IMG/VR virus record: IMGVR_UViG_3300046504_000195
Location: 1-54,933 of that record
Origin: a virus
Direction: 5' to 3' (one strand)
DNA length: 54,933 nucleotides
Part shown: in pieces, positions 1 through 54,933 of the stretch
Numbering within the stretch: the first letter of the stretch is position 1
Layout: the number at the start of each line of letters is the position of its first letter
Notes under the pieces: generated by a model
Told to the model about the DNA's origin: nothing
The model's input: the letters and a program-made list of their open reading frames with translations, nothing else
The model's database searches: none
Position numbers and translations under genes: made by a program

Positions 1-2
1 GT

Positions 3-3000
3 GGTGGATCAACTCCACAACCAATTAATTTATCTCAATATCCAAGAATGGTTCAAGTAATGTCAATTTTCTTAAAAAGATTTTATATTCTTAGTCAATA
101 CGTTCTTCCAAATAGGTTTTATAATGATACTGCATATGCTAATCTTTTTTCTGAATCAGAGGCAATAAATTTAGTTGCTTCTATATCCAATCCAACATAT
201 GTAGAATTATTGACACAATTTGCTAAAGACTATCAAGGAAAACCTGATGCGTTTTATCAATGGATTAGTGTTAATATTCCTAATTTATATAATTTTCCTA
301 CAGGCAAATATGAATTTTTTGACATACTTGACGGTGCTAATATTAATTATAGTGGTCATACTTATAATCCTAATGGTGGCGATGCATATGTAAATAAGGA
401 TGATTTTTATTTTCGTGGATTTACTGTAAATGAAGGAACTTTGAGTGTTCAAGTGCCAACAAGTGGTAGCACAAATCCAATTCAAACATTTATAAGTGCC
501 AAAGCACAAAGTGGTTGGAATAAATTTTGGAAAGGACAGAAACTCGATGCATTTTTGAAATTCACAAATGAAAACGTATTTTTTGTCAAAGATAATAATT
601 CTAAAGACGGTGGAAATAATTTAGGTGTTAAAACAACAAGCCGTTTTCTTGCTCAGTTAGGATATGTTGGAGTTGTACCTATGAATAATCCACTTCAAAC
701 AGAAATGGAATATTCAACACAACCACAAGCAGAATATTACGGTCAATCATCGAGTAGTAGTGGAAGTGCATCAAAAAACCGAATTGATTTTATAAAAACA
801 GTTAATATAATTAATGCCGATGGAAAGCCTAATGGAAATACTGCTTTTATGAAATTAATTCCTCAAGCAGTTGGAAGTAATTCATATGATACTCTTAGTA
901 ATATTGTTGATGTTTGGACTGATCAATTAAGTCAGCATGATGAAGAAATTTATAAAGAAATAATAGATGCAAGTGGTCCACAATACAATCGAGATTTGAG
1001 TTCAGTAATTATTACATCGAATTTTGGCTATTCATTAAGTCCTTTTAGTATATATCCGACAAAATTGAATGAAACATTCTTCAAAATACCTGCAGCCATA
1101 GAAGTACCTTCATATTTGCCATATTATATGGGTTCTTTGGTAGGTATGAGTGCTGAAACAACAGATGTTAAATATCAGACACTATATAATTTTTTTGTTA
1201 CTGGTTCAGGTAAAGCATTAAATAGTTCAGGTGCATTCATTTTCGCAGATATTGCCGATATTAATGCTCAATTGGCATATCATGATAAGTTTATGATCGG
1301 AGAACTATATAACGGTGAATACATGAGTTCAGGTGGCATACATGATAAACTTATTAGTTATTTAAAAATCCTTTCTGGTCCGAATGGTATTGTACAAAAT
1401 GATCCTGAAGTAATTAAAGCAAAAGCCACAGGAGATAAATATAAAATTGCTACTGCAAAGGCTAAAGTATATAAAAAAGCATTTGATTCTAATGATGGCA
1501 ATAGTTCATTCAATACAATTCTTCAACCGTTGATGAATGAATTCAATATTATTAATTTTAGTGAATTGACATTTGGACGTGATATTAAATCCGACATACT
1601 TTATAGAAGTCTTAATGATCTAAACAATCAATTTATCAAATTTCCAAATAAAACTGTTAAGAAATTAAAAGATTCTAACGATAATTTCTTCAAAGTATTT
1701 TTTCAGAAATTAAATGATGGCATAACCACCAAACAAAAACAAATAAAAGATCAGAAAGCCGAAGATTCTAAATTAACTGGAGATGAAGATATTGTAGCAC
1801 AGACATATTATTCATTTAAAAACATCAATGATAAATGGCTCAGTGGACCTCAAAATAATGATCCAAATGCAGGATATCCAACATTTGAAAGAAGACAAAG
1901 TGGGTCAGCAACACCACATTTAATTGATTCATTTGTTTTTGTTGATAGAGCAATGAATCCGGTTGGAGATACTATTATAAATCCAGAAATCCTAACCAAT
2001 ATGTTGGATGATCAAGACATGTCAATATATACTGTATTAACACAATTATTATCACGAAACGGATTTGAATTCTTTCCATTACAGAACTTTATGAAATTTG
2101 ATAAACCAATGGATTGGCAGGATTCATTTAAAATTGATACTATTGGCAATGTTACTCAAGGACCTACATTTGTATGTATGTATATTGGCGGTGGATCAAG
2201 TTATCCAACAGGAATTCAGGCTTTTGGTCAATTTAAAGATGATGGTATTACCGATCTTCTTAGTGCAAACTTACCTGATTTTTCGAAAAGTAGTTGTGAT
2301 ATAGTTCCAAGTAATGACAATCAAGTAGCCACCAATCCTGACTTTCCATTTAGACAAGTACGTGCATTTAGAGTTAGATTTGGCGAACAAAATCAGTCAA
2401 TGTTTACTAATATAAGAATTGATAGTAAAGAATATCCTGAAACCAATGAAAGTATACAAATTATAGCAAGATTGGCTGGCGATAATAAATTACAAGCACC
2501 AACGCCTAAAGGACAGAATTTATACAACCTTTATGAAAACCGTGCATATCGTGCAACTGTAATTGGTTTGGGAAATGCAATGATACAACCAACACAATAT
2601 TTTCAATTGGAAAATGTACCATTATATAATGGTGCGTATCTTATTTTAAGTGTTGAGCATAATATCGAACCAAACAAAATGACAACAACATTCTCAGGTA
2701 CAAAAATATTAAAATATCCTGTACCAAGAGTATTGCAACCATCTGTAATTGTAGGATATCCGGGTGGAAACACCAACAATACTAATCCTGCTGCAGCAAG
2801 TCAGGATGGCTATCATCAAGGAACTGAAGTTGCAGGAATGACACCTGAAAGATTAAAAATGCTCGATTCGGTTTTGGGTGTTGATGTTTCACATTATCAG
2901 GGTAATATAAATTGGATACTTGCCAAAAATTCAGGAGTTAACTTTGCTATTGTAAAAGTTACCGAAGGTGATAAAACATATGAAGGCAATTCAAGAACAT

Positions 3001-3554
3001 ATAATTTGGTGAAAAATATCAGTGATGCACAAAATAATGGTATAAAAGTAAGTTATTATCATTTTGCAAGACCTGGAAATAATGTCGATCCTATAGTTGA
3101 TGCAACAACTGAAGCAAATTGGTTTGTAAGTCACGTAAAAACATTACCTGGAGTTAATTTACCACTTATATTAGATATTGAAGCATATTCAGATACGGTT
3201 CTTTGGACAGATAGAAAAGCAAGTATGCCGATATATGTCTCAACATTTATTGATGTACTGAAATCCAATGGATTTTCGACAATTATATATTCATATAAAT
3301 CATTTCTTGATGAAAATGGCATCACCAATTTTGGTAATAATAAATTGTGGATTGCAAATTATATGAGTTATCCGAAAACCAACCCCGAAAAAGACCTGCC
3401 TTCACTCCCAGTTGGATGGAAGGGAAAAGATTGGCTTGCTCATCAAAACGCACCTATGTGGCAATTTAGTTCACAGGGTCAAATCAATGGAATACAAGGT
3501 AATGTTGATATAAATGTTATGAAAAAAGATTTCTTTAGTAATTCATCCGCATAA
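3..3554 (+). CDS. Tail protein with C-terminal GH25 muramidase (5' partial)
   Basis: The frame is open to the window edge, so the first Met at 48 is probably internal and the true start lies upstream. The first ~930 residues are an unrecognised structural-type sequence. From about residue 940 to the end is a GH25 (Chalaropsis-type) lysozyme: DVSHYQG opens the barrel, LILDIEAY near residue 1040 carries the catalytic acids, and WQFSS...NVDIN closes it. GH25 enzymes cut the MurNAc-GlcNAc bond. Fused to a large virion-type protein, it is likely a tail or baseplate lysin that opens peptidoglycan during entry rather than a free endolysin. It ends at a terminator shared with the convergent gene. The GH25 part is secure; the role of the front part is inferred. 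Confidence 0.85.
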   Translation, partial: GGSTPQPINLSQYPRMVQVMSIFLKRFYILSQYVLPNRFYNDTAYANLFSESEAINLVASISNPTYVELLTQFAKDYQGKPDAFYQWISVNIPNLYNFPTGKYEFFDILDGANINYSGHTYNPNGGDAYVNKDDFYFRGFTVNEGTLSVQVPTSGSTNPIQTFISAKAQSGWNKFWKGQKLDAFLKFTNENVFFVKDNNSKDGGNNLGVKTTSRFLAQLGYVGVVPMNNPLQTEMEYSTQPQAEYYGQSSSSSGSASKNRIDFIKTVNIINADGKPNGNTAFMKLIPQAVGSNSYDTLSNIVDVWTDQLSQHDEEIYKEIIDASGPQYNRDLSSVIITSNFGYSLSPFSIYPTKLNETFFKIPAAIEVPSYLPYYMGSLVGMSAETTDVKYQTLYNFFVTGSGKALNSSGAFIFADIADINAQLAYHDKFMIGELYNGEYMSSGGIHDKLISYLKILSGPNGIVQNDPEVIKAKATGDKYKIATAKAKVYKKAFDSNDGNSSFNTILQPLMNEFNIINFSELTFGRDIKSDILYRSLNDLNNQFIKFPNKTVKKLKDSNDNFFKVFFQKLNDGITTKQKQIKDQKAEDSKLTGDEDIVAQTYYSFKNINDKWLSGPQNNDPNAGYPTFERRQSGSATPHLIDSFVFVDRAMNPVGDTIINPEILTNMLDDQDMSIYTVLTQLLSRNGFEFFPLQNFMKFDKPMDWQDSFKIDTIGNVTQGPTFVCMYIGGGSSYPTGIQAFGQFKDDGITDLLSANLPDFSKSSCDIVPSNDNQVATNPDFPFRQVRAFRVRFGEQNQSMFTNIRIDSKEYPETNESIQIIARLAGDNKLQAPTPKGQNLYNLYENRAYRATVIGLGNAMIQPTQYFQLENVPLYNGAYLILSVEHNIEPNKMTTTFSGTKILKYPVPRVLQPSVIVGYPGGNTNNTNPAAASQDGYHQGTEVAGMTPERLKMLDSVLGVDVSHYQGNINWILAKNSGVNFAIVKVTEGDKTYEGNSRTYNLVKNISDAQNNGIKVSYYHFARPGNNVDPIVDATTEANWFVSHVKTLPGVNLPLILDIEAYSDTVLWTDRKASMPIYVSTFIDVLKSNGFSTIIYSYKSFLDENGITNFGNNKLWIANYMSYPKTNPEKDLPSLPVGWKGKDWLAHQNAPMWQFSSQGQINGIQGNVDINVMKKDFFSNSSA

Positions 3555-3555
3555 A

Positions 3556-3580
3556 AAAAGGCATCTTTCGATGCCTTTTA
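3556..3580. terminator. Bidirectional terminator
   Basis: GGCAT (3560-3564) pairs with ATGCC (3571-3575), loop CTTTCG, flanked by A and T runs on both sides. It lies between two convergent genes and can serve both. Confidence 0.8.
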
Positions 3581-3585
3581 ATATT

Positions 3586-4389
3586 TTAAGTAAGTAATTC
3601 TTTTTTAAATTCATGCAGACCAATTATATTATCATTAATAGTATTTTTACCATATTTCATTTCTTTTATCTTACGAATTGCGTTTGCAATTTTATTATTT
3701 TTTTCTTCAACACTGTCTTTAGGAATACCCTCTAAAATATTAAGATTGTCAGTTTTATATTCTTCAAGCAATTTTTCTTTTTCTGTATCACTCGAATTAA
3801 GAAGTCTTTTCAATAAATTTTTATCTCCTTCGTTCAAAGTATCATATTTTTCGTTAAATTTTTCAATAGCAATTTCAAGTACTTCTTCGTTAATTGGTTT
3901 AACATTAACATCTTCAATCAATATTGTTTTAGGGGTTTTTATGTGATCGAGAACTAAATTAAATGATTCATGTATTGCATCGACATCAATTTTATCGTAA
4001 TCATTAATTGATTCAGTTATTAGAGTATCAATTGCGTTATAAAGTTTGAGTTTTTGTTGTTCACTTACATCATAAAATGGTGGTAATTCTTCACCAACAA
4101 ATCCATTTAATTTCAAACGTTCCTTATCTATTTCACCAATAGTATATACTTCGAACAATTTTATATTGCTGTCGATATAACGTGTTGCTGCCAAGTCGTT
4201 TTCAATATGCTTATTTTCTAAATTATTGAAAACATTAAATTCCAATAGTAAGATTGGAGAACCTTTTATAACATCGAGGAAATCGGTTGTTAGTTTTTTG
4301 GATTCTTCAATCAAATTGTGGTTGAAATACGAATCTTTCAACTTTTTAGAAATTACTAAATTGGCTATTCCTATATTAGTGTTTTTCAT
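3586..4389 (-). CDS. Unknown charged protein downstream of the portal gene
   Basis: 267 aa, rich in Lys, Glu, Asn and Ile, mostly helical in appearance, no signal peptide or membrane segment and no motif I recognise. It follows the portal gene on the same strand but has its own late-type motif (4409-4418) 19 nt before its ATG, which supports the start. In T4-like phages genes next to the portal often encode prohead core or protease functions; no Ser/His protease signature is visible, so a core or scaffold role is only a guess from position. Confidence 0.75.
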   Translation of the reverse strand: MKNTNIGIANLVISKKLKDSYFNHNLIEESKKLTTDFLDVIKGSPILLLEFNVFNNLENKHIENDLAATRYIDSNIKLFEVYTIGEIDKERLKLNGFVGEELPPFYDVSEQQKLKLYNAIDTLITESINDYDKIDVDAIHESFNLVLDHIKTPKTILIEDVNVKPINEEVLEIAIEKFNEKYDTLNEGDKNLLKRLLNSSDTEKEKLLEEYKTDNLNILEGIPKDSVEEKNNKIANAIRKIKEMKYGKNTINDNIIGLHEFKKELLT

Positions 4390-4408
4390 ATTATTTTATC
4401 CGATTTCT

Positions 4409-4418
4409 TATAAATACT
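4409..4418 (-). promoter_or_regulatory. Late-type promoter motif
   Basis: Sense-strand AGTATTTATA (plus strand TATAAATACT), 19 nt upstream of the ATG at 4389. Confidence 0.6.
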
Positions 4419-4456
4419 AATAATTATTATAAAGACTTATTTTTATTATACTTAAA

Positions 4457-6502
4457 TCATTCCTGTACATCGAGGTTTTCGATATCATCAATTTCAATAT
4501 CTTCACCTTCAGTTATTTTTTGCTGTGTATTAATACTTTCACTTTCTTTTAGTAAAGCATCTATTTCACTTACCATGTTTAAAGCAGTAGTATTTAAATT
4601 ACCATTTTTCATATCATTTTCATATATGATTTCTTTCTGCCTTTCTTCCTTTTCATATTCCGGCTTTTGGCTACTACTACCATACACAATTCTTTCTACT
4701 TGCTGATCAAATTCTTTTTCAGTCAATACGTTTCTTCCACGAACACTATCACCAACTACTGGTGGAAGTTCTGCGGGTGTTTGATTTGGTAAACCGGGAA
4801 TTGGTGGTGGAACTTCTCCACCTGCGGGAGCACCGCCACCCATTGGGGGAGCACCTGCACCGCCACCCATAGGAGCACCACCGCCACCACCTGCAGGTGG
4901 CATACCGCCTGTAGTACCGCCAGTTGTAGGAGCACTTGCCAATGCACCTTCAGGTTCACCATATCTCTTATCAATATCTGCAAATAAACCGGACTTCTTA
5001 ATAATAACAGGAGAATCTTGAAGTTCTTGCATAATAACTTTCTCCATTTTCTGTTGTTTCAGGTCTTCAACAATTTCTCTATCACTCATATTGAATAATA
5101 CTCTTTTAGCAGTTGTATGTGACATTGCTGCAATACCACTTTCAGCACGTGTTAATTCAGTATATGTCTGTGCTTTATCACGTAGTAATTCTGACTTCAA
5201 CAATTCTTGTTGTGTTGAAGGATTTGTAAGAGTAAGGTTAAATTCTTTAAGATCATCACCATTATAACCTAATAAATACAAATGGATCATTGCCATTTTA
5301 TTAAGTTCTTGGATCATTGCCTGCTGAATACGATTTACTTTCTTAGAAAATCTAATATCGTACTGTGCCATGTTCTTACCTGCACCTGCAGCATCTTGAA
5401 AACTCAAAAATGGCTTTGGAATGCCTAATCCTGTAAAAAGATTGTCACGCAAGTACTCAATATCCTGAATTGCATCCAAATTACTTGCACCCGGAAGTGT
5501 TTCAATACCTGTTTGCGTATTTGCATTCCTTACAGGCAAGAAATAATCTTCATCATTACCCAAAATGTTGAAACGATAGTCAATTTGACCATCATTTGGC
5601 TGTACTTGTGCTGTTTTTTTGAATTTTGTTGCAACTTTATAGATATAATTCTCAATATCGTCTTCATCTATGTTTCCAACGTCAATTTTAAACACTTTTT
5701 TCTCACCTGCACGAACAATACGATAAGTTAACATGGCATCTTCTGCCATAACAAGTTGCCTGAATACTCTACGGACCTTATTAAGCACTGATGAACCATA
5801 AGGAAGGTACTTATCATCACCCAAAAGTCTAAAATGTGCAATTTCAAACACATTAAATTCATCACCTGTCATTCTTTCTTTGAATTTGACAAGAGGTTTG
5901 CCGTTTTGTATTCTTTCAAATCTTTCAATTTCGTAATTTACAAGTTGTTTTATGTGTGTAATGCCTTTTTTGCGTTCACCATAAAGTAAAACGAAATTAT
6001 CACCATATTTTACAGTATTTCTTACCCAAAATGGTAAATTAACGTTCACATTTACAATATCATAGAAGAATTCTTCCAATAAAAACTTAATGCGGTCTTT
6101 ATTTGAAAAAATATTTAACATTTTACCATTAAAACCAATGGTAGTTGCTTCTTCCATGAACAAATCCAATGCACTACTAATAATTGGATAGAACTCCATA
6201 CCCTCATAGTCAATATATGCGGGTAGTCTGGCTGCTTCATATTGTAATGCTTTTTGGAAACCTCTATCGGTTGTACGGAAAAACTTATTTTGAAGTTCTC
6301 TTTTTTGTTCTAACTCCAAACCTTTTCTGTGAATTTCCTCTGGAGTCATCCCCTTAATAATAACTCTGTCTTCTTTAGGCGGTGGTGCACTTACAGGTGC
6401 TTGTACAGTTGGTGCAGCATTTGCTAAACCCATACCATCTAAGTTCAAGAACTTATTAAGTTGTTGATATATCGTTAATTTATCTTTCTTTTCGTCAGCC
6501 AT
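4457..6502 (-). CDS. Portal protein (T4 gp20-like)
   Basis: 681 aa. The dodecameric portal forms the head-tail vertex through which DNA is packaged. Family features: PAYIDYEGMEFYPIISSALDLF, where T4 gp20 has its YRTMA-PE-AI region, the FWVRNTVKYGDNFVLLYGE block, and the clip/stem region YLRDNLFTGLGIPKPFL followed by long helices. Residues ~540-580 form a Pro/Gly-rich linker (runs such as GGGGGAPMGGG), followed by an acidic tail, which is unusual for portals and suggests a flexible C-terminal extension. It sits just downstream of the terminase gene in packaging-module order. The late motif at 6525-6534 is 22 nt upstream of the ATG. Confidence 0.88.
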   Translation of the reverse strand: MADEKKDKLTIYQQLNKFLNLDGMGLANAAPTVQAPVSAPPPKEDRVIIKGMTPEEIHRKGLELEQKRELQNKFFRTTDRGFQKALQYEAARLPAYIDYEGMEFYPIISSALDLFMEEATTIGFNGKMLNIFSNKDRIKFLLEEFFYDIVNVNVNLPFWVRNTVKYGDNFVLLYGERKKGITHIKQLVNYEIERFERIQNGKPLVKFKERMTGDEFNVFEIAHFRLLGDDKYLPYGSSVLNKVRRVFRQLVMAEDAMLTYRIVRAGEKKVFKIDVGNIDEDDIENYIYKVATKFKKTAQVQPNDGQIDYRFNILGNDEDYFLPVRNANTQTGIETLPGASNLDAIQDIEYLRDNLFTGLGIPKPFLSFQDAAGAGKNMAQYDIRFSKKVNRIQQAMIQELNKMAMIHLYLLGYNGDDLKEFNLTLTNPSTQQELLKSELLRDKAQTYTELTRAESGIAAMSHTTAKRVLFNMSDREIVEDLKQQKMEKVIMQELQDSPVIIKKSGLFADIDKRYGEPEGALASAPTTGGTTGGMPPAGGGGGAPMGGGAGAPPMGGGAPAGGEVPPPIPGLPNQTPAELPPVVGDSVRGRNVLTEKEFDQQVERIVYGSSSQKPEYEKEERQKEIIYENDMKNGNLNTTALNMVSEIDALLKESESINTQQKITEGEDIEIDDIENLDVQE

Positions 6503-6524
6503 TTTATAATTTTTTATATTTTTT

Positions 6525-6534
6525 TATAAATACT
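6525..6534 (-). promoter_or_regulatory. Late-type promoter motif of portal gene
   Basis: Sense AGTATTTATA, 22 nt before the portal ATG at 6502. Confidence 0.6.
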
Positions 6535-6571
6535 TTGATTTTTTGCAAAAGTCATATATTATAAATACATT

Positions 6572-8695
6572 CTATCTTTTCTTTTTATCTTTTATTCCAT
6601 CAAATAACCATGCATTTACTCCATATGGATTCATTGGATTCACACTATCAGGCGAAATCATTGGTCTGTTCTTAACTGTAGTATCTCGGATAAAACGAGT
6701 ATTATTCTCTTTGATAGTATTTGTATTTGTATTACCAGTTTCCATTCTTTTTTTCATTTCATCTGCATCGTTGACCAATATCATTGCATTAAGCATTTTT
6801 TCAGTCAATGCTTTACTTTGTTTAAATCTTGCCATGTCAAAATTTAATACATATAGACCAATTGATAATCCCATAATTGAGTCATCATGAAAACTACGTT
6901 TATGATCTGCAACTCTGTTGCCAGGAACTGTAACAAATGTTTTTAATTCATTTAATAATCTAACTGAATGAATGATAACATCTTCCATATGAATTGCTCT
7001 TTGCATTTCCAATACGACAGATGCCCTATTACCACCAACAAAAAATCCGGGAATTAAATCAACAGTAACAACACTGCCATCTGACATTCTTTTCTGCCCT
7101 TTTTTAACATATCCTTGTAATCTATCTCTTGAAGGCTTATGTGATACTTCAGCATAATGAATATGTTCATCACTATATCCGTATTCAAATAATTTTTCTA
7201 TGCTCTGAACACCATAACCACCTGTTATATCGACTACACAATATGCAAAATTATATCTTTTGCCAAATTGCATTGCAACTTCAGCAAGTTGTTGTGGGGT
7301 TATCTTACCATAATATTCGGCAACTTGTTCAAGTCTATGTCTTTTAATTTTGACCTTTTTAGTACTACCATTTTTAGTAATTTCTCGTTCACTAATTTCT
7401 TCAATGGTTTTTAATAAATTAATTGTGGAATTATCTTCACCATGACCTGGCGAAGCATCCAATGCCATTATGTATTCTTCGGTTGGCAATGGGTCTTCCC
7501 AAATCCACATATTTTTATCAATGTATTCCTGACGAATTGGTGGAAGAACTTCATCTTCCTGAATTCTTTTAAGAAATTCTTCAGCAATAAAGTTATCACC
7601 AGAACCCAAAAATGAACACAAGAGTTCTTGTGCAATTTTACGCATATCACCATTTGCATCACGTACTTGTTCTTCAAACCACGGTGAACTTGCTTCCCAA
7701 CCTTCATCCATTAATTTGATACGTTCTTCATCATTAAATCCAGTATCTTCTTTACGTATTTCAGTTTCTTTGCCTTTATTTTTTAACCAACATAAATCTT
7801 TATTATAACGTGGATCATTAAACCACCATATTTCAACTGGTTCAAAACTATTTTCTCCCCTGCGTGCACCATCGAAATGCTTGTAGAAAACTGCATCCAA
7901 TCCTGATGGTGTTGAAACCATAATTGCATGACCACCAGTACCTAAAGTAGGCTTTGCTGCAGTCCAAAACTTATCACCTTTTTCTGTCCATGCTGTTTCA
8001 TCCCAAAAAATCAGTGTTGGTGTCATACCACGAAGACCTTTAGAACTAAAGGCTGCTAAACGTGAATTATTATCGTAAATTTTATCCTTTTGAGTATCTT
8101 TTAAATTTTTATCAGCAACTCTACCAGTTTTAGGTCTAAGCCATTCAGGGCAACCATCAATAAATAAAACAACATCACTCATAACTTCATCACGAGCAGT
8201 TTCAAGTTTATCGGCAACAATAGCAACCTGTCTGTTACGATTAAACATTATGTACCACGCAATATATCCGCAAGTTGTTGTTGTAATTCCTGCCTGACGA
8301 TATTTATTGGCAACAACGAAACGATTATCCATGTACGTTCGTATCAATTTCTTTTGAAAACCAAATAATCTAAATGGTACAATAAGACCATCTTTTCCTT
8401 GTGTTTGGTCGAAAATTGTTAGATAAGTTTCTATAAAATAAATTGGGTCTGTTTTGCAACGGACAATTTCATGCTCTTGTTCTTCAACAGTTAATTGACT
8501 TGCCTTTTTTGTAACACCATCTTTAGTAGTAATAACGGGTTCAATGACTCCCATTTTTTTTCTCAGTTCGTCTGCTAATTTTCTCAGACGTTCTTTTTCT
8601 TTCTCTCTGGTAAGATCATATGGAATAATCGGAACATGATCTGGAAATTCATCTTGATCATCTTTAATTTTGGTAACATCTATTTCATCACTCAT
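6572..8695 (-). CDS. Terminase large subunit (gp17-like)
   Basis: ATP-driven DNA packaging motor plus headful nuclease. With the start at MSDEID the protein is 707 aa. Walker A-like KYRQAGITTTT lies at ~131-141, Walker B TLIFWDETAW at ~227-236, coupling motif MVSTPSG at ~259-265, and the RNase H-like nuclease domain carries Asp motifs ALDASPG (~411-417), VVDITGGYG and FHDDSIMG. A longer frame opens 20 codons upstream, but the late motif at 8715-8724 lies inside it, 19 nt before MSDEID, so the shorter start is preferred. It is followed by the portal gene. Confidence 0.93.
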   Translation of the reverse strand: MSDEIDVTKIKDDQDEFPDHVPIIPYDLTREKEKERLRKLADELRKKMGVIEPVITTKDGVTKKASQLTVEEQEHEIVRCKTDPIYFIETYLTIFDQTQGKDGLIVPFRLFGFQKKLIRTYMDNRFVVANKYRQAGITTTTCGYIAWYIMFNRNRQVAIVADKLETARDEVMSDVVLFIDGCPEWLRPKTGRVADKNLKDTQKDKIYDNNSRLAAFSSKGLRGMTPTLIFWDETAWTEKGDKFWTAAKPTLGTGGHAIMVSTPSGLDAVFYKHFDGARRGENSFEPVEIWWFNDPRYNKDLCWLKNKGKETEIRKEDTGFNDEERIKLMDEGWEASSPWFEEQVRDANGDMRKIAQELLCSFLGSGDNFIAEEFLKRIQEDEVLPPIRQEYIDKNMWIWEDPLPTEEYIMALDASPGHGEDNSTINLLKTIEEISEREITKNGSTKKVKIKRHRLEQVAEYYGKITPQQLAEVAMQFGKRYNFAYCVVDITGGYGVQSIEKLFEYGYSDEHIHYAEVSHKPSRDRLQGYVKKGQKRMSDGSVVTVDLIPGFFVGGNRASVVLEMQRAIHMEDVIIHSVRLLNELKTFVTVPGNRVADHKRSFHDDSIMGLSIGLYVLNFDMARFKQSKALTEKMLNAMILVNDADEMKKRMETGNTNTNTIKENNTRFIRDTTVKNRPMISPDSVNPMNPYGVNAWLFDGIKDKKKR

Positions 8696-8709
8696 TGTAT
8701 TGTAAATAT

Positions 8710-8841
8710 TTACAAATAAATACTTACAGTATATAAAAACCGCAAGGCACGGCAATAATCATGTATTGTCGTGCCTCGAAACCTTTTCTTCCGAATATGG
8801 TAAGATAGGCAAAATGCGATATATGTCTTGACATACCGCAT
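8710..8841 (-). CDS. Possible 43-aa protein overlapping strong hairpins
   Basis: A 43-codon ORF (starts MRYVKTYIAF, ends TVSIYL) lies between the 8888-9370 gene and terminase. A late-type motif at 8880-8889 points into it, 38 nt ahead. The DNA also forms strong hairpins: 12 bp GGCACGACAATA/TATTGCCGTGCC and an interrupted stem AAATGCG...CGCATTT. The hairpins argue for a structured RNA or a processed leader; the intact basic ORF argues for a small protein. I cannot decide between them. Confidence 0.35.
   Translation of the reverse strand: MRYVKTYIAFCLSYHIRKKRFRGTTIHDYCRALRFLYTVSIYL
8715..8724 (-). promoter_or_regulatory. Late-type promoter motif of terminase gene
   Basis: Sense AGTATTTATT, 19 nt before the ATG at 8695; it decides the start of the terminase gene. 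Confidence 0.55.
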
Positions 8842-8879
8842 TTCGATTTCCTTCACCCAAATGGAGTGATGAACTCCTA

Positions 8880-8889
8880 TATAAATACT
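8880..8889 (-). promoter_or_regulatory. Late-type motif overlapping the end of the preceding gene
   Basis: Sense AGTATTTATA, overlapping the stop of the 8888-9370 gene. It would transcribe the hairpin-rich stretch before terminase. Confidence 0.5.
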
Positions 8890-9370
8890 ACAGTTTTACT
8901 GAAGAACTCTCTACGAACTCTTTATCTCTTAAAATAATTTTTCTTGCATAAAGTAAATCCTTTACTCTTGCCAATGTCATACCATAATGAAATACTAATA
9001 ATGGCGTATCTTCTTCTTGCTTATCAAACATTTTATCGTATTGATCAAAACCACTATCATTAGGCTTATCTATTTCATACGCCAAGCAATGAATGGTGTG
9101 ATAACCATGCATATATTCCCTATCCACGGCTTCATGTAGGCAAAATAAATCAAACGTGCTTGTTTTTAGGCTAATAACAGCATTTACAAATTCCTCAGTT
9201 GGTGGTAATGCATTATCACAAGCAGGAACTAAATCCCAACACCAACCCTCAATATCTATATTGGTTTCATCATTCGAAAAAATGAATTCATACATGCCTT
9301 CATTTTTTGAATTGAAACCGATTTTAAGTACAAAAATCAACTTGAGTTTTTTTTCATCCACGGTTTCCAT
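8888..9370 (-). CDS. Unknown acidic protein
   Basis: 160 aa with the start at METVDEKK; a longer frame to 9412 contains the late motif (9384-9393) and is rejected. Acidic, soluble-looking, with Trp/Cys-rich GWCWDLVPACDN in the middle. No family recognised. It is one of the singly promoted minus-strand late-region genes between the terminase gene and a small membrane protein gene. Confidence 0.65.
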   Translation of the reverse strand: METVDEKKLKLIFVLKIGFNSKNEGMYEFIFSNDETNIDIEGWCWDLVPACDNALPPTEEFVNAVISLKTSTFDLFCLHEAVDREYMHGYHTIHCLAYEIDKPNDSGFDQYDKMFDKQEEDTPLLVFHYGMTLARVKDLLYARKIILRDKEFVESSSVKL

Positions 9371-9383
9371 ACTGTGATTTTTC

Positions 9384-9393
9384 CATAAATACT
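9384..9393 (-). promoter_or_regulatory. Late-type promoter motif
   Basis: Sense AGTATTTATG, 13 nt before the ATG at 9370. Confidence 0.5.
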
Positions 9394-9404
9394 TTGATAA
9401 AAAG

Positions 9405-9424
9405 AAAGCCACTTACGTGGCTTT
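9405..9424 (-). terminator. Terminator
   Basis: AAAGCCAC/GTGGCTTT, 8 bp, loop of 4, followed in the minus direction by CTTTTTATC. It ends transcription of the 9430-9843 gene. Confidence 0.7.
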
Positions 9425-9429
9425 AATTT

Positions 9430-9843
9430 TTATCTACCGAATTCAAATCCAGTTAATTTCTTGATCTCACCTAATGTGGTGCTTAAGCACATATTATAAT
9501 TTTTTAAAATATTCTGTATTTTTAATCCTAACCTAAAGGATATTATCCGGACAATAATTGATATTGTAATTATTGGAAAAAATATTACACTATTATTAAT
9601 AAATAAAATTCCCAAAATCAATATGGCAATACTAACGTAATCTGTTAATTCTTTCCATGAATCCAAGACATTCCAAACATCATCGAAATATTGCATTAAT
9701 ATTCTTCTGTACTCAAGCCAATCACATTCAGAATTATCATCTGCTTTGCCTTGTACTTTCGTAAAGATTCGCATTTCCTTCTGCTTTGAGCCACCAATAT
9801 AGGTTCTGCGATAATTTTTTTTATTAAATGTCCTGTTAATCAT
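9430..9843 (-). CDS. Small membrane protein
   Basis: 137 aa. A basic N-terminus with many Arg/Lys is followed by two adjacent hydrophobic segments (about 68-84 and 86-104: VSIAILILGILFINN, IFFPIITISIIVRII) and a soluble C-terminal tail. No family recognised; a membrane-associated role is inferred from hydrophobicity only. It has its own downstream terminator and no clear late motif. Confidence 0.6.
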   Translation of the reverse strand: MINRTFNKKNYRRTYIGGSKQKEMRIFTKVQGKADDNSECDWLEYRRILMQYFDDVWNVLDSWKELTDYVSIAILILGILFINNSVIFFPIITISIIVRIISFRLGLKIQNILKNYNMCLSTTLGEIKKLTGFEFGR

Positions 9844-9892
9844 AATATGTATTTGTTCATTATACGTACAAAGATAGTAAATGTTACAAAAA

Positions 9893-9912
9893 AACCCGAA
9901 TTTCTTCGGGTT
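9893..9912 (-). terminator. Terminator
   Basis: AACCCGAA/TTCGGGTT, loop of 4, with a T run in the minus direction; ends the 9931-12474 gene. Confidence 0.8.
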
Positions 9913-9930
9913 CTTTTTATTTTTTATTGT

Positions 9931-12474
9931 TTAAATACCGGGTAATCCTGTGCTACCACCACCTTTTGGGGGAGCAATTCCCTGACTTTGTTGTTGTTTA
10001 GTTATATAAACTAATTTTCCGGTATTTTGATCTCTTCTTAAAGAACCGCCACCACCTTTAGCATATTGCTGAAGTAGTGCATATTTTTCTTGAGTAGTTG
10101 CTCTATTTGCTGCATCACCAATAACACTCATATAAGGATTCATCAGAATATTCTTAAATGCCTGTTGAAATAATTCCTTAACACCTGCTTCATCATTTGG
10201 ATCAAGTTTTGCTAATTTTTCTGCAACACTAAAACCTAAAATTTCATTTACTGCACCTTCGTTAACCTTTTTTTTGAGCACTACACCTTCAAACAATTTG
10301 AATTGGTTATCAATAACCACATCAAGTTTCTTCAAAGTTGGAGATTTTTTGCTTTCATTAAGACTTTCTTTTCTTACACCTGCCTTAACTTCAAGACGTT
10401 CACGAATATATTTTCTGAGTTTCTTTTCACCCTCAGACATTTGAATATTAACTGCCTTATCGGGAGTTATATTAACATCAACTGTTGTCATTGGAGCACT
10501 TTCAGGTTTAATAGTATCTACACCAAGATTTTGACTATCTGGACCGAATGCAAATTTAGGAGCACCTGCACCAATTCCTGGTTTTTCTTCGCCTGCGTCA
10601 TCCTTTACATCATCAAGATCAACTTCACCCTTTTCAATTTCTTCACCTTCTGGTTCGTCTTCTTCTTTCATTATTTTAACAGGTGCTTTTGTGCTAAGAG
10701 GTTTGCCTTTCTTTTCAGGAACTACTAATTCTTGGATTGCTTGTGGCTGTGGTGGTTGTGTTTCAACATTTGCAACATCCACATTTTCGGCAACTGCAGG
10801 ATTCAATCCTGCAACGCCAGCACCTTTACCAGTAACTTGTTGTGATACTGCTTTTAATATGTTTTTAACATCAATTGGTTGCTGACCTGCTTTAGTTAAT
10901 CTTGTATTTAATGCCTGAATTTGCTGACCTAAATTGGTTGCAATTCCTTGAAGTTTTTTCACTTCACCAGGAACTTCACCTGCATTATATGTTTGTTTAA
11001 TCGCCTGTCCTGCTTGACCAATCTTTTCTGCGCCTGCTTGTGCTACTTGACCAACTGCCTGTGCACCTCTTTGGACTGCGCCACCAACTGCTTGTGCACC
11101 TCTTCCAATTGCGCCACCAACTGCTTGTGCACCTTTTGCAATTCCTCTACCTGCAGCCTTACCTAAAGATTTTAATCCGCCAAAAAGTTCGTTAAGTTTT
11201 GCAACGCCTTCTTCTTGTGAACATTCATTCATTCCATTAACAACTGGTTCGAGTTTATTTGCATAATCTTCATGACCATAATCATTTTTCAATGTATTTA
11301 ATATTTCTGGATTAATAATTTTAATAATCATAGCAACATTATCAATGTCACCATCATTCTGTCCATCATTATGTGCATTTGCATATCCACTTACCATATT
11401 ACCAACTTCTTCTTCACCGCATTCCATAAGTGCTTCTGCACTATCAACGCCCCTTGACTTTGCATATTCAGTAAATGTACCGCATTCTGCGCACTGTGCT
11501 TCAGGAAGTCCAGATGGTCCAAGATCACCCTCTCCGGGTTTTTCCTGTGGTACACTATCTCCCAAATCTGCAACATCTTCAGGTGATACCACTTTAAGAA
11601 TCATATCGGCTACTTCATGTCTGTCTTCATCATCAATTTTTGCCATTTTATTTGCACTGGCATCTTCCTTTTCATCTTTATTTGGTAAAAATCCTTTAAC
11701 GAATGTTTTAAGTAACCAAGTTAATTCACTTGTATCTAAATCAGAACTTTTAATTTCACTTGCTATTTTGCCAACTTTGCTCTGCATGTCACTTAATTCT
11801 TCTTCACCTTCAGGTTTTTCTTCTGTATCTGTAGGTTTTTCTTCGGTATCACTTGCAGGTAGTTCTTCTGTACTATCTGCAGGTAGTTCTTCTGTACTAT
11901 CTGCAGGTAGTTCTGTTGCATCGCCTGCAGGTACTTCTGTTGCATCGCCTGCAGGTGTCTCAGGTCCTGCTTCAGGTCCTGTTGCTGGTTCTGTTTCTAA
12001 TCCTGCTGTCATTTCAGCACTACCTTCAGGTGCTGTTTTTTCTGCTGAAGTTGCTGCATCCAATTCAGGAACTTTACTTGTTGCCTGATCAATTTCTTCT
12101 TTAGCACCTTCGGTTATAACCATTTTAGTTTTAGTCTTATTAGGCTTCAATGTTTTTGCTTCACTGATATCATGAAAAATAAAATTTCTTTGTTTATCTG
12201 CTTCAGATAATGATTGATATTTATAATCCTTAATATTACCTAATCCACCAATGTAAGCAAAATCTGTAACATTAGGGTCTTTTTTAGTACCACCCTTTTT
12301 GATGAAATATTCATGGTTTTCTTTAACTATACCATATGCAACACCGTCTGGTGCTCTCTTATAATCAATAAGAGTGCCTAAGTTACGTATTTGAGATTCT
12401 TTAACTGAGGGTTTTACATCGGCTAACTTATTTAGTCTTTCATAAAATGCCTCTTTAGTTGTATGTTTTGCCAT
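9931..12474 (-). CDS. Very large tagged, repeat-rich internal-type protein
   Basis: 847 aa, low complexity. It starts MAKHTTKEAFYERLNKLADV, related in pattern to the short N-terminal tag of other late proteins here. Residues ~115-215 are acidic Pro/Thr/Glu repeats (TEELPADS units). Around 430-500 is an amphipathic Ala/Gly repeat with units GAQAVGGA / RGAQAVGQ. Two clustered CxxC-like sites (CAECGTF) lie near 330. The C-terminal 120 residues look globular. The charge, repeats and position in the head module suggest a prohead core, scaffold or co-packaged internal protein; this is inference. The late motif at 12517-12526 precedes it. Confidence 0.75.
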   Translation of the reverse strand: MAKHTTKEAFYERLNKLADVKPSVKESQIRNLGTLIDYKRAPDGVAYGIVKENHEYFIKKGGTKKDPNVTDFAYIGGLGNIKDYKYQSLSEADKQRNFIFHDISEAKTLKPNKTKTKMVITEGAKEEIDQATSKVPELDAATSAEKTAPEGSAEMTAGLETEPATGPEAGPETPAGDATEVPAGDATELPADSTEELPADSTEELPASDTEEKPTDTEEKPEGEEELSDMQSKVGKIASEIKSSDLDTSELTWLLKTFVKGFLPNKDEKEDASANKMAKIDDEDRHEVADMILKVVSPEDVADLGDSVPQEKPGEGDLGPSGLPEAQCAECGTFTEYAKSRGVDSAEALMECGEEEVGNMVSGYANAHNDGQNDGDIDNVAMIIKIINPEILNTLKNDYGHEDYANKLEPVVNGMNECSQEEGVAKLNELFGGLKSLGKAAGRGIAKGAQAVGGAIGRGAQAVGGAVQRGAQAVGQVAQAGAEKIGQAGQAIKQTYNAGEVPGEVKKLQGIATNLGQQIQALNTRLTKAGQQPIDVKNILKAVSQQVTGKGAGVAGLNPAVAENVDVANVETQPPQPQAIQELVVPEKKGKPLSTKAPVKIMKEEDEPEGEEIEKGEVDLDDVKDDAGEEKPGIGAGAPKFAFGPDSQNLGVDTIKPESAPMTTVDVNITPDKAVNIQMSEGEKKLRKYIRERLEVKAGVRKESLNESKKSPTLKKLDVVIDNQFKLFEGVVLKKKVNEGAVNEILGFSVAEKLAKLDPNDEAGVKELFQQAFKNILMNPYMSVIGDAANRATTQEKYALLQQYAKGGGGSLRRDQNTGKLVYITKQQQSQGIAPPKGGGSTGLPGI

Positions 12475-12516
12475 TTGACTATATTTTTAAATTTAATTAT
12501 TTATTTTACACTTTTT

Positions 12517-12526
12517 TATAAATACT
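12517..12526 (-). promoter_or_regulatory. Late-type promoter motif
   Basis: Sense AGTATTTATA, 42 nt before the ATG at 12474, a longer gap than usual. Confidence 0.5.
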
Positions 12527-12552
12527 TTATTTGGATCGAAAAATTAAGAAAG

Positions 12553-12801
12553 TTAAATAATTTGACCCGTTTCATTAGTGATTTTATACTTTTGAAGCAT
12601 TTCAACCACTCTTTGATTAATTAGTTTTTTACTCATAAATCCATCAATAACAGATTGATTTGCCTTTTTATGTGAAACATCTTCCTTGAGAAACTTCTGA
12701 TTCTTATGGATTTGCTCCACTATATCATAGAATATCTTCTCGGCTTTTTTAATTTCTACGTATTCCACTAATTGTGCTTCTGTTAATATAAATTTTTTCA
12801 T
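12553..12801 (-). CDS. Small tagged protein
   Basis: 82 aa beginning MKKFILTEAQLVEYVE, preferred over an upstream in-frame start that would overlap the previous gene by 20 nt. The N-terminus resembles the short amphipathic tags of other late proteins, with LTE/LVE tripeptides that fit the T4 prohead protease rule. The rest is helical and Lys-rich. No family recognised. Confidence 0.6.
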   Translation of the reverse strand: MKKFILTEAQLVEYVEIKKAEKIFYDIVEQIHKNQKFLKEDVSHKKANQSVIDGFMSKKLINQRVVEMLQKYKITNETGQII

Positions 12802-12805
12802 GATC

Positions 12806-13615
12806 CTATGCATTATATTCGTCAAGACTTAATTCTTTAGTAAGAAAACTATTCTTCATATCAACCATTTTTTCTAAATACCCCGAATTTCGTAATATTT
12901 TAAATACTAAGTTTTCTGTAGAATATTCTCCTGCCGTATCAAGTCCGGTTTGTCTGTATTTTTTTATTTTATTTTTAAGTTTTTCATGCTTATTTATAAA
13001 ACTTTCGTCATCCCTATCCTTTTCCAGATCATCAATAGTATTCATTATGTCTGCAGATTTCAATTGTACGTCTGCCATGTCAATATTAACGATCTTTTTG
13101 GTTGGTTTTCTAATCCACTTATCTTTAACCAAAGAATATGTACCAGATGAATGATGTGGTTCTTGAGCATCTTGAAAATACATTTCAACGTCATGTCCTT
13201 TTACTTGAATAGGAAGTCTGTCTGCCCACAATTGTTTTTTTAATTTGAAGAAATCACCAACAAAGTCTTTATTTTCTGAAATTTGATTAAAATTTAATAC
13301 TACATGAACATCCAAGTCTGAATTTTCATTGTAATTGTAATTTGCGAGACTACCTGTCAATATAATATCATTATATTTAAGATTTTCCGCATCACAAAAC
13401 TGAATAAATCTTATGGCATTTTTTAACAACGTTTTTCTAACATCAGGTCTCATTTTTTCGTCTGATTCCCAGATCATTGGGCATAGAGTATCATTCATTT
13501 TAATAGTAGATACATCAACTGCTTCTGGTTCGATGACTTCTTTTAAAACGTCTGATATGTTGTTCTGTTTCCAATATTTAGAACTCCATCTTCTTGGATT
13601 GTCGTTAATATCCAT
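12806..13615 (-). CDS. Nucleotidyltransferase-fold protein in the head module
   Basis: 269 aa. The stretch ILTGSLANYNYNENSDLDVHVVL (about 85-107) fits the Pol-beta-type nucleotidyltransferase signature GS-x(9-13)-DxD. A possible third acidic residue (VEMYF) follows some 50 residues later. The C-terminal half is helical and charged. Members of this superfamily transfer NMPs to proteins, RNAs or small molecules; the substrate cannot be read here. It is in the late block with tagged proteins, so delivery with the virion is conceivable but not shown. Confidence 0.7.
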   Translation of the reverse strand: MDINDNPRRWSSKYWKQNNISDVLKEVIEPEAVDVSTIKMNDTLCPMIWESDEKMRPDVRKTLLKNAIRFIQFCDAENLKYNDIILTGSLANYNYNENSDLDVHVVLNFNQISENKDFVGDFFKLKKQLWADRLPIQVKGHDVEMYFQDAQEPHHSSGTYSLVKDKWIRKPTKKIVNIDMADVQLKSADIMNTIDDLEKDRDDESFINKHEKLKNKIKKYRQTGLDTAGEYSTENLVFKILRNSGYLEKMVDMKNSFLTKELSLDEYNA

Positions 13616-13630
13616 TGCCCATTTATTTTA

Positions 13631-14032
13631 TTATGCCAAATTAGTCTGATTTGAAGTTTCTGGTGGTTTGACTCTTTTTACAACCAATCTATGTACGGTA
13701 TCAATATCCTCATAATCTTCATCAGCAAGGTATTTGTCAATTTCTACTTTTATTTCTTCTGCCTTTTTTCTTAGTTGTTCAACGTTTTCTGCAGGAATGA
13801 AAAAACCTTCATCAACACCTTCATCTTCAATGCCTTTTTTGAAACGTTTTGCTAATGCCTTGCGTGCAGGAGTACAGGTTGGTTTAGTCATTGGAGTACA
13901 ATAACCCTTATGTTCAGGATTAACGGCATTTTGAATCCATTTTTCATCGGCTTCTCTTAATTTGAAGTCGGGATTCAATTTTGCCATATTCTCCAAAAGC
14001 AATGACTTAGTATCTTTTAATACCTTTTTCAT
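13631..14032 (-). CDS. Tagged small protein with NPEHKGYCTPMTKPTCTP motif
   Basis: 133 aa. N-terminus DTKSLLLENMAKLNPDFKLRE is the shared tag, ending in LRE. The middle segment (residues ~38-65) with two Cys and the run RKALAKRFKKG resembles a short conserved domain I remember from other phage virion-region proteins; function unknown. The rest is an acidic helix. Likely a head-packaged protein with the tag removed, by analogy with T4 internal proteins. Confidence 0.7.
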   Translation of the reverse strand: MKKVLKDTKSLLLENMAKLNPDFKLREADEKWIQNAVNPEHKGYCTPMTKPTCTPARKALAKRFKKGIEDEGVDEGFFIPAENVEQLRKKAEEIKVEIDKYLADEDYEDIDTVHRLVVKRVKPPETSNQTNLA

Positions 14033-14057
14033 GTCAATTGAATATGTAAAATAAAAA

Positions 14058-14570
14058 TTATTTACCTACTTTTGCAATTGGAGCAATTGGAATTTTCTTT
14101 CCGTCATTAGGCTTAGTTTCGTCTAATTCTTTCTTTTCCTTATGTTCCTTTTTTTCTTCAGCAGGAGTTTCAGATTCTTCGTGTTCCTTAGATTCTTTAT
14201 CTTCCTTTTTTTCGAAGTTCCATTTCTTGTCTCCGTCCTTTTTATCTTCCTTTTTGTCTTCTTTCTTATCTTCACCCTTTTTCTTATCGAAATTCCATTC
14301 GGTAAGTCCTTCAGGTGCTGTTTCACCAGTTTCTTCAGCAGGAACTTCTTCCTCTTCTTCACCGTGAAGCATAGCATAAAGTTCATCAACCTTTGCTGTT
14401 AATTCTTGAAGTTTTTCTTCAGGAGTTTTTTCTTTTGGTTCTTCAATTGGTGCTTCTGCGCCAGTTTCAGCAGGTAATTCTTCTTCAAATCCTTCATTTA
14501 ATTTAGGCTTGAATGTCTTATCGAGTCTACCCATAACTTCGAATAATCTTTGTTTGTCATTTCTCTTCAT
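14058..14570 (-). CDS. Tagged, highly charged internal-type protein
   Basis: 170 aa. Tag QRLFEVMGRLDKTFKPKLNE at the N-terminus, near identical to that of the 26786 gene. After LNE the protein is almost only Glu, Lys, Asp, Pro and Thr, with runs such as KKEDKKEDKK and a duplicated WNF(D/E)KK element. Such composition is typical of prohead core or DNA-associated internal head proteins. The late motif at 14606-14615 precedes it. Confidence 0.7.
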   Translation of the reverse strand: MKRNDKQRLFEVMGRLDKTFKPKLNEGFEEELPAETGAEAPIEEPKEKTPEEKLQELTAKVDELYAMLHGEEEEEVPAEETGETAPEGLTEWNFDKKKGEDKKEDKKEDKKDGDKKWNFEKKEDKESKEHEESETPAEEKKEHKEKKELDETKPNDGKKIPIAPIAKVGK

Positions 14571-14605
14571 ATTCTTGATTTTTATAATTTGTTTATTTTA
14601 TTTAA

Positions 14606-14615
14606 CATAAATACT
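14606..14615 (-). promoter_or_regulatory. Late-type promoter motif
   Basis: Sense AGTATTTATG, 35 nt before the ATG at 14570. Confidence 0.5.
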
Positions 14616-15740
14616 TTAATGGTATAGTAGAAATGTTCTCGCAACATCTTTTCTTTGGGCAGATATATCTCCCTCACCTTTTGGCATTACAATAACATTA
14701 ATTTTTTTCTCGTCTCCAACAGGTGTTTTTAACAATTCATCATAAGTTAATAATGTGTTAATATCCACGCCATATTTATCTGAAATTCTTTGCTTTAAGG
14801 TATTAATGCTATCTTTGCTTTTTGGTACTAATTTGCCTTTTTCATCAACGGCAAAATGTGCACGGTCTCTAACAAATAAATCACCAAATAAAGCAGAAGG
14901 TACAATTTCGGAAGTTTTGGCTTTTGATATATTTACTTTATTTCTTTCTTTCTCACTGGCATCTGTGGAAAAACTTAAAGTAATGTTTGGATCATTTAAA
15001 TTATAAACTTCACCCATTTTAGTATGTGCATAAGATTCAAAATCGTAACCTTCACCCTTTAATTCTTTTGTTATATTTACTGCAATTTCAAAATATTTCT
15101 TAGTAAAAAAATCACCTGCATCATTCCATCTAAAAATAACTTTTTTATTGTCATTTCTGATGGCTAATACTTCTATTTCATGTTTTAATAAATTCTTGAA
15201 TTTATCGGGATAATTAAGTAATAGATTTAATATTCTTGTTTGTTTAAGAAAAATATTTGGTTGAATAACATATCTTCCACGTCTTGCATAACATACTCTC
15301 GCACAAGCACCTGCGCCCGGACATGTATTTACAACATAAAATTCTTTATTTTCAATATCATAAACTAATCCACGTAAAGCAGGAATACCAATATTATATG
15401 TTGCAGAATTTTCAGACCCCGATTTTTCCATTTTGGTATTTTGTGAATAAATTTGTATCGGCATTTGCGTTATACTCTTAATAAATGTGTCAACATCAAT
15501 ATCGCCCTTTTCATCAAATGGAATTGCTTTATTATGTATCAATAAAGATGCCTTGATTCTTTTAGTATCAGGTAAATTGTAATTTGAAATCACATTATTC
15601 AAATAACTTTTTAATTCCTCAACATTAAGGCATTCTTTTGAAACGTCACTAAATTCACCTTCCCAATCAACTTCAGTCAATGGCATGCCACCGACCCTGT
15701 TCATCATTTCGAAAAGTCGTTGCGGAGTATATTTTGTCAT
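14616..15740 (-). CDS. Tagged gp88-like protein (Cys-cluster)
   Basis: 374 aa. Tag PQRLFEMMNRVGGMPLTE at the N-terminus (LTE end). The body contains VNTCPGAGACARVCYARRGRY (about 138-158), the Cys cluster I associate with the phage gene-product-88 family (CPGxxxCxxxCYA), and the later block VIFRWNDAGDFF. The biochemical role of that family is not known to me; the Cys spacing (CX5CX3C) is not the radical-SAM CX3CX2C. The tag suggests packaging into the capsid. The late motif at 15759-15768 is 18 nt upstream. Confidence 0.7.
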   Translation of the reverse strand: MTKYTPQRLFEMMNRVGGMPLTEVDWEGEFSDVSKECLNVEELKSYLNNVISNYNLPDTKRIKASLLIHNKAIPFDEKGDIDVDTFIKSITQMPIQIYSQNTKMEKSGSENSATYNIGIPALRGLVYDIENKEFYVVNTCPGAGACARVCYARRGRYVIQPNIFLKQTRILNLLLNYPDKFKNLLKHEIEVLAIRNDNKKVIFRWNDAGDFFTKKYFEIAVNITKELKGEGYDFESYAHTKMGEVYNLNDPNITLSFSTDASEKERNKVNISKAKTSEIVPSALFGDLFVRDRAHFAVDEKGKLVPKSKDSINTLKQRISDKYGVDINTLLTYDELLKTPVGDEKKINVIVMPKGEGDISAQRKDVARTFLLYH

Positions 15741-15758
15741 TGGAGAACAATATTTTTC

Positions 15759-15768
15759 TATAAATACA
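15759..15768 (-). promoter_or_regulatory. Late-type promoter motif
   Basis: Sense TGTATTTATA, 18 nt before the ATG at 15740. Confidence 0.5.
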
Positions 15769-15790
15769 AAATTATTAATTAAAATCTAAG

Positions 15791-15800
15791 AGTATTTATT
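15791..15800 (+). promoter_or_regulatory. Late-type promoter motif
   Basis: AGTATTTATT, 17 nt before ATG 15818; divergent from the motif at 15759. Confidence 0.55.
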
Positions 15801-15817
15801 ATAAATTCTTGTACGAA

Positions 15818-17968
15818 ATGAATTTAGAATGCTTAAATGGTATAATCACCGACAACTTGGCTATTCAAATTGATCTAACTCAATTGAAGTCATGGGATTT
15901 AAATACTGATTTCACATCATATAGTTTGACCAAATGGACTGGAGCAGTTTCTGACAATATCAATTTAATTGATTTTGGTTTAACTGGTTTCGATAATGGC
16001 AGAACAAATAAAATGTGGAGTGGATATACATTAACTCCACAGGATAATATATTCTCAATGTATAGAATTGGTTATAATGTAGTTAAGAATCCAACAACAG
16101 GTGAAACAAGTGGTATGACAATAACTACAGAATTTGATCCTTATTATATAAGTGGTGTAACAACAGGTAATAGTGGAAATTATTTCGAACTTAATGGTGG
16201 TTACTTACAAGGATTTTTTAAACTACAGGGATACAATTATGAATTATTACCTGCAAGATATAATAATGGTATAACCGTTGAAACACTTGTTTATCTTAAC
16301 ACGGGTTCATCGGGAATATTTTATATGATGGGTGTGCGTGCGGAAGATAAATATAATCCGCACTTCAGTGGTGAATCAACATTAAATGGAGTTGTCAGTG
16401 GTGGAACAATTGTAGATGTTACTAAAATAAGTGGTGTAACTACAAGTGAAAACAATTATCTTGATGCCTATCAAGAAACTTTAGTAAACCGAGAGGCATT
16501 TATTGATTGGGGAGATAGAAAAAGAAAAGAATATTTCGAAGCACCACCAATTACAAATGTTACTGGCAATACTATTGCATTTTTCTTAACTGCAGATCGC
16601 AGATTAGGATATAAATATATTGATAACAAGGGTATAATTGTTCAGAACATATCACCACGTTCAATTTTGCATAATGCGACAGGATGGACCATGATTGATA
16701 TTGCATTTATTCCTAATGCAACAATTGATGATTCTATCTTAATTAGTACTTGGAACAATGGTTTATTTAGTTTAGGATACCCATATTCTTATAATTATCA
16801 AACATTAATTGACTGTGCACCACAAAGAATTGGTACATTAATATTCTACATTAATGGTAGATCAATGTGGACAATTAATGATTTTCCAGAGTATTTCTTT
16901 AAGGGATTAAAAAATCAAAGAGAAAAACAGATTGGCGTACCATTCTCAATTAGTTGGGGTGGCGGTTCATTTGGATTAAGATATTCATATCATTATGACT
17001 ATCAGAAATATGAACTATATGATGGTCAAAATACTGCATATATAAATCAAAAGTTTTGGGTTCAGAACAATCCATTACCTGATGAATGCGAACCACCTGC
17101 AAGTGATGATTATTTACCGGGATTATCATTAAGTGCAGATAGCAGTACATTCATGATTATTGATAAATGCGATCCACATGTTGAACATCCATATACTGTG
17201 ATGCGTGTTGAATTTACTGGAACAACTGGAATAACCGGAACTTCAGCAATGACATATTTTATTAAATTCAATCAACCAATATCCGTATTATCAAACAGAG
17301 ACTATGAAGTTGATTTATCGTTCTTTAATTCAGGATTCAGCACCAATTTACGAGCAAAATTATTAGTATATGGTACTGTAGATATAGATATTATAAATGA
17401 AACACAATATTCATATCCATTTAGTGCAGAAGATATAATAAGGTTGGAAGGTGCAGGAATATATCCTTTCCCCGACAGACAGGAATATCAATATATGAGA
17501 GATGGTATTATGTATTATGGTGCTACAGGTCTTCCTGTTTTACTTGAAGACGCACTTGTTTATGGTCTTATATCTGTTGAAGGTTTACCAGAAGGTAGTG
17601 TTGTAACAGGTTTAAATAGTTGGAAACCTCTGAAATTGGTTTTCAGAACTGCAGACAATTCAGGGCAACAACATGTATATTTAGGTTTATTGCTTGAAAG
17701 TTCAGAACCATTTAACGAAAATAGTCCAATATTCATAAACAACTTTACATATAAAGGTGCTGATATTTTGGTTAAAGACCCGAAGAAAAATGATTTATTG
17801 ATTCAAGAGAACTTTGATTCATCATTTATTGGCGGGATACAAAAACTTCGAGTATATAATAATGGTCTGACATCAGAAGAAATACTACATAATGCACTTA
17901 TTGAAGCAAAGAGCAATCCAAATTTAAAGTTTAAAGTAAATAAAGGCGGTAGGATAATTTACAGATAA
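15818..17968 (+). CDS. Large structural protein with LamG-like C-terminus
   Basis: 716 aa from MNLECLNG; a TTG-started extension of three codons is possible but unnecessary. Rich in Gly, Tyr, Asn and Thr with beta-strand character throughout. The last 60 residues (IGGIQKLRVYNNGLTSEEIL) have the closing pattern of concanavalin/LamG jelly-roll domains, and similar pieces occur earlier. It is probably a virion appendage, tail fibre or baseplate protein that may bind surface glycans. It forms an operon with the two small genes after it. Confidence 0.65.
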   Translation: MNLECLNGIITDNLAIQIDLTQLKSWDLNTDFTSYSLTKWTGAVSDNINLIDFGLTGFDNGRTNKMWSGYTLTPQDNIFSMYRIGYNVVKNPTTGETSGMTITTEFDPYYISGVTTGNSGNYFELNGGYLQGFFKLQGYNYELLPARYNNGITVETLVYLNTGSSGIFYMMGVRAEDKYNPHFSGESTLNGVVSGGTIVDVTKISGVTTSENNYLDAYQETLVNREAFIDWGDRKRKEYFEAPPITNVTGNTIAFFLTADRRLGYKYIDNKGIIVQNISPRSILHNATGWTMIDIAFIPNATIDDSILISTWNNGLFSLGYPYSYNYQTLIDCAPQRIGTLIFYINGRSMWTINDFPEYFFKGLKNQREKQIGVPFSISWGGGSFGLRYSYHYDYQKYELYDGQNTAYINQKFWVQNNPLPDECEPPASDDYLPGLSLSADSSTFMIIDKCDPHVEHPYTVMRVEFTGTTGITGTSAMTYFIKFNQPISVLSNRDYEVDLSFFNSGFSTNLRAKLLVYGTVDIDIINETQYSYPFSAEDIIRLEGAGIYPFPDRQEYQYMRDGIMYYGATGLPVLLEDALVYGLISVEGLPEGSVVTGLNSWKPLKLVFRTADNSGQQHVYLGLLLESSEPFNENSPIFINNFTYKGADILVKDPKKNDLLIQENFDSSFIGGIQKLRVYNNGLTSEEILHNALIEAKSNPNLKFKVNKGGRIIYR

Positions 17969-17976
17969 ATTTTTAT

Positions 17977-18489
17977 ATGCAAAATCTTTATGAAATTATA
18001 TTAGATGAAATTGATAAAATGTCAGCAATTAATTTGCAATCTTATTATCAACAACATGCCAATAATAAAGAATGGCTTCGAATTCTATCCAAATTTCCAG
18101 AAGAATTACAACGTGAAATTATTGATGAAAGACCCGAAGGCAATAAAGAAGATATTGAAGAAATTAAACAATTAAAATTAATCTCACCACAACCAATAAC
18201 AGTTAACACCAAAGATGTTTTACAATCAACACTAAAAGTTGATAATTTTTTAAATAGAACACCACAAGAAGTTGTTGATGTAATTAATAAAAATTGGGGA
18301 ACTCAAGGAAAAACTGAAATTGTATATGACCAAAATCCCCAAAGATATTTTCAATATGCAAAAATGTCATCATCAACAGCAAAACCAAGTATTATGGTAA
18401 ATAATGTTATTGAATGGGGTATTGGTAGATTTATTGCAACATTAATTCGTGGTGATAAAACAATAAATGTTTGGAATATGAAAAGATAG
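17977..18489 (+). CDS. Unknown protein, weak ParB-like C-terminus
   Basis: 170 aa, 8 nt after the structural gene. The N-terminal half is acidic and helical. The end (IMVNNVIEWGIGRFIATLIR) recalls the ParB/Srx-type pattern G-x-GR-x-A-x-LxRGDK but lacks enough context to assign a fold. Likely co-expressed with its neighbours. Confidence 0.6.
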   Translation: MQNLYEIILDEIDKMSAINLQSYYQQHANNKEWLRILSKFPEELQREIIDERPEGNKEDIEEIKQLKLISPQPITVNTKDVLQSTLKVDNFLNRTPQEVVDVINKNWGTQGKTEIVYDQNPQRYFQYAKMSSSTAKPSIMVNNVIEWGIGRFIATLIRGDKTINVWNMKR

Positions 18490-18490
18490 T

Positions 18491-18697
18491 ATGAGTCAGT
18501 TAAGTGAAATTTTGGAAGGTTGGACAAATCTCACATTCCCCTTAAGTCCAAAAATAAAAGAATTGGCAAAAAAAAGAATCGAAATTTGTGTTAATTGCGA
18601 TAAATTAAATAAAAGGAATTTTTGTAAAGTATGTGGTTGTTATATGCCAGCAAAGGTCCGAAGTCGTAGATCAAAATGTTTAAAGAATTTGTGGTAA
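18491..18697 (+). CDS. Small zinc-binding protein
   Basis: 68 aa, one base after the preceding stop. RIEICVNCDKL...FCKVCGCYMPAKVRSRRSKC carries CxxC and CxxCxC clusters with the MPAK...KC ending that I know from small phage zinc proteins usually ending KCPLGKW; here the end is KCLKNLW. Function unknown. Confidence 0.7.
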   Translation: MSQLSEILEGWTNLTFPLSPKIKELAKKRIEICVNCDKLNKRNFCKVCGCYMPAKVRSRRSKCLKNLW

Positions 18698-18706
18698 TTA
18701 TATTGA

Positions 18707-19330
18707 TTAACAATATGGTACACTTCGCACAGTATCCCTCATTTCAGGAGTACGAATATCTAAATTAGTATAATTCATGATAAAATCCTGACAAAATTCC
18801 CTAATGAATAATATCTGAATTTTTGGTGGTGCTTTTTCAAATGCAATAAATTTGATTTCATCACCATCAGGAGTATATAAATCAACATTAATGTCACGCC
18901 AATCAAATCTATCAAACCATGCTTCACCTGATGGTTCTCTGTCAGTTTCAGGAGTACCCCCAACATGTCCTCTATCTTGCCATCCGGTTTTGCCAACATC
19001 TACTTTATCTGCATAAAAATTCAAATCAAATTTAATTGGTTCTTTACTTTGATCATATTTATATTCTATTTTTAAGAAGTACTCAATACTCATACGGTCT
19101 GTATCATCAAAATTATCCTCTTCCCAATTGCCACCAATACGAGAATCATAAACATCGGTTTTAAGATTTTTCTTATTTATTAATGAATCACAAATAAATT
19201 GTTTCTGTAAATCTTCGTTTTTTAATAGATCGACATTCTCTTCTTCCTTGAGATATTCATCGTTACCCAAAAAATCGAATTCTGAAATTACTTCATTTAT
19301 TGTTCTTATTAATTCCTTTTTTTTCATCAA
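18707..19330 (-). CDS. Unknown protein with tag-like N-terminus
   Basis: 207 aa. Begins MMKKKELIRTINEVISEFDF, an amphipathic segment comparable in length to the shared late tag. The body is acidic with Trp/Asp-rich stretches (WFDRFDWRDINVDLY). No family recognised. The late motif at 19343-19352 directly precedes it. Confidence 0.6.
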   Translation of the reverse strand: MMKKKELIRTINEVISEFDFLGNDEYLKEEENVDLLKNEDLQKQFICDSLINKKNLKTDVYDSRIGGNWEEDNFDDTDRMSIEYFLKIEYKYDQSKEPIKFDLNFYADKVDVGKTGWQDRGHVGGTPETDREPSGEAWFDRFDWRDINVDLYTPDGDEIKFIAFEKAPPKIQILFIREFCQDFIMNYTNLDIRTPEMRDTVRSVPYC

Positions 19331-19342
19331 ATTTAATTTACT

Positions 19343-19352
19343 AATAAATACT
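19343..19352 (-). promoter_or_regulatory. Late-type promoter motif
   Basis: Sense AGTATTTATT, 12-15 nt before the start near 19330. Confidence 0.5.
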
Positions 19353-19392
19353 ATTATTTTTACATAAATTTTAAATCATATGACACGATGTG

Positions 19393-19402
19393 AGTATTTA
19401 TA
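19393..19402 (+). promoter_or_regulatory. Orphan late-type promoter motif
   Basis: Perfect AGTATTTATA with no ORF after it; it points into the structured segment 19405-19559. Confidence 0.6.
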
Positions 19403-19404
19403 GG

Positions 19405-19559
19405 AAAGTCATTGCTTAATTGAAGAATTAAGTTACGTCTGAAAAATCAGAAATGATTCTTTAAATTTTATTGCCAGTTAGTGGTTATGTAAAATTTAAG
19501 ACCTAACTAATTAATTTTTAAAAGGATAGTTGCACCCAAATCATTGGGTGCAATTTTTT
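19405..19559 (+). ncRNA. Candidate structured small RNA
   Basis: About 155 nt between a perfect late-type motif and a strong terminator, without a usable ORF. Hand folding gives CTTAATT/AATTAAG (loop 4), TCTGA/TCAGA (loop 4), a long stem TCTTTAAATTTTA with TAAAATTTAAGA around a 19-nt loop, and the terminator. Not matched to any RNA family I know. Confidence 0.5.
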
Positions 19560-19560
19560 T
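19530..19560. terminator. Strong terminator
   Basis: Perfect 10-bp stem TTGCACCCAA/TTGGGTGCAA, loop ATCA, followed by seven T. Also usable, with fewer Us, by the convergent gene ending at 19559. Confidence 0.85.
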
Positions 19561-20764
19561 ATAGTGGATATGAATATTCTTCACCAAGATAATTAATCAA
19601 TATAATTTCATTTTTCCTGATTTCTTTTACATAATTAGGCAAAAGTGGAATTTTACCACCACCGCCAGGAGCATCAATAACAAATTGTGGTACTGCATAT
19701 CCACTGGTAAAACCACGAAGTCCTTTGATTATATCTAATCCAACTTGTATGTCAGTACGGAAATGTTCAGAACCGGGAATTGGATCACATTGGTATATAT
19801 AATATGGTCTGACTCTGATCTTCAACAAACCTTTATTAAGTGCTCTGAATATTTCGACACTATCGTTAATTCCTTTTAATAATACACTCTGAGACCCCAA
19901 CGGAATACCAGCATCAGCCAACATATTACATGCTAATTGCACTTCAGGAGTAAGTTCGTCAGGGTGAGTAAAATGTATACTCATGAATAACGGATGATAT
20001 TTCTTTAATATATCTGTTAATTCCTTGGTGATACGCATTGGTAATACTACGGGTATTTTTGTTCCAATACGTATAATCTCTACATGTTCTATACTACGCA
20101 ATCTACAGAGAATGTATTCAATTTGATCATCACGTAATGTCAGAGGATCACCGCCAGAAACAATAACGTCTCGGATTTCAGGATGATCTTTAATGTACTG
20201 AAAACCTGCTTCCCATTCTTTTGTTGAAATATTTATTGATGTTCGTTTAGAAGTCATATGACTTCTTGTGCAATAACGACAATATAATGAGCAAAATCCC
20301 GTAACCAAAAATAATGCACGATCTGGATATCTGTGAACAATATTTGGAACAGGTGAAAACTTCTCCTCATCAAGAGGGTCTTCTTTCTCACCCTCAATTG
20401 AATTTAGTTCATTGACTGTTGGTATAATTGTCTTATATAGAGGATGATCACTTGATAATGTGTCCAATAAGTACACAAAATATGGTGTTATTCTGAAAGG
20501 TAAATGATTTTTTGGCATGTTAATAATAGTACCATTTTTCTTTTTACCCAATACCGTAAGTAATTTTTCAGTATCCGTTATACTATTTTTTATCTGCCAC
20601 TTCCAATCATACCATTCTTCAAGAGTTGTTCTTCTAAAATTTTCGTCAATAAAGAGTTTTAATTTAATTTTTTCGAGCAAGGTATCGTTGTCCTTGCGTT
20701 TCGCAGGATAATCATCACTGCATTCTGTTTCATTTTGAGACTGTTGTGAAATTTGTTCGTTCAT
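19559..20764 (-). CDS. kamA: Lysine 2,3-aminomutase (radical SAM, PLP)
   Basis: 401 aa, full length for the family. Converts L-lysine to L-beta-lysine. Radical-SAM cluster CSLYCRYC at Cys158/162/165, GGDPL glycine motif, and the PLP/substrate site DAPGGGGK with Asp364 and Lys371, equivalent to the Asp and PLP-Lys of clostridial enzymes. All key residues appear intact, so it should be active. Beta-lysine is a compatible solute, or relates to EF-P modification (EpmB family); which applies here is unknown. Preceded by GTATAAATAT rather than the exact late motif. Rare cargo for a phage. Confidence 0.9.
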   Translation of the reverse strand: MNEQISQQSQNETECSDDYPAKRKDNDTLLEKIKLKLFIDENFRRTTLEEWYDWKWQIKNSITDTEKLLTVLGKKKNGTIINMPKNHLPFRITPYFVYLLDTLSSDHPLYKTIIPTVNELNSIEGEKEDPLDEEKFSPVPNIVHRYPDRALFLVTGFCSLYCRYCTRSHMTSKRTSINISTKEWEAGFQYIKDHPEIRDVIVSGGDPLTLRDDQIEYILCRLRSIEHVEIIRIGTKIPVVLPMRITKELTDILKKYHPLFMSIHFTHPDELTPEVQLACNMLADAGIPLGSQSVLLKGINDSVEIFRALNKGLLKIRVRPYYIYQCDPIPGSEHFRTDIQVGLDIIKGLRGFTSGYAVPQFVIDAPGGGGKIPLLPNYVKEIRKNEIILINYLGEEYSYPL

Positions 20765-20779
20765 CTATTTTTGGTTTTG

Positions 20780-20787
20780 TATAAATA
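20780..20787 (-). promoter_or_regulatory. Divergent late-type promoter motif
   Basis: ATATTTAT in sense orientation, 15 nt before the aminomutase ATG; imperfect match. Confidence 0.35.
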
Positions 20788-20890
20788 TGTAGAATACATA
20801 AAAAAGTCGGGCAAAATTACAATTTTTTTAATAAAAAACAACAATAAAAAATAATTATTTTAAACACATTCAAACATACGTTATTATGGA

Positions 20891-20900
20891 AGTATTTATA
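20891..20900 (+). promoter_or_regulatory. Late-type promoter motif
   Basis: AGTATTTATA, 13 nt before ATG 20914. Confidence 0.6.
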
Positions 20901-20913
20901 GGAAATTAAAATT

Positions 20914-21240
20914 ATGAAGGCAAAAAAAGATACAAAACAATTACTTTTTGAAAACATGGAGAAACTCAATCCAACTTTTAAAATTCAAGAAGTAGCACCC
21001 ATTGCTGCCACAAGTACTGCAACACAACAATATGGTCAACAACCTGACGTTACATATGCCGATAGCACATATAAAACAATTGCACCTGCATTAAAACAGA
21101 TCAATACTCCTGAAAAATTTGCTGGAGCATTCAAAGGTTGGTTTCAATACTTGGGATATTCACCACAAGCAGGTAACATGAGCATTCAAAGAGCCAGAAT
21201 GGATGTTGAAAATGCTTTGAAAGGATTGGGTTATAAATAA
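20914..21240 (+). CDS. Small tagged protein
   Basis: 108 aa. MKAKKDTKQLLFENMEKLNP is almost identical to the start of the 25807 gene, while the bodies differ completely, as expected for a transplantable targeting tag; FKIQE supplies an IxE end. The rest is Gln/Ala/Tyr-rich with an amphipathic C-terminal helix. No family recognised. Likely a co-packaged head protein. Confidence 0.7.
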   Translation: MKAKKDTKQLLFENMEKLNPTFKIQEVAPIAATSTATQQYGQQPDVTYADSTYKTIAPALKQINTPEKFAGAFKGWFQYLGYSPQAGNMSIQRARMDVENALKGLGYK

Positions 21241-21275
21241 AAAATTAAGTTTTTTGAAAAATAATTTGCATTTTG

Positions 21276-21306
21276 TTTGTATTTATAATTTTAATGCATA
21301 TATTTG
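21276..21306 (+). promoter_or_regulatory. Host-type promoter of tRNA cluster 1
   Basis: TTTG (21276-21279), 19 nt, TATATTTG (21299-21306): a direct match to the Bacteroides TTTG/TAnnTTTG consensus. A late-type GTATTTATA (21279-21287) sits in the spacer. Confidence 0.75.
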
Positions 21307-21338
21307 CACCGTGTAGTTAAACATTTTTAAAGTAGAAG

Positions 21339-21413
21339 ATGATGAAAAATTTCTTACATATCCAGCCCCAACCACAACATCCGCAAGATGCTGAATGGGA
21401 AAGATATGCTTGA
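21339..21413 (+). CDS. Leader peptide rich in Gln/Pro/His
   Basis: 24 codons, starting 33 nt after the promoter. Residues 7-16 read HIQPQPQHPQ, nine of ten being His, Gln or Pro. The tRNAs immediately downstream decode Pro (x3), His (x2) and Gln (x3) and nothing else. A ribosome short of any of these charged tRNAs would stall here. The segment GAATGGG (21393-21399) near the end of the ORF is complementary to CCCATTC in the terminator 5' arm. A second ATG at 21342 could be the start. Too short for homology calls; its meaning comes from composition and context. Confidence 0.8.
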   Translation: MMKNFLHIQPQPQHPQDAEWERYA

Positions 21414-21479
21414 AACTTTCATCGAAGTTGGAAAGAATTAAGTTAAACATGAACCCCATTCGCAAGAGTGGGGTTTTTT
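21393..21479 (+). terminator. Attenuator of tRNA cluster 1
   Basis: Terminator AACCCCATTC-GCAA-GAGTGGGGTT (21452-21475) plus T run. Alternative: GAATGGG (21393-21399) pairs 7/7 with CCCATTC (21455-21461), which breaks the terminator. Upstream CATATC (21358-21363) can pair GATATG (21403-21408), a possible anti-antiterminator. Confidence 0.75.
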
Positions 21480-21494
21480 CGTTCTTTAATATAT

Positions 21495-21589
21495 CAGGGG
21501 TTGATCGAGTTGGTTGAAGATGCTGGTCTTGGAAGCCAGTGACGGCACAAAGGTAGTGTCGTCCGTGGGTTCGAACCCCACACCCCTGA
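21495..21589 (+). tRNA. tRNA-Pro(TGG), long variable arm
   Basis: Acceptor CAGGGGT/ACCCCTG, D stem ATC/GAT, anticodon loop CTTGGAA, T arm GTGGG/CCCAC. About 24 nt between anticodon and T stems, i.e. a class II variable arm, which Pro tRNAs normally lack. A regular Pro(TGG) is at 21839. The D arm resembles Ser tRNAs. Confidence 0.75.
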
Positions 21590-21595
21590 CAATAA

Positions 21596-21670
21596 CTGGG
21601 TGTTCCGCAGATGGCTATACGGGCGTGTTCCGGAGACACGTGTTCGCAGGTTCAAATCCTGCCATCCAGA
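21596..21670 (+). tRNA. tRNA-Pro(CGG), C33
   Basis: Acceptor CTGGGTG/CATCCAG, anticodon stem CGTGT/ACACG, loop TCCGGAG with anticodon CGG and C at position 33 instead of U. Short variable loop, TTCAAAT T loop. Confidence 0.8.
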
Positions 21671-21676
21671 CAACAT

Positions 21677-21749
21677 GGTGAAGGTAGTTCAATGGTAGAA
21701 TTCCAGATTGTGGTTCTGGTAGTTGCGGGTTCGAGTCCCGTCCTTCACC
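21677..21749 (+). tRNA. tRNA-His(GTG)
   Basis: Acceptor GTGAAGG/CCTTCAC preceded by the His-specific G-1 opposite C73; loop TTGTGGT. Confidence 0.9.
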
Positions 21750-21838
21750 CCAAAATATCGTCAGAAAATACGATAATTTGAAAATATCGTGTGTAGATAG
21801 CATAAACAGTATTTATGCATTAAAAGCACGATAAATTT

Positions 21839-21914
21839 CGGGATGTGGTGTAGTTGGTAACATGCGTGCTTTGGGAGCATGAGACCGTGGGTTCGAGTCC
21901 CGCCATCCCGACCA
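21839..21914 (+). tRNA. tRNA-Pro(TGG)
   Basis: Acceptor CGGGATG/CATCCCG, loop TTTGGGA, short variable loop, encoded CCA. Regular Pro tRNA. Confidence 0.93.
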
Positions 21915-21917
21915 TAT

Positions 21918-21993
21918 GGTGATTGTAGAGGAATTGGTAGACTCTCCTGACTGTGAATCAGGAATCTTGCGGGTTCGAGTCCCGTCTTTCACC
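21918..21993 (+). tRNA. tRNA-His(GTG), weakened acceptor
   Basis: G-1, loop CTGTGAA on stem CCTGA/TCAGG, C73. Acceptor GTGATTG/CTTTCAC has two T-T mismatches, so this second His copy may be decaying or poorly processed. Confidence 0.7.
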
Positions 21994-22007
21994 CAAATAT
22001 TGACGTT

Positions 22008-22148
22008 ATGAGAAAAGGTAACAAACAAAATGCTTTCCTTAATGGCGAATGGGCAGCACACATGCGTAAATGGGGTAAATTTTTCACCGCCAAGGCACGT
22101 AGAACTGTCGATAAAAAAGTTATCAGGGAAGAACTTAAAAATGCATGA
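22008..22148 (+). CDS. Small basic protein inside tRNA cluster 1
   Basis: 46 aa (MRKGNKQNAFLNGEWAAHMR...), strongly basic, between tRNA-His and tRNA-Gln and therefore under the same attenuated promoter. No family recognised. Basic composition fits RNA binding, but that is a guess. Confidence 0.55.
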   Translation: MRKGNKQNAFLNGEWAAHMRKWGKFFTAKARRTVDKKVIREELKNA

Positions 22149-22192
22149 TAAAATAATGTGATATTTTAAATTATCACGCATTTAAGTGATAT

Positions 22193-22265
22193 TGTCTTAT
22201 GGTGTAATTGGCAACACGTTTGACTCTGAATCAAAAGAGTGGGGGTTCGAAACCCTCTAAGACAA
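22193..22265 (+). tRNA. tRNA-Gln(CTG)
   Basis: Acceptor TGTCTTA/TAAGACA, loop CTCTGAA on TTTGA/TCAAA, short variable loop. Confidence 0.88.
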
Positions 22266-22316
22266 CAATAGATTTTTTGCAATAAGTACTGAAAAACGGT
22301 CCTTTGCGCAAAATAT

Positions 22317-22399
22317 TGCCCTCTGGCAGAATGGTTATTGCATCGGTCTTTGAAGCCGACACTCATCAGGGTTTGTGGGTTCGAGTCCCACGGGGGCGA
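22317..22399 (+). tRNA. tRNA-Gln(TTG), long variable arm
   Basis: Acceptor TGCCCTC/GGGGGCG (two wobbles), D stem GCA/TGC, loop CTTTGAA, 15-nt variable arm. Class II shape with a Gln anticodon; the regular Gln(TTG) follows at 22415. Confidence 0.75.
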
Positions 22400-22414
22400 C
22401 AATGAAATTTATAT

Positions 22415-22488
22415 TGTCCTTTGGTGTAATTGGTTAACACATCTGATTTTGATTCAGGCGAGTGTAGGTTCGAGTCCTACAAGGACAA
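22415..22488 (+). tRNA. tRNA-Gln(TTG)
   Basis: Acceptor TGTCCTT/AAGGACA, loop TTTTGAT, short variable loop. Regular copy. Confidence 0.92.
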
Positions 22489-23175
22489 CTAATTTATAAT
22501 TTTGATTCTTTGAGGATCAAAAACCATTCTAACTGTTGATTTGGTCACACCACCTTGATAACTATCAAGAACTCCAAGTACATCTACAATATCATAACCC
22601 AATTGTTGTGCAATTACTGCCAGATCATCTGTTGTAAGTTTAGTTCCATTTCCGGTGATTGTATCTTGAAACATTTGTAAATATTTATCAATTGTACCAT
22701 CATCAATACCATCATCATTCAATGCTTTTCTCACAGCATCAATACGAATTCCTCTGAATTTTTCACCATGCGCAGGAACTTGTAGTATTTTACCACTATC
22801 ATCTATATTGACTTTGATTGTGTTTGGAATTGATTCCTGATAATCAAATGCTCTTTTATCGTTTGCATATGTATTTGCAACACCATAATTGTCTGTAAAA
22901 AATATTGGTTTTTTAAACGGCATTCTACCATGCAGAGTTCCGGCATCTTTTAAAAGTTCAAAATATAATTTTTCGTCACCTGCTTCTCTTGCTTTCTGCA
23001 TTCCTGCCTGCAATTCGTTCCATTTTTGAGGATCAGTAATATAAGTTGCAGTACTGGTCCTTGGAACAAAATTACCTGCCTTTTTAACATCTCTGATATC
23101 AGGAGTACCATGATACCAAACCTTGTTTTGGACCACTTCAGCAATTACCTCATTTATAATATTGACAATATTCAT
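22489..23175 (-). CDS. ADP-ribosyltransferase-like protein with tag-like N-terminus
   Basis: 229 aa from MNIVNIINEVIAEVVQNK; a longer frame to 23253 is rejected because the late motif (23179-23188) lies inside it. After the amphipathic N-terminus comes VWYHGTPD, then FFTDNYGVANTYAND and the end LGYDIVDVLGVLDSYQGG...VFDPQRIKII, the spacing of ART-fold phage toxins (ART-PolyVal type). The catalytic Glu is not certain. By analogy with T4 Alt it may be injected with DNA and modify host proteins such as RNA polymerase; that is inference. Confidence 0.6.
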   Translation of the reverse strand: MNIVNIINEVIAEVVQNKVWYHGTPDIRDVKKAGNFVPRTSTATYITDPQKWNELQAGMQKAREAGDEKLYFELLKDAGTLHGRMPFKKPIFFTDNYGVANTYANDKRAFDYQESIPNTIKVNIDDSGKILQVPAHGEKFRGIRIDAVRKALNDDGIDDGTIDKYLQMFQDTITGNGTKLTTDDLAVIAQQLGYDIVDVLGVLDSYQGGVTKSTVRMVFDPQRIKIIN

Positions 23176-23178
23176 ATA

Positions 23179-23188
23179 AATAAATACT
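23179..23188 (-). promoter_or_regulatory. Late-type promoter motif
   Basis: Sense AGTATTTATT, immediately upstream of ATG 23175; it selects the short start. Confidence 0.45.
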
Positions 23189-23205
23189 AAAATTTGTAAC
23201 ATATT

Positions 23206-23214
23206 GTATTTATT
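23206..23214 (+). promoter_or_regulatory. Late-type promoter motif
   Basis: GTATTTATT, 28 nt before ATG 23243. Confidence 0.45.
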
Positions 23215-23242
23215 TTCGTATAATTGCACAAACAAATTAACA

Positions 23243-23626
23243 ATGGGATACAAATTATTTCTTGACGATTTCCGTGAGCCACGTGATGCATTCTTTTATA
23301 AAGGGTTTCCAATATATAATGAGGATGATTGGACTGTCGTGCGTAATTATTCGGAATTCGTTAAAGTAATTGAAGAACTTGGAATTCCTGAAGCAGTTAG
23401 TTTTGACCATGATTTGGCAGATGTTCATTATGAAAAATCGTCATTCAATTATGACGATGAAAATTTGGAAAAGACCGGATATCATTGTGCCAAATGGTTG
23501 ATCTATTATTGTATTGACAACAAAAAAGAACTTCCTGCAATCATTTTAGTTCATTCAATGAATACTGCAGGAAGTCAGAATATTTGGTCATTATTTAATA
23601 GTTATTGGAAATCACTTAAAATGTAA
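23243..23626 (+). CDS. cREC (cyclic-phosphate processing receiver-like) protein
   Basis: 127 aa from MGYKLFLDDFREP. LFLDDFREP, VSFDHDLADV, TGYHCAKWL and ILVHSMNTAGSQNI are the signature blocks of the cREC receiver-like family, which comparative genomics has linked to RNA repair and cyclic 2',3'-phosphate handling. With RNA ligase 1 at 38298 in the same window, a role in healing cleaved tRNA ends is plausible but unproven. Confidence 0.7.
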   Translation: MGYKLFLDDFREPRDAFFYKGFPIYNEDDWTVVRNYSEFVKVIEELGIPEAVSFDHDLADVHYEKSSFNYDDENLEKTGYHCAKWLIYYCIDNKKELPAIILVHSMNTAGSQNIWSLFNSYWKSLKM

Positions 23627-23629
23627 TTA

Positions 23630-24103
23630 TTATGAGATGGGTTTATCATTAATAATATCTTTATTTTCCAAAATATTGGGTTTTTTATTTTCTAAGTCTT
23701 TGAGTCTCTGATCTTCTAAATCTCTAAGTCTCTGATCATGATCCAAAAGTTTCTTATGAATTATAATTAACTCCAAACTAATGCTTTTTACTTCTAATTT
23801 TAATTCCTTGATTTCAACTTTTGTTTCTTTCATTTCAATTCGTAATTCTTTAATGTCTCTCTTGATTTCCAAAATGGCTTCCATAACAGCATCCATTTTA
23901 AGATGAAAAGAGGCATTATTATCAATAAGAATTTCAGCCAAGAAACGTTGATTTTCACTGAGTTTATCCTTTAAATAACCAATAACACCATCAAATTCTC
24001 TTTTAATAAACTGACGATCTCCGCCAGTAAGTGTTATACCCGACATGCCCTTTTCTGACATAGTTGGTTGCTCAATTAATTCTTGTACTGTCTTTTTTGC
24101 CAT
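23630..24103 (-). CDS. Coiled-coil protein
   Basis: 157 aa; residues ~70-145 are a heptad-like run of Ile/Leu with Glu/Lys (EIKRDIKELRIEMKETKVEI), a long coiled coil. No membrane segment. Convergent with the cREC gene and followed on the same strand by a membrane coiled-coil gene upstream in sequence. Function unknown. Confidence 0.65.
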   Translation of the reverse strand: MAKKTVQELIEQPTMSEKGMSGITLTGGDRQFIKREFDGVIGYLKDKLSENQRFLAEILIDNNASFHLKMDAVMEAILEIKRDIKELRIEMKETKVEIKELKLEVKSISLELIIIHKKLLDHDQRLRDLEDQRLKDLENKKPNILENKDIINDKPIS

Positions 24104-24157
24104 TTTGTTTAATTACTTTAATGTTGTAGATATGCTTTATACTATCTACTGATGGTA

Positions 24158-24529
24158 TTATTTGTTGTTTTTTTTTAATTCTTCAATAAAATTATCTAAA
24201 TCTTGTTTTGTTGCTAATCTATTGTTTCTAATAAAATTAGTTACAGCATTTGTAAGATTTTCCTGGCTTCTTTGCACTTGATTTACTTTACCTTCAAGTA
24301 CTGCCAAGCCATTTAATTTCAACAGTATTGAATCTCTGATAACTCTGTCTTGCTGTTGATTCTGAATTACAGTCTCAACTTTATCCTTGACAATAACTGC
24401 ACTGCTATCTTTCTTGGTAAAGTAAGCACTTACAAGCCAAATACTTGCAGCAAAACCAAAGACTGCAGAAAAAGTCACCATGACTTTAAATGCTTTTTTA
24501 AATGTACCATTTGTTGTACCTGTTGTCAT
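24158..24529 (-). CDS. Single-pass membrane coiled-coil protein
   Basis: 123 aa. One hydrophobic segment at ~14-37 (VMVTFSAVFGFAASIWLVSAYF) followed by a periplasm-sized coiled coil. The topology fits an inner-membrane spanin subunit, or a membrane anchor paired with the coiled-coil neighbour. No lipoprotein partner was seen, so spanin is only one option. Confidence 0.6.
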   Translation of the reverse strand: MTTGTTNGTFKKAFKVMVTFSAVFGFAASIWLVSAYFTKKDSSAVIVKDKVETVIQNQQQDRVIRDSILLKLNGLAVLEGKVNQVQRSQENLTNAVTNFIRNNRLATKQDLDNFIEELKKNNK

Positions 24530-24628
24530 TTTGAAATTTTATGTTAAACTATTCAATAATAAATAGTCAAATATTTCATAAAATAACACAAATTTTAGTG
24601 ATTATTATCATAACATAAAATTACTCAA

Positions 24629-25720
24629 TTATCTTCTTGTACCTGAAGTTCTTGAAGAACTTGAACCACCAGAATTTGAACCACTACCCGAACTTCTGTT
24701 GGCACTACCGGAATTATATGAACCACTTGAATAGTTAGAACTTCTATTAACATTGCCAGAATTATAACTTCTTGATGGCTGTGAATATGTTGAACTTCTT
24801 GAAGGTACAGAATAATTGCGTGATTGAGTACTTCTTTGATTATTTGATTGAATATAAGTACGTCTTTCCGTATTTGCCTGAGTACGTGATTGAGTATTTA
24901 CTTGAGACCTTCTATTCAATATGTTATTATCAATACGTGAATTATTATATTGAGGTCTTGTATTCATACGTGGATTATTGTAGGAAGGTTGATATGACCT
25001 TCTGTTTGCTTGATACGTTGCTTTTGTTTGTGGTTGGACCACACGTCTATTAATATTTGATGAACTTTCTTGACGAATATGTGCATATCCATGATTACTA
25101 TTATATCCATTACCACCATTATTCCAATTATGATTGTGAGTATACCAATTATGATTGCCGGACCAATTATGATTATGTCTCCAAGGACTCCAATTAGAAT
25201 ACCACCAATTATTGAATCCGAAACCAAAACCGAAATCATTATAATACCAAGGATTCCAGAATGAACTTCCCATGAATCCATATTCCCAATTCCAATTATC
25301 CATCATCCAATAGTTATTATAAAACCAAGGGTCTGAATACATCCAATAATTAAAACCGCCATGATAGAACCTTCCAATATTATATGAGTATAAAAAAGGG
25401 TCGTATTCATAATAATTAACATTGATATTAGGATTTTCTTTTACGAGTGTATCTACGATTGCTCTTAACGTGTCTTCAGTATTAACTCTTTTGTGTTTTT
25501 TGATTTTTTGAGCATCTTTATTTGGTTGATAATACAAATCATCATATTCAGGTTTTACTGAAGTAATTTGATTTTCTGTTGCATTATTACTTGAAGTCAT
25601 TTGACTTTTTGTAATCGAGTCTTCCCTGGCTTGCCAATATTTTTCATAATTGGATATTTTCTGTGCTGATAATGTGAACGTTAAAAGCACAAGTACGATT
25701 GATAATAGTAGTTTTTTCAT
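24629..25720 (-). CDS. Exported Trp/Asn/Tyr-rich protein
   Basis: 363 aa from MKKLLLSIVLVLLTFTLSAQ, a textbook signal peptide with the LSAQ end typical of Bacteroidota; the 13-codon extension upstream is rejected. The middle is extraordinarily rich in Trp, Tyr, Asn, Gly and His; the last 150 residues are Ser/Arg/Asn/Tyr low complexity ending in a Ser/Gly tail. It resembles host-type surface proteins of unknown function and may alter the cell envelope. TATAAATAGC at 25741 is upstream. Confidence 0.7.
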   Translation of the reverse strand: MKKLLLSIVLVLLTFTLSAQKISNYEKYWQAREDSITKSQMTSSNNATENQITSVKPEYDDLYYQPNKDAQKIKKHKRVNTEDTLRAIVDTLVKENPNINVNYYEYDPFLYSYNIGRFYHGGFNYWMYSDPWFYNNYWMMDNWNWEYGFMGSSFWNPWYYNDFGFGFGFNNWWYSNWSPWRHNHNWSGNHNWYTHNHNWNNGGNGYNSNHGYAHIRQESSSNINRRVVQPQTKATYQANRRSYQPSYNNPRMNTRPQYNNSRIDNNILNRRSQVNTQSRTQANTERRTYIQSNNQRSTQSRNYSVPSRSSTYSQPSRSYNSGNVNRSSNYSSGSYNSGSANRSSGSGSNSGGSSSSRTSGTRR

Positions 25721-25784
25721 TTTTATATATATTATATGTATATAAATAGCAATATTCATACCAAAGTTTTTCTATCTTTAAGGT

Positions 25785-25793
25785 GTATTTATA
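25785..25793 (+). promoter_or_regulatory. Late-type promoter motif
   Basis: GTATTTATA, 13 nt before ATG 25807. Confidence 0.6.
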
Positions 25794-25806
25794 AGAAATT
25801 CAAATT

Positions 25807-26739
25807 ATGAAGGCAAAAAAAGATACTAAGCAATTGTTATTTGAAAACATGGCTAAATTAAACCCAACCTTTAAGCCAAAATTAAATGAAGATATGGGTT
25901 ATAGTTATGAACCACCAATGTTAAAATCACAACCAAATGATTCTTACAAAAAAATAATGAGTGATTTTCCTGGTCATGCTAAAAGTGCTAATCCAATTGA
26001 TTCTCCACAATATAAATGGTATCAACGTGTATCGAAGTTTATTCAAGGTAATAATAATGTAAATGAAAAGGCAGAATTAGTTAAATTTTTTCAAAACAAT
26101 TTTTTGGGTATGGATTATGACATACTTCAAACACCTGCAGAAACTGTGAGTTGGTGGTTATCTCCCGAACAACAAGAATTTATAAAAGATGAAATGAATA
26201 CTCCAAAAGACAGTAATGATGATTTAAACGAAGATAGTGAATTTCAAGAAAAAATTAAAAATGGTGATGTTTGGTTAGATTACTATGCACCTTCAGATAG
26301 TGAAGAATATACCGATGGACAATTTTGGTATAATAGAAGTGGTCAGGCAATGAGAGACCCTGAAGAATATAATCCACATAGTGATGGATATACACCATTT
26401 GGTGATGAAAGTGTGGTTAAGGAATCTCCTATGTTTGGTGGAGAAAAGGTATCGCAGGATCAATATGATGAACTTCAATACGATAAAGCCAATATGGAAA
26501 AAGCAATGGGTGATGCATTCAAAACACCTGAAGGTTATCAAATGAAACATCCTGCAAATCCTGGTGAAACCATTCAATTAAAAGATGGTGATAATGTATT
26601 AGTGAAAAGTATAGATCAAGCAACTGGAAATATTAACGTGAGATTATTTTTTAATGATAAAGATGCAATAAAATTCTCACCAAAAGGATATGCTGATGTT
26701 AGTTGGAGTCCGGTACAATTCGATACAATTGTTGGTTAG
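25807..26739 (+). CDS. Tagged unknown protein
   Basis: 310 aa. Tag KAKKDTKQLLFENMAKLNPT...PKLNE, nearly the same as the 20914 gene at DNA and protein level, followed by LNE/D. The body is acidic, Tyr/Pro/Asp-rich and ends in a small beta-rich domain (PGETIQLKDGDNVLVKSIDQ). No family recognised. Probable co-packaged protein. Confidence 0.7.
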   Translation: MKAKKDTKQLLFENMAKLNPTFKPKLNEDMGYSYEPPMLKSQPNDSYKKIMSDFPGHAKSANPIDSPQYKWYQRVSKFIQGNNNVNEKAELVKFFQNNFLGMDYDILQTPAETVSWWLSPEQQEFIKDEMNTPKDSNDDLNEDSEFQEKIKNGDVWLDYYAPSDSEEYTDGQFWYNRSGQAMRDPEEYNPHSDGYTPFGDESVVKESPMFGGEKVSQDQYDELQYDKANMEKAMGDAFKTPEGYQMKHPANPGETIQLKDGDNVLVKSIDQATGNINVRLFFNDKDAIKFSPKGYADVSWSPVQFDTIVG

Positions 26740-26785
26740 ATTTATTTAGAATCCGTATAAATAATATTACAATACTTTTTGACTT

Positions 26786-27064
26786 ATGAAAAAAGATAGT
26801 AGAGAAAGACTTTTCGAAGTCATGCAAAGGGTTGATAAAACATTCAAACCTAAATTGAATGAAGACTTCGGTGAAGAAAAAGAACTTGTTGTTTCGGAAG
26901 ATATAAATATTGATGTAGAAGTGGGTGACACTATTATGATGGGCAGATTTAAAAATTCGCCAACAGTAGTAAAGTCAATAGGAAAAGACGAACATGGTAT
27001 GCCAATTATTAACGGTAAGAAAGTAGTAACATTTAGAAAGGCTACTGAAAAAAATAAAAAATAA
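26786..27064 (+). CDS. Small tagged protein with beta-barrel-like body
   Basis: 92 aa. Tag RERLFEVMQRVDKTFKPKLNED, close to the 14058 gene. The body VEVGDTIMMGRFKNSPTVVKSI...VTFRK looks like a small SH3-like barrel. Follows the other tagged gene by 46 nt. Confidence 0.65.
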   Translation: MKKDSRERLFEVMQRVDKTFKPKLNEDFGEEKELVVSEDINIDVEVGDTIMMGRFKNSPTVVKSIGKDEHGMPIINGKKVVTFRKATEKNKK

Positions 27065-27096
27065 TTTAAATTTTTTTAAAAATAATTGAAAAAATA

Positions 27097-27126
27097 TTTG
27101 GAATTAAGAAAACTTTATTATCTTTG
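27097..27126 (+). promoter_or_regulatory. Host-type promoter of tRNA cluster 2
   Basis: TTTG (27097-27100), 18 nt, TATCTTTG (27119-27126). The flanks are similar to the cluster 5 promoter, including TATCTTTGCC and GTATTTAAT just after. Confidence 0.75.
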
Positions 27127-27170
27127 CCGAGTATTTAATTGAAAGAAACAACGAATTTAATAACAAAACA

Positions 27171-27263
27171 ATGAAAAGGTTATTCGACATATTGGTAGCA
27201 GTCCTCATGGTGGATGTCCTATTATGGGCAGCCGAAGAGGATAAGTTATGCACTGTCGGGTAA
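27171..27263 (+). CDS. Leader peptide rich in Leu/Val/Ala/Asp/Glu/Trp
   Basis: 30 codons. Residues 6-24 (DILVAVLMVDVLLWAAEED) contain 17 of 19 residues from Asp, Leu, Val, Ala, Trp and Glu. The tRNA cluster behind it decodes Asp, Glu, Val, Leu, Ala and Trp. The last codons, GTC GGG TAA, form the antiterminator strand GTCGGGT (27255-27261), exactly complementary to ACCCGAC in the terminator. A ribosome reaching the stop codon would cover this strand and let the terminator form. Confidence 0.8.
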   Translation: MKRLFDILVAVLMVDVLLWAAEEDKLCTVG

Positions 27264-27332
27264 TACTTGAATATTACACTCCTTTCTTTTACAAGAAAAA
27301 AACCCGACTACTCATAACAGTCGGGTTTTTTT
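27255..27332 (+). terminator. Attenuator of tRNA cluster 2
   Basis: Terminator AACCCGACT (27301-27309)/AGTCGGGTT (27319-27327) with a T run. Competing pair: GTCGGGT (27255-27261) with ACCCGAC (27302-27308), 7/7. Confidence 0.75.
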
Positions 27333-27371
27333 ATGCAAGAAAGGAGAGGTTCTTTGACATGTTGGAAATTT

Positions 27372-27443
27372 CGAGGTCGTAGTTTAATGGTTAGAATATC
27401 GCACTGTCTATGCGAGGAAGGGGTTCGAATCCCACGGCTTCGG
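27372..27443 (+). tRNA. tRNA-Asp(GTC)
   Basis: Acceptor CGAGGTC/GGCTTCG, loop CTGTCTA on TCGCA/TGCGA, G73 as expected for Asp. The T stem has two mismatches at its base. Confidence 0.85.
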
Positions 27444-27513
27444 CATACTTGTTTATTTGATATTTATTTATTATTTTTGTCGAACACTAAGTATTTATAT
27501 TTAAATGACAGAC

Positions 27514-28155
27514 ATGAATAAAATAATATTGGAAAAAACAATAAAAGAATCTATATCATTTTCTGACGTATCGAGAAAGATATATGGAAATAATTTATGT
27601 GGTAATAGACAAACAATAAAAAAATATGTGAAACAATATAATATAGATATTTCACATTTCATTCAAATACCGCAAAAACATAATTTTCGTTCTAAAAGAG
27701 AACTTTCCGAAATATTGGTGGAGCATTCGATTTTTGATACAACAAATTTAAAAAATCGTTTATATTATGAAGGATTAAAAAAACGAATTTGTGAAAAATG
27801 TGGACAAGACGAAAATTGGCACGGTGAACACATAAGTTTAATTCTTGATCATATTAATGGTATAAATGATGATTTAAGAATAGAAAATTTAAGAATACTT
27901 TGTCCTAATTGTAACGCAACATTACCCACACATGGTGGCAAAAACGTAAAGCATAAATCAAAAGAAAAAATAAATAAACTTAGAAATTCTCAAAAAGTAT
28001 CTATGTCTCAACGAAAAGTAATGCGTCCACCACATGAACAACTTCAAAACGAAATAAATGAATTAGGATTTACAGGAACTGGAAAAAAATATGGTGTAAG
28101 TGATAATGCAATAAGAAAATGGATTAAATTTTATAATAAACATACACTCTCGTAG
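27514..28155 (+). CDS. HNH endonuclease
   Basis: 213 aa from the second Met; the first ATG (27505) is only 5 nt from the late-type motif AGTATTTATA (27490-27499), so MNKIILEK is preferred. Zinc site CEKCG...CPNC and HNH core LILDHINGINDDLRIENLRILC. The C-terminal RKKYGVSD-type helix-turn-helix (TGTGKKYGVSDNAIRKWIKF) likely binds DNA. The stop lies inside the following tRNA-like gene. Freestanding homing-type nucleases often spread among phages and sit by their target. Confidence 0.88.
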   Translation: MNKIILEKTIKESISFSDVSRKIYGNNLCGNRQTIKKYVKQYNIDISHFIQIPQKHNFRSKRELSEILVEHSIFDTTNLKNRLYYEGLKKRICEKCGQDENWHGEHISLILDHINGINDDLRIENLRILCPNCNATLPTHGGKNVKHKSKEKINKLRNSQKVSMSQRKVMRPPHEQLQNEINELGFTGTGKKYGVSDNAIRKWIKFYNKHTLS

Positions 28156-28221
28156 GCTTCTTGGTGAAGAACTTGGCTGTCACCCATGTAAAACAGACGG
28201 ATCGTAACCGTTCGGGAGTGC
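28145..28221 (+). tRNA. Degenerate tRNA-Asp(GTC)-like gene
   Basis: Terminal stem CACTCTCG/CGGGAGTG; CTTGG-CTGTCAC-CCATG fits an Asp anticodon arm with one mismatch; T arm GACGG-ATCGTAA-CCGTT has T54 and A58 swapped relative to consensus. D arm irregular. Overlaps the HNH stop. Possibly a pseudogene or a modified second Asp copy. Confidence 0.4.
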
Positions 28222-28227
28222 AAAAAT

Positions 28228-28299
28228 GCTCGGTTCTTCTAATGGTCCGGAAAGTAGACTCTCAATCTACGAATAGCAGTTCGATTCTGCTACCGAGTA
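28228..28299 (+). tRNA. tRNA-Glu(CTC)
   Basis: Acceptor GCTCGGT/ACCGAGT, loop CTCTCAA on GTAGA/TCTAC, T arm AGCAG/CTGCT. Confidence 0.88.
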
Positions 28300-28307
28300 C
28301 AAAAAAT

Positions 28308-28390
28308 GCTGCGTTATACAAGTCCGGTTAAAGTAGGCAGACCTTCAAACTGTCCCGAAAGGTTCGTGGGTTCGAATCCCACACGCAGTA
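28308..28390 (+). tRNA. tRNA-Glu(TTC), long variable arm, C33
   Basis: Acceptor GCTGCGT/ACGCAGT, D stem TAC/GTA, loop CCTTCAA (C33) with a 31-39 A-A mismatch, 12-nt variable arm CCCGAAAGGTTC. Second Glu(TTC) at 28496 is class I. Confidence 0.65.
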
Positions 28391-28396
28391 CAAAAT

Positions 28397-28493
28397 GAAT
28401 CGAAACAACGGCAAGGTACAGCCAAGAGTACAGGATGGTAATGCTTGAAGATATACGAAAACCGCCTTCAAGTTCGAGTGTTTCGATTCACCA
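28397..28493 (+). ncRNA. tRNA-like RNA with 11-bp terminal stem and CCA
   Basis: GAATCGAAACA pairs 11/11 with TGTTTCGATTC, followed by ACCA. Inside are GGC/GCC around a D-like loop and a 7-bp hairpin CTTGAAG/CTTCAAG; no standard anticodon or T arm. Lies exactly between two Glu tRNAs. Confidence 0.45.
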
Positions 28494-28495
28494 AT

Positions 28496-28567
28496 GCTCG
28501 GTTCGTATAAAGGTTAGTACCTAAGACCTTCAATCTTAGTATACGGGTTCGACTCCCGTACCGAGTA
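28496..28567 (+). tRNA. tRNA-Glu(TTC), C33
   Basis: Acceptor GCTCGGT/ACCGAGT, loop CCTTCAA on TAAGA/TCTTA, short variable loop, T arm ACGGG/CCCGT. C at position 33. Confidence 0.82.
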
Positions 28568-28576
28568 CAAAAAATG

Positions 28577-28607
28577 TTGCTTTTATTAATCATTATCGTT
28601 ATATTTG
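28577..28607 (+). promoter_or_regulatory. Host-type promoter
   Basis: TTG (28577-28579), 20 nt, TATATTTG (28600-28607), 30 nt before the ATG of the RmlD-like gene. Confidence 0.6.
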
Positions 28608-28637
28608 CCCAATAATGATTATTAAATCCATCAAATT

Positions 28638-29321
28638 ATGAAAATACTTATTTTAGGTGACGGACTATTGGGATCAGAAATAGTCAAACAAATGGGTTGG
28701 GATTATCTCTCAGTCAACAAAGACGGAATTGATGTCTTAAATGATTTTGGCGGATTTGTGAGTAAGGTATATGAATTTCATCCAACAGTAATAATAAATT
28801 GCATTGGATATACAAAGACATACGATACTGAAAGGCAACATCATTGGGATTTAAACTATGGATTTGTAGTAAAACTTGTAGATATGTGCAATGATTTCGG
28901 ATATAAATTAGTGCATATTTCAACAGATTACATTTACGCCAATAGTAAAAATAAAAAATCTGAAAAAGATATTCCTGTTCATCAGGAAACTTGGTACTCA
29001 TATTGCAAATTAATTTCAGATGCATACGTGCAATTAAAAGCAAGAGATTATCTGATGTTCAGATGTTCATTTAAACCTAAACCCTTTCCATATGAAAAAG
29101 CATTTGTAAATATCATGGGAAATTTTGATTATGTCGATGTTTTGGCAAAACAAATGATTGCCTTAATTATTGAAGAAAGAACAGGCGTTTGGAATATCGG
29201 TACAGAATTTAAATCAGTATATGAATTGGCAATTCAAACACGACAAGTAGTAGATTTTTCTTATTCAAATCAATTGCCAATCATTGAAATGGACCTCAGT
29301 AAATTCAATAATAGAGTATGA
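28638..29321 (+). CDS. RmlD-like NAD(P)-dependent reductase
   Basis: 227 aa, short for dTDP-4-dehydrorhamnose reductases (~290). MKILILGDGLLGSEIV is the Rossmann GxxGxxG-type start (GDGLLGS), HISTDYIYA and YSYCK give the Ser/Thr and YxxxK catalytic pair. It may reduce a nucleotide sugar for glycosylation of phage or host surface; the missing C-terminal part leaves the substrate open. It has its own promoter inside tRNA cluster 2 and overlaps the next HNH gene by 4 nt (ATGA). Confidence 0.7.
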   Translation: MKILILGDGLLGSEIVKQMGWDYLSVNKDGIDVLNDFGGFVSKVYEFHPTVIINCIGYTKTYDTERQHHWDLNYGFVVKLVDMCNDFGYKLVHISTDYIYANSKNKKSEKDIPVHQETWYSYCKLISDAYVQLKARDYLMFRCSFKPKPFPYEKAFVNIMGNFDYVDVLAKQMIALIIEERTGVWNIGTEFKSVYELAIQTRQVVDFSYSNQLPIIEMDLSKFNNRV

Positions 29322-29728
29322 GAGAAATTAAACGAAGAAGAAACTGTAAAAATTGTGATAAAAAATTAATTAGAACCGACAACATTTATTGTAATATCGG
29401 ATGCTATCAGGAATATCAATTTAAAAACAAATATCTTCCATTATTTTATCTTGGAGAAATAAGAGAAAATAAAACATTAAGAAAAATACTTATATATCTC
29501 TATGGTAATAAATGTTCTGAGTGCCCTTGTGAGTCTATTTGGAATGGAAAGCCATTAGTTATGCAAGTAGATCATAAGGATGGCAATTCCGATAATAACA
29601 TGCCAGAAAATGTAAGATTGCTCTGTCCCAATTGTCACACTCAAACTCCAACGTTTTGTGCTGGTGACAATAAACAAACAAGAAGAAATAAATATCTTAG
29701 AAAATATAAAAATAGTATGCTCCTTTAG
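29318..29728 (+). CDS. HNH endonuclease
   Basis: 136 aa. N-terminal zinc knuckle CKNCDKK...CNIGC, then CSECPC and HNH core MQVDHKDGNSDNNMPENVRLLCPNC. Translationally coupled to the reductase. Its last codons and stop are inside tRNA-Val at 29719, the same arrangement as the other HNH genes here. Confidence 0.85.
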   Translation: MREIKRRRNCKNCDKKLIRTDNIYCNIGCYQEYQFKNKYLPLFYLGEIRENKTLRKILIYLYGNKCSECPCESIWNGKPLVMQVDHKDGNSDNNMPENVRLLCPNCHTQTPTFCAGDNKQTRRNKYLRKYKNSMLL

Positions 29729-29796
29729 TTCAGTTGGTTCAGAATATCTGCCTTACAAGCAGAGGGTCATTGGTTCGAATCCAATAGGGAGCACCA
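29719..29796 (+). tRNA. tRNA-Val(TAC)
   Basis: Acceptor GCTCCTT/AGGGAGC, loop CTTACAA on TCTGC/GCAGA, short variable loop, encoded CCA. Confidence 0.93.
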
Positions 29797-29800
29797 AAAT

Positions 29801-29886
29801 GGGAAGATAGTGTAACTGGATAAACATCCCACTCCTACAAAGTGGAGACGAGAAGTATAATCAGGGTTCGAGTCCCTGTCATCCCA
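29801..29886 (+). tRNA. tRNA-Val(TAC), long variable arm, C33
   Basis: Acceptor GGGAAGA/TCATCCC (one mismatch), anticodon stem CCACT/AGTGG, loop CCTACAA, ~16-nt variable arm. Opposite class and C33 relative to the Val copy just upstream. Confidence 0.72.
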
Positions 29887-29890
29887 CAAT

Positions 29891-29966
29891 GGGTCGTAAG
29901 TTGTGTTGGTTAATTGCCAAATCGGTGTTATAACCGATAAAACGCCAATATCGGCTCTACGACCTA
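29891..29966 (+). ncRNA. tRNA-like RNA without normal T arm
   Basis: Acceptor-like GGGTCGT/ACGACCT, strong hairpin ATCGGT-GTTATA-ACCGAT where the anticodon arm should be, and only GCC-AATATC-GGC in place of the T arm. Could be a divergent tRNA with a TAT or TTA loop, or a decoy. Confidence 0.4.
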
Positions 29967-29974
29967 TAATTTAA

Positions 29975-30056
29975 CCTCAAGTGGTGGAATTGGTAGACAC
30001 GTGCGTTTAAGAGGCGCATGCCGAAAGGTTTGCGAGTTCGATTCTCGCCTTGAGGA
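29975..30056 (+). tRNA. tRNA-Leu, anticodon AAG (or TAA)
   Basis: Class II Leu body, acceptor CCTCAAG/CTTGAGG, variable arm TGCCGAAAGGTTT. With the best stem TGCGT/GCGCA the loop is TTAAGAG, anticodon AAG; shifting by one to read TAA creates a G-G closing mismatch. Confidence 0.8.
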
Positions 30057-30061
30057 CAATT

Positions 30062-30145
30062 GCGGATGTGGCTAATAGAGAATGGCAGATCGTCCTGGCT
30101 TAGAACCAGGAAACCTTGTAGGTTCGAGTCCTATCATCCGCACCA
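30062..30145 (+). tRNA. tRNA-Leu(TAG), short variable loop
   Basis: Acceptor GCGGATG/CATCCGC, loop CTTAGAA on CCTGG/CCAGG, variable loop only ~7 nt, D region enlarged to ~23 nt, encoded CCA. A class I Leu is unusual. Confidence 0.75.
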
Positions 30146-30146
30146 T

Positions 30147-30221
30147 GTGGACATGCCGGAACTGGTATACGGGTTGGTCTCAGACACCAATTTTTTGTGG
30201 GTTCGACTCCCATTGTCCACA
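30147..30221 (+). tRNA. tRNA-Leu(CAG), short variable loop
   Basis: Acceptor GTGGACA/TGTCCAC, D stem CCG/CGG, loop CTCAGAC on TTGGT/ACCAA, variable loop TTTTTT. Class I Leu. Confidence 0.8.
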
Positions 30222-30359
30222 CAAAGGTGAATGTTGTTACTTTTTGCAGGAGTAGCACCACCTGTGCCGAATAACTTGTAGAGGGAGAAGTAGTACTTTC
30301 AAATACATCATGTATCTGCAACATCTGATGATGGTTGAGTTATTAAAAAGGCACACCAC
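30222..30359 (+). other. Spacer in tRNA cluster 2 with possible structured RNA
   Basis: No ORF of note. ATGTTG (30230) can pair CAACAT (30320) around several smaller stems. I could not fold it into a tRNA. Confidence 0.3.
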
Positions 30360-30433
30360 GGGGTCGTGGCATAATTGGCTATTGCACCTGCCTTGCACGC
30401 AGGGGACTGAGGGTTCGAGTCCCTTCGACTCCA
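30360..30433 (+). tRNA. tRNA-Ala(TGC)
   Basis: Acceptor GGGGTCG/CGACTCC, loop CTTGCAC on CCTGC/GCAGG, regular. Confidence 0.92.
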
Positions 30434-30513
30434 CAAAAAATACTCCATATGGTTTGAAAGTCCATTCAAGGGTATCAGTTATAATATTCACTGACTGCTA
30501 TCTGGGAGAACAC

Positions 30514-30586
30514 GGGGCAGTGGTGACAAAGGCTAACACGGCAGACCTGCAATCTGTAGATGAGGGTTCGATTCCCTTCTGCTCCA
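30514..30586 (+). tRNA. tRNA-Ala(TGC), C33
   Basis: Acceptor GGGGCAG/CTGCTCC, D stem GTG/CAC, loop CCTGCAA on GCAGA/TCTGT, short variable loop. Same anticodon as 30360 but C33. Confidence 0.8.
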
Positions 30587-30670
30587 CGAGAATTTGGTTT
30601 TGGTTATTTCCGTCAACCTTGCAATAAGAACGTCAAAAACTACGGTATAAATTCTTTCCAAATTCATCAT

Positions 30671-30744
30671 GGCACTGTACTCCAATCGGCAGAGGGGACA
30701 GACTTAAAACCTGTAAAGTGTGGGTTCGAATCCCACCAGTGCTA
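30671..30744 (+). tRNA. tRNA-Leu(TAA), short variable loop
   Basis: Acceptor GGCACTG/CAGTGCT, D stem CTC/GAG, loop CTTAAAA with an A-C mismatch at 31-39, variable loop AAAGT. The class II partner is at 33599. Confidence 0.75.
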
Positions 30745-30752
30745 CAAAATAT

Positions 30753-30835
30753 ACGTCAGTGACCGAGTGGCTGAAGGTGATGGTCTCCAAAACCATTTGC
30801 GAAAGCACACGTGGGTTCGAATCCTACCTGGCGTG
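30753..30835 (+). tRNA. tRNA-Trp(CCA), long variable arm
   Basis: Acceptor ACGTCAG/CTGGCGT, D arm ACC/GGT with GAGTGGCTGAA as in Ser tRNAs, loop CTCCAAA on ATGGT/ACCAT, ~14-nt variable arm, G73 (fits Trp). Trp in the leader peptide supports the Trp assignment. Confidence 0.78.
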
Positions 30836-30840
30836 CAAAA

Positions 30841-30972
30841 TGAAGTGATAGTAAAAATCGCAGGTATGTACTGCAGGTTGGCGTTCAGTCCAAATGAACT
30901 AAGTGTACAACGACCACTGAGGGCAGAAATGTTCCCAAGAGCAATATCAGTTAGCAGTACACTACCACTTCA
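30841..30972 (+). ncRNA. Structured RNA with Trp-like anticodon hairpin
   Basis: TGAAGTGATAGT pairs with ACTACCACTTCA (11 of 12), a second stem GTACTGC/GCAGTAC lies inside, and a hairpin GTTCA-GTCCAAA-TGAAC looks like a Trp anticodon arm. About 132 nt, no T arm. Last element of cluster 2. Confidence 0.45.
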
Positions 30973-30996
30973 GAAAGTTCCTAATATTTCCAAATT

Positions 30997-31023
30997 ATTA
31001 CTAATTTAGGAATAATTAGTAAT
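30997..31023. repeat. Inverted repeat after tRNA cluster 2
   Basis: ATTACTAATT/AATTAGTAAT, 10 bp perfect, 7-nt loop, without a T run. May be an RNA processing or pause site. Confidence 0.45.
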
Positions 31024-31280
31024 TGTTAGTATTAACTTTAATAAGAAAGGAGTACATCTTCAAAATCAAATTCAGGTATCGCAGAACATTGTGGTGGAAA
31101 TTCGTACATTACAATTACTTCCACAAGAAACTCTTCAAAGAATATTATATTCAAAGGAGAAGAAAACCATTTAGTGACAGAGAAATCCAAAAATACGAAC
31201 TCTATAAGAAACTTGATGATTTGATTACATTAAGACGTGTTGATTGGTTACGAGAATTTATTTGGAGATTAGAACCATAA
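31023..31280 (+). CDS. Small basic aromatic protein
   Basis: 85 aa from a non-ATG start, so the start is uncertain; the frame has no internal Met. Rich in Arg, Lys, Tyr and Trp (FRYRRTLWWKFVHYNYFHKK). No family recognised; possible RNA-associated protein given cluster position. Confidence 0.45.
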   Translation: MLVLTLIRKEYIFKIKFRYRRTLWWKFVHYNYFHKKLFKEYYIQRRRKPFSDREIQKYELYKKLDDLITLRRVDWLREFIWRLEP

Positions 31281-31315
31281 ATTTGTAACATTTCCGGAAT
31301 TCATACGTATAATAT

Positions 31316-31324
31316 GTATTTATT
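31316..31324 (+). promoter_or_regulatory. Late-type promoter motif
   Basis: GTATTTATT, 14 nt before ATG 31339. Confidence 0.5.
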
Positions 31325-31338
31325 GTAAATTTATAAAT

Positions 31339-31764
31339 ATGAAAAAGACATTTATTGTAATTATTATGTTGTTAATTTCTGCAATATCTTATTCGCAGAA
31401 ACCACATGAAAAGTATTATCAAAATATTGCTGCTGAACGCATGCATGGTCGAACTGAAGTTGTATTGGAAGATAGGTCTCGTGCAGATATTGTAACCGAT
31501 ACATTTGCGATTGAAGTTGAATTTGCTCATAAATGGGCAGAAAGCATTGGACAGTCAGAATTTTATTCATTAGAACTTCACAAGAAAGCAGGTATTGTAT
31601 TAATTACTGATGGAATGAAAGATGATAAATATGTTCAGAGATTAATGAAAGTTGCAACAAAACTTAAAATTACTGTTTGGGTAATATTTACCACTGACAA
31701 TAGTTGGGGAATTGTTGATAGCATTCCAAAAAAAGATGGAGAGCACATGAAATATATTTATTAA
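31339..31764 (+). CDS. Exported PD-(D/E)XK nuclease-like protein
   Basis: 141 aa. Signal peptide MKKTFIVIIMLLISAISYSQ (Bacteroidota style). The mature part has RTEVVLEDRSRADIVTD, then AIEVEFAHKWAESIGQ and LELHKKAGIVLI, the order of conserved Glu, Asp, ExE and Gln of a restriction-like nuclease core; the usual E-x-K is E-V-E here. Known relatives are small secreted proteins of unknown role. In a phage it might degrade extracellular or periplasmic DNA, e.g. of competitors; that is speculation. Confidence 0.6.
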   Translation: MKKTFIVIIMLLISAISYSQKPHEKYYQNIAAERMHGRTEVVLEDRSRADIVTDTFAIEVEFAHKWAESIGQSEFYSLELHKKAGIVLITDGMKDDKYVQRLMKVATKLKITVWVIFTTDNSWGIVDSIPKKDGEHMKYIY

Positions 31765-31805
31765 AACTTGTTAATCTCCCGATAAAAAGTTAATTTTGAT
31801 CCGTT

Positions 31806-32549
31806 ATGTATATCATTGCAAAGAAAAAAGATTATTATGATGGTGTTGCTGGTACAAGTGGCATCGACAAAACTATTGTTTATGAACGTGATACTATTGA
31901 AGTCGAAGACAAGGATGTGCCGGATTTTTTTCGGAAAACAACATTCTTTAATCATTTCAGGGGAAGAGAAGATAATCCCTTTTACAAATTAGGCAACTCT
32001 CATATGGATAATAAATATTGGGAAATATATCCATATCATTCATATTTTATTATTGGATTTTGTGGAAAACTCTATGTTGGCTTCAAACTCTATAGCATTG
32101 ATAAAAACACCAATGATTATAATAATGTTATCACAAGAATCACATATGATCGGGATTTAATGATAAAACTTTTTGAGAAAAAAACATATTGGGGACATTT
32201 TCAGGATAATCTTAATCACGTACTTCAATATGATGCAATGGATTGGTTTAGAAATATGAATACACCTTGTTTTGCATATGATCAAAGTTATGGTGGTATG
32301 AATCATATTGATTTGAAACATGGTAGAGAAAATTACGATTCAAAATTTATTATAAATCCATTACTAAAAGACTACGAATTTTATAAAGTATTTGACACAG
32401 TTCAGGCATTTCAGGAAATTCAGATGTTTATAGGTGGAGTACTTGGAAACAAAGAAAAGGAAATTGTAAATGTTGCAGATAAATATAAAATCGAACAACA
32501 CGGATTTGATAAGTGGAGTTTTAGAAAAATGCCGGAAGATAAAAAATGA
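31806..32549 (+). CDS. Conserved phage/bacterial hypothetical protein
   Basis: 247 aa. N-terminus MYIIAKKKDYYDGVAGTSGIDKTIVYERDT and C-terminal KYKIEQHGFDKWSFRK are segments I recall as conserved in small hypothetical proteins of phages and bacteria. Rich in aromatic residues, no membrane segment, no catalytic motif evident. Start of a run of overlapping small genes (ATGA overlap with the next). Confidence 0.7.
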   Translation: MYIIAKKKDYYDGVAGTSGIDKTIVYERDTIEVEDKDVPDFFRKTTFFNHFRGREDNPFYKLGNSHMDNKYWEIYPYHSYFIIGFCGKLYVGFKLYSIDKNTNDYNNVITRITYDRDLMIKLFEKKTYWGHFQDNLNHVLQYDAMDWFRNMNTPCFAYDQSYGGMNHIDLKHGRENYDSKFIINPLLKDYEFYKVFDTVQAFQEIQMFIGGVLGNKEKEIVNVADKYKIEQHGFDKWSFRKMPEDKK

Positions 32550-32749
32550 AAAAGAAAAAATCTTTGGGTATAATGTCATTAATGTCAACAGGAAAATTGA
32601 CAATACCAACAAAAGAAGAATTGGAACGGGAATTTGGCAGACCATATAGACCAAATGATCCAATAATAATGGGTTCAATAGAGTTCATTGAAAAGTTTAA
32701 TAAGGCAATTGAAGAATACGATAAAACGCATGGAACAAAAACTACATAA
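32546..32749 (+). CDS. Small unknown protein
   Basis: 67 aa, translationally coupled to the gene before (ATGA). Basic N-terminus, then TIPTKEELEREFGRPYRPND, otherwise featureless. Confidence 0.6.
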   Translation: MKKKKSLGIMSLMSTGKLTIPTKEELEREFGRPYRPNDPIIMGSIEFIEKFNKAIEEYDKTHGTKTT

Positions 32750-32999
32750 AATACAAATACTTCCTGCTAAGTTCGTTGAAAAAAGACCTGATGGCAGATA
32801 TGTTGTGGGCATTTTAATTGCAGATGATCGTATTGACAACATGATATTTGATTCATTTTCACTTGAAGGTATGGTAAATCCAAAGTATTTACTGATAGGT
32901 ATAATGACAGGTGCAGGTTTTTCTCAGATAACATTTGTTGATGCAAATGATCTGGAAAAAACATTTAAAAAGAAATGGAAAGAATTAATTGATTATTGA
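32730..32999 (+). CDS. Small unknown protein
   Basis: 89 aa from MEQKLHKIQ; an upstream start would overlap the previous gene by 60 nt. Beta-rich first half (GRYVVGILIADDRIDNMIF). No family recognised. Confidence 0.55.
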   Translation: MEQKLHKIQILPAKFVEKRPDGRYVVGILIADDRIDNMIFDSFSLEGMVNPKYLLIGIMTGAGFSQITFVDANDLEKTFKKKWKELIDY

Positions 33000-33000
33000 T

Positions 33001-33195
33001 ATGGAAGATTTTGACAAAGTAGTAGGAGAAATAATATCGCAATTAGCAAGTATTGAATATTGTGGTGATATGTCAGATATTGGAAATGAAATCGGAATTG
33101 CAATTGGTAATCAATTCGATAAAGATAATACAATTGAAGACTTTATAATGGGTCTGAGACACGGAGTATCTTTGGCAGATGGTACACATGGATAG
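33001..33195 (+). CDS. Small acidic protein
   Basis: 64 aa from MEDFDKVV, one base after the preceding stop. Acidic, helical, no motif recognised. Ends 14 nt before the tmRNA. Confidence 0.55.
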   Translation: MEDFDKVVGEIISQLASIEYCGDMSDIGNEIGIAIGNQFDKDNTIEDFIMGLRHGVSLADGTHG

Positions 33196-33209
33196 TTCTT
33201 TAAAATATT

Positions 33210-33561
33210 GGGGATGACTTGGTTTTGACAGCAGGATCGAGTAGTATTGTAAGCAAGTAGTAGTTGAATCAGACTACTTAAAAAAGGTTCAAAACAACAA
33301 ACGCAGAAGACATAATGTCTATTCCAACTTCTCTCACGAGAGGTAAAGCAGTTTTTGCAAGAAATACTGAACTTGCATTAGCAGCATAGGAAACAGCAAA
33401 AATCAGTAAAGAACCTTCCAACTTGAGGAAGTAATAATCAAGACGACTTGTAATTGTGTCGATGTACAATTAATATTTTGTTGGTTAAGAAAAACCAAAT
33501 AAACTTGTAGAAATCATATTAGTCACTTGACTGGACCGGGGTTCGACACCCCGCATCTCCA
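33210..33561 (+). ncRNA. ssrA: tmRNA (ssrA)
   Basis: 352 nt. tRNA-like ends: GGGGATG at the 5' end pairs CATCTCC at the 3' end, T arm CGGGG-TTCGACA-CCCCG, and GACTTGGTTTTGACAGC is the conserved 5' segment. The tag frame ends ELALAA then TAG (33387-33389), keeping the C-terminal ALAA degron typical of host tags (Bacteroidota usually ...NYALAA). The frame is open back to GCA at 33303 (28 codons); the resume codon is not certain and a shorter tag is possible. It would rescue stalled ribosomes and mark products for ClpXP during infection. Confidence 0.9.
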
Positions 33562-33598
33562 CAAATTACTTAAATATTAAGTAGTTATTTGAAAATTT

Positions 33599-33684
33599 GG
33601 CAAAGTGGTGGAATTGGTAGACACGCAGGACTTAAAATCCTGTGGGCAGTGTTGCCTGTGTGGGTTCGACTCCCATCTTTGCTA
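33599..33684 (+). tRNA. tRNA-Leu(TAA)
   Basis: Acceptor GGCAAAG/CTTTGCT, class II arm, D arm GTGGAATTGGTAGACAC, loop CTTAAAA on CAGGA/TCCTG. Regular. Confidence 0.93.
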
Positions 33685-33728
33685 CAAAATTAAATGAAAT
33701 GAGATTTACTAATAAAATAAATGAAAAA

Positions 33729-34109
33729 ATGGCAACAAATCCAAAATTATTTGAAATTGCAGATACTTTAACTAAGTTGACAGTATTAGAAGCAAAACAA
33801 TTGATCGATATTCTCGAAAACGATTATGGAATCAAAGGAGCACAGAGCATCGTTCAGAAACCCGTGACAACTGAAGATAATATTGCCGTGGTTGAACAAA
33901 CTGAATTTAATGTGTATTTAAAGGAAATTGGTAATCAAAAATTACAGGTTATCAAAAAAGTAAAAGAAATACAGAATTTAGGACTTAAAGAAGCAAAAGA
34001 TTTGGTTGATTCTGCACCATGTTTATTGCGTGAAAAGGTTTCAAAAGCAGATGCAGAAATAATAAGAACTGAATTGCAGAATTTATTTGCTGTGGTTGAA
34101 ATAAAATAG
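33729..34109 (+). CDS. rplL: Ribosomal protein bL12 (L7/L12) homologue
   Basis: 126 aa from MATNPKLFEIADTL, the length of bacterial bL12; an ATG at 33699 would add 10 residues. N-terminal dimerisation part LTKLTVLEAKQLIDILENDYGI matches the LTVxEAxEL...EEYGI pattern, a short hinge follows, and the C-terminal domain FNVYLKEIGNQKLQVIKKVK...GLKEAKDLVDSAP...KADAEIIRTELQ is intact. bL12 forms the ribosomal stalk that recruits translation GTPases. Phage copies are known from large phages and may replace the host stalk. Next to the tmRNA and a Leu tRNA. Confidence 0.9.
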   Translation: MATNPKLFEIADTLTKLTVLEAKQLIDILENDYGIKGAQSIVQKPVTTEDNIAVVEQTEFNVYLKEIGNQKLQVIKKVKEIQNLGLKEAKDLVDSAPCLLREKVSKADAEIIRTELQNLFAVVEIK

Positions 34110-34114
34110 TAATT

Positions 34115-34261
34115 ATGATAACAACTTATTATCAGTCAATACCAATAAACTATACGCCAATCATTGTGCCAATTGGTAGTCAATTCGATTTTCCAAATAT
34201 GGTTATGTGTAGTGGTGGCTTTTTAGTTTATTGCATGCCGTCAAAACCATTATTTCAATGA
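34115..34261 (+). CDS. Small unknown protein
   Basis: 48 aa (MITTYYQSIPINYTPIIVPI...), hydrophobic/aromatic, overlaps the next start by ATGA. Below the usual size threshold, but the coupling supports it. Confidence 0.45.
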   Translation: MITTYYQSIPINYTPIIVPIGSQFDFPNMVMCSGGFLVYCMPSKPLFQ

Positions 34262-34524
34262 AAAAACCAAATATTCCCATTGACATTCTATATGAAGAAT
34301 GTATTGTAGCAGTCAAGAAAGAAATCGCAAAGCAATATCATGCAGAGGCAAAAGAAATTATTCGATTGGCTTCAAGAGAAGATCGTCAAGAATTCTTAAA
34401 ATATTTCAGAGAAGATAAAGGCAATATTTGTTGTTTGGTCCTTGATAGAATAAAACGTGATTTGATAGCAAAGAAAAAATGGATAATGGAAAACATGGAT
34501 GATTTTGGTAAACCTTTGATATAA
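34258..34524 (+). CDS. Small unknown protein
   Basis: 88 aa from MKKPNIPID, coupled by ATGA to the preceding ORF and overlapping the next gene's ATG by one base. Basic helical. No family recognised. Confidence 0.6.
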   Translation: MKKPNIPIDILYEECIVAVKKEIAKQYHAEAKEIIRLASREDRQEFLKYFREDKGNICCLVLDRIKRDLIAKKKWIMENMDDFGKPLI

Positions 34525-34715
34525 TGTTACCTTATGGAAAAAGTGCAAAAATGAGGTACAACTACACCGATTGTCATCCAAAAAGATTGAGTAAATTGTG
34601 GGGTGGAAAATGGGTAAATTGGTGGGAAGCAGAACTTGGTGGTATCGATAAGGGTGCTGAAAGGCAACGTATTAAAAGTGAGATAAAAAAAGAAATAAAT
34701 GGGATTACTATTTAG
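34524..34715 (+). CDS. Small unknown protein
   Basis: 63 aa, Trp-rich centre (LWGGKWVNWWEAELGG). Overlaps the neighbours at both ends, as in a tight early operon. Confidence 0.55.
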   Translation: MLPYGKSAKMRYNYTDCHPKRLSKLWGGKWVNWWEAELGGIDKGAERQRIKSEIKKEINGITI

Positions 34716-34899
34716 AAATTGGTTAGAAGAAGGTTATTATGAAGAAGACAGTTGGGGTGATTTAACACGAATTGAAGACTCTGCTGATATTCTTCGGGCA
34801 CAAAAAGAAGGTAAATTATACCAAAATGATGGTATGGCAACCACCAAAGTAGGTGAAGACGAAAAACTTGATTTAAGTCATGGCAAATACAAAGATTAA
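34699..34899 (+). CDS. Small acidic protein
   Basis: 66 aa, acidic (LEEGYYEEDSWGDLTRIEDS). Overlaps both neighbours. No family recognised. Confidence 0.5.
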   Translation: MGLLFRNWLEEGYYEEDSWGDLTRIEDSADILRAQKEGKLYQNDGMATTKVGEDEKLDLSHGKYKD

Positions 34900-34987
34900 A
34901 AGGGAAAATGATTGTCATTGCGGAAAACCATTAAAAATTAATGATCCAAAGAGAAGAATTATTCGTAAAGTACCAAAGAAAAAATGA
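34880..34987 (+). CDS. Very small basic protein
   Basis: 35 aa with CHCG and a Lys/Arg tail. Overlaps the genes on both sides by 20 and 4 nt. Weakly supported. Confidence 0.35.
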   Translation: MANTKIKRENDCHCGKPLKINDPKRRIIRKVPKKK

Positions 34988-35153
34988 AAAAACTTCCCAA
35001 AAAAGTAGATTTGCGGAAACATCTTAAAAATATTCCGGTTTACGACCAAAGTGAACTTGGTTCTTCTGTTGCATGTGCACTTGCTGTATCATTTGCACTT
35101 GAACATGCGAAGAAAAGTAACGTAAATTTTATTTATTACAACTCCAAGTGATG
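34984..35153 (+). pseudogene. Truncated papain-like protease fragment
   Basis: 56 aa. VDLRKHLKNIPVYDQSELGSSVACALAVSFALEHAKK aligns with the start of the full protease at 39463 (PPVYDQGDLGSCTANALAAAYEFEKMK). The catalytic Cys position reads Ser-Ser-Val, and the frame stops inside tRNA-Leu at 35142, so the His/Asn half is absent. Most simply a relic cut off by a tRNA-carrying insertion; a short regulatory pro-domain-like product is possible. Confidence 0.6.
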
Positions 35154-35223
35154 GAATTGGTAGTCAAGCATGCCTCAAAAGCATGTGCCGAAAGGCGTGT
35201 CGGTTCGAGTCCGACCTTGGAGA
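35142..35223 (+). tRNA. tRNA-Leu(CAA)
   Basis: Acceptor CTCCAAG/CTTGGAG, class II arm TGCCGAAAGGCGT, loop CTCAAAA on CATGC/GCATG. First D-stem pair is A-A. Confidence 0.9.
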
Positions 35224-35227
35224 CAAA

Positions 35228-35312
35228 TGGCAAGGTTAATAGTACCAATGGGGTACAAACATAGCAAATGACTATGGAAAGAAAAAAGGTGGTTCGAATC
35301 CCGCCTTTGCCA
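35228..35312 (+). tRNA. Degenerate tRNA-like gene
   Basis: Acceptor TGGCAAG/TTTGCCA, D-like GTACC/GGTAC, perfect anticodon-type stem CATAG/CTATG with loop CAAATGA (A33, anticodon would be AAT), T stem GGTGG/CCGCC with an 8-nt loop. Not a normal tRNA; relic or mimic. Confidence 0.4.
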
Positions 35313-35322
35313 CAAATTAGGG

Positions 35323-35332
35323 AGTATTTATA
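35323..35332 (+). promoter_or_regulatory. Late-type motif very close to a start codon
   Basis: AGTATTTATA only 3 nt before ATG 35336, too close for a normal 5' end; may imply leaderless mRNA or chance. Confidence 0.35.
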
Positions 35333-35335
35333 TGT

Positions 35336-35560
35336 ATGAATCATATAAGGATATTTGAGAAGTTAAATGAACAAAAAGGTAGAGCATTGGGTAAGAAAAT
35401 GGATGAAATTGATGAACTACTTAAACCACATACAATAATTTTGGAGAATGGTATGGAAGAAGTAACTATACCCGATGCTGAAACGGCTTTCAAATATGAA
35501 AAACTCATGAAAGAATTTCATGAAATTGTAGAAGAAATAAGACTTATAGATCAAAACTAA
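35336..35560 (+). CDS. Small coiled-coil protein
   Basis: 74 aa, acidic/basic alternating helices (MNHIRIFEKLNEQKGRALGK). The start IRIFEKLNE weakly recalls the late tag. No family recognised. Confidence 0.6.
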   Translation: MNHIRIFEKLNEQKGRALGKKMDEIDELLKPHTIILENGMEEVTIPDAETAFKYEKLMKEFHEIVEEIRLIDQN

Positions 35561-35615
35561 TGATTATGAAAAGAAATTGGGGATTCTTGTAACGCACTAA
35601 GGCGTATACGAGAAA

Positions 35616-35939
35616 ATGAAAAGCAAAACAATTAGTAAAACAACCACTAATCGTGGTGAATTTAATCGTGCCTACAAGTTTTATCTTGAACAATCAGGTA
35701 AACTTCGTTGTTCCTATTGTGGTTATCACCGTAATGAAAATTCTGATAAAAAATGGTATGGTGGATATGTTTACGATGACATGGAAAATTGTCGTGGTAA
35801 AAGAAAAGGAACAAATACCAGACATCCAAATTGGAAATTAGTTTCTAAAAAGCCAAAACAATGGATGAAAAAACCCATCAAATTTAATATAAGATATTAC
35901 GGTGGGTATCAACACATTTATATCGACATTATTTGGTAG
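35616..35939 (+). CDS. Small zinc-knuckle phage protein
   Basis: 107 aa. RCSYCGYHRNENSDKKWYGG and RHPNWKLVSKKPKQWMKKP: one CxxC pair plus a conserved HPNWKL block I have seen in small phage proteins of unknown function. Basic, so nucleic-acid binding is plausible. Confidence 0.6.
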   Translation: MKSKTISKTTTNRGEFNRAYKFYLEQSGKLRCSYCGYHRNENSDKKWYGGYVYDDMENCRGKRKGTNTRHPNWKLVSKKPKQWMKKPIKFNIRYYGGYQHIYIDIIW

Positions 35940-35951
35940 TGTCGATTTTAT

Positions 35952-36024
35952 ACCGCCATCTGTCCAATGGTTAAGACGGCTCTTTCATACGGAGTAGATC
36001 GTGGTTCGATTCCACGTGGCGGTA
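35952..36024 (+). tRNA. tRNA-Met(CAT) (or Ile2)
   Basis: Acceptor ACCGCCA/TGGCGGT, loop TTCATAC on GCTCT/GGAGT, short variable loop. CAT may be elongator Met or, after lysidine modification, Ile; A1-T72 does not by itself exclude initiator. Confidence 0.88.
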
Positions 36025-36028
36025 CAAA

Positions 36029-36052
36029 AAACCCATCGAATTCGATGGGTTT
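36029..36052. terminator. Bidirectional terminator
   Basis: Perfect palindrome AAACCCATCGAA/TTCGATGGGTTT between tRNA-Met and the convergent 36069 gene. Confidence 0.75.
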
Positions 36053-36068
36053 AAATTTCCAACATATG

Positions 36069-36383
36069 TTATGCTGTAGGAGTTGTAGGCGGTGCTTTTT
36101 TAAACAATATTTGTATACCAAGTCCTTGAATAAGAACATAGTATAAAATCATCGCAATCAACCATACTTTCAAGACTAATGCAAGAACAACATCTTTATC
36201 TGCTTTAAGTTTCCAATATGCAAATAATATAACAAGAAAGTTTACTATTTCTTTCCAATTTTTCTTTATCCATGCAAGTTCCTGACCCAAGAACCAAGTC
36301 TTGAATTTTAACCATAATCCTTTTAACCAAGGTAACACAACTGCTTTCAGCCATGCTACGAATTTCTGCCATAAATTTTTCAT
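36069..36383 (-). CDS. Small Trp-rich membrane protein (holin candidate)
   Basis: 104 aa. N-terminal amphipathic Trp/Lys helices (LWQKFVAWLKAVVLPWLKGL), then hydrophobic segments at ~47-60 and ~70-92 (VLALVLKVWLIAMILYYVLI). Size and topology fit a holin, but no lysis partner is adjacent. Late motif 36400-36409 lies 16 nt upstream. Confidence 0.6.
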   Translation of the reverse strand: MKNLWQKFVAWLKAVVLPWLKGLWLKFKTWFLGQELAWIKKNWKEIVNFLVILFAYWKLKADKDVVLALVLKVWLIAMILYYVLIQGLGIQILFKKAPPTTPTA

Positions 36384-36399
36384 TACTTTAATTTTTATA

Positions 36400-36409
36400 T
36401 ATAAATACT
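36400..36409 (-). promoter_or_regulatory. Late-type promoter motif
   Basis: Sense AGTATTTATA, 16 nt before ATG 36383. Confidence 0.6.
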
Positions 36410-36415
36410 ATTATT

Positions 36416-37261
36416 TTAACTTATTTCTATAGTTTCCCAATCACTTGGATTGCCAGGAAGTTCCACCTCACTTATCTGTGCAGGCACGCCCTTCTTCAAT
36501 TTTACACTTTTAATAATTTTATCATTAAGAAGTTGTTCAAGCAAATTATCAGATAATCTCGAATATGAAAAACCTCTTCTAAAACTTCTTAATATTCTTT
36601 TACCAATTAATTCGGGATTTTTTGATTCAATTGCAGTTATTTCAACATTTCTAACTAATCCACGATTAAGTGCTCTTTCATAATAAGTAAGAAGAAAATC
36701 AAAATCATTGTTATAAACATTTGGCGTTGTAACACTAAGAAAATATTCACCGTCAACATCATAAACTATAGCAATTAATGTCTTAGCATTTGCTTTTATT
36801 TCATCAGATACCTGAATTTCTTCATTATTTTTATGCGTTATATCATAACCGAGACCCATACCGTTAATTCTATAGGCTTCTTTGTCAAAACTCCAACCAT
36901 GACTACCATTTTGTCCAGTAACAATCTGTTTCACGTGGATCATTTCATGTGCTAAAGTATTTTTAAATTGGCGATAATTAGTCTTATAAAATACCGACAT
37001 ACCCAAGTTAACAACTTTCATTTCACCCGTAAATCTGTTACGTGCTGCAGTAACTACACCTAACCTTCTTTTACTATTATCCCATTTTAAAGGAACTATT
37101 GGTAATGTGCCGTCAAAAAGTTGTTGATTTAATTTATTATATTCAAATTGTAAATCAATATTTTGCCTTCCAACAATTTCATCATCAGTATGATCAACTG
37201 CCTCATTAAGAAATTTAGCAACTTCTTCTTGAATCAAAGATTTTAAATTTTTGCCAAGCAT
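36416..37261 (-). CDS. Tagged SprT-like metalloprotease
   Basis: 281 aa. N-terminal tag KSLIQEEVAKFLNEAVD ending in LNE. Then an SprT-like zinc protease: HEMIH at 105-109 gives the catalytic HExxH, His121 in GSHGWSF is the likely third ligand, and CWD-like folding with VNLGMSVFYKT precedes it. C-terminal ~100 residues unrecognised. SprT/Spartan proteases cleave DNA-bound proteins; a capsid-delivered copy could strip host proteins from incoming DNA. Delivery is inferred from the tag. Confidence 0.75.
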   Translation of the reverse strand: MLGKNLKSLIQEEVAKFLNEAVDHTDDEIVGRQNIDLQFEYNKLNQQLFDGTLPIVPLKWDNSKRRLGVVTAARNRFTGEMKVVNLGMSVFYKTNYRQFKNTLAHEMIHVKQIVTGQNGSHGWSFDKEAYRINGMGLGYDITHKNNEEIQVSDEIKANAKTLIAIVYDVDGEYFLSVTTPNVYNNDFDFLLTYYERALNRGLVRNVEITAIESKNPELIGKRILRSFRRGFSYSRLSDNLLEQLLNDKIIKSVKLKKGVPAQISEVELPGNPSDWETIEIS

Positions 37262-37266
37262 ATGAT

Positions 37267-37713
37267 TTACATAAAAGTGAGTTTACATACATTATCTTTA
37301 AAGTCGAATTCCAAATCTTTTACATTTAATGGTTTACCTAATTCAAGAACTACATCATCCTGAACAATAAATTTCCATTGATTATCTTGAATATTTTTTT
37401 GTACTTGTTGTTTTAATTCGAATGAATGCTGATCATATAATTCTATGGTATAAGGACCTTCGACTTTTTGACCCTCTATAATAAATTTCTGAATGCCTTG
37501 ACTATTGGTCCAAAATGAAACCTGCCAGGTAACAACAATATTACTTTCTCGTACATCTACATCATACTCAGTTGAAAAACTACTATAATTATAAAAAAAT
37601 ACTTTTGGTACTTGTTGTATAAAATGAAAATCATCACCAGTTACAATACGTGATCTTTCACCCGCAAATTTTTGAACCTCTTCTTTAATAATGTCATTCA
37701 TTGAAATTTTCAT
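37267..37713 (-). CDS. Tagged unknown protein
   Basis: 148 aa. MKISMNDIIKEEVQKFAGER is the second tag type (IIKEEV), shared with the 36416 and 40265 genes. The rest is beta-rich with an aromatic core. No family recognised. Late motif at 37730-37739. Confidence 0.6.
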   Translation of the reverse strand: MKISMNDIIKEEVQKFAGERSRIVTGDDFHFIQQVPKVFFYNYSSFSTEYDVDVRESNIVVTWQVSFWTNSQGIQKFIIEGQKVEGPYTIELYDQHSFELKQQVQKNIQDNQWKFIVQDDVVLELGKPLNVKDLEFDFKDNVCKLTFM

Positions 37714-37729
37714 TAAGATGTTGATTTTT

Positions 37730-37739
37730 TATAAATACT
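37730..37739 (-). promoter_or_regulatory. Late-type promoter motif
   Basis: Sense AGTATTTATA, 16 nt before ATG 37713. Confidence 0.6.
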
Positions 37740-37769
37740 TTGTAAACGTTTAAAATTTTAATATATTTG
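37739..37769 (+). promoter_or_regulatory. Host-type promoter
   Basis: TTTG (37739-37742), 19 nt, TATATTTG (37762-37769), 8 nt before the ATG; divergent from the late motif next to it. Confidence 0.65.
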
Positions 37770-37776
37770 TACTTTA

Positions 37777-38295
37777 ATGAAATGCATGATACAGGAATAT
37801 ACAGGTGCAAGAACATCAATAAAACAAGTTCCGGCAGGATTTAAAATAGTTGACAAACACTTTGGTTGGCAGGCAAATACTGTCAATTTAGACATCGGTG
37901 GTGGAAAATATGACCTGATGACTGAAAAATTATTGAAGAAAAATGTAACAAATTTGGTATTTGATCCGTATAATAGGAGTTTGGAACATAATTTAAAGGT
38001 TGTTTACAGAATTTATGATAATGATGTTGATACTGTAACAATATTTAATGTACTGAATGTTATTAAGGAGTATAAAATACAATTACGACTATTAAGATTG
38101 GCTCGCAGTGCATTAAAAGTCGGTGGGATGCTCTACGTTAGGTCAACATATAAGAACCCCGCAAAACAATCGGGAGTGACCAAATCAGGAACGTTCCAAC
38201 ATTATAAAACACAAGAAGAATATCTTGAAATAGTAAAAAAGATTTTTCCCAAAGCAGAATTGAAATTCGGTATTATTTATGCAAAGAAAGGATAA
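37777..38295 (+). CDS. SAM-dependent methyltransferase-like protein
   Basis: 172 aa. VNLDIGGGKYDLMTEKLL is a class I methyltransferase motif I; FDPYNRS gives the acidic loop after strand 2, and LKVGGMLYVRSTYKN the strand-5 region. Small, no target domain, so the substrate is unknown. Two bases before the RNA ligase gene and on the same early-type promoter, which makes an RNA or nucleotide substrate worth considering. Confidence 0.65.
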   Translation: MKCMIQEYTGARTSIKQVPAGFKIVDKHFGWQANTVNLDIGGGKYDLMTEKLLKKNVTNLVFDPYNRSLEHNLKVVYRIYDNDVDTVTIFNVLNVIKEYKIQLRLLRLARSALKVGGMLYVRSTYKNPAKQSGVTKSGTFQHYKTQEEYLEIVKKIFPKAELKFGIIYAKKG

Positions 38296-38297
38296 TT

Positions 38298-39407
38298 ATG
38301 GAATTATTATTAAAAGTTGATTGGAATGTTTTAAACGATTACATCGACAACAACCTTATCGTAGCAAACAAGCACCCAGAATATGATATCTGGATTCTTA
38401 ACTATTCTCCAAAGACTCAGGCAAAGAAATTTTGGGATGCATATACTATGTCATGTCGTGGACTTGTTGTTGATGCAGAAGGAAATATCCTTGCACGTCC
38501 ATTTCAGAAATTTAAGAACTATGAAGAACATGATCCATCAGAAATTGATATGTCACAAGCATTCGAAATCTATGAAAAAATGGATGGTTCACTTATCATA
38601 TTGTTTTACTATGAACCACGTATGGAATGGATAATTGCATCAAGAGGTTCTTTCATTTCAGAACAAATGATAGAAGCACAAAAATTATTTAATGCCGCAG
38701 TATATGATGCATTGAGTGTGCATTTGACATATCTGTTTGAAATTATATATCCAGAAAACCGTATTGTAGTTGATTATGGTAATAGAAAAGAACTCGTATT
38801 ACTTGCTGTGATCGAAACCGCAAGTGGTTTTGAAGTACAATACGAAAAAGTATTTGCCACGTATTCAAAATACTTTACTGTTGTTAAGCAATATAAAATC
38901 AAGAATATCAAAGACCTTAACGACTTGAAGAAACTTGAAGAAGACAACCGAGAAGGTTTTGTGGTAAAATTTCCGGATAAAAGGGTTAAAGTTAAGTTCA
39001 GTGAATATGTCAGATTACATGGTATCTTAACAAATGTTTCAAACTTAACTGTTTGGGAACACTTGATGAATAACTATGATTTTGATGCATTACTTGACAG
39101 AGTTCCAGATGAATTTTATACATGGTTACAAAATGTGGTTGCTAAATTACAATCAGGTTTTAATGACATCGAAAGAGAATCATTGAAAGAATTCACGAGA
39201 ATTTCACACATTAATGAAATTATTGGACGTAAAGAGTTTGCTGCAGAAGCAATAAAATCTCCATATCGTGCAATCTTATTCAAGATGTGTGATAAGAAAC
39301 CATACAGTGATTTGATTTGGAAAATGATCAAACCAACGTTCAGTAAACCATTCAAGGATGGTCATGAAATTACTGATTCGGATTACTTTGAACAAAAAGT
39401 AAATTAA
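38298..39407 (+). CDS. RNA ligase 1 (T4 Rnl1-like)
   Basis: 369 aa, the length of T4 Rnl1. Nucleotidyl motif I EKMDGSL with adenylated Lys94, preceded by SCRGLVVDAEGNILARPFQKF as in Rnl1, motif IIIa NRIVVDYG, motif IV EGFVVKF, motif V KVKF. The C-terminal ~110 residues correspond to the Rnl1 tRNA-specificity domain. Rnl1 reseals tRNAs cut in the anticodon loop by host PrrC. Interesting beside many tRNA genes and a cREC gene. No polynucleotide kinase/phosphatase is visible in the window. Confidence 0.9.
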   Translation: MELLLKVDWNVLNDYIDNNLIVANKHPEYDIWILNYSPKTQAKKFWDAYTMSCRGLVVDAEGNILARPFQKFKNYEEHDPSEIDMSQAFEIYEKMDGSLIILFYYEPRMEWIIASRGSFISEQMIEAQKLFNAAVYDALSVHLTYLFEIIYPENRIVVDYGNRKELVLLAVIETASGFEVQYEKVFATYSKYFTVVKQYKIKNIKDLNDLKKLEEDNREGFVVKFPDKRVKVKFSEYVRLHGILTNVSNLTVWEHLMNNYDFDALLDRVPDEFYTWLQNVVAKLQSGFNDIERESLKEFTRISHINEIIGRKEFAAEAIKSPYRAILFKMCDKKPYSDLIWKMIKPTFSKPFKDGHEITDSDYFEQKVN

Positions 39408-39409
39408 AG

Positions 39410-39436
39410 AAACGAAGAGAAGTCTTCGTTTTTTTT
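39410..39436 (+). terminator. Terminator
   Basis: AAACGAAGA/TCTTCGTTT, loop GAAG, long T run. Confidence 0.85.
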
Positions 39437-39438
39437 AT

Positions 39439-39447
39439 GTATTTATA
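39439..39447 (+). promoter_or_regulatory. Late-type promoter motif
   Basis: GTATTTATA, 15 nt before ATG 39463. Confidence 0.6.
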
Positions 39448-39462
39448 GTAAACTTATTTACT

Positions 39463-40263
39463 ATGAATATACTTACTTTAGTTACCAGGAACTTCGAACA
39501 AGAAGTAAAACCAATAGAAAGAAAATTTGGTTGGAAACGAGATTTACATGATCAAAATGACTTTAAATTTAAAGTAATTGCACCAGTACCAACACCACCG
39601 TTGGTAGACCTAACACCTTTCTGTCCACCAGTTTATGATCAAGGTGATCTTGGCAGTTGTACTGCAAATGCTCTTGCTGCAGCATATGAATTTGAAAAAA
39701 TGAAACAAAAACAATCGTACTTTATGCCCTCAAGACTTTTCATATATTATAATGAAAGAGTAATAGAAAATACTATAAAATCAGATGCTGGCGCAGCATT
39801 AAGAGACGGTATTAAATCATTAAATACTCAAGGTGTTTGTCCTGAAGATATGTGGGGATATAATATTAAAAAATTTGCATCAAAACCATCTTGCAGATGT
39901 TATTCAACAGCAAAGAAAAATGAAATAAAAGAATATCTTGCAGTTAATCACACATCAATAGATGATATAAGACAATGTTTTGCACAAGGTTATCCAATTG
40001 CATTTGGTATTAGTGTATATTCATCATTTATGTCAGACGAAGTTGCCAGAACAGGTATTGTACCTATGCCAAAACCAGACGAATCACTTGAAGGTGGTCA
40101 TGCAATATTAGGAGTAGGATATAATGACACCAAAAGAGTGGTAATCGTTAGAAATAGTTGGGGAACTGATTGGGGACTTAAAGGATATTTCTTATTACCA
40201 TATGAATACATTACTTCTGCTCAATTAGCATCAGACTTTTGGACAATCAGATTGGTTGCATAA
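39463..40263 (+). CDS. Papain-like (C1) cysteine protease
   Basis: 266 aa. Oxyanion Gln and nucleophile in PPVYDQGDLGSCTANALAAAYE (Gln60, Cys66), catalytic His in GGHAILGVGYND and Asn in IVRNSWGTDWGLKGYFLLP, all present. N-terminal ~35 residues (PIERKFGWKRDLHDQND) are a short pro-like segment seen in bacterial C1 relatives. No signal peptide, so it acts in the cell or virion. Followed within 2 nt by a tagged ART-like gene on the same late transcript, suggesting a virion-borne effector pair. A broken copy lies at 34984. Confidence 0.85.
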   Translation: MNILTLVTRNFEQEVKPIERKFGWKRDLHDQNDFKFKVIAPVPTPPLVDLTPFCPPVYDQGDLGSCTANALAAAYEFEKMKQKQSYFMPSRLFIYYNERVIENTIKSDAGAALRDGIKSLNTQGVCPEDMWGYNIKKFASKPSCRCYSTAKKNEIKEYLAVNHTSIDDIRQCFAQGYPIAFGISVYSSFMSDEVARTGIVPMPKPDESLEGGHAILGVGYNDTKRVVIVRNSWGTDWGLKGYFLLPYEYITSAQLASDFWTIRLVA

Positions 40264-40264
40264 A

Positions 40265-40786
40265 ATGAAAAGTATTGTTGACATCATAAAAGAAGAAATT
40301 GCAAGTGTAATGGTCGAAGACTATAACCATGCCAATTATTTAAAGTGGAAAAGACAAAACGTAACACTCAGAGGTTTACGTGATAATAATAATTCTGCGG
40401 AGAATGGTGGTATGGCTAAATATGGACAAGGTTTATATACTGCATTCTTAGGAAATAAGGAAATGGCAAAACAATATGGTAAGGTATATTTTGTTGTTAA
40501 TGCTATTCCAAAACATCCTAAGATTGTATATAGTACAAATGATGCAGAAATTTTCGAACAAGAAATGGTTACAAATTATTGTAAAATGCATGGCGTACCA
40601 AGAAGTAACGAATTTTTTAGTAAGAATACAACAATTGCAGATGAAATGCAAAGACTTGGATACGATGGTTTAGTCATAAGAGGCAGAGAAATGGTTAACT
40701 ACACTCCACCCGATAACGTGCTGTATTTCAATACTGAACAACAATTAATAAATTATTATGATGTCGTAATCGAAAAAAAATCATAA
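40265..40786 (+). CDS. Tagged ADP-ribosyltransferase-like protein
   Basis: 173 aa from MKSIVDIIKEEIASVMVE, the IIKEE-type tag ending MVE. The body has LRDNNNSAENGGMAKYGQGLYTAF, GNKEMAKQYGKVYFV and LGYDGLVIRGREMVNYTPPDN...YFN, the block order of ART-fold phage effectors. The catalytic Glu may be in REMVNY. Compare T4 Alt, a packaged ADP-ribosyltransferase. Second such protein in the window (also 22489). Confidence 0.65.
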   Translation: MKSIVDIIKEEIASVMVEDYNHANYLKWKRQNVTLRGLRDNNNSAENGGMAKYGQGLYTAFLGNKEMAKQYGKVYFVVNAIPKHPKIVYSTNDAEIFEQEMVTNYCKMHGVPRSNEFFSKNTTIADEMQRLGYDGLVIRGREMVNYTPPDNVLYFNTEQQLINYYDVVIEKKS

Positions 40787-40802
40787 AATAGTTACGATTT
40801 TG

Positions 40803-40834
40803 TTTGGTGGTCTCGTATTTATATTATATTTTTG
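40803..40834 (+). promoter_or_regulatory. Host-type promoter of tRNA cluster 4
   Basis: TTTG (40803-40806), 20 nt, TATTTTTG (40827-40834); GTATTTATA lies in the spacer, as in cluster 1. Confidence 0.7.
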
Positions 40835-40873
40835 TCACCTGATATTTTAAACAAACAGATAAAGAATAAAGCA

Positions 40874-40966
40874 ATGATTACATTTGGAACATATTATTTC
40901 GGTAAAAAATCTTATAAAAAGTACTTTATAAGAATCGGGAAATTTATGTCCATTTGTGAAAAATAA
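40874..40966 (+). CDS. Leader peptide rich in Lys/Tyr
   Basis: 30 codons. Residues 7-17 read YYFGKKSYKKY, eight of eleven Lys or Tyr; the downstream cluster decodes Lys (x3) and Tyr (x2). The Lys/Tyr codons themselves form a 9-bp hairpin TCTTATAAA/TTTATAAGA that abuts GAATCGGG (40932-40939), which is 8/8 complementary to CCCGATTC in the terminator. A stalled ribosome in the hairpin would free GAATCGGG to act as antiterminator. Confidence 0.8.
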   Translation: MITFGTYYFGKKSYKKYFIRIGKFMSICEK

Positions 40967-41029
40967 GCAATAATTTTACAGACAATGGATTCTAAGCAAA
41001 CCCGATTCAAATGAGTCGGGTTTTTTATT
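40932..41029 (+). terminator. Attenuator of tRNA cluster 4
   Basis: Terminator AAACCCGATTC (40998-41008)/GAGTCGGGTTT (41013-41023), loop AAAT, T run. Competing pair GAATCGGG (40932-40939) with CCCGATTC (41001-41008). Between them TCCATTTGT/ACAATGGA can form a further hairpin. Confidence 0.75.
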
Positions 41030-41030
41030 T

Positions 41031-41160
41031 GCATAAAAACACATATTGTTGCATAAAAACTCTTAGAATATGTAAAATAGGTAGAAAAACACATATTTTG
41101 TGAAAAACAGTTATTTGTTATGAAAAACGTTTAAAAACATGGGGTTTTTATGAAAAACAG
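41031..41160 (+). repeat. AT-rich direct repeats between attenuator and tRNA-Lys
   Basis: GCATAAAAAC twice (41031, 41051), AAAAACACATATT twice (41035, 41085) and TGAAAAAC three times (41101, 41121, 41151). No ORF. Possible protein-binding iterons. Confidence 0.45.
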
Positions 41161-41164
41161 GTTT

Positions 41165-41236
41165 GTGCTCGTAGCAAAGTTGGTTTAGCCTCGGACTTTT
41201 AATCCGAAGACGTGGGTTCGAGTCCCACCGGGCACA
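41165..41236 (+). tRNA. tRNA-Lys(TTT)
   Basis: Acceptor GTGCTCG/CGGGCAC, loop CTTTTAA on TCGGA/TCCGA, regular. Confidence 0.93.
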
Positions 41237-41306
41237 CATGACAGGGTAGAACATTTTAGGATTTTTCGATGAACTGAGTAAAGGTATTCATGAGAAAAAT
41301 TCATTT

Positions 41307-41378
41307 GCACTCGTAGCAAAGAGGCAATGCTACTGCCCTTTAAGCAGACGAACGTGGGTTCGACTCCCACCGAGTGCA
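41307..41378 (+). tRNA. tRNA-Lys(TTT), C33
   Basis: Acceptor GCACTCG/CGAGTGC, D stem GCA/TGC, stem CTGC/GCAG, loop CCTTTAA: Lys anticodon with C at 33, the base 5' of the site PrrC-type nucleases cut. Confidence 0.82.
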
Positions 41379-41417
41379 CAATAAATTTGGTGATGGCATT
41401 AATGTCGTGAGCAAATA

Positions 41418-41535
41418 AGTGAGAATGTGGCTGAACGGAAAGTGCAGACTGAATTGGTACACTGCTTGGGTTTACAACCTTAACAAGCAGAAGAGGTCTG
41501 ATAAGTAAGCAGGTTCGAGTCCTGCCATCCTCACA
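41418..41535 (+). tRNA. tRNA-like gene with enlarged anticodon loop
   Basis: Acceptor GTGAGAATG/CATCCTCAC (8 of 9), D arm GCT/AGT, anticodon stem CAGAC/GTCTG, normal T arm GCAGG-TTCGAGT-CCTGC. The anticodon loop is 46 nt instead of 7 and holds a hairpin CTGCTTG...CAAGCAG with TTTACAA at its tip. Either an unusual intron/insertion or a non-tRNA product. Confidence 0.5.
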
Positions 41536-41539
41536 AATT

Positions 41540-41608
41540 GGGATTGATTCTTTGGAGAAACCGGGTCTGTAAAACCCCACATAGTAGGTTCGATGCCTAC
41601 CAGTCCCA
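41540..41608 (+). tRNA. tRNA-Tyr(GTA), short variable loop
   Basis: Acceptor GGGATTG/CAGTCCC, loop CTGTAAA on GGGT/ACCC, variable loop ACATA, small D arm. Class I Tyr is atypical for bacteria; class II copy at 41939. Confidence 0.75.
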
Positions 41609-41614
41609 CAAAAT

Positions 41615-41686
41615 GAATCTGTGGCAGAATGGCTATGCTCTTGACTCTTAATCAAGATGATGAGGGTTCGACTCCCTTCGGGTTCA
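41615..41686 (+). tRNA. tRNA-Lys(CTT)
   Basis: Acceptor GAATCTG/CGGGTTC, loop CTCTTAA on CTTGA/TCAAG, short variable loop. Confidence 0.88.
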
Positions 41687-41700
41687 CTAAAATTATGATT

Positions 41701-41937
41701 ATGGAAAATATTACGACAATCGTAAAAGGAACAAATGCAAGTTTAAGCCATGTATGTAATGGCAAAGCATGCTATAAAATTATGACAGCAAATCATTCAT
41801 ATCAACTTGAAATAAATTTGATGGATGCTGAATGGAAGGATGTTTATGTATTTCCAGAATACAAGGCAATAACTTTGATGCGTTGGATCAGGAAAGGCAT
41901 TGAAAGTCAAGATGATTCATTCATAATGTTGAAATAA
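41701..41937 (+). CDS. Small unknown protein inside tRNA cluster 4
   Basis: 78 aa from MENITTIVKG (ATG at 41695 is an alternative); the frame upstream runs through tRNA-Lys and is not coding. Ends at the first base of tRNA-Tyr. No family recognised. Co-transcribed with Lys/Tyr tRNAs. Confidence 0.6.
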   Translation: MENITTIVKGTNASLSHVCNGKACYKIMTANHSYQLEINLMDAEWKDVYVFPEYKAITLMRWIRKGIESQDDSFIMLK

Positions 41938-41938
41938 T

Positions 41939-42019
41939 GAGTAGGTGGGTGAGTGGTTAAAACCGCCTGACTGTAGATCAGGTCCTTCGGGTTCGGGGGT
42001 TCGAATCCCTCTCTGCTCA
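41939..42019 (+). tRNA. tRNA-Tyr(GTA)
   Basis: Acceptor GAGTAGG/TCTGCTC, loop CTGTAGA on CCTGA/TCAGG, class II arm TCCTTCGGGTTC. Regular bacterial Tyr. Confidence 0.92.
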
Positions 42020-42020
42020 C

Positions 42021-42050
42021 AACCCGTCAAGCAATTGACGGGTTTTTTTA
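42021..42050 (+). terminator. End terminator of tRNA cluster 4
   Basis: AACCCGTCAA/TTGACGGGTT, loop GCAA, T run; perfect 10 bp. Confidence 0.88.
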
Positions 42051-42104
42051 TTTGCAGTATTTATAAGTCCAAATAATTTTTATTTAGTCTAATTAAAAAT
42101 AATC

Positions 42105-42135
42105 TTGCATTTCTGAAAGAAATGCATTATATTTG
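42105..42135 (+). promoter_or_regulatory. Host-type promoter with palindromic operator
   Basis: TTG (42105-42107), 20 nt, TATATTTG (42128-42135). The spacer is the palindrome TGCATTTC-TGAAA-GAAATGCA (42106-42126), a likely repressor site. Confidence 0.55.
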
Positions 42136-42171
42136 GGAAAAATAATTTTATTTTAATGCTTATGTATAAAA

Positions 42172-42963
42172 ATGGCTAAAAAGAAAAAAGTAACTACAAC
42201 AGTTACAACAACCGTTACGGAAGAAGTTATAAGTACTCCGACTAACGAGAAAACACACATTATCTGTATCTTGGACCGCAGTGGATCAATGGCAAGTATT
42301 ATGTCAGATTCCATTGGTGGATTTAACACTTTTTTAAAGAAACAAAAAGAACTTCCTGATGAAGCAACAATAACTGTTGCATTATTCGATGACAAGTATG
42401 AACTGCTTTATGATAATGTTGATATTAAAAAAGCAGAAGAACTTACAAACAAAATTTGGTATCCACGTGGCACAACTGCATTATATGATGCACTTGGCAA
42501 AACCATAAACACCGACAGGGCAAAACTTAGAAGCCTTGGAAATGAAGCACCTGCAAAAGTATTGGTAGTTATAGTAACCGATGGTTTAGAAAATGCAAGT
42601 GTTGAATACAAAGGTGATCCTGGCAGAGAAAGAATCAAAAGTCTTATCAAAGAATGCGAAAATGATGATTGGAACTTCATTTATCTTGCTGCAAATCAAA
42701 ATGCTTTCGCAGTTGGTACATCATTTGGCGTAAGTTATGCTAACACCCATACATATACTGCCAATTCTGTAGGCGTTGCAGGTATGTCAGTAACAATGAG
42801 TAATGCAAGTACTATGTATAGAAGCATGAGTTCAACAAGTCATGATTTCAAAACCAAATCAAAATCATTGATAAATGATCCAAATGATGATAAAAAAGAA
42901 CCTGAAGACAATGGTCCTATAACTACTAATAATACAACGGGAAGTTTCACCGTAAATAATTAA
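42172..42963 (+). CDS. VWA-domain protein (TerY-like)
   Basis: 263 aa. Thr/Val-rich start, then a von Willebrand A domain: MIDAS DRSGSM (~35-40), Thr in RGTTALYDALG and Asp in IVTDGLENAS complete the metal site. Layout resembles small TerY-type VWA proteins, often adaptors with metal-dependent partners. C-terminal 50 residues are Ser/Thr/Asn low complexity. A second VWA protein lies at 46318. Confidence 0.82.
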   Translation: MAKKKKVTTTVTTTVTEEVISTPTNEKTHIICILDRSGSMASIMSDSIGGFNTFLKKQKELPDEATITVALFDDKYELLYDNVDIKKAEELTNKIWYPRGTTALYDALGKTINTDRAKLRSLGNEAPAKVLVVIVTDGLENASVEYKGDPGRERIKSLIKECENDDWNFIYLAANQNAFAVGTSFGVSYANTHTYTANSVGVAGMSVTMSNASTMYRSMSSTSHDFKTKSKSLINDPNDDKKEPEDNGPITTNNTTGSFTVNN

Positions 42964-43000
42964 TATTTTTTTCTGTTTTTGTATCTATTTCGTTTTTTTT

Positions 43001-43028
43001 AAGAGTGCTTTCGGGCACTCTTTTTTTG
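43001..43028 (+). terminator. Terminator
   Basis: AAGAGTGC/GCACTCTT, loop TTTCGG, T run. Confidence 0.85.
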
Positions 43029-43105
43029 TTAAAAGTTTAATGCTGAACTGATTGAAAAATATCGAAAAAATATTTTAATTTTTATAAGAAAAACTGCATC
43101 AACAC

Positions 43106-43136
43106 TTGTATTTATGGATGCCATTCCATATATTTG
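43106..43136 (+). promoter_or_regulatory. Host-type promoter of the RNR gene
   Basis: TTG (43106-43108), 20 nt, TATATTTG (43129-43136); ATGGA/TCCAT inverted repeat in the spacer. No cobalamin riboswitch is visible in the 34-nt leader. Confidence 0.6.
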
Positions 43137-43170
43137 TAACCATAAAAATTTATAAAAAATTATTATTCTC

Positions 43171-45738
43171 ATGATAGAAAAAAATCAAAAAAGTTTTACA
43201 AAATTAGAAATCCAAAAAGCAACATTACAGTATTTTAAAGGCGATGACTTAGCCACCGATGTATGGATGAAAAAATACTGCTTAAAAGACGAAAAAAATT
43301 ATTACGAACTGACCCCCGATGACATGCATCATAGAATTGCCAAAGAATTGGCAAGGATTGAAGCAAAATATGAAAATCCTCTCACAGAAGAACAGATTTA
43401 CGAAACCCTGAAAGGCTTTAAAAGAATTGTACCACAAGGCTCGCCAATGGCAGGTATTGGTAATGATTATCAGGTAGTCAGTCTTTCTAATTGTTTTGTT
43501 ATTGGAAATAAAGGCGAAGGTGATAGTTATGGTGGTATATTGAAAATCGATCAGGAACAAATTCAACTAATGAAACGCAGAGGCGGTGTTGGACATGATT
43601 TATCACATATTCGTCCTTCAGGAAGTCCTGTGAAGAATTCCGCAATTACTTCAACAGGTATTGTTCCGTTTATGGAAAGATATTCAAACAGTACAAAAGA
43701 AGTAGCACAAGATGGTCGCAGGGGCGCACTGATGTTAAGTATATCGATTAAACATCCTGATAGTGAAGGATTTATTGATGCTAAACTTGAACAAGGAAAA
43801 GTCACCAATGCAAATGTGTCTGTGAAAATTCACAATGATTTTATGGAAGCAGCAACACAGGGAACTACATATCAACAGAAATTTCCAATTAATGCAATAG
43901 AACCAAAATATACAAAAGAAATTGATGCACAAAAACTTTGGAAGAAAATAATTCATAATGCTTGGAAGTCCGCAGAACCGGGAATTCTATTTTGGGATAA
44001 AATCATTGAAGAAAGTATTCCTGATTGTTATGCTGATGAAGGTTTCACAACTGTAAGTACCAATCCGTGCGGTGAAATACCACTATGTCCGTATGATAGT
44101 TGCAGATTATTATGTATTAATTTATATGGTTATGTTGATGAACCATTTACAAAAAATGCAATGTTTCGTTGGGAATTTTATAAACATGATGTTCAAATTG
44201 CCATGCGTTACATGGATGATATTATTGATCTGGAAGTAGAAAAAATAGATGCAATACTTGCCAAAATTGAATCCGATCCTGAAGATGAATTACTTAAATT
44301 ATATGAAATAAATCTTTGGAAAAATATTAAAGATATGACACTAAAAGGTCGTAGGACCGGATTAGGCGTTACTGCTGAAGGTGATATGCTTGCTGCACTT
44401 GGATTACGTTATGGCACAAAGGAAGCAACAAATTTCAGTGAAGAGGTTCATAAAACTTTGAAGTTAAATGCGTATAAGTCAAGTGCTATTATGGCAAAAG
44501 AACGTGGTGCATTTCCTGTTTTTGATTTCGAAAAAGAAAAAGGCAATCCATTTATTGAAAGAATTAAACAAGAAGATTTCGAAACTTGGGTATTGATGCA
44601 ATATCATGGCAGAAGAAATATTGCATTACTTACAATCGCACCAACCGGAACAGCAAGTCTCATGACACAAACGACATCAGGCATTGAACCAGTATTCTTA
44701 CCTGTATATAAAAGACGTAGAAAAGTTAATTCACAAGAAAAAGATGCACGTATCGATTTTGTAGATGATGAAGGCGTTGCATGGCAAGAGTATCCAGTAT
44801 TTCATCATAAGTTCGAAACATGGTTGGAAGCCAATGGTTATGATGTAAGTATTGTTAAAACAATGAGTACCGCACAAGTAGATGAAATTGTTAAACAATC
44901 ACCTTATTATAAAGCAACATCAAACGATGTTGATTGGATTGAAAAAGTTGAAATGCAAGGCAGAATTCAAAAACATGTAGATCATAGTATTTCTGTAACA
45001 GTTAATCTTCCAAGTGATGCTACCGAAGAAACCGTTGCTAAAGTATATGAAACAGGTTGGAAATCGGGTTGTAAGGGCATTACTGTTTATCGTGATGGCA
45101 GTCGTAGTGGTGTTTTGATTCAAGACAATGATAAAAAAGACTCAGAATTTCACGAAACCCATGCGCCTAAACGTCCTAAAAGATTAAAAGGTGAGATTCA
45201 TAGATTCCAAAACAATTTGGAAAAGTGGATCGCAGTTGTTGGACTAAGAGACGGTAGACCTTATGAAATATTTACAGGTAAACATGAAAATGGATTAGCA
45301 TATTTACCAAATAATCTAAAAGATTGCGAAGTAGTTAAGCAAATCTTTGAAGTTGAAGAACTTGATGAAACTGGAAAAATGATTAAGGTCAGAAAGAAAA
45401 GATATGACATTGAATATATTGATAATGACGGTGAGAAACAAGTTCATACCGGACTAAATCAAGCATTTAATCCCGAATTTTGGAACTATGCAAAATTTAT
45501 ATCTGCTGTTTTAAGACATGGAATGCCACTCGTTTATACATATGAATTAATTGATTCGATGACTTTTAAAGAAAATAATATTAACACATGGAAAAATGGT
45601 GTTGAACGTACAATTAAAAAATATATAAAAGACGGTGAAAAAGGTAAGGGCAGATGTTTAGAGTGCGGTAGTGAAAATCTTCAATTTGATGAAGGATGTC
45701 TTGTTTGTAAAGGTTGTGGAAGTTCAAAATGCGGGTAA
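43171..45738 (+). CDS. nrdJ: Class II (B12-dependent) ribonucleotide reductase
   Basis: 855 aa. Reduces ribonucleotides to deoxyribonucleotides for phage DNA synthesis. Key blocks: LSNCFVIG with the first active Cys, MKRRGGVGHDLSHIRPSGS, NPCGEIPLCPYDSCRLLCINL (radical-site Cys region with C-x-E), TIAPTGTASLMTQTTSGIEPVF. The C-terminus CLECGSENLQFDEGCLVCKGCG is the zinc-ribbon-like tail typical of the adenosylcobalamin enzymes, and no NrdB gene is near, supporting class II. Needs host B12. Overlaps the next small gene. Confidence 0.9.
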   Translation: MIEKNQKSFTKLEIQKATLQYFKGDDLATDVWMKKYCLKDEKNYYELTPDDMHHRIAKELARIEAKYENPLTEEQIYETLKGFKRIVPQGSPMAGIGNDYQVVSLSNCFVIGNKGEGDSYGGILKIDQEQIQLMKRRGGVGHDLSHIRPSGSPVKNSAITSTGIVPFMERYSNSTKEVAQDGRRGALMLSISIKHPDSEGFIDAKLEQGKVTNANVSVKIHNDFMEAATQGTTYQQKFPINAIEPKYTKEIDAQKLWKKIIHNAWKSAEPGILFWDKIIEESIPDCYADEGFTTVSTNPCGEIPLCPYDSCRLLCINLYGYVDEPFTKNAMFRWEFYKHDVQIAMRYMDDIIDLEVEKIDAILAKIESDPEDELLKLYEINLWKNIKDMTLKGRRTGLGVTAEGDMLAALGLRYGTKEATNFSEEVHKTLKLNAYKSSAIMAKERGAFPVFDFEKEKGNPFIERIKQEDFETWVLMQYHGRRNIALLTIAPTGTASLMTQTTSGIEPVFLPVYKRRRKVNSQEKDARIDFVDDEGVAWQEYPVFHHKFETWLEANGYDVSIVKTMSTAQVDEIVKQSPYYKATSNDVDWIEKVEMQGRIQKHVDHSISVTVNLPSDATEETVAKVYETGWKSGCKGITVYRDGSRSGVLIQDNDKKDSEFHETHAPKRPKRLKGEIHRFQNNLEKWIAVVGLRDGRPYEIFTGKHENGLAYLPNNLKDCEVVKQIFEVEELDETGKMIKVRKKRYDIEYIDNDGEKQVHTGLNQAFNPEFWNYAKFISAVLRHGMPLVYTYELIDSMTFKENNINTWKNGVERTIKKYIKDGEKGKGRCLECGSENLQFDEGCLVCKGCGSSKCG

Positions 45739-45977
45739 AACATAGTCATAAGTATTTTAAAAATATTGATTGTAAATATTTTCCTTGCCATGAAATAAAA
45801 AATGATGGTTTTTTTAATTGTTTATTCTGTTTTTGCCCATTATTTTCAGACAAAAACTGTGGTGGTAAGTATTTATTAGTGAATGAAAAAAAGGATTGTA
45901 GTCAATGTACAATAGTGCATGATAAACCTGGATATAAATATATTCAGAAAAAACTACAAAAGTTCTTTGAAATATGA
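45729..45977 (+). CDS. Cysteine-rich small metal-binding protein
   Basis: 82 aa from MRVKHSHKYF, overlapping the RNR stop by 10 nt. Pattern HSHKYFKNIDCKYFPCHE...FNCLFCFCPLFSDKNCGGKY...KDCSQC matches the cysteine-rich small domain family, which I recall sometimes next to cobalamin genes. That association fits the B12-dependent RNR before it, but the role is unknown. Confidence 0.75.
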   Translation: MRVKHSHKYFKNIDCKYFPCHEIKNDGFFNCLFCFCPLFSDKNCGGKYLLVNEKKDCSQCTIVHDKPGYKYIQKKLQKFFEI

Positions 45978-45996
45978 AATAATTGTAATACATTTG
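45966..45996 (+). promoter_or_regulatory. Host-type promoter
   Basis: TTTG (45966-45969), 19 nt, TACATTTG (45989-45996), 17 nt before ATG 46014. Confidence 0.6.
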
Positions 45997-46013
45997 CTTC
46001 TTAAACTATTTCT

Positions 46014-46229
46014 ATGATCATTTTAGAAAGTAAACTCGTCAAAAGAGATTCACCTGCACATAGTGAATACTTAAATTATGAATATGTCGATGGATATTTT
46101 TTAACGATTGACGATTTACAAAGACTCGTAAGAGATTTTCAAGCAGATTGTCATGATGGATTCGTCTCAAATGATAATTCTTATCTTGAAGCATGGTTGA
46201 AGAAGCATGATCAAATTGTAAAGAAATAA
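46014..46229 (+). CDS. Small unknown protein
   Basis: 71 aa, acidic/aromatic, no motif recognised. Own promoter; 88 nt before the large VWA gene. Confidence 0.6.
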   Translation: MIILESKLVKRDSPAHSEYLNYEYVDGYFLTIDDLQRLVRDFQADCHDGFVSNDNSYLEAWLKKHDQIVKK

Positions 46230-46317
46230 AATAATTGCATTTTATTGTAACATTTAAGATATTGTTACGTATAATGCAAGGTGTAGTAATAAATAACTGT
46301 AATATAAATTAAATTGT

Positions 46318-48582
46318 ATGAAAAAAAATGTAAAACTTGTTGAAAACTATTATCTCACTACACAGGAAGTTAATAGTACAGTGACTGTAGAAGTCGCAAA
46401 AAAAACAAACCACATCTTCGTGGTTGACGTATCAGGCTCAATGTCTTGGGAACTCCCGAAAATCCGTACACAACTAAAGAACAAACTCTCCAACATCATG
46501 AAGGAAGGTGATACTATTTCTATAGTATGGTTCTCCGGTAATCGTGACTCAGGAATTCTTAAAGAAGAAGTTGAGGTAAAATCACTCAAAACACTTACAG
46601 ACCTGCATGGTGCTATCGACAGATGGCTTGTTCCAATTGGTCTTACTGCATTTCTGAAACCATTACAATTGGTTAAAGAACTTGTTGCAAGAATTAAGAA
46701 AAACAGACCTGATTCAGTGTATTCCCTGATTTTCCTTTCAGATGGTTATAATAACGACTGTCCGTGGAATGAAGTAATCAAGGCACTTAAAGACCTTGAA
46801 ACAGACATAGCATCTTCAACATTCGTTGAATACGGATACTATGCTGACACACAAAAACTCACCCAAATGGCATCTATTTTGGGCGGTGAAAAAATCAGTT
46901 GCAATGGTTTTGATGATTTTGAACCTATTTTCGAAAACAAAATTTCGAAGAGTGCCAAAGGTGGAAAGAAAACCGTTGTGCCAATCACCGACAAATATCT
47001 TTATGATTTTGTATTCAGTGTTGATGGCGGTAGTGTACTTCTGTACAATATCGTTGACGGCAAAGTATTGGTTGGTTCAGATGTAAAAGAAATTTATTTC
47101 TTCTCACCTACAGCCGTTGGTGTTGACGCAGGTAATAACACAACTGATGCTTCTTTGTATGCAGCAATTTATGTGCTTGCAGACAAACTTATGAATGATG
47201 ATGCAGAGAAAATTTTCTATGCTCTTGGTGACAACTATTATTACAAGGTATTAGCCAATGCATTTGGAAAACAGAAACTCAATGCATTCAAAAATGCAAT
47301 CAAAGAATGTGTTGGTGACGCATCAAAAAGATTTCTTGAAGGTGGTCGTTCAGCAATTAAACCCGTTAGTGATAACGCATATTGCTTGATGAACCTTATT
47401 AACGATTTGGGCGGTTTGGAAGGTTGTTTATTCTTCCCAAGTCATCCTGAATTCCAATACAACAGGATTGGTAGAAAGAAAGTTGCAGTTGGAAGTACTC
47501 TTACCGATGCCGACAAGAAAAGACTTGCAGAAGCAAAAAATCTTGACGAAGTGAATAAAATCACCGCAGAACTTGCTGAAAAGAAAGTTGATATTAAATT
47601 TGTCAGCACCGATCCGGATAAAGGTTATCCTCTTACTGATTTGGTATGGAATGAAGAACGTGCCAATTTAAGTGTTCGTATTTTTATTAATGGTGAAGTA
47701 CAACTTCCTACGAACAAATTCAAGATCGAAAAGGTTGCCTCTTTCAAATATAACACCTTTACCCTTGTAAAAGACGGTATTGTGAATGTCGAAAAACTTC
47801 CGGTATTATATTCTGATGAATTAAGTGATCTTTTGTCAAAAAATGGTGTCAAATTCGAACTTGAAGGTTCAAAACTCTCACCGAATGATATGAGGATCAT
47901 CATTGATCTTAACAGTCTTCCTATTGTCAACAGGGGTATGGTTAAAGCAGTTTCAGCAATGCAACTTGCAAAACAAGAATGGGAACTCATTAAGATACAA
48001 GGTGAGAAGAAAGTTTACGATTATTACAAAAAATCATTGTTTCCAAAAACCAGTAAGTCATTCTTGGAATTAGGTTTTACACAGGAAGCAGTCGATTGGC
48101 TGAAAGAAGTCGGTGTCACGGACTTCAACGGCTTTGCTCCAAAGGTAACAAGTGCCGAAGCAACAGACTTCTATATGTCAGTTGTACTTGCTACAAAGAT
48201 CAAAGGTCTGTCAAGTCTTCCAAAGGTCGAAGATGTTGTTGCCAAGATCAAAGCAAAGGGTTCATTGAAATTGAATGAATGGGTTATGGCAGATGCAATC
48301 AAGAAATATCTTGCTCAGACAGAAACTGACATGTATCAAACATTGAATGATGATCAGAAAAAAGGTGTGCTTGAAGTGTATCTCAATACCAAATCAAGTA
48401 TGCTGAATAAAAAGAGAAGGAGTATCCTGCAGGAAATCGCACAGATTAAATTCTCATTGATCCTTTCAAAGAAATGGTTCACTGAATTCAAGAGTTTTGA
48501 TGAAAATAAACTCGCAGTGAACTTTGATGGTCAGGACTTGGACTTTACTTTCGATTTAAGTGAAAAAGAAGAAAAAATCTAA
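46318..48582 (+). CDS. Large VWA-domain protein
   Basis: 754 aa. N-terminal VWA domain with full MIDAS: DVSGSM (~40-45), PIGLTAFLKPL and FLSDGYNND. The rest (~550 residues) is not recognised. G+C is higher and AT-run density lower than in neighbours, suggesting strong expression or separate origin. With the 42172 VWA gene it brackets the RNR gene; possible scaffold or chaperone-like role. Confidence 0.75.
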   Translation: MKKNVKLVENYYLTTQEVNSTVTVEVAKKTNHIFVVDVSGSMSWELPKIRTQLKNKLSNIMKEGDTISIVWFSGNRDSGILKEEVEVKSLKTLTDLHGAIDRWLVPIGLTAFLKPLQLVKELVARIKKNRPDSVYSLIFLSDGYNNDCPWNEVIKALKDLETDIASSTFVEYGYYADTQKLTQMASILGGEKISCNGFDDFEPIFENKISKSAKGGKKTVVPITDKYLYDFVFSVDGGSVLLYNIVDGKVLVGSDVKEIYFFSPTAVGVDAGNNTTDASLYAAIYVLADKLMNDDAEKIFYALGDNYYYKVLANAFGKQKLNAFKNAIKECVGDASKRFLEGGRSAIKPVSDNAYCLMNLINDLGGLEGCLFFPSHPEFQYNRIGRKKVAVGSTLTDADKKRLAEAKNLDEVNKITAELAEKKVDIKFVSTDPDKGYPLTDLVWNEERANLSVRIFINGEVQLPTNKFKIEKVASFKYNTFTLVKDGIVNVEKLPVLYSDELSDLLSKNGVKFELEGSKLSPNDMRIIIDLNSLPIVNRGMVKAVSAMQLAKQEWELIKIQGEKKVYDYYKKSLFPKTSKSFLELGFTQEAVDWLKEVGVTDFNGFAPKVTSAEATDFYMSVVLATKIKGLSSLPKVEDVVAKIKAKGSLKLNEWVMADAIKKYLAQTETDMYQTLNDDQKKGVLEVYLNTKSSMLNKKRRSILQEIAQIKFSLILSKKWFTEFKSFDENKLAVNFDGQDLDFTFDLSEKEEKI

Positions 48583-48606
48583 AACTCTTCAAATCAGATA
48601 TTTAAG

Positions 48607-48638
48607 AACCTCAGAAAATTTTCTGAGGTTTTTTTTGT
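48607..48638 (+). terminator. Terminator
   Basis: Perfect palindrome AACCTCAGAAAA/TTTTCTGAGGTT plus eight T. Confidence 0.88.
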
Positions 48639-48656
48639 AAAATAATTGAAAAAAAG

Positions 48657-48687
48657 TTTGGTGGTAATGAAACATTTTATATCTTTG
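48657..48687 (+). promoter_or_regulatory. Host-type promoter of tRNA cluster 5
   Basis: TTTG (48657-48660), 19 nt, TATCTTTG (48680-48687), near copy of the cluster 2 promoter region. Confidence 0.78.
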
Positions 48688-48754
48688 CCACGTATTTAAT
48701 AGAAAACGAACTTATAATAGTTTTAATTAAGAGATCACAATTAATAAATAAATA

Positions 48755-48886
48755 ATGAAAACGTACAGGCACATATCAGCAATCATTACATCGACCTCAA
48801 GTCGCAACGGGATATCTATATTCTGTTCAGACTTTACAGGCAGAAATAATGGAATTGATACGGGTTATGGTTTTCTTATGAGATAA
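48755..48886 (+). CDS. Leader peptide rich in Ile/Ser/Thr/Asn/Gly/Phe/Cys
   Basis: 43 codons. Residues 7-34 contain 24 of 28 residues from Ile, Ser, Thr, Asn, Gly, Phe and Cys, and there are four Arg overall. The downstream tRNAs decode Thr, Cys, Asn, Ile, Phe, Ser and Gly, and further on Arg. GATACGGGTT (48857-48866) is 9/10 complementary to AACCCGAATC of the terminator. Same arrangement as leaders 1, 2 and 4, with the widest amino-acid set. Confidence 0.78.
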   Translation: MKTYRHISAIITSTSSRNGISIFCSDFTGRNNGIDTGYGFLMR

Positions 48887-48938
48887 ACTTAAAAGTTTTA
48901 GTAAACCAAAAACCCGAATCGCAAGTTTCGGGTTTTTT
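48857..48938 (+). terminator. Attenuator of tRNA cluster 5
   Basis: Terminator AACCCGAATC (48911-48920)-GCAA-GTTTCGGGTT (48925-48934) and T run. Competing strand GATACGGGTT at 48857-48866. Confidence 0.72.
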
Positions 48939-48956
48939 TGTTGTTCTTTCAGATAT

Positions 48957-49027
48957 GCCGAGATAGTCCAAAGGTAGAACTTCTGTGTGGTATTCAGAGG
49001 ATACGAGTTCGAGTCTCGTTCTTGGCT
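48957..49027 (+). tRNA. tRNA-Thr(GGT)
   Basis: Acceptor GCCGAGA/TCTTGGC, loop GTGGTAT on TCTGT/TCAGA with a T-T pair at 31-39, T arm ACGAG/CTCGT, T73. Confidence 0.78.
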
Positions 49028-49171
49028 CAAATAAAATAAGGTTATAACCTTATATCTTATGAATATAAGATTATTGCCTTAATAAAATATAACTCTTACA
49101 GGTTATAAACACAATTAATAACCCAAGCAGGTTATTATCTGTAAGACGATCTTTGACATGCTGGTAATTTT

Positions 49172-49256
49172 GTCGGGATGCCTGAGTGGTTGAAGGGGAC
49201 GGTCTGCAAAACCGTTTGCTACGCACGCATGGGTTCGAATCCCATTCCCGACTCCA
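49172..49256 (+). tRNA. tRNA-Cys(GCA), long variable arm
   Basis: Acceptor GTCGGGA/TCCCGAC, Ser-like D arm CCT/GGG, loop CTGCAAA on ACGGT/ACCGT, 13-nt variable arm. T73 is the main Cys identity base, so Cys is likely despite the class II shape. Encoded CCA. Confidence 0.82.
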
Positions 49257-49258
49257 AT

Positions 49259-54933: not shown

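What the first reader, a model, noticed from the sequence alone, without database searches (positions are those of the whole stretch)
27097..27332. Leader 2: DILVAVLMVDVLLWAAEED before Asp/Glu/Val/Leu/Ala/Trp tRNAs
17 of 19 core residues match the six amino acids of the cluster, including a single Trp with a single recognisable tRNA-Trp. The antiterminator GTCGGGT is formed by the last codons and stop and pairs 7/7 with ACCCGAC (27302-27308).
Basis: partly seen in the sequence, partly recalled or inferred. Interest (0 to 1): 0.9.

Follow-up and report, generated by a model that had tools for sequence, protein, structure and literature searches.

The report
Viral tRNA genes with translation-sensing switches
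A giant virus of bacteria places, before each block of its own tRNA genes, a tiny decoy gene spelled in exactly the amino acids those tRNAs carry, followed by an on/off RNA hairpin, so the tRNAs are probably made only when the ribosome runs short of them; the same device turns up in the largest phages known and I found no earlier report of it.

Summary
A 30-codon ORF (27171-27263), 20 of whose 29 residues after the start are D/E/V/L/A/W, lies between a Bacteroidota-type promoter and an intrinsic terminator that precedes Asp-Glu-Val-Leu-Ala-Leu-Trp tRNAs. Its last codons (GTCGGGT) can pair with the terminator's 5' arm. The other leaders serve {P,H,Q}, {K,Y} and {T,C,N,I,S,F,G,R}.
Relatives: about two dozen T4-like jumbo-phage records carry the same leaders. 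Composition-blind pairing of leader to own block is the best permutation in 21/21 genomes. When tRNA-Trp moved to another block (G024), Trp left leader 2 and entered leader 4. The antiterminator covaries. Sensor codons end about 13 nt before it, the reach of a stalled ribosome.
Leaders with wholly different groupings occur in the 735-, 642- and 636-kb huge phages (for example QQQQQQQ before four Gln tRNAs) and in Prevotella phage Lak-A1.
Best reading: trp-type ribosome-mediated transcription attenuation controlling viral tRNA operons, giving tRNA supply on demand. The mechanism is inferred from sequence; no RNA or expression data exist. One exception: G009 keeps Trp in leader 2 without a recognisable tRNA-Trp.

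The parts
27098..27126 (+). Bacteroidota-type promoter TTG-N18-TATCTTTG
   Evidence: TTG-N18-22-TAnnTTTG present within 150 nt upstream in 62 of 70 leaders, versus 4.1% of random windows
27171..27263 (+). leader 2 ORF, MKRLFDILVAVLMVDVLLWAAEEDKLCTVG*
   Evidence: homologues in 16 related phages
27179..27189 (+). protector strand (region 1), GTTATTCGACA, pairs with 27254-27264
   Evidence: part of the minimum-energy fold; 11 of 17 class-2 leaders p<0.05, with different but complementary sequences in G011 and G024
27186..27242 (+). sensor codons D6 to D24; Trp codon at 27225-27227
   Evidence: 17 of 19 residues D/E/V/L/A/W
27255..27261 (+). antiterminator strand GTCGGGT (region 2)
   Evidence: pairs 7/7 with 27302-27308; 91.9% of cells paired in 17 homologues, 5 pairs with two-sided changes, 0/500 shuffles
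27279..27288 (+). conserved CTCCTTTCTT, resembles the 16S rRNA 3' tail; role unknown
   Evidence: 10 occurrences in 889 kb, all in class-2 leaders
27299..27332 (+). intrinsic terminator (5' arm ACCCGAC 27302-27308, 3' arm GTCGGGT 27320-27326, T run to 27332)
   Evidence: covariation
27349..27367 (+). boxA-like GTTCTTTGACATGTTGGAA between terminator and first tRNA
   Evidence: longer motif in 13/17 class-2 and 8/20 class-4 leaders, versus 0.5% of random windows
27372..30836 (+). tRNA block 2: Asp, Asp, Glu, (Glu), Glu, Val, Val, Leu, Leu, Leu, Ala, Ala, Leu, Trp, with an HNH-type ORF 27505-28155 and other ORFs between
21339..21476 (+). leader 1 (MKNFLHIQPQPQHPQDAEWERYA) and terminator, before Pro/His/Gln tRNAs 21495-22489
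40874..41023 (+). leader 3 (MITFGTYYFGKKSYKKYFIRIGKFMSICEK) and terminator, before Lys/Tyr tRNAs 41165-42020
48755..48936 (+). leader 4 (MKTYRHISAIITSTSSRNGISIFCSDFTGRNNGIDTGYGFLMR) and terminator, before Thr/Cys/Ile/Ser/Phe/Gly/Asn/Arg tRNAs 48957-54748

Best explanation
Each tRNA block is an operon controlled by ribosome-mediated transcription attenuation. A host ribosome translates the short leader behind RNA polymerase. If every tRNA named by the leader is charged and plentiful, the ribosome reaches the stop codon, the antiterminator strand is covered or re-sequestered by the protector strand, the terminator hairpin forms and transcription ends before the tRNA genes. If any sensed tRNA is short, the ribosome stalls on its codon upstream, the antiterminator strand pairs with the terminator's 5' arm, the terminator cannot form and polymerase reads on into the tRNA genes, probably helped by a boxA element. 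The block's tRNAs then relieve the stall, giving negative feedback. One leader acts as an OR gate for six amino acids here, and four leaders together cover 19 of 20. Shown from sequence: the anatomy, leader-to-block matching, alternative pairings with covariation, and sensor-codon spacing. Inferred: the stalling, polarity, feedback and physiological trigger.
For: Four leaders in the window with the same layout. Composition-blind assignment of leader to own block is the best permutation in 21/21 related genomes, and in LR756504 (1 of 720), LR756501 (1 of 120) and LR756502 (1 of 5040). Enrichment only in the ORF frame for class 2 (mean z 3.2 against -1.1 to -2.4 in the other five frames). Trp moves between leaders together with tRNA-Trp in G024. 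Antiterminator and terminator both covary. Sensor codons are 92-100% at 13-18 nt upstream of the antiterminator but 5-50% at 1-6 nt in all four classes, and 87% falling to 21% in the huge phages, as expected if a ribosome stalled on the last sensor codon just fails to cover it. Strong promoters directly upstream. Protector helix in class 2.
Against: No experimental data; the hosts are uncultured. G009 has Trp in leader 2 without a recognisable tRNA-Trp. G026's leader has five Asn with no Asn tRNA found nearby. G015 has lost leader 3. In class 3 the antiterminator lies about 35 nt before the stop, so a ribosome at the stop would not cover it, and the protector is not significant in most class 1, 3 and 4 leaders. 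Some huge-phage leaders show only weak antiterminators.
Confidence: 0.88

Rival explanations
1. Same attenuator, but the signal that matters in nature is not amino-acid starvation: it is loss of host tRNAs during infection (host anticodon nucleases or general tRNA decay), so phage tRNAs are deployed as counter-defence on demand.
For: A T4 Rnl1-like RNA ligase gene lies in the same region in the window and in 22 of 32 related records. Phage tRNAs are reported to counter host tRNA-cleaving defences (PMC10264068, PMC11555353). Four modules cover nearly all amino acids, which suits general depletion.
Against: Sequence cannot separate uncharged from missing tRNA. G011 and G015 have leaders but no such ligase was found in their records.
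Confidence: 0.45
2. The leader peptides are functional small proteins, and the match to tRNA identities is incidental.
For: Leaders of one class are recognisably homologous between phages.
Against: Residues exchange within the sensed set. The same logic recurs with unrelated peptides such as QQQQQQQ, LSLCLSLSLSL and SKHSKHFSSSSK in huge phages. The swap tests have no explanation here.
Confidence: 0.02
3. The terminators merely end transcription from upstream and the ORFs are chance.
For: Short ORFs and terminators are common in AT-rich phage DNA.
Against: A promoter lies between the upstream gene and the leader in 62 of 70 cases; leader-to-block matching and covariation.
Confidence: 0.01
4. 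The leader is a switch of a different kind, for example polarity reversed or control by Rho/boxA rather than by the antiterminator helix.
For: boxA-like elements follow the terminator in most class 2 and many class 4 leaders. In class 3 the antiterminator is far from the stop.
Against: The antiterminator helix covaries, and the sensor codons stop at one ribosome reach upstream of it, which fits stall-induced read-through.
Confidence: 0.08

Closest known systems
Ribosome-mediated transcription attenuators of amino-acid operons (trpL, hisL, pheL, thrL, ilvGMEDA leader)
   Same: Short translated leader rich in regulatory codons, mutually exclusive antiterminator and intrinsic terminator, protector helix (class 2)
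   Different: Controls tRNA genes instead of biosynthetic genes; carried by phages; one leader reads up to eight amino acids; several parallel modules cover nearly the whole code
pheST attenuator (leader peptide controlling phenylalanyl-tRNA synthetase in E. coli)
   Same: Leader peptide attenuation of a translation-machinery gene
   Different: There the synthetase is controlled by one amino acid; here the tRNA genes themselves by many
T-box riboswitches
   Same: Sense the charging state of a tRNA and decide termination versus read-through
   Different: T-boxes bind tRNA directly and need no translation; no T-box family was hit in the window
Phage tRNA arrays of jumbo phages (Al-Shayeb et al. 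2020, PMC7162821)
   Same: Large tRNA sets in huge phages; that paper describes genomes of 735, 642 and 636 kb, the sizes of the records examined here
   Different: The paper's main text has no mention of attenuation or leader peptides

Membership tests
Leader-peptide (trp/his-type) transcription attenuator | Short ORF between promoter and regulated genes | tested here: met
Leader-peptide (trp/his-type) transcription attenuator | ORF enriched in codons of the amino acids relevant to the regulated genes | tested here: met
Leader-peptide (trp/his-type) transcription attenuator | Intrinsic terminator between ORF and first regulated gene | tested here: met
Leader-peptide (trp/his-type) transcription attenuator | Antiterminator exclusive with terminator, conserved by covariation | tested here: met
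Leader-peptide (trp/his-type) transcription attenuator | Protector (1:2) helix sequestering the antiterminator when the leader is not occupied | tested here: inconclusive
   clear in class 2 (11/17 with p<0.05, distinct complementary versions in G011 and G024), not in the other classes
Leader-peptide (trp/his-type) transcription attenuator | Ribosome stalling on leader codons changes read-through in vivo | not testable with these tools
   needs expression data; the sensor-codon spacing is only indirect support
T-box riboswitch | T-box/specifier structure matching the Rfam family | tested here: not met
   only tRNA and tmRNA families hit

The most novel reading that the evidence does not exclude
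Huge phages, including the largest known, run their own tRNA supply under closed-loop control: the genetic code is split into several modules, each sensed by a multi-codon leader and topped up by its tRNAs when host tRNAs are starved or destroyed by anti-phage defences.
Probability: 0.6. Interest if true: 0.96.

Novelty: new variant of a known kind. Interest (0 to 1): 0.93.

Why it matters
Why large phages carry dozens of tRNAs is an old question. A translation-sensing switch in front of each tRNA block says that the tRNAs are a reserve used on demand, not a constant codon-usage supplement, and it names which tRNAs the phage expects to run short together. It would be the first attenuation-type control of tRNA genes and the first in viruses that I know of. 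It extends multi-amino-acid attenuation from three amino acids (ilv) to about eight, and it gives ready-made sensors for tRNA depletion that can be tested on reporters. The leaders can also predict which tRNA genes in a block have been missed or miscalled.

Tried and rejected
T-box or other known RNA families: none hit apart from tRNA and tmRNA. Chance ORF: rejected by the swap and frame tests. My first swap test used leaders chosen partly by composition; it was repeated composition-blind. Codon census (each leader samples more synonymous codons than expected): only a mild excess, mean z 0.9-1.8, not relied on. Pairing of CTCCTTTCTT with a purine run after the terminator: present in the window, not conserved, left unexplained. 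Search for relatives of LR756504 through two of its tRNA-synthetase genes found only a fragment of the same phage. No leaders by my scan in LR756508, LR756511 or Flavobacterium phage immuto, nor in distant relatives G016, G025, G028, G030, G032 (some regions only partly read). Bacterial host genomes were not scanned for similar leaders before their own tRNA genes. Literature searches found no report; the library holds only open-licence papers, so subscription-journal work could be missed.

Full report
WHAT IS THERE. The window is a 54,933-base fragment of a virus record with a T4-like portal and terminase, and its closest isolated terminase relatives are only about 27% identical. It carries 46 ARAGORN-predicted tRNA/tmRNA genes, all on the + strand and in blocks. 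The finding's ORF at 27171-27263 reads MKRLFDILVAVLMVDVLLWAAEEDKLCTVG*. It follows a Bacteroidota-type promoter and precedes a terminator at 27299-27332 and the block Asp2, Glu2-3, Val2, Leu4, Ala2, Trp1. GTCGGGT (27255-27261) complements ACCCGAC (27302-27308) 7/7.

It is not alone. Leader 1 (...HIQPQPQHPQ...) precedes Pro/His/Gln; leader 3 (...YYFGKKSYKKY...) precedes Lys/Tyr; leader 4 (...ISAIITSTSSRNGISIFCSDFTGRNNGIDTG...) precedes Thr, Cys, Ile, Ser, Phe, Gly, Asn, Arg. The four sensed sets are disjoint and cover 19 amino acids.

STATISTICS. In the window, 20 of 29 residues of leader 2 are in its set against 33.9% expected (p=1.2e-4). Relatives found through a neighbouring VWA-domain protein and read piece by piece show the same four leaders in the same order. 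Choosing leaders without looking at composition (longest ATG ORF ending 15-45 nt before the terminator ahead of a tRNA block), the true assignment of leaders to blocks is the best of all permutations in 21 of 21 genomes. The genomes are related, so the nominal 1e-21 overstates the case. The independent cases below do not depend on that kinship.

NATURAL EXPERIMENTS. (a) G024 (371 kb): tRNA-Trp lies in block 4, not block 2. Its leader 2 (...LSLETLAMEASTTMAVALVEDD...) has no Trp but has extra Met, matching three Met(CAT) tRNAs in block 2; its leader 4 (...SNINRSNWCGNITTSGIITLSFRGSNN...) has gained Trp. (b) LR756504.1 (636 kb): LSLCLSLSLSL before Leu/Ser/Cys; IAIVEIAVIGGAEEG before Glu/Ala/Ile/Val/Gly; IIRMRIIR before Arg/Ile/Met; KKKK before Lys; identity is rank 1 of 720. 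(c) LR756501.1 (735 kb): YNDYCIND before Ile/Cys/Asp/Asn/Tyr; SKHSKHFSSSSKWF before Trp/His/Phe/Lys/Ser; MIQEQMQQIQ before Met/Gln/Ile/Glu; rank 1 of 120. (d) LR756502.1 (642 kb): QQQQQQQ before four Gln; SSRSRSS before Arg/Ser; NLNMNLNTLTVVNNTL before Asn/Leu/Val/Thr; rank 1 of 5040. (e) Prevotella phage Lak-A1: HPVCGMVHMFPCGGGRPM before His/Pro/Arg/Gly/Cys/Met. In a few of these several ORFs preceded one terminator and the matching one was used.

THE TRP TEST. Sixteen of 17 leader-2 homologues carry Trp. Thirteen of those blocks have an ARAGORN tRNA-Trp; G022 and G011 have divergent or miscalled ones; G009 has none found. G024 lacks both Trp codon and tRNA-Trp in unit 2. One discordant case in 17.

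RNA LOGIC. On an alignment of 17 class-2 leaders, the antiterminator helix pairs in 91.9% of cells, with two-sided changes at five of eight positions (no shuffle of 500 reached the score, and slid registers give 25-49% paired). The terminator helix covaries too. G017 (GTCGAGA/TCTCGAC) and G011 (ATGCTGG/CCAGCAT) change the strands together. Without ribosomes the window leader folds with its first codons (27179-27189) pairing the antiterminator. This protector helix is supported in class 2, with different complementary strands in G011 and G024, but not generally in classes 1, 3 and 4. In a fold of the region left exposed by a ribosome stalled at the Trp codon, with the transcript ending at the 5' arm, the antiterminator forms (-11.5 kcal/mol); with a ribosome at the stop, the terminator forms.

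THE FOOTPRINT RULE. Measured from the first base of a codon to the antiterminator start, codons at 13-18 nt are sensor codons in 92-100% of cases in all four classes, and at 1-6 nt in only 5-50% (backgrounds 9-42%). In the huge phages the values are 87% and 21%. This is the reach of a ribosome downstream of its A site (about 12-15 nt, own knowledge): any stall on a sensor codon leaves the antiterminator free. I regard this as the strongest sign that stalling ribosomes are the sensor.

SURROUNDINGS. Promoters of the type TTG-N18-22-TAnnTTTG precede 62 of 70 leaders (4.1% of random windows), and a boxA-like GTTCTTTGACATGTTGGAA follows the terminator in most class-2 and many class-4 units, suggesting protection of untranslated tRNA transcripts from Rho (inference). 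A T4 Rnl1-like RNA ligase gene is nearby, hinting at a life among tRNA-cleaving defences.

VERDICT. Mechanistically it works like the trp/his attenuators. As a system (viral, acting on tRNA genes, many amino acids per leader, several modules per genome) I found no precedent in the searched literature. What is missing is any experiment.

Noticed in passing
window 27279-27288: CTCCTTTCTT between leader-2 stop and terminator is found 10 times in 889 kb, always in class-2 leaders; it resembles the 3' tail of Bacteroidota 16S rRNA (anti-Shine-Dalgarno). Role unknown.
   Followed up: partly
window 27337-27346: AAGAAAGGAG after the terminator can pair with 27279-27288, enclosing the terminator; not conserved in most relatives.
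   Followed up: partly
window 33210-33564: Phage-encoded tmRNA (tag AEDIMSIPTSLTRGKAVFARNTELALAA) with a boxA-like GTTCTTTAAAATATTGG just upstream; also in many relatives.
   Followed up: no
window 38298-39407: T4 Rnl1-like RNA ligase, conserved in 22 of 32 related records, usually in the same region; probable tRNA repair.
   Followed up: partly
window 27505-28155: HNH-type ORF inserted between the first two Asp tRNAs; similar ORFs interrupt tRNA blocks in relatives (homing endonucleases?).
   Followed up: no
L137 9420-10601 and L138 5523-6980 (reverse strand), LR756504: tRNA-synthetase-like genes lie close to the leader-controlled tRNA blocks of the 636-kb phage and may be under the same control.
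   Followed up: no
L088, L135, L142, L156, L164: tRNAs with CTA anticodon (called Pyl by ARAGORN), possible amber suppressors, in several huge phages.
   Followed up: no
L035 19543: A tRNA called Gly(tcc) by ARAGORN in G011 looks like the missing tRNA-Trp(CCA); leaders can help correct tRNA calls.
   Followed up: partly
L092 10425-10550 (G026): A single leader with A,E,L,S,C matches its block but also has five Asn codons with no Asn tRNA found.
   Followed up: partly
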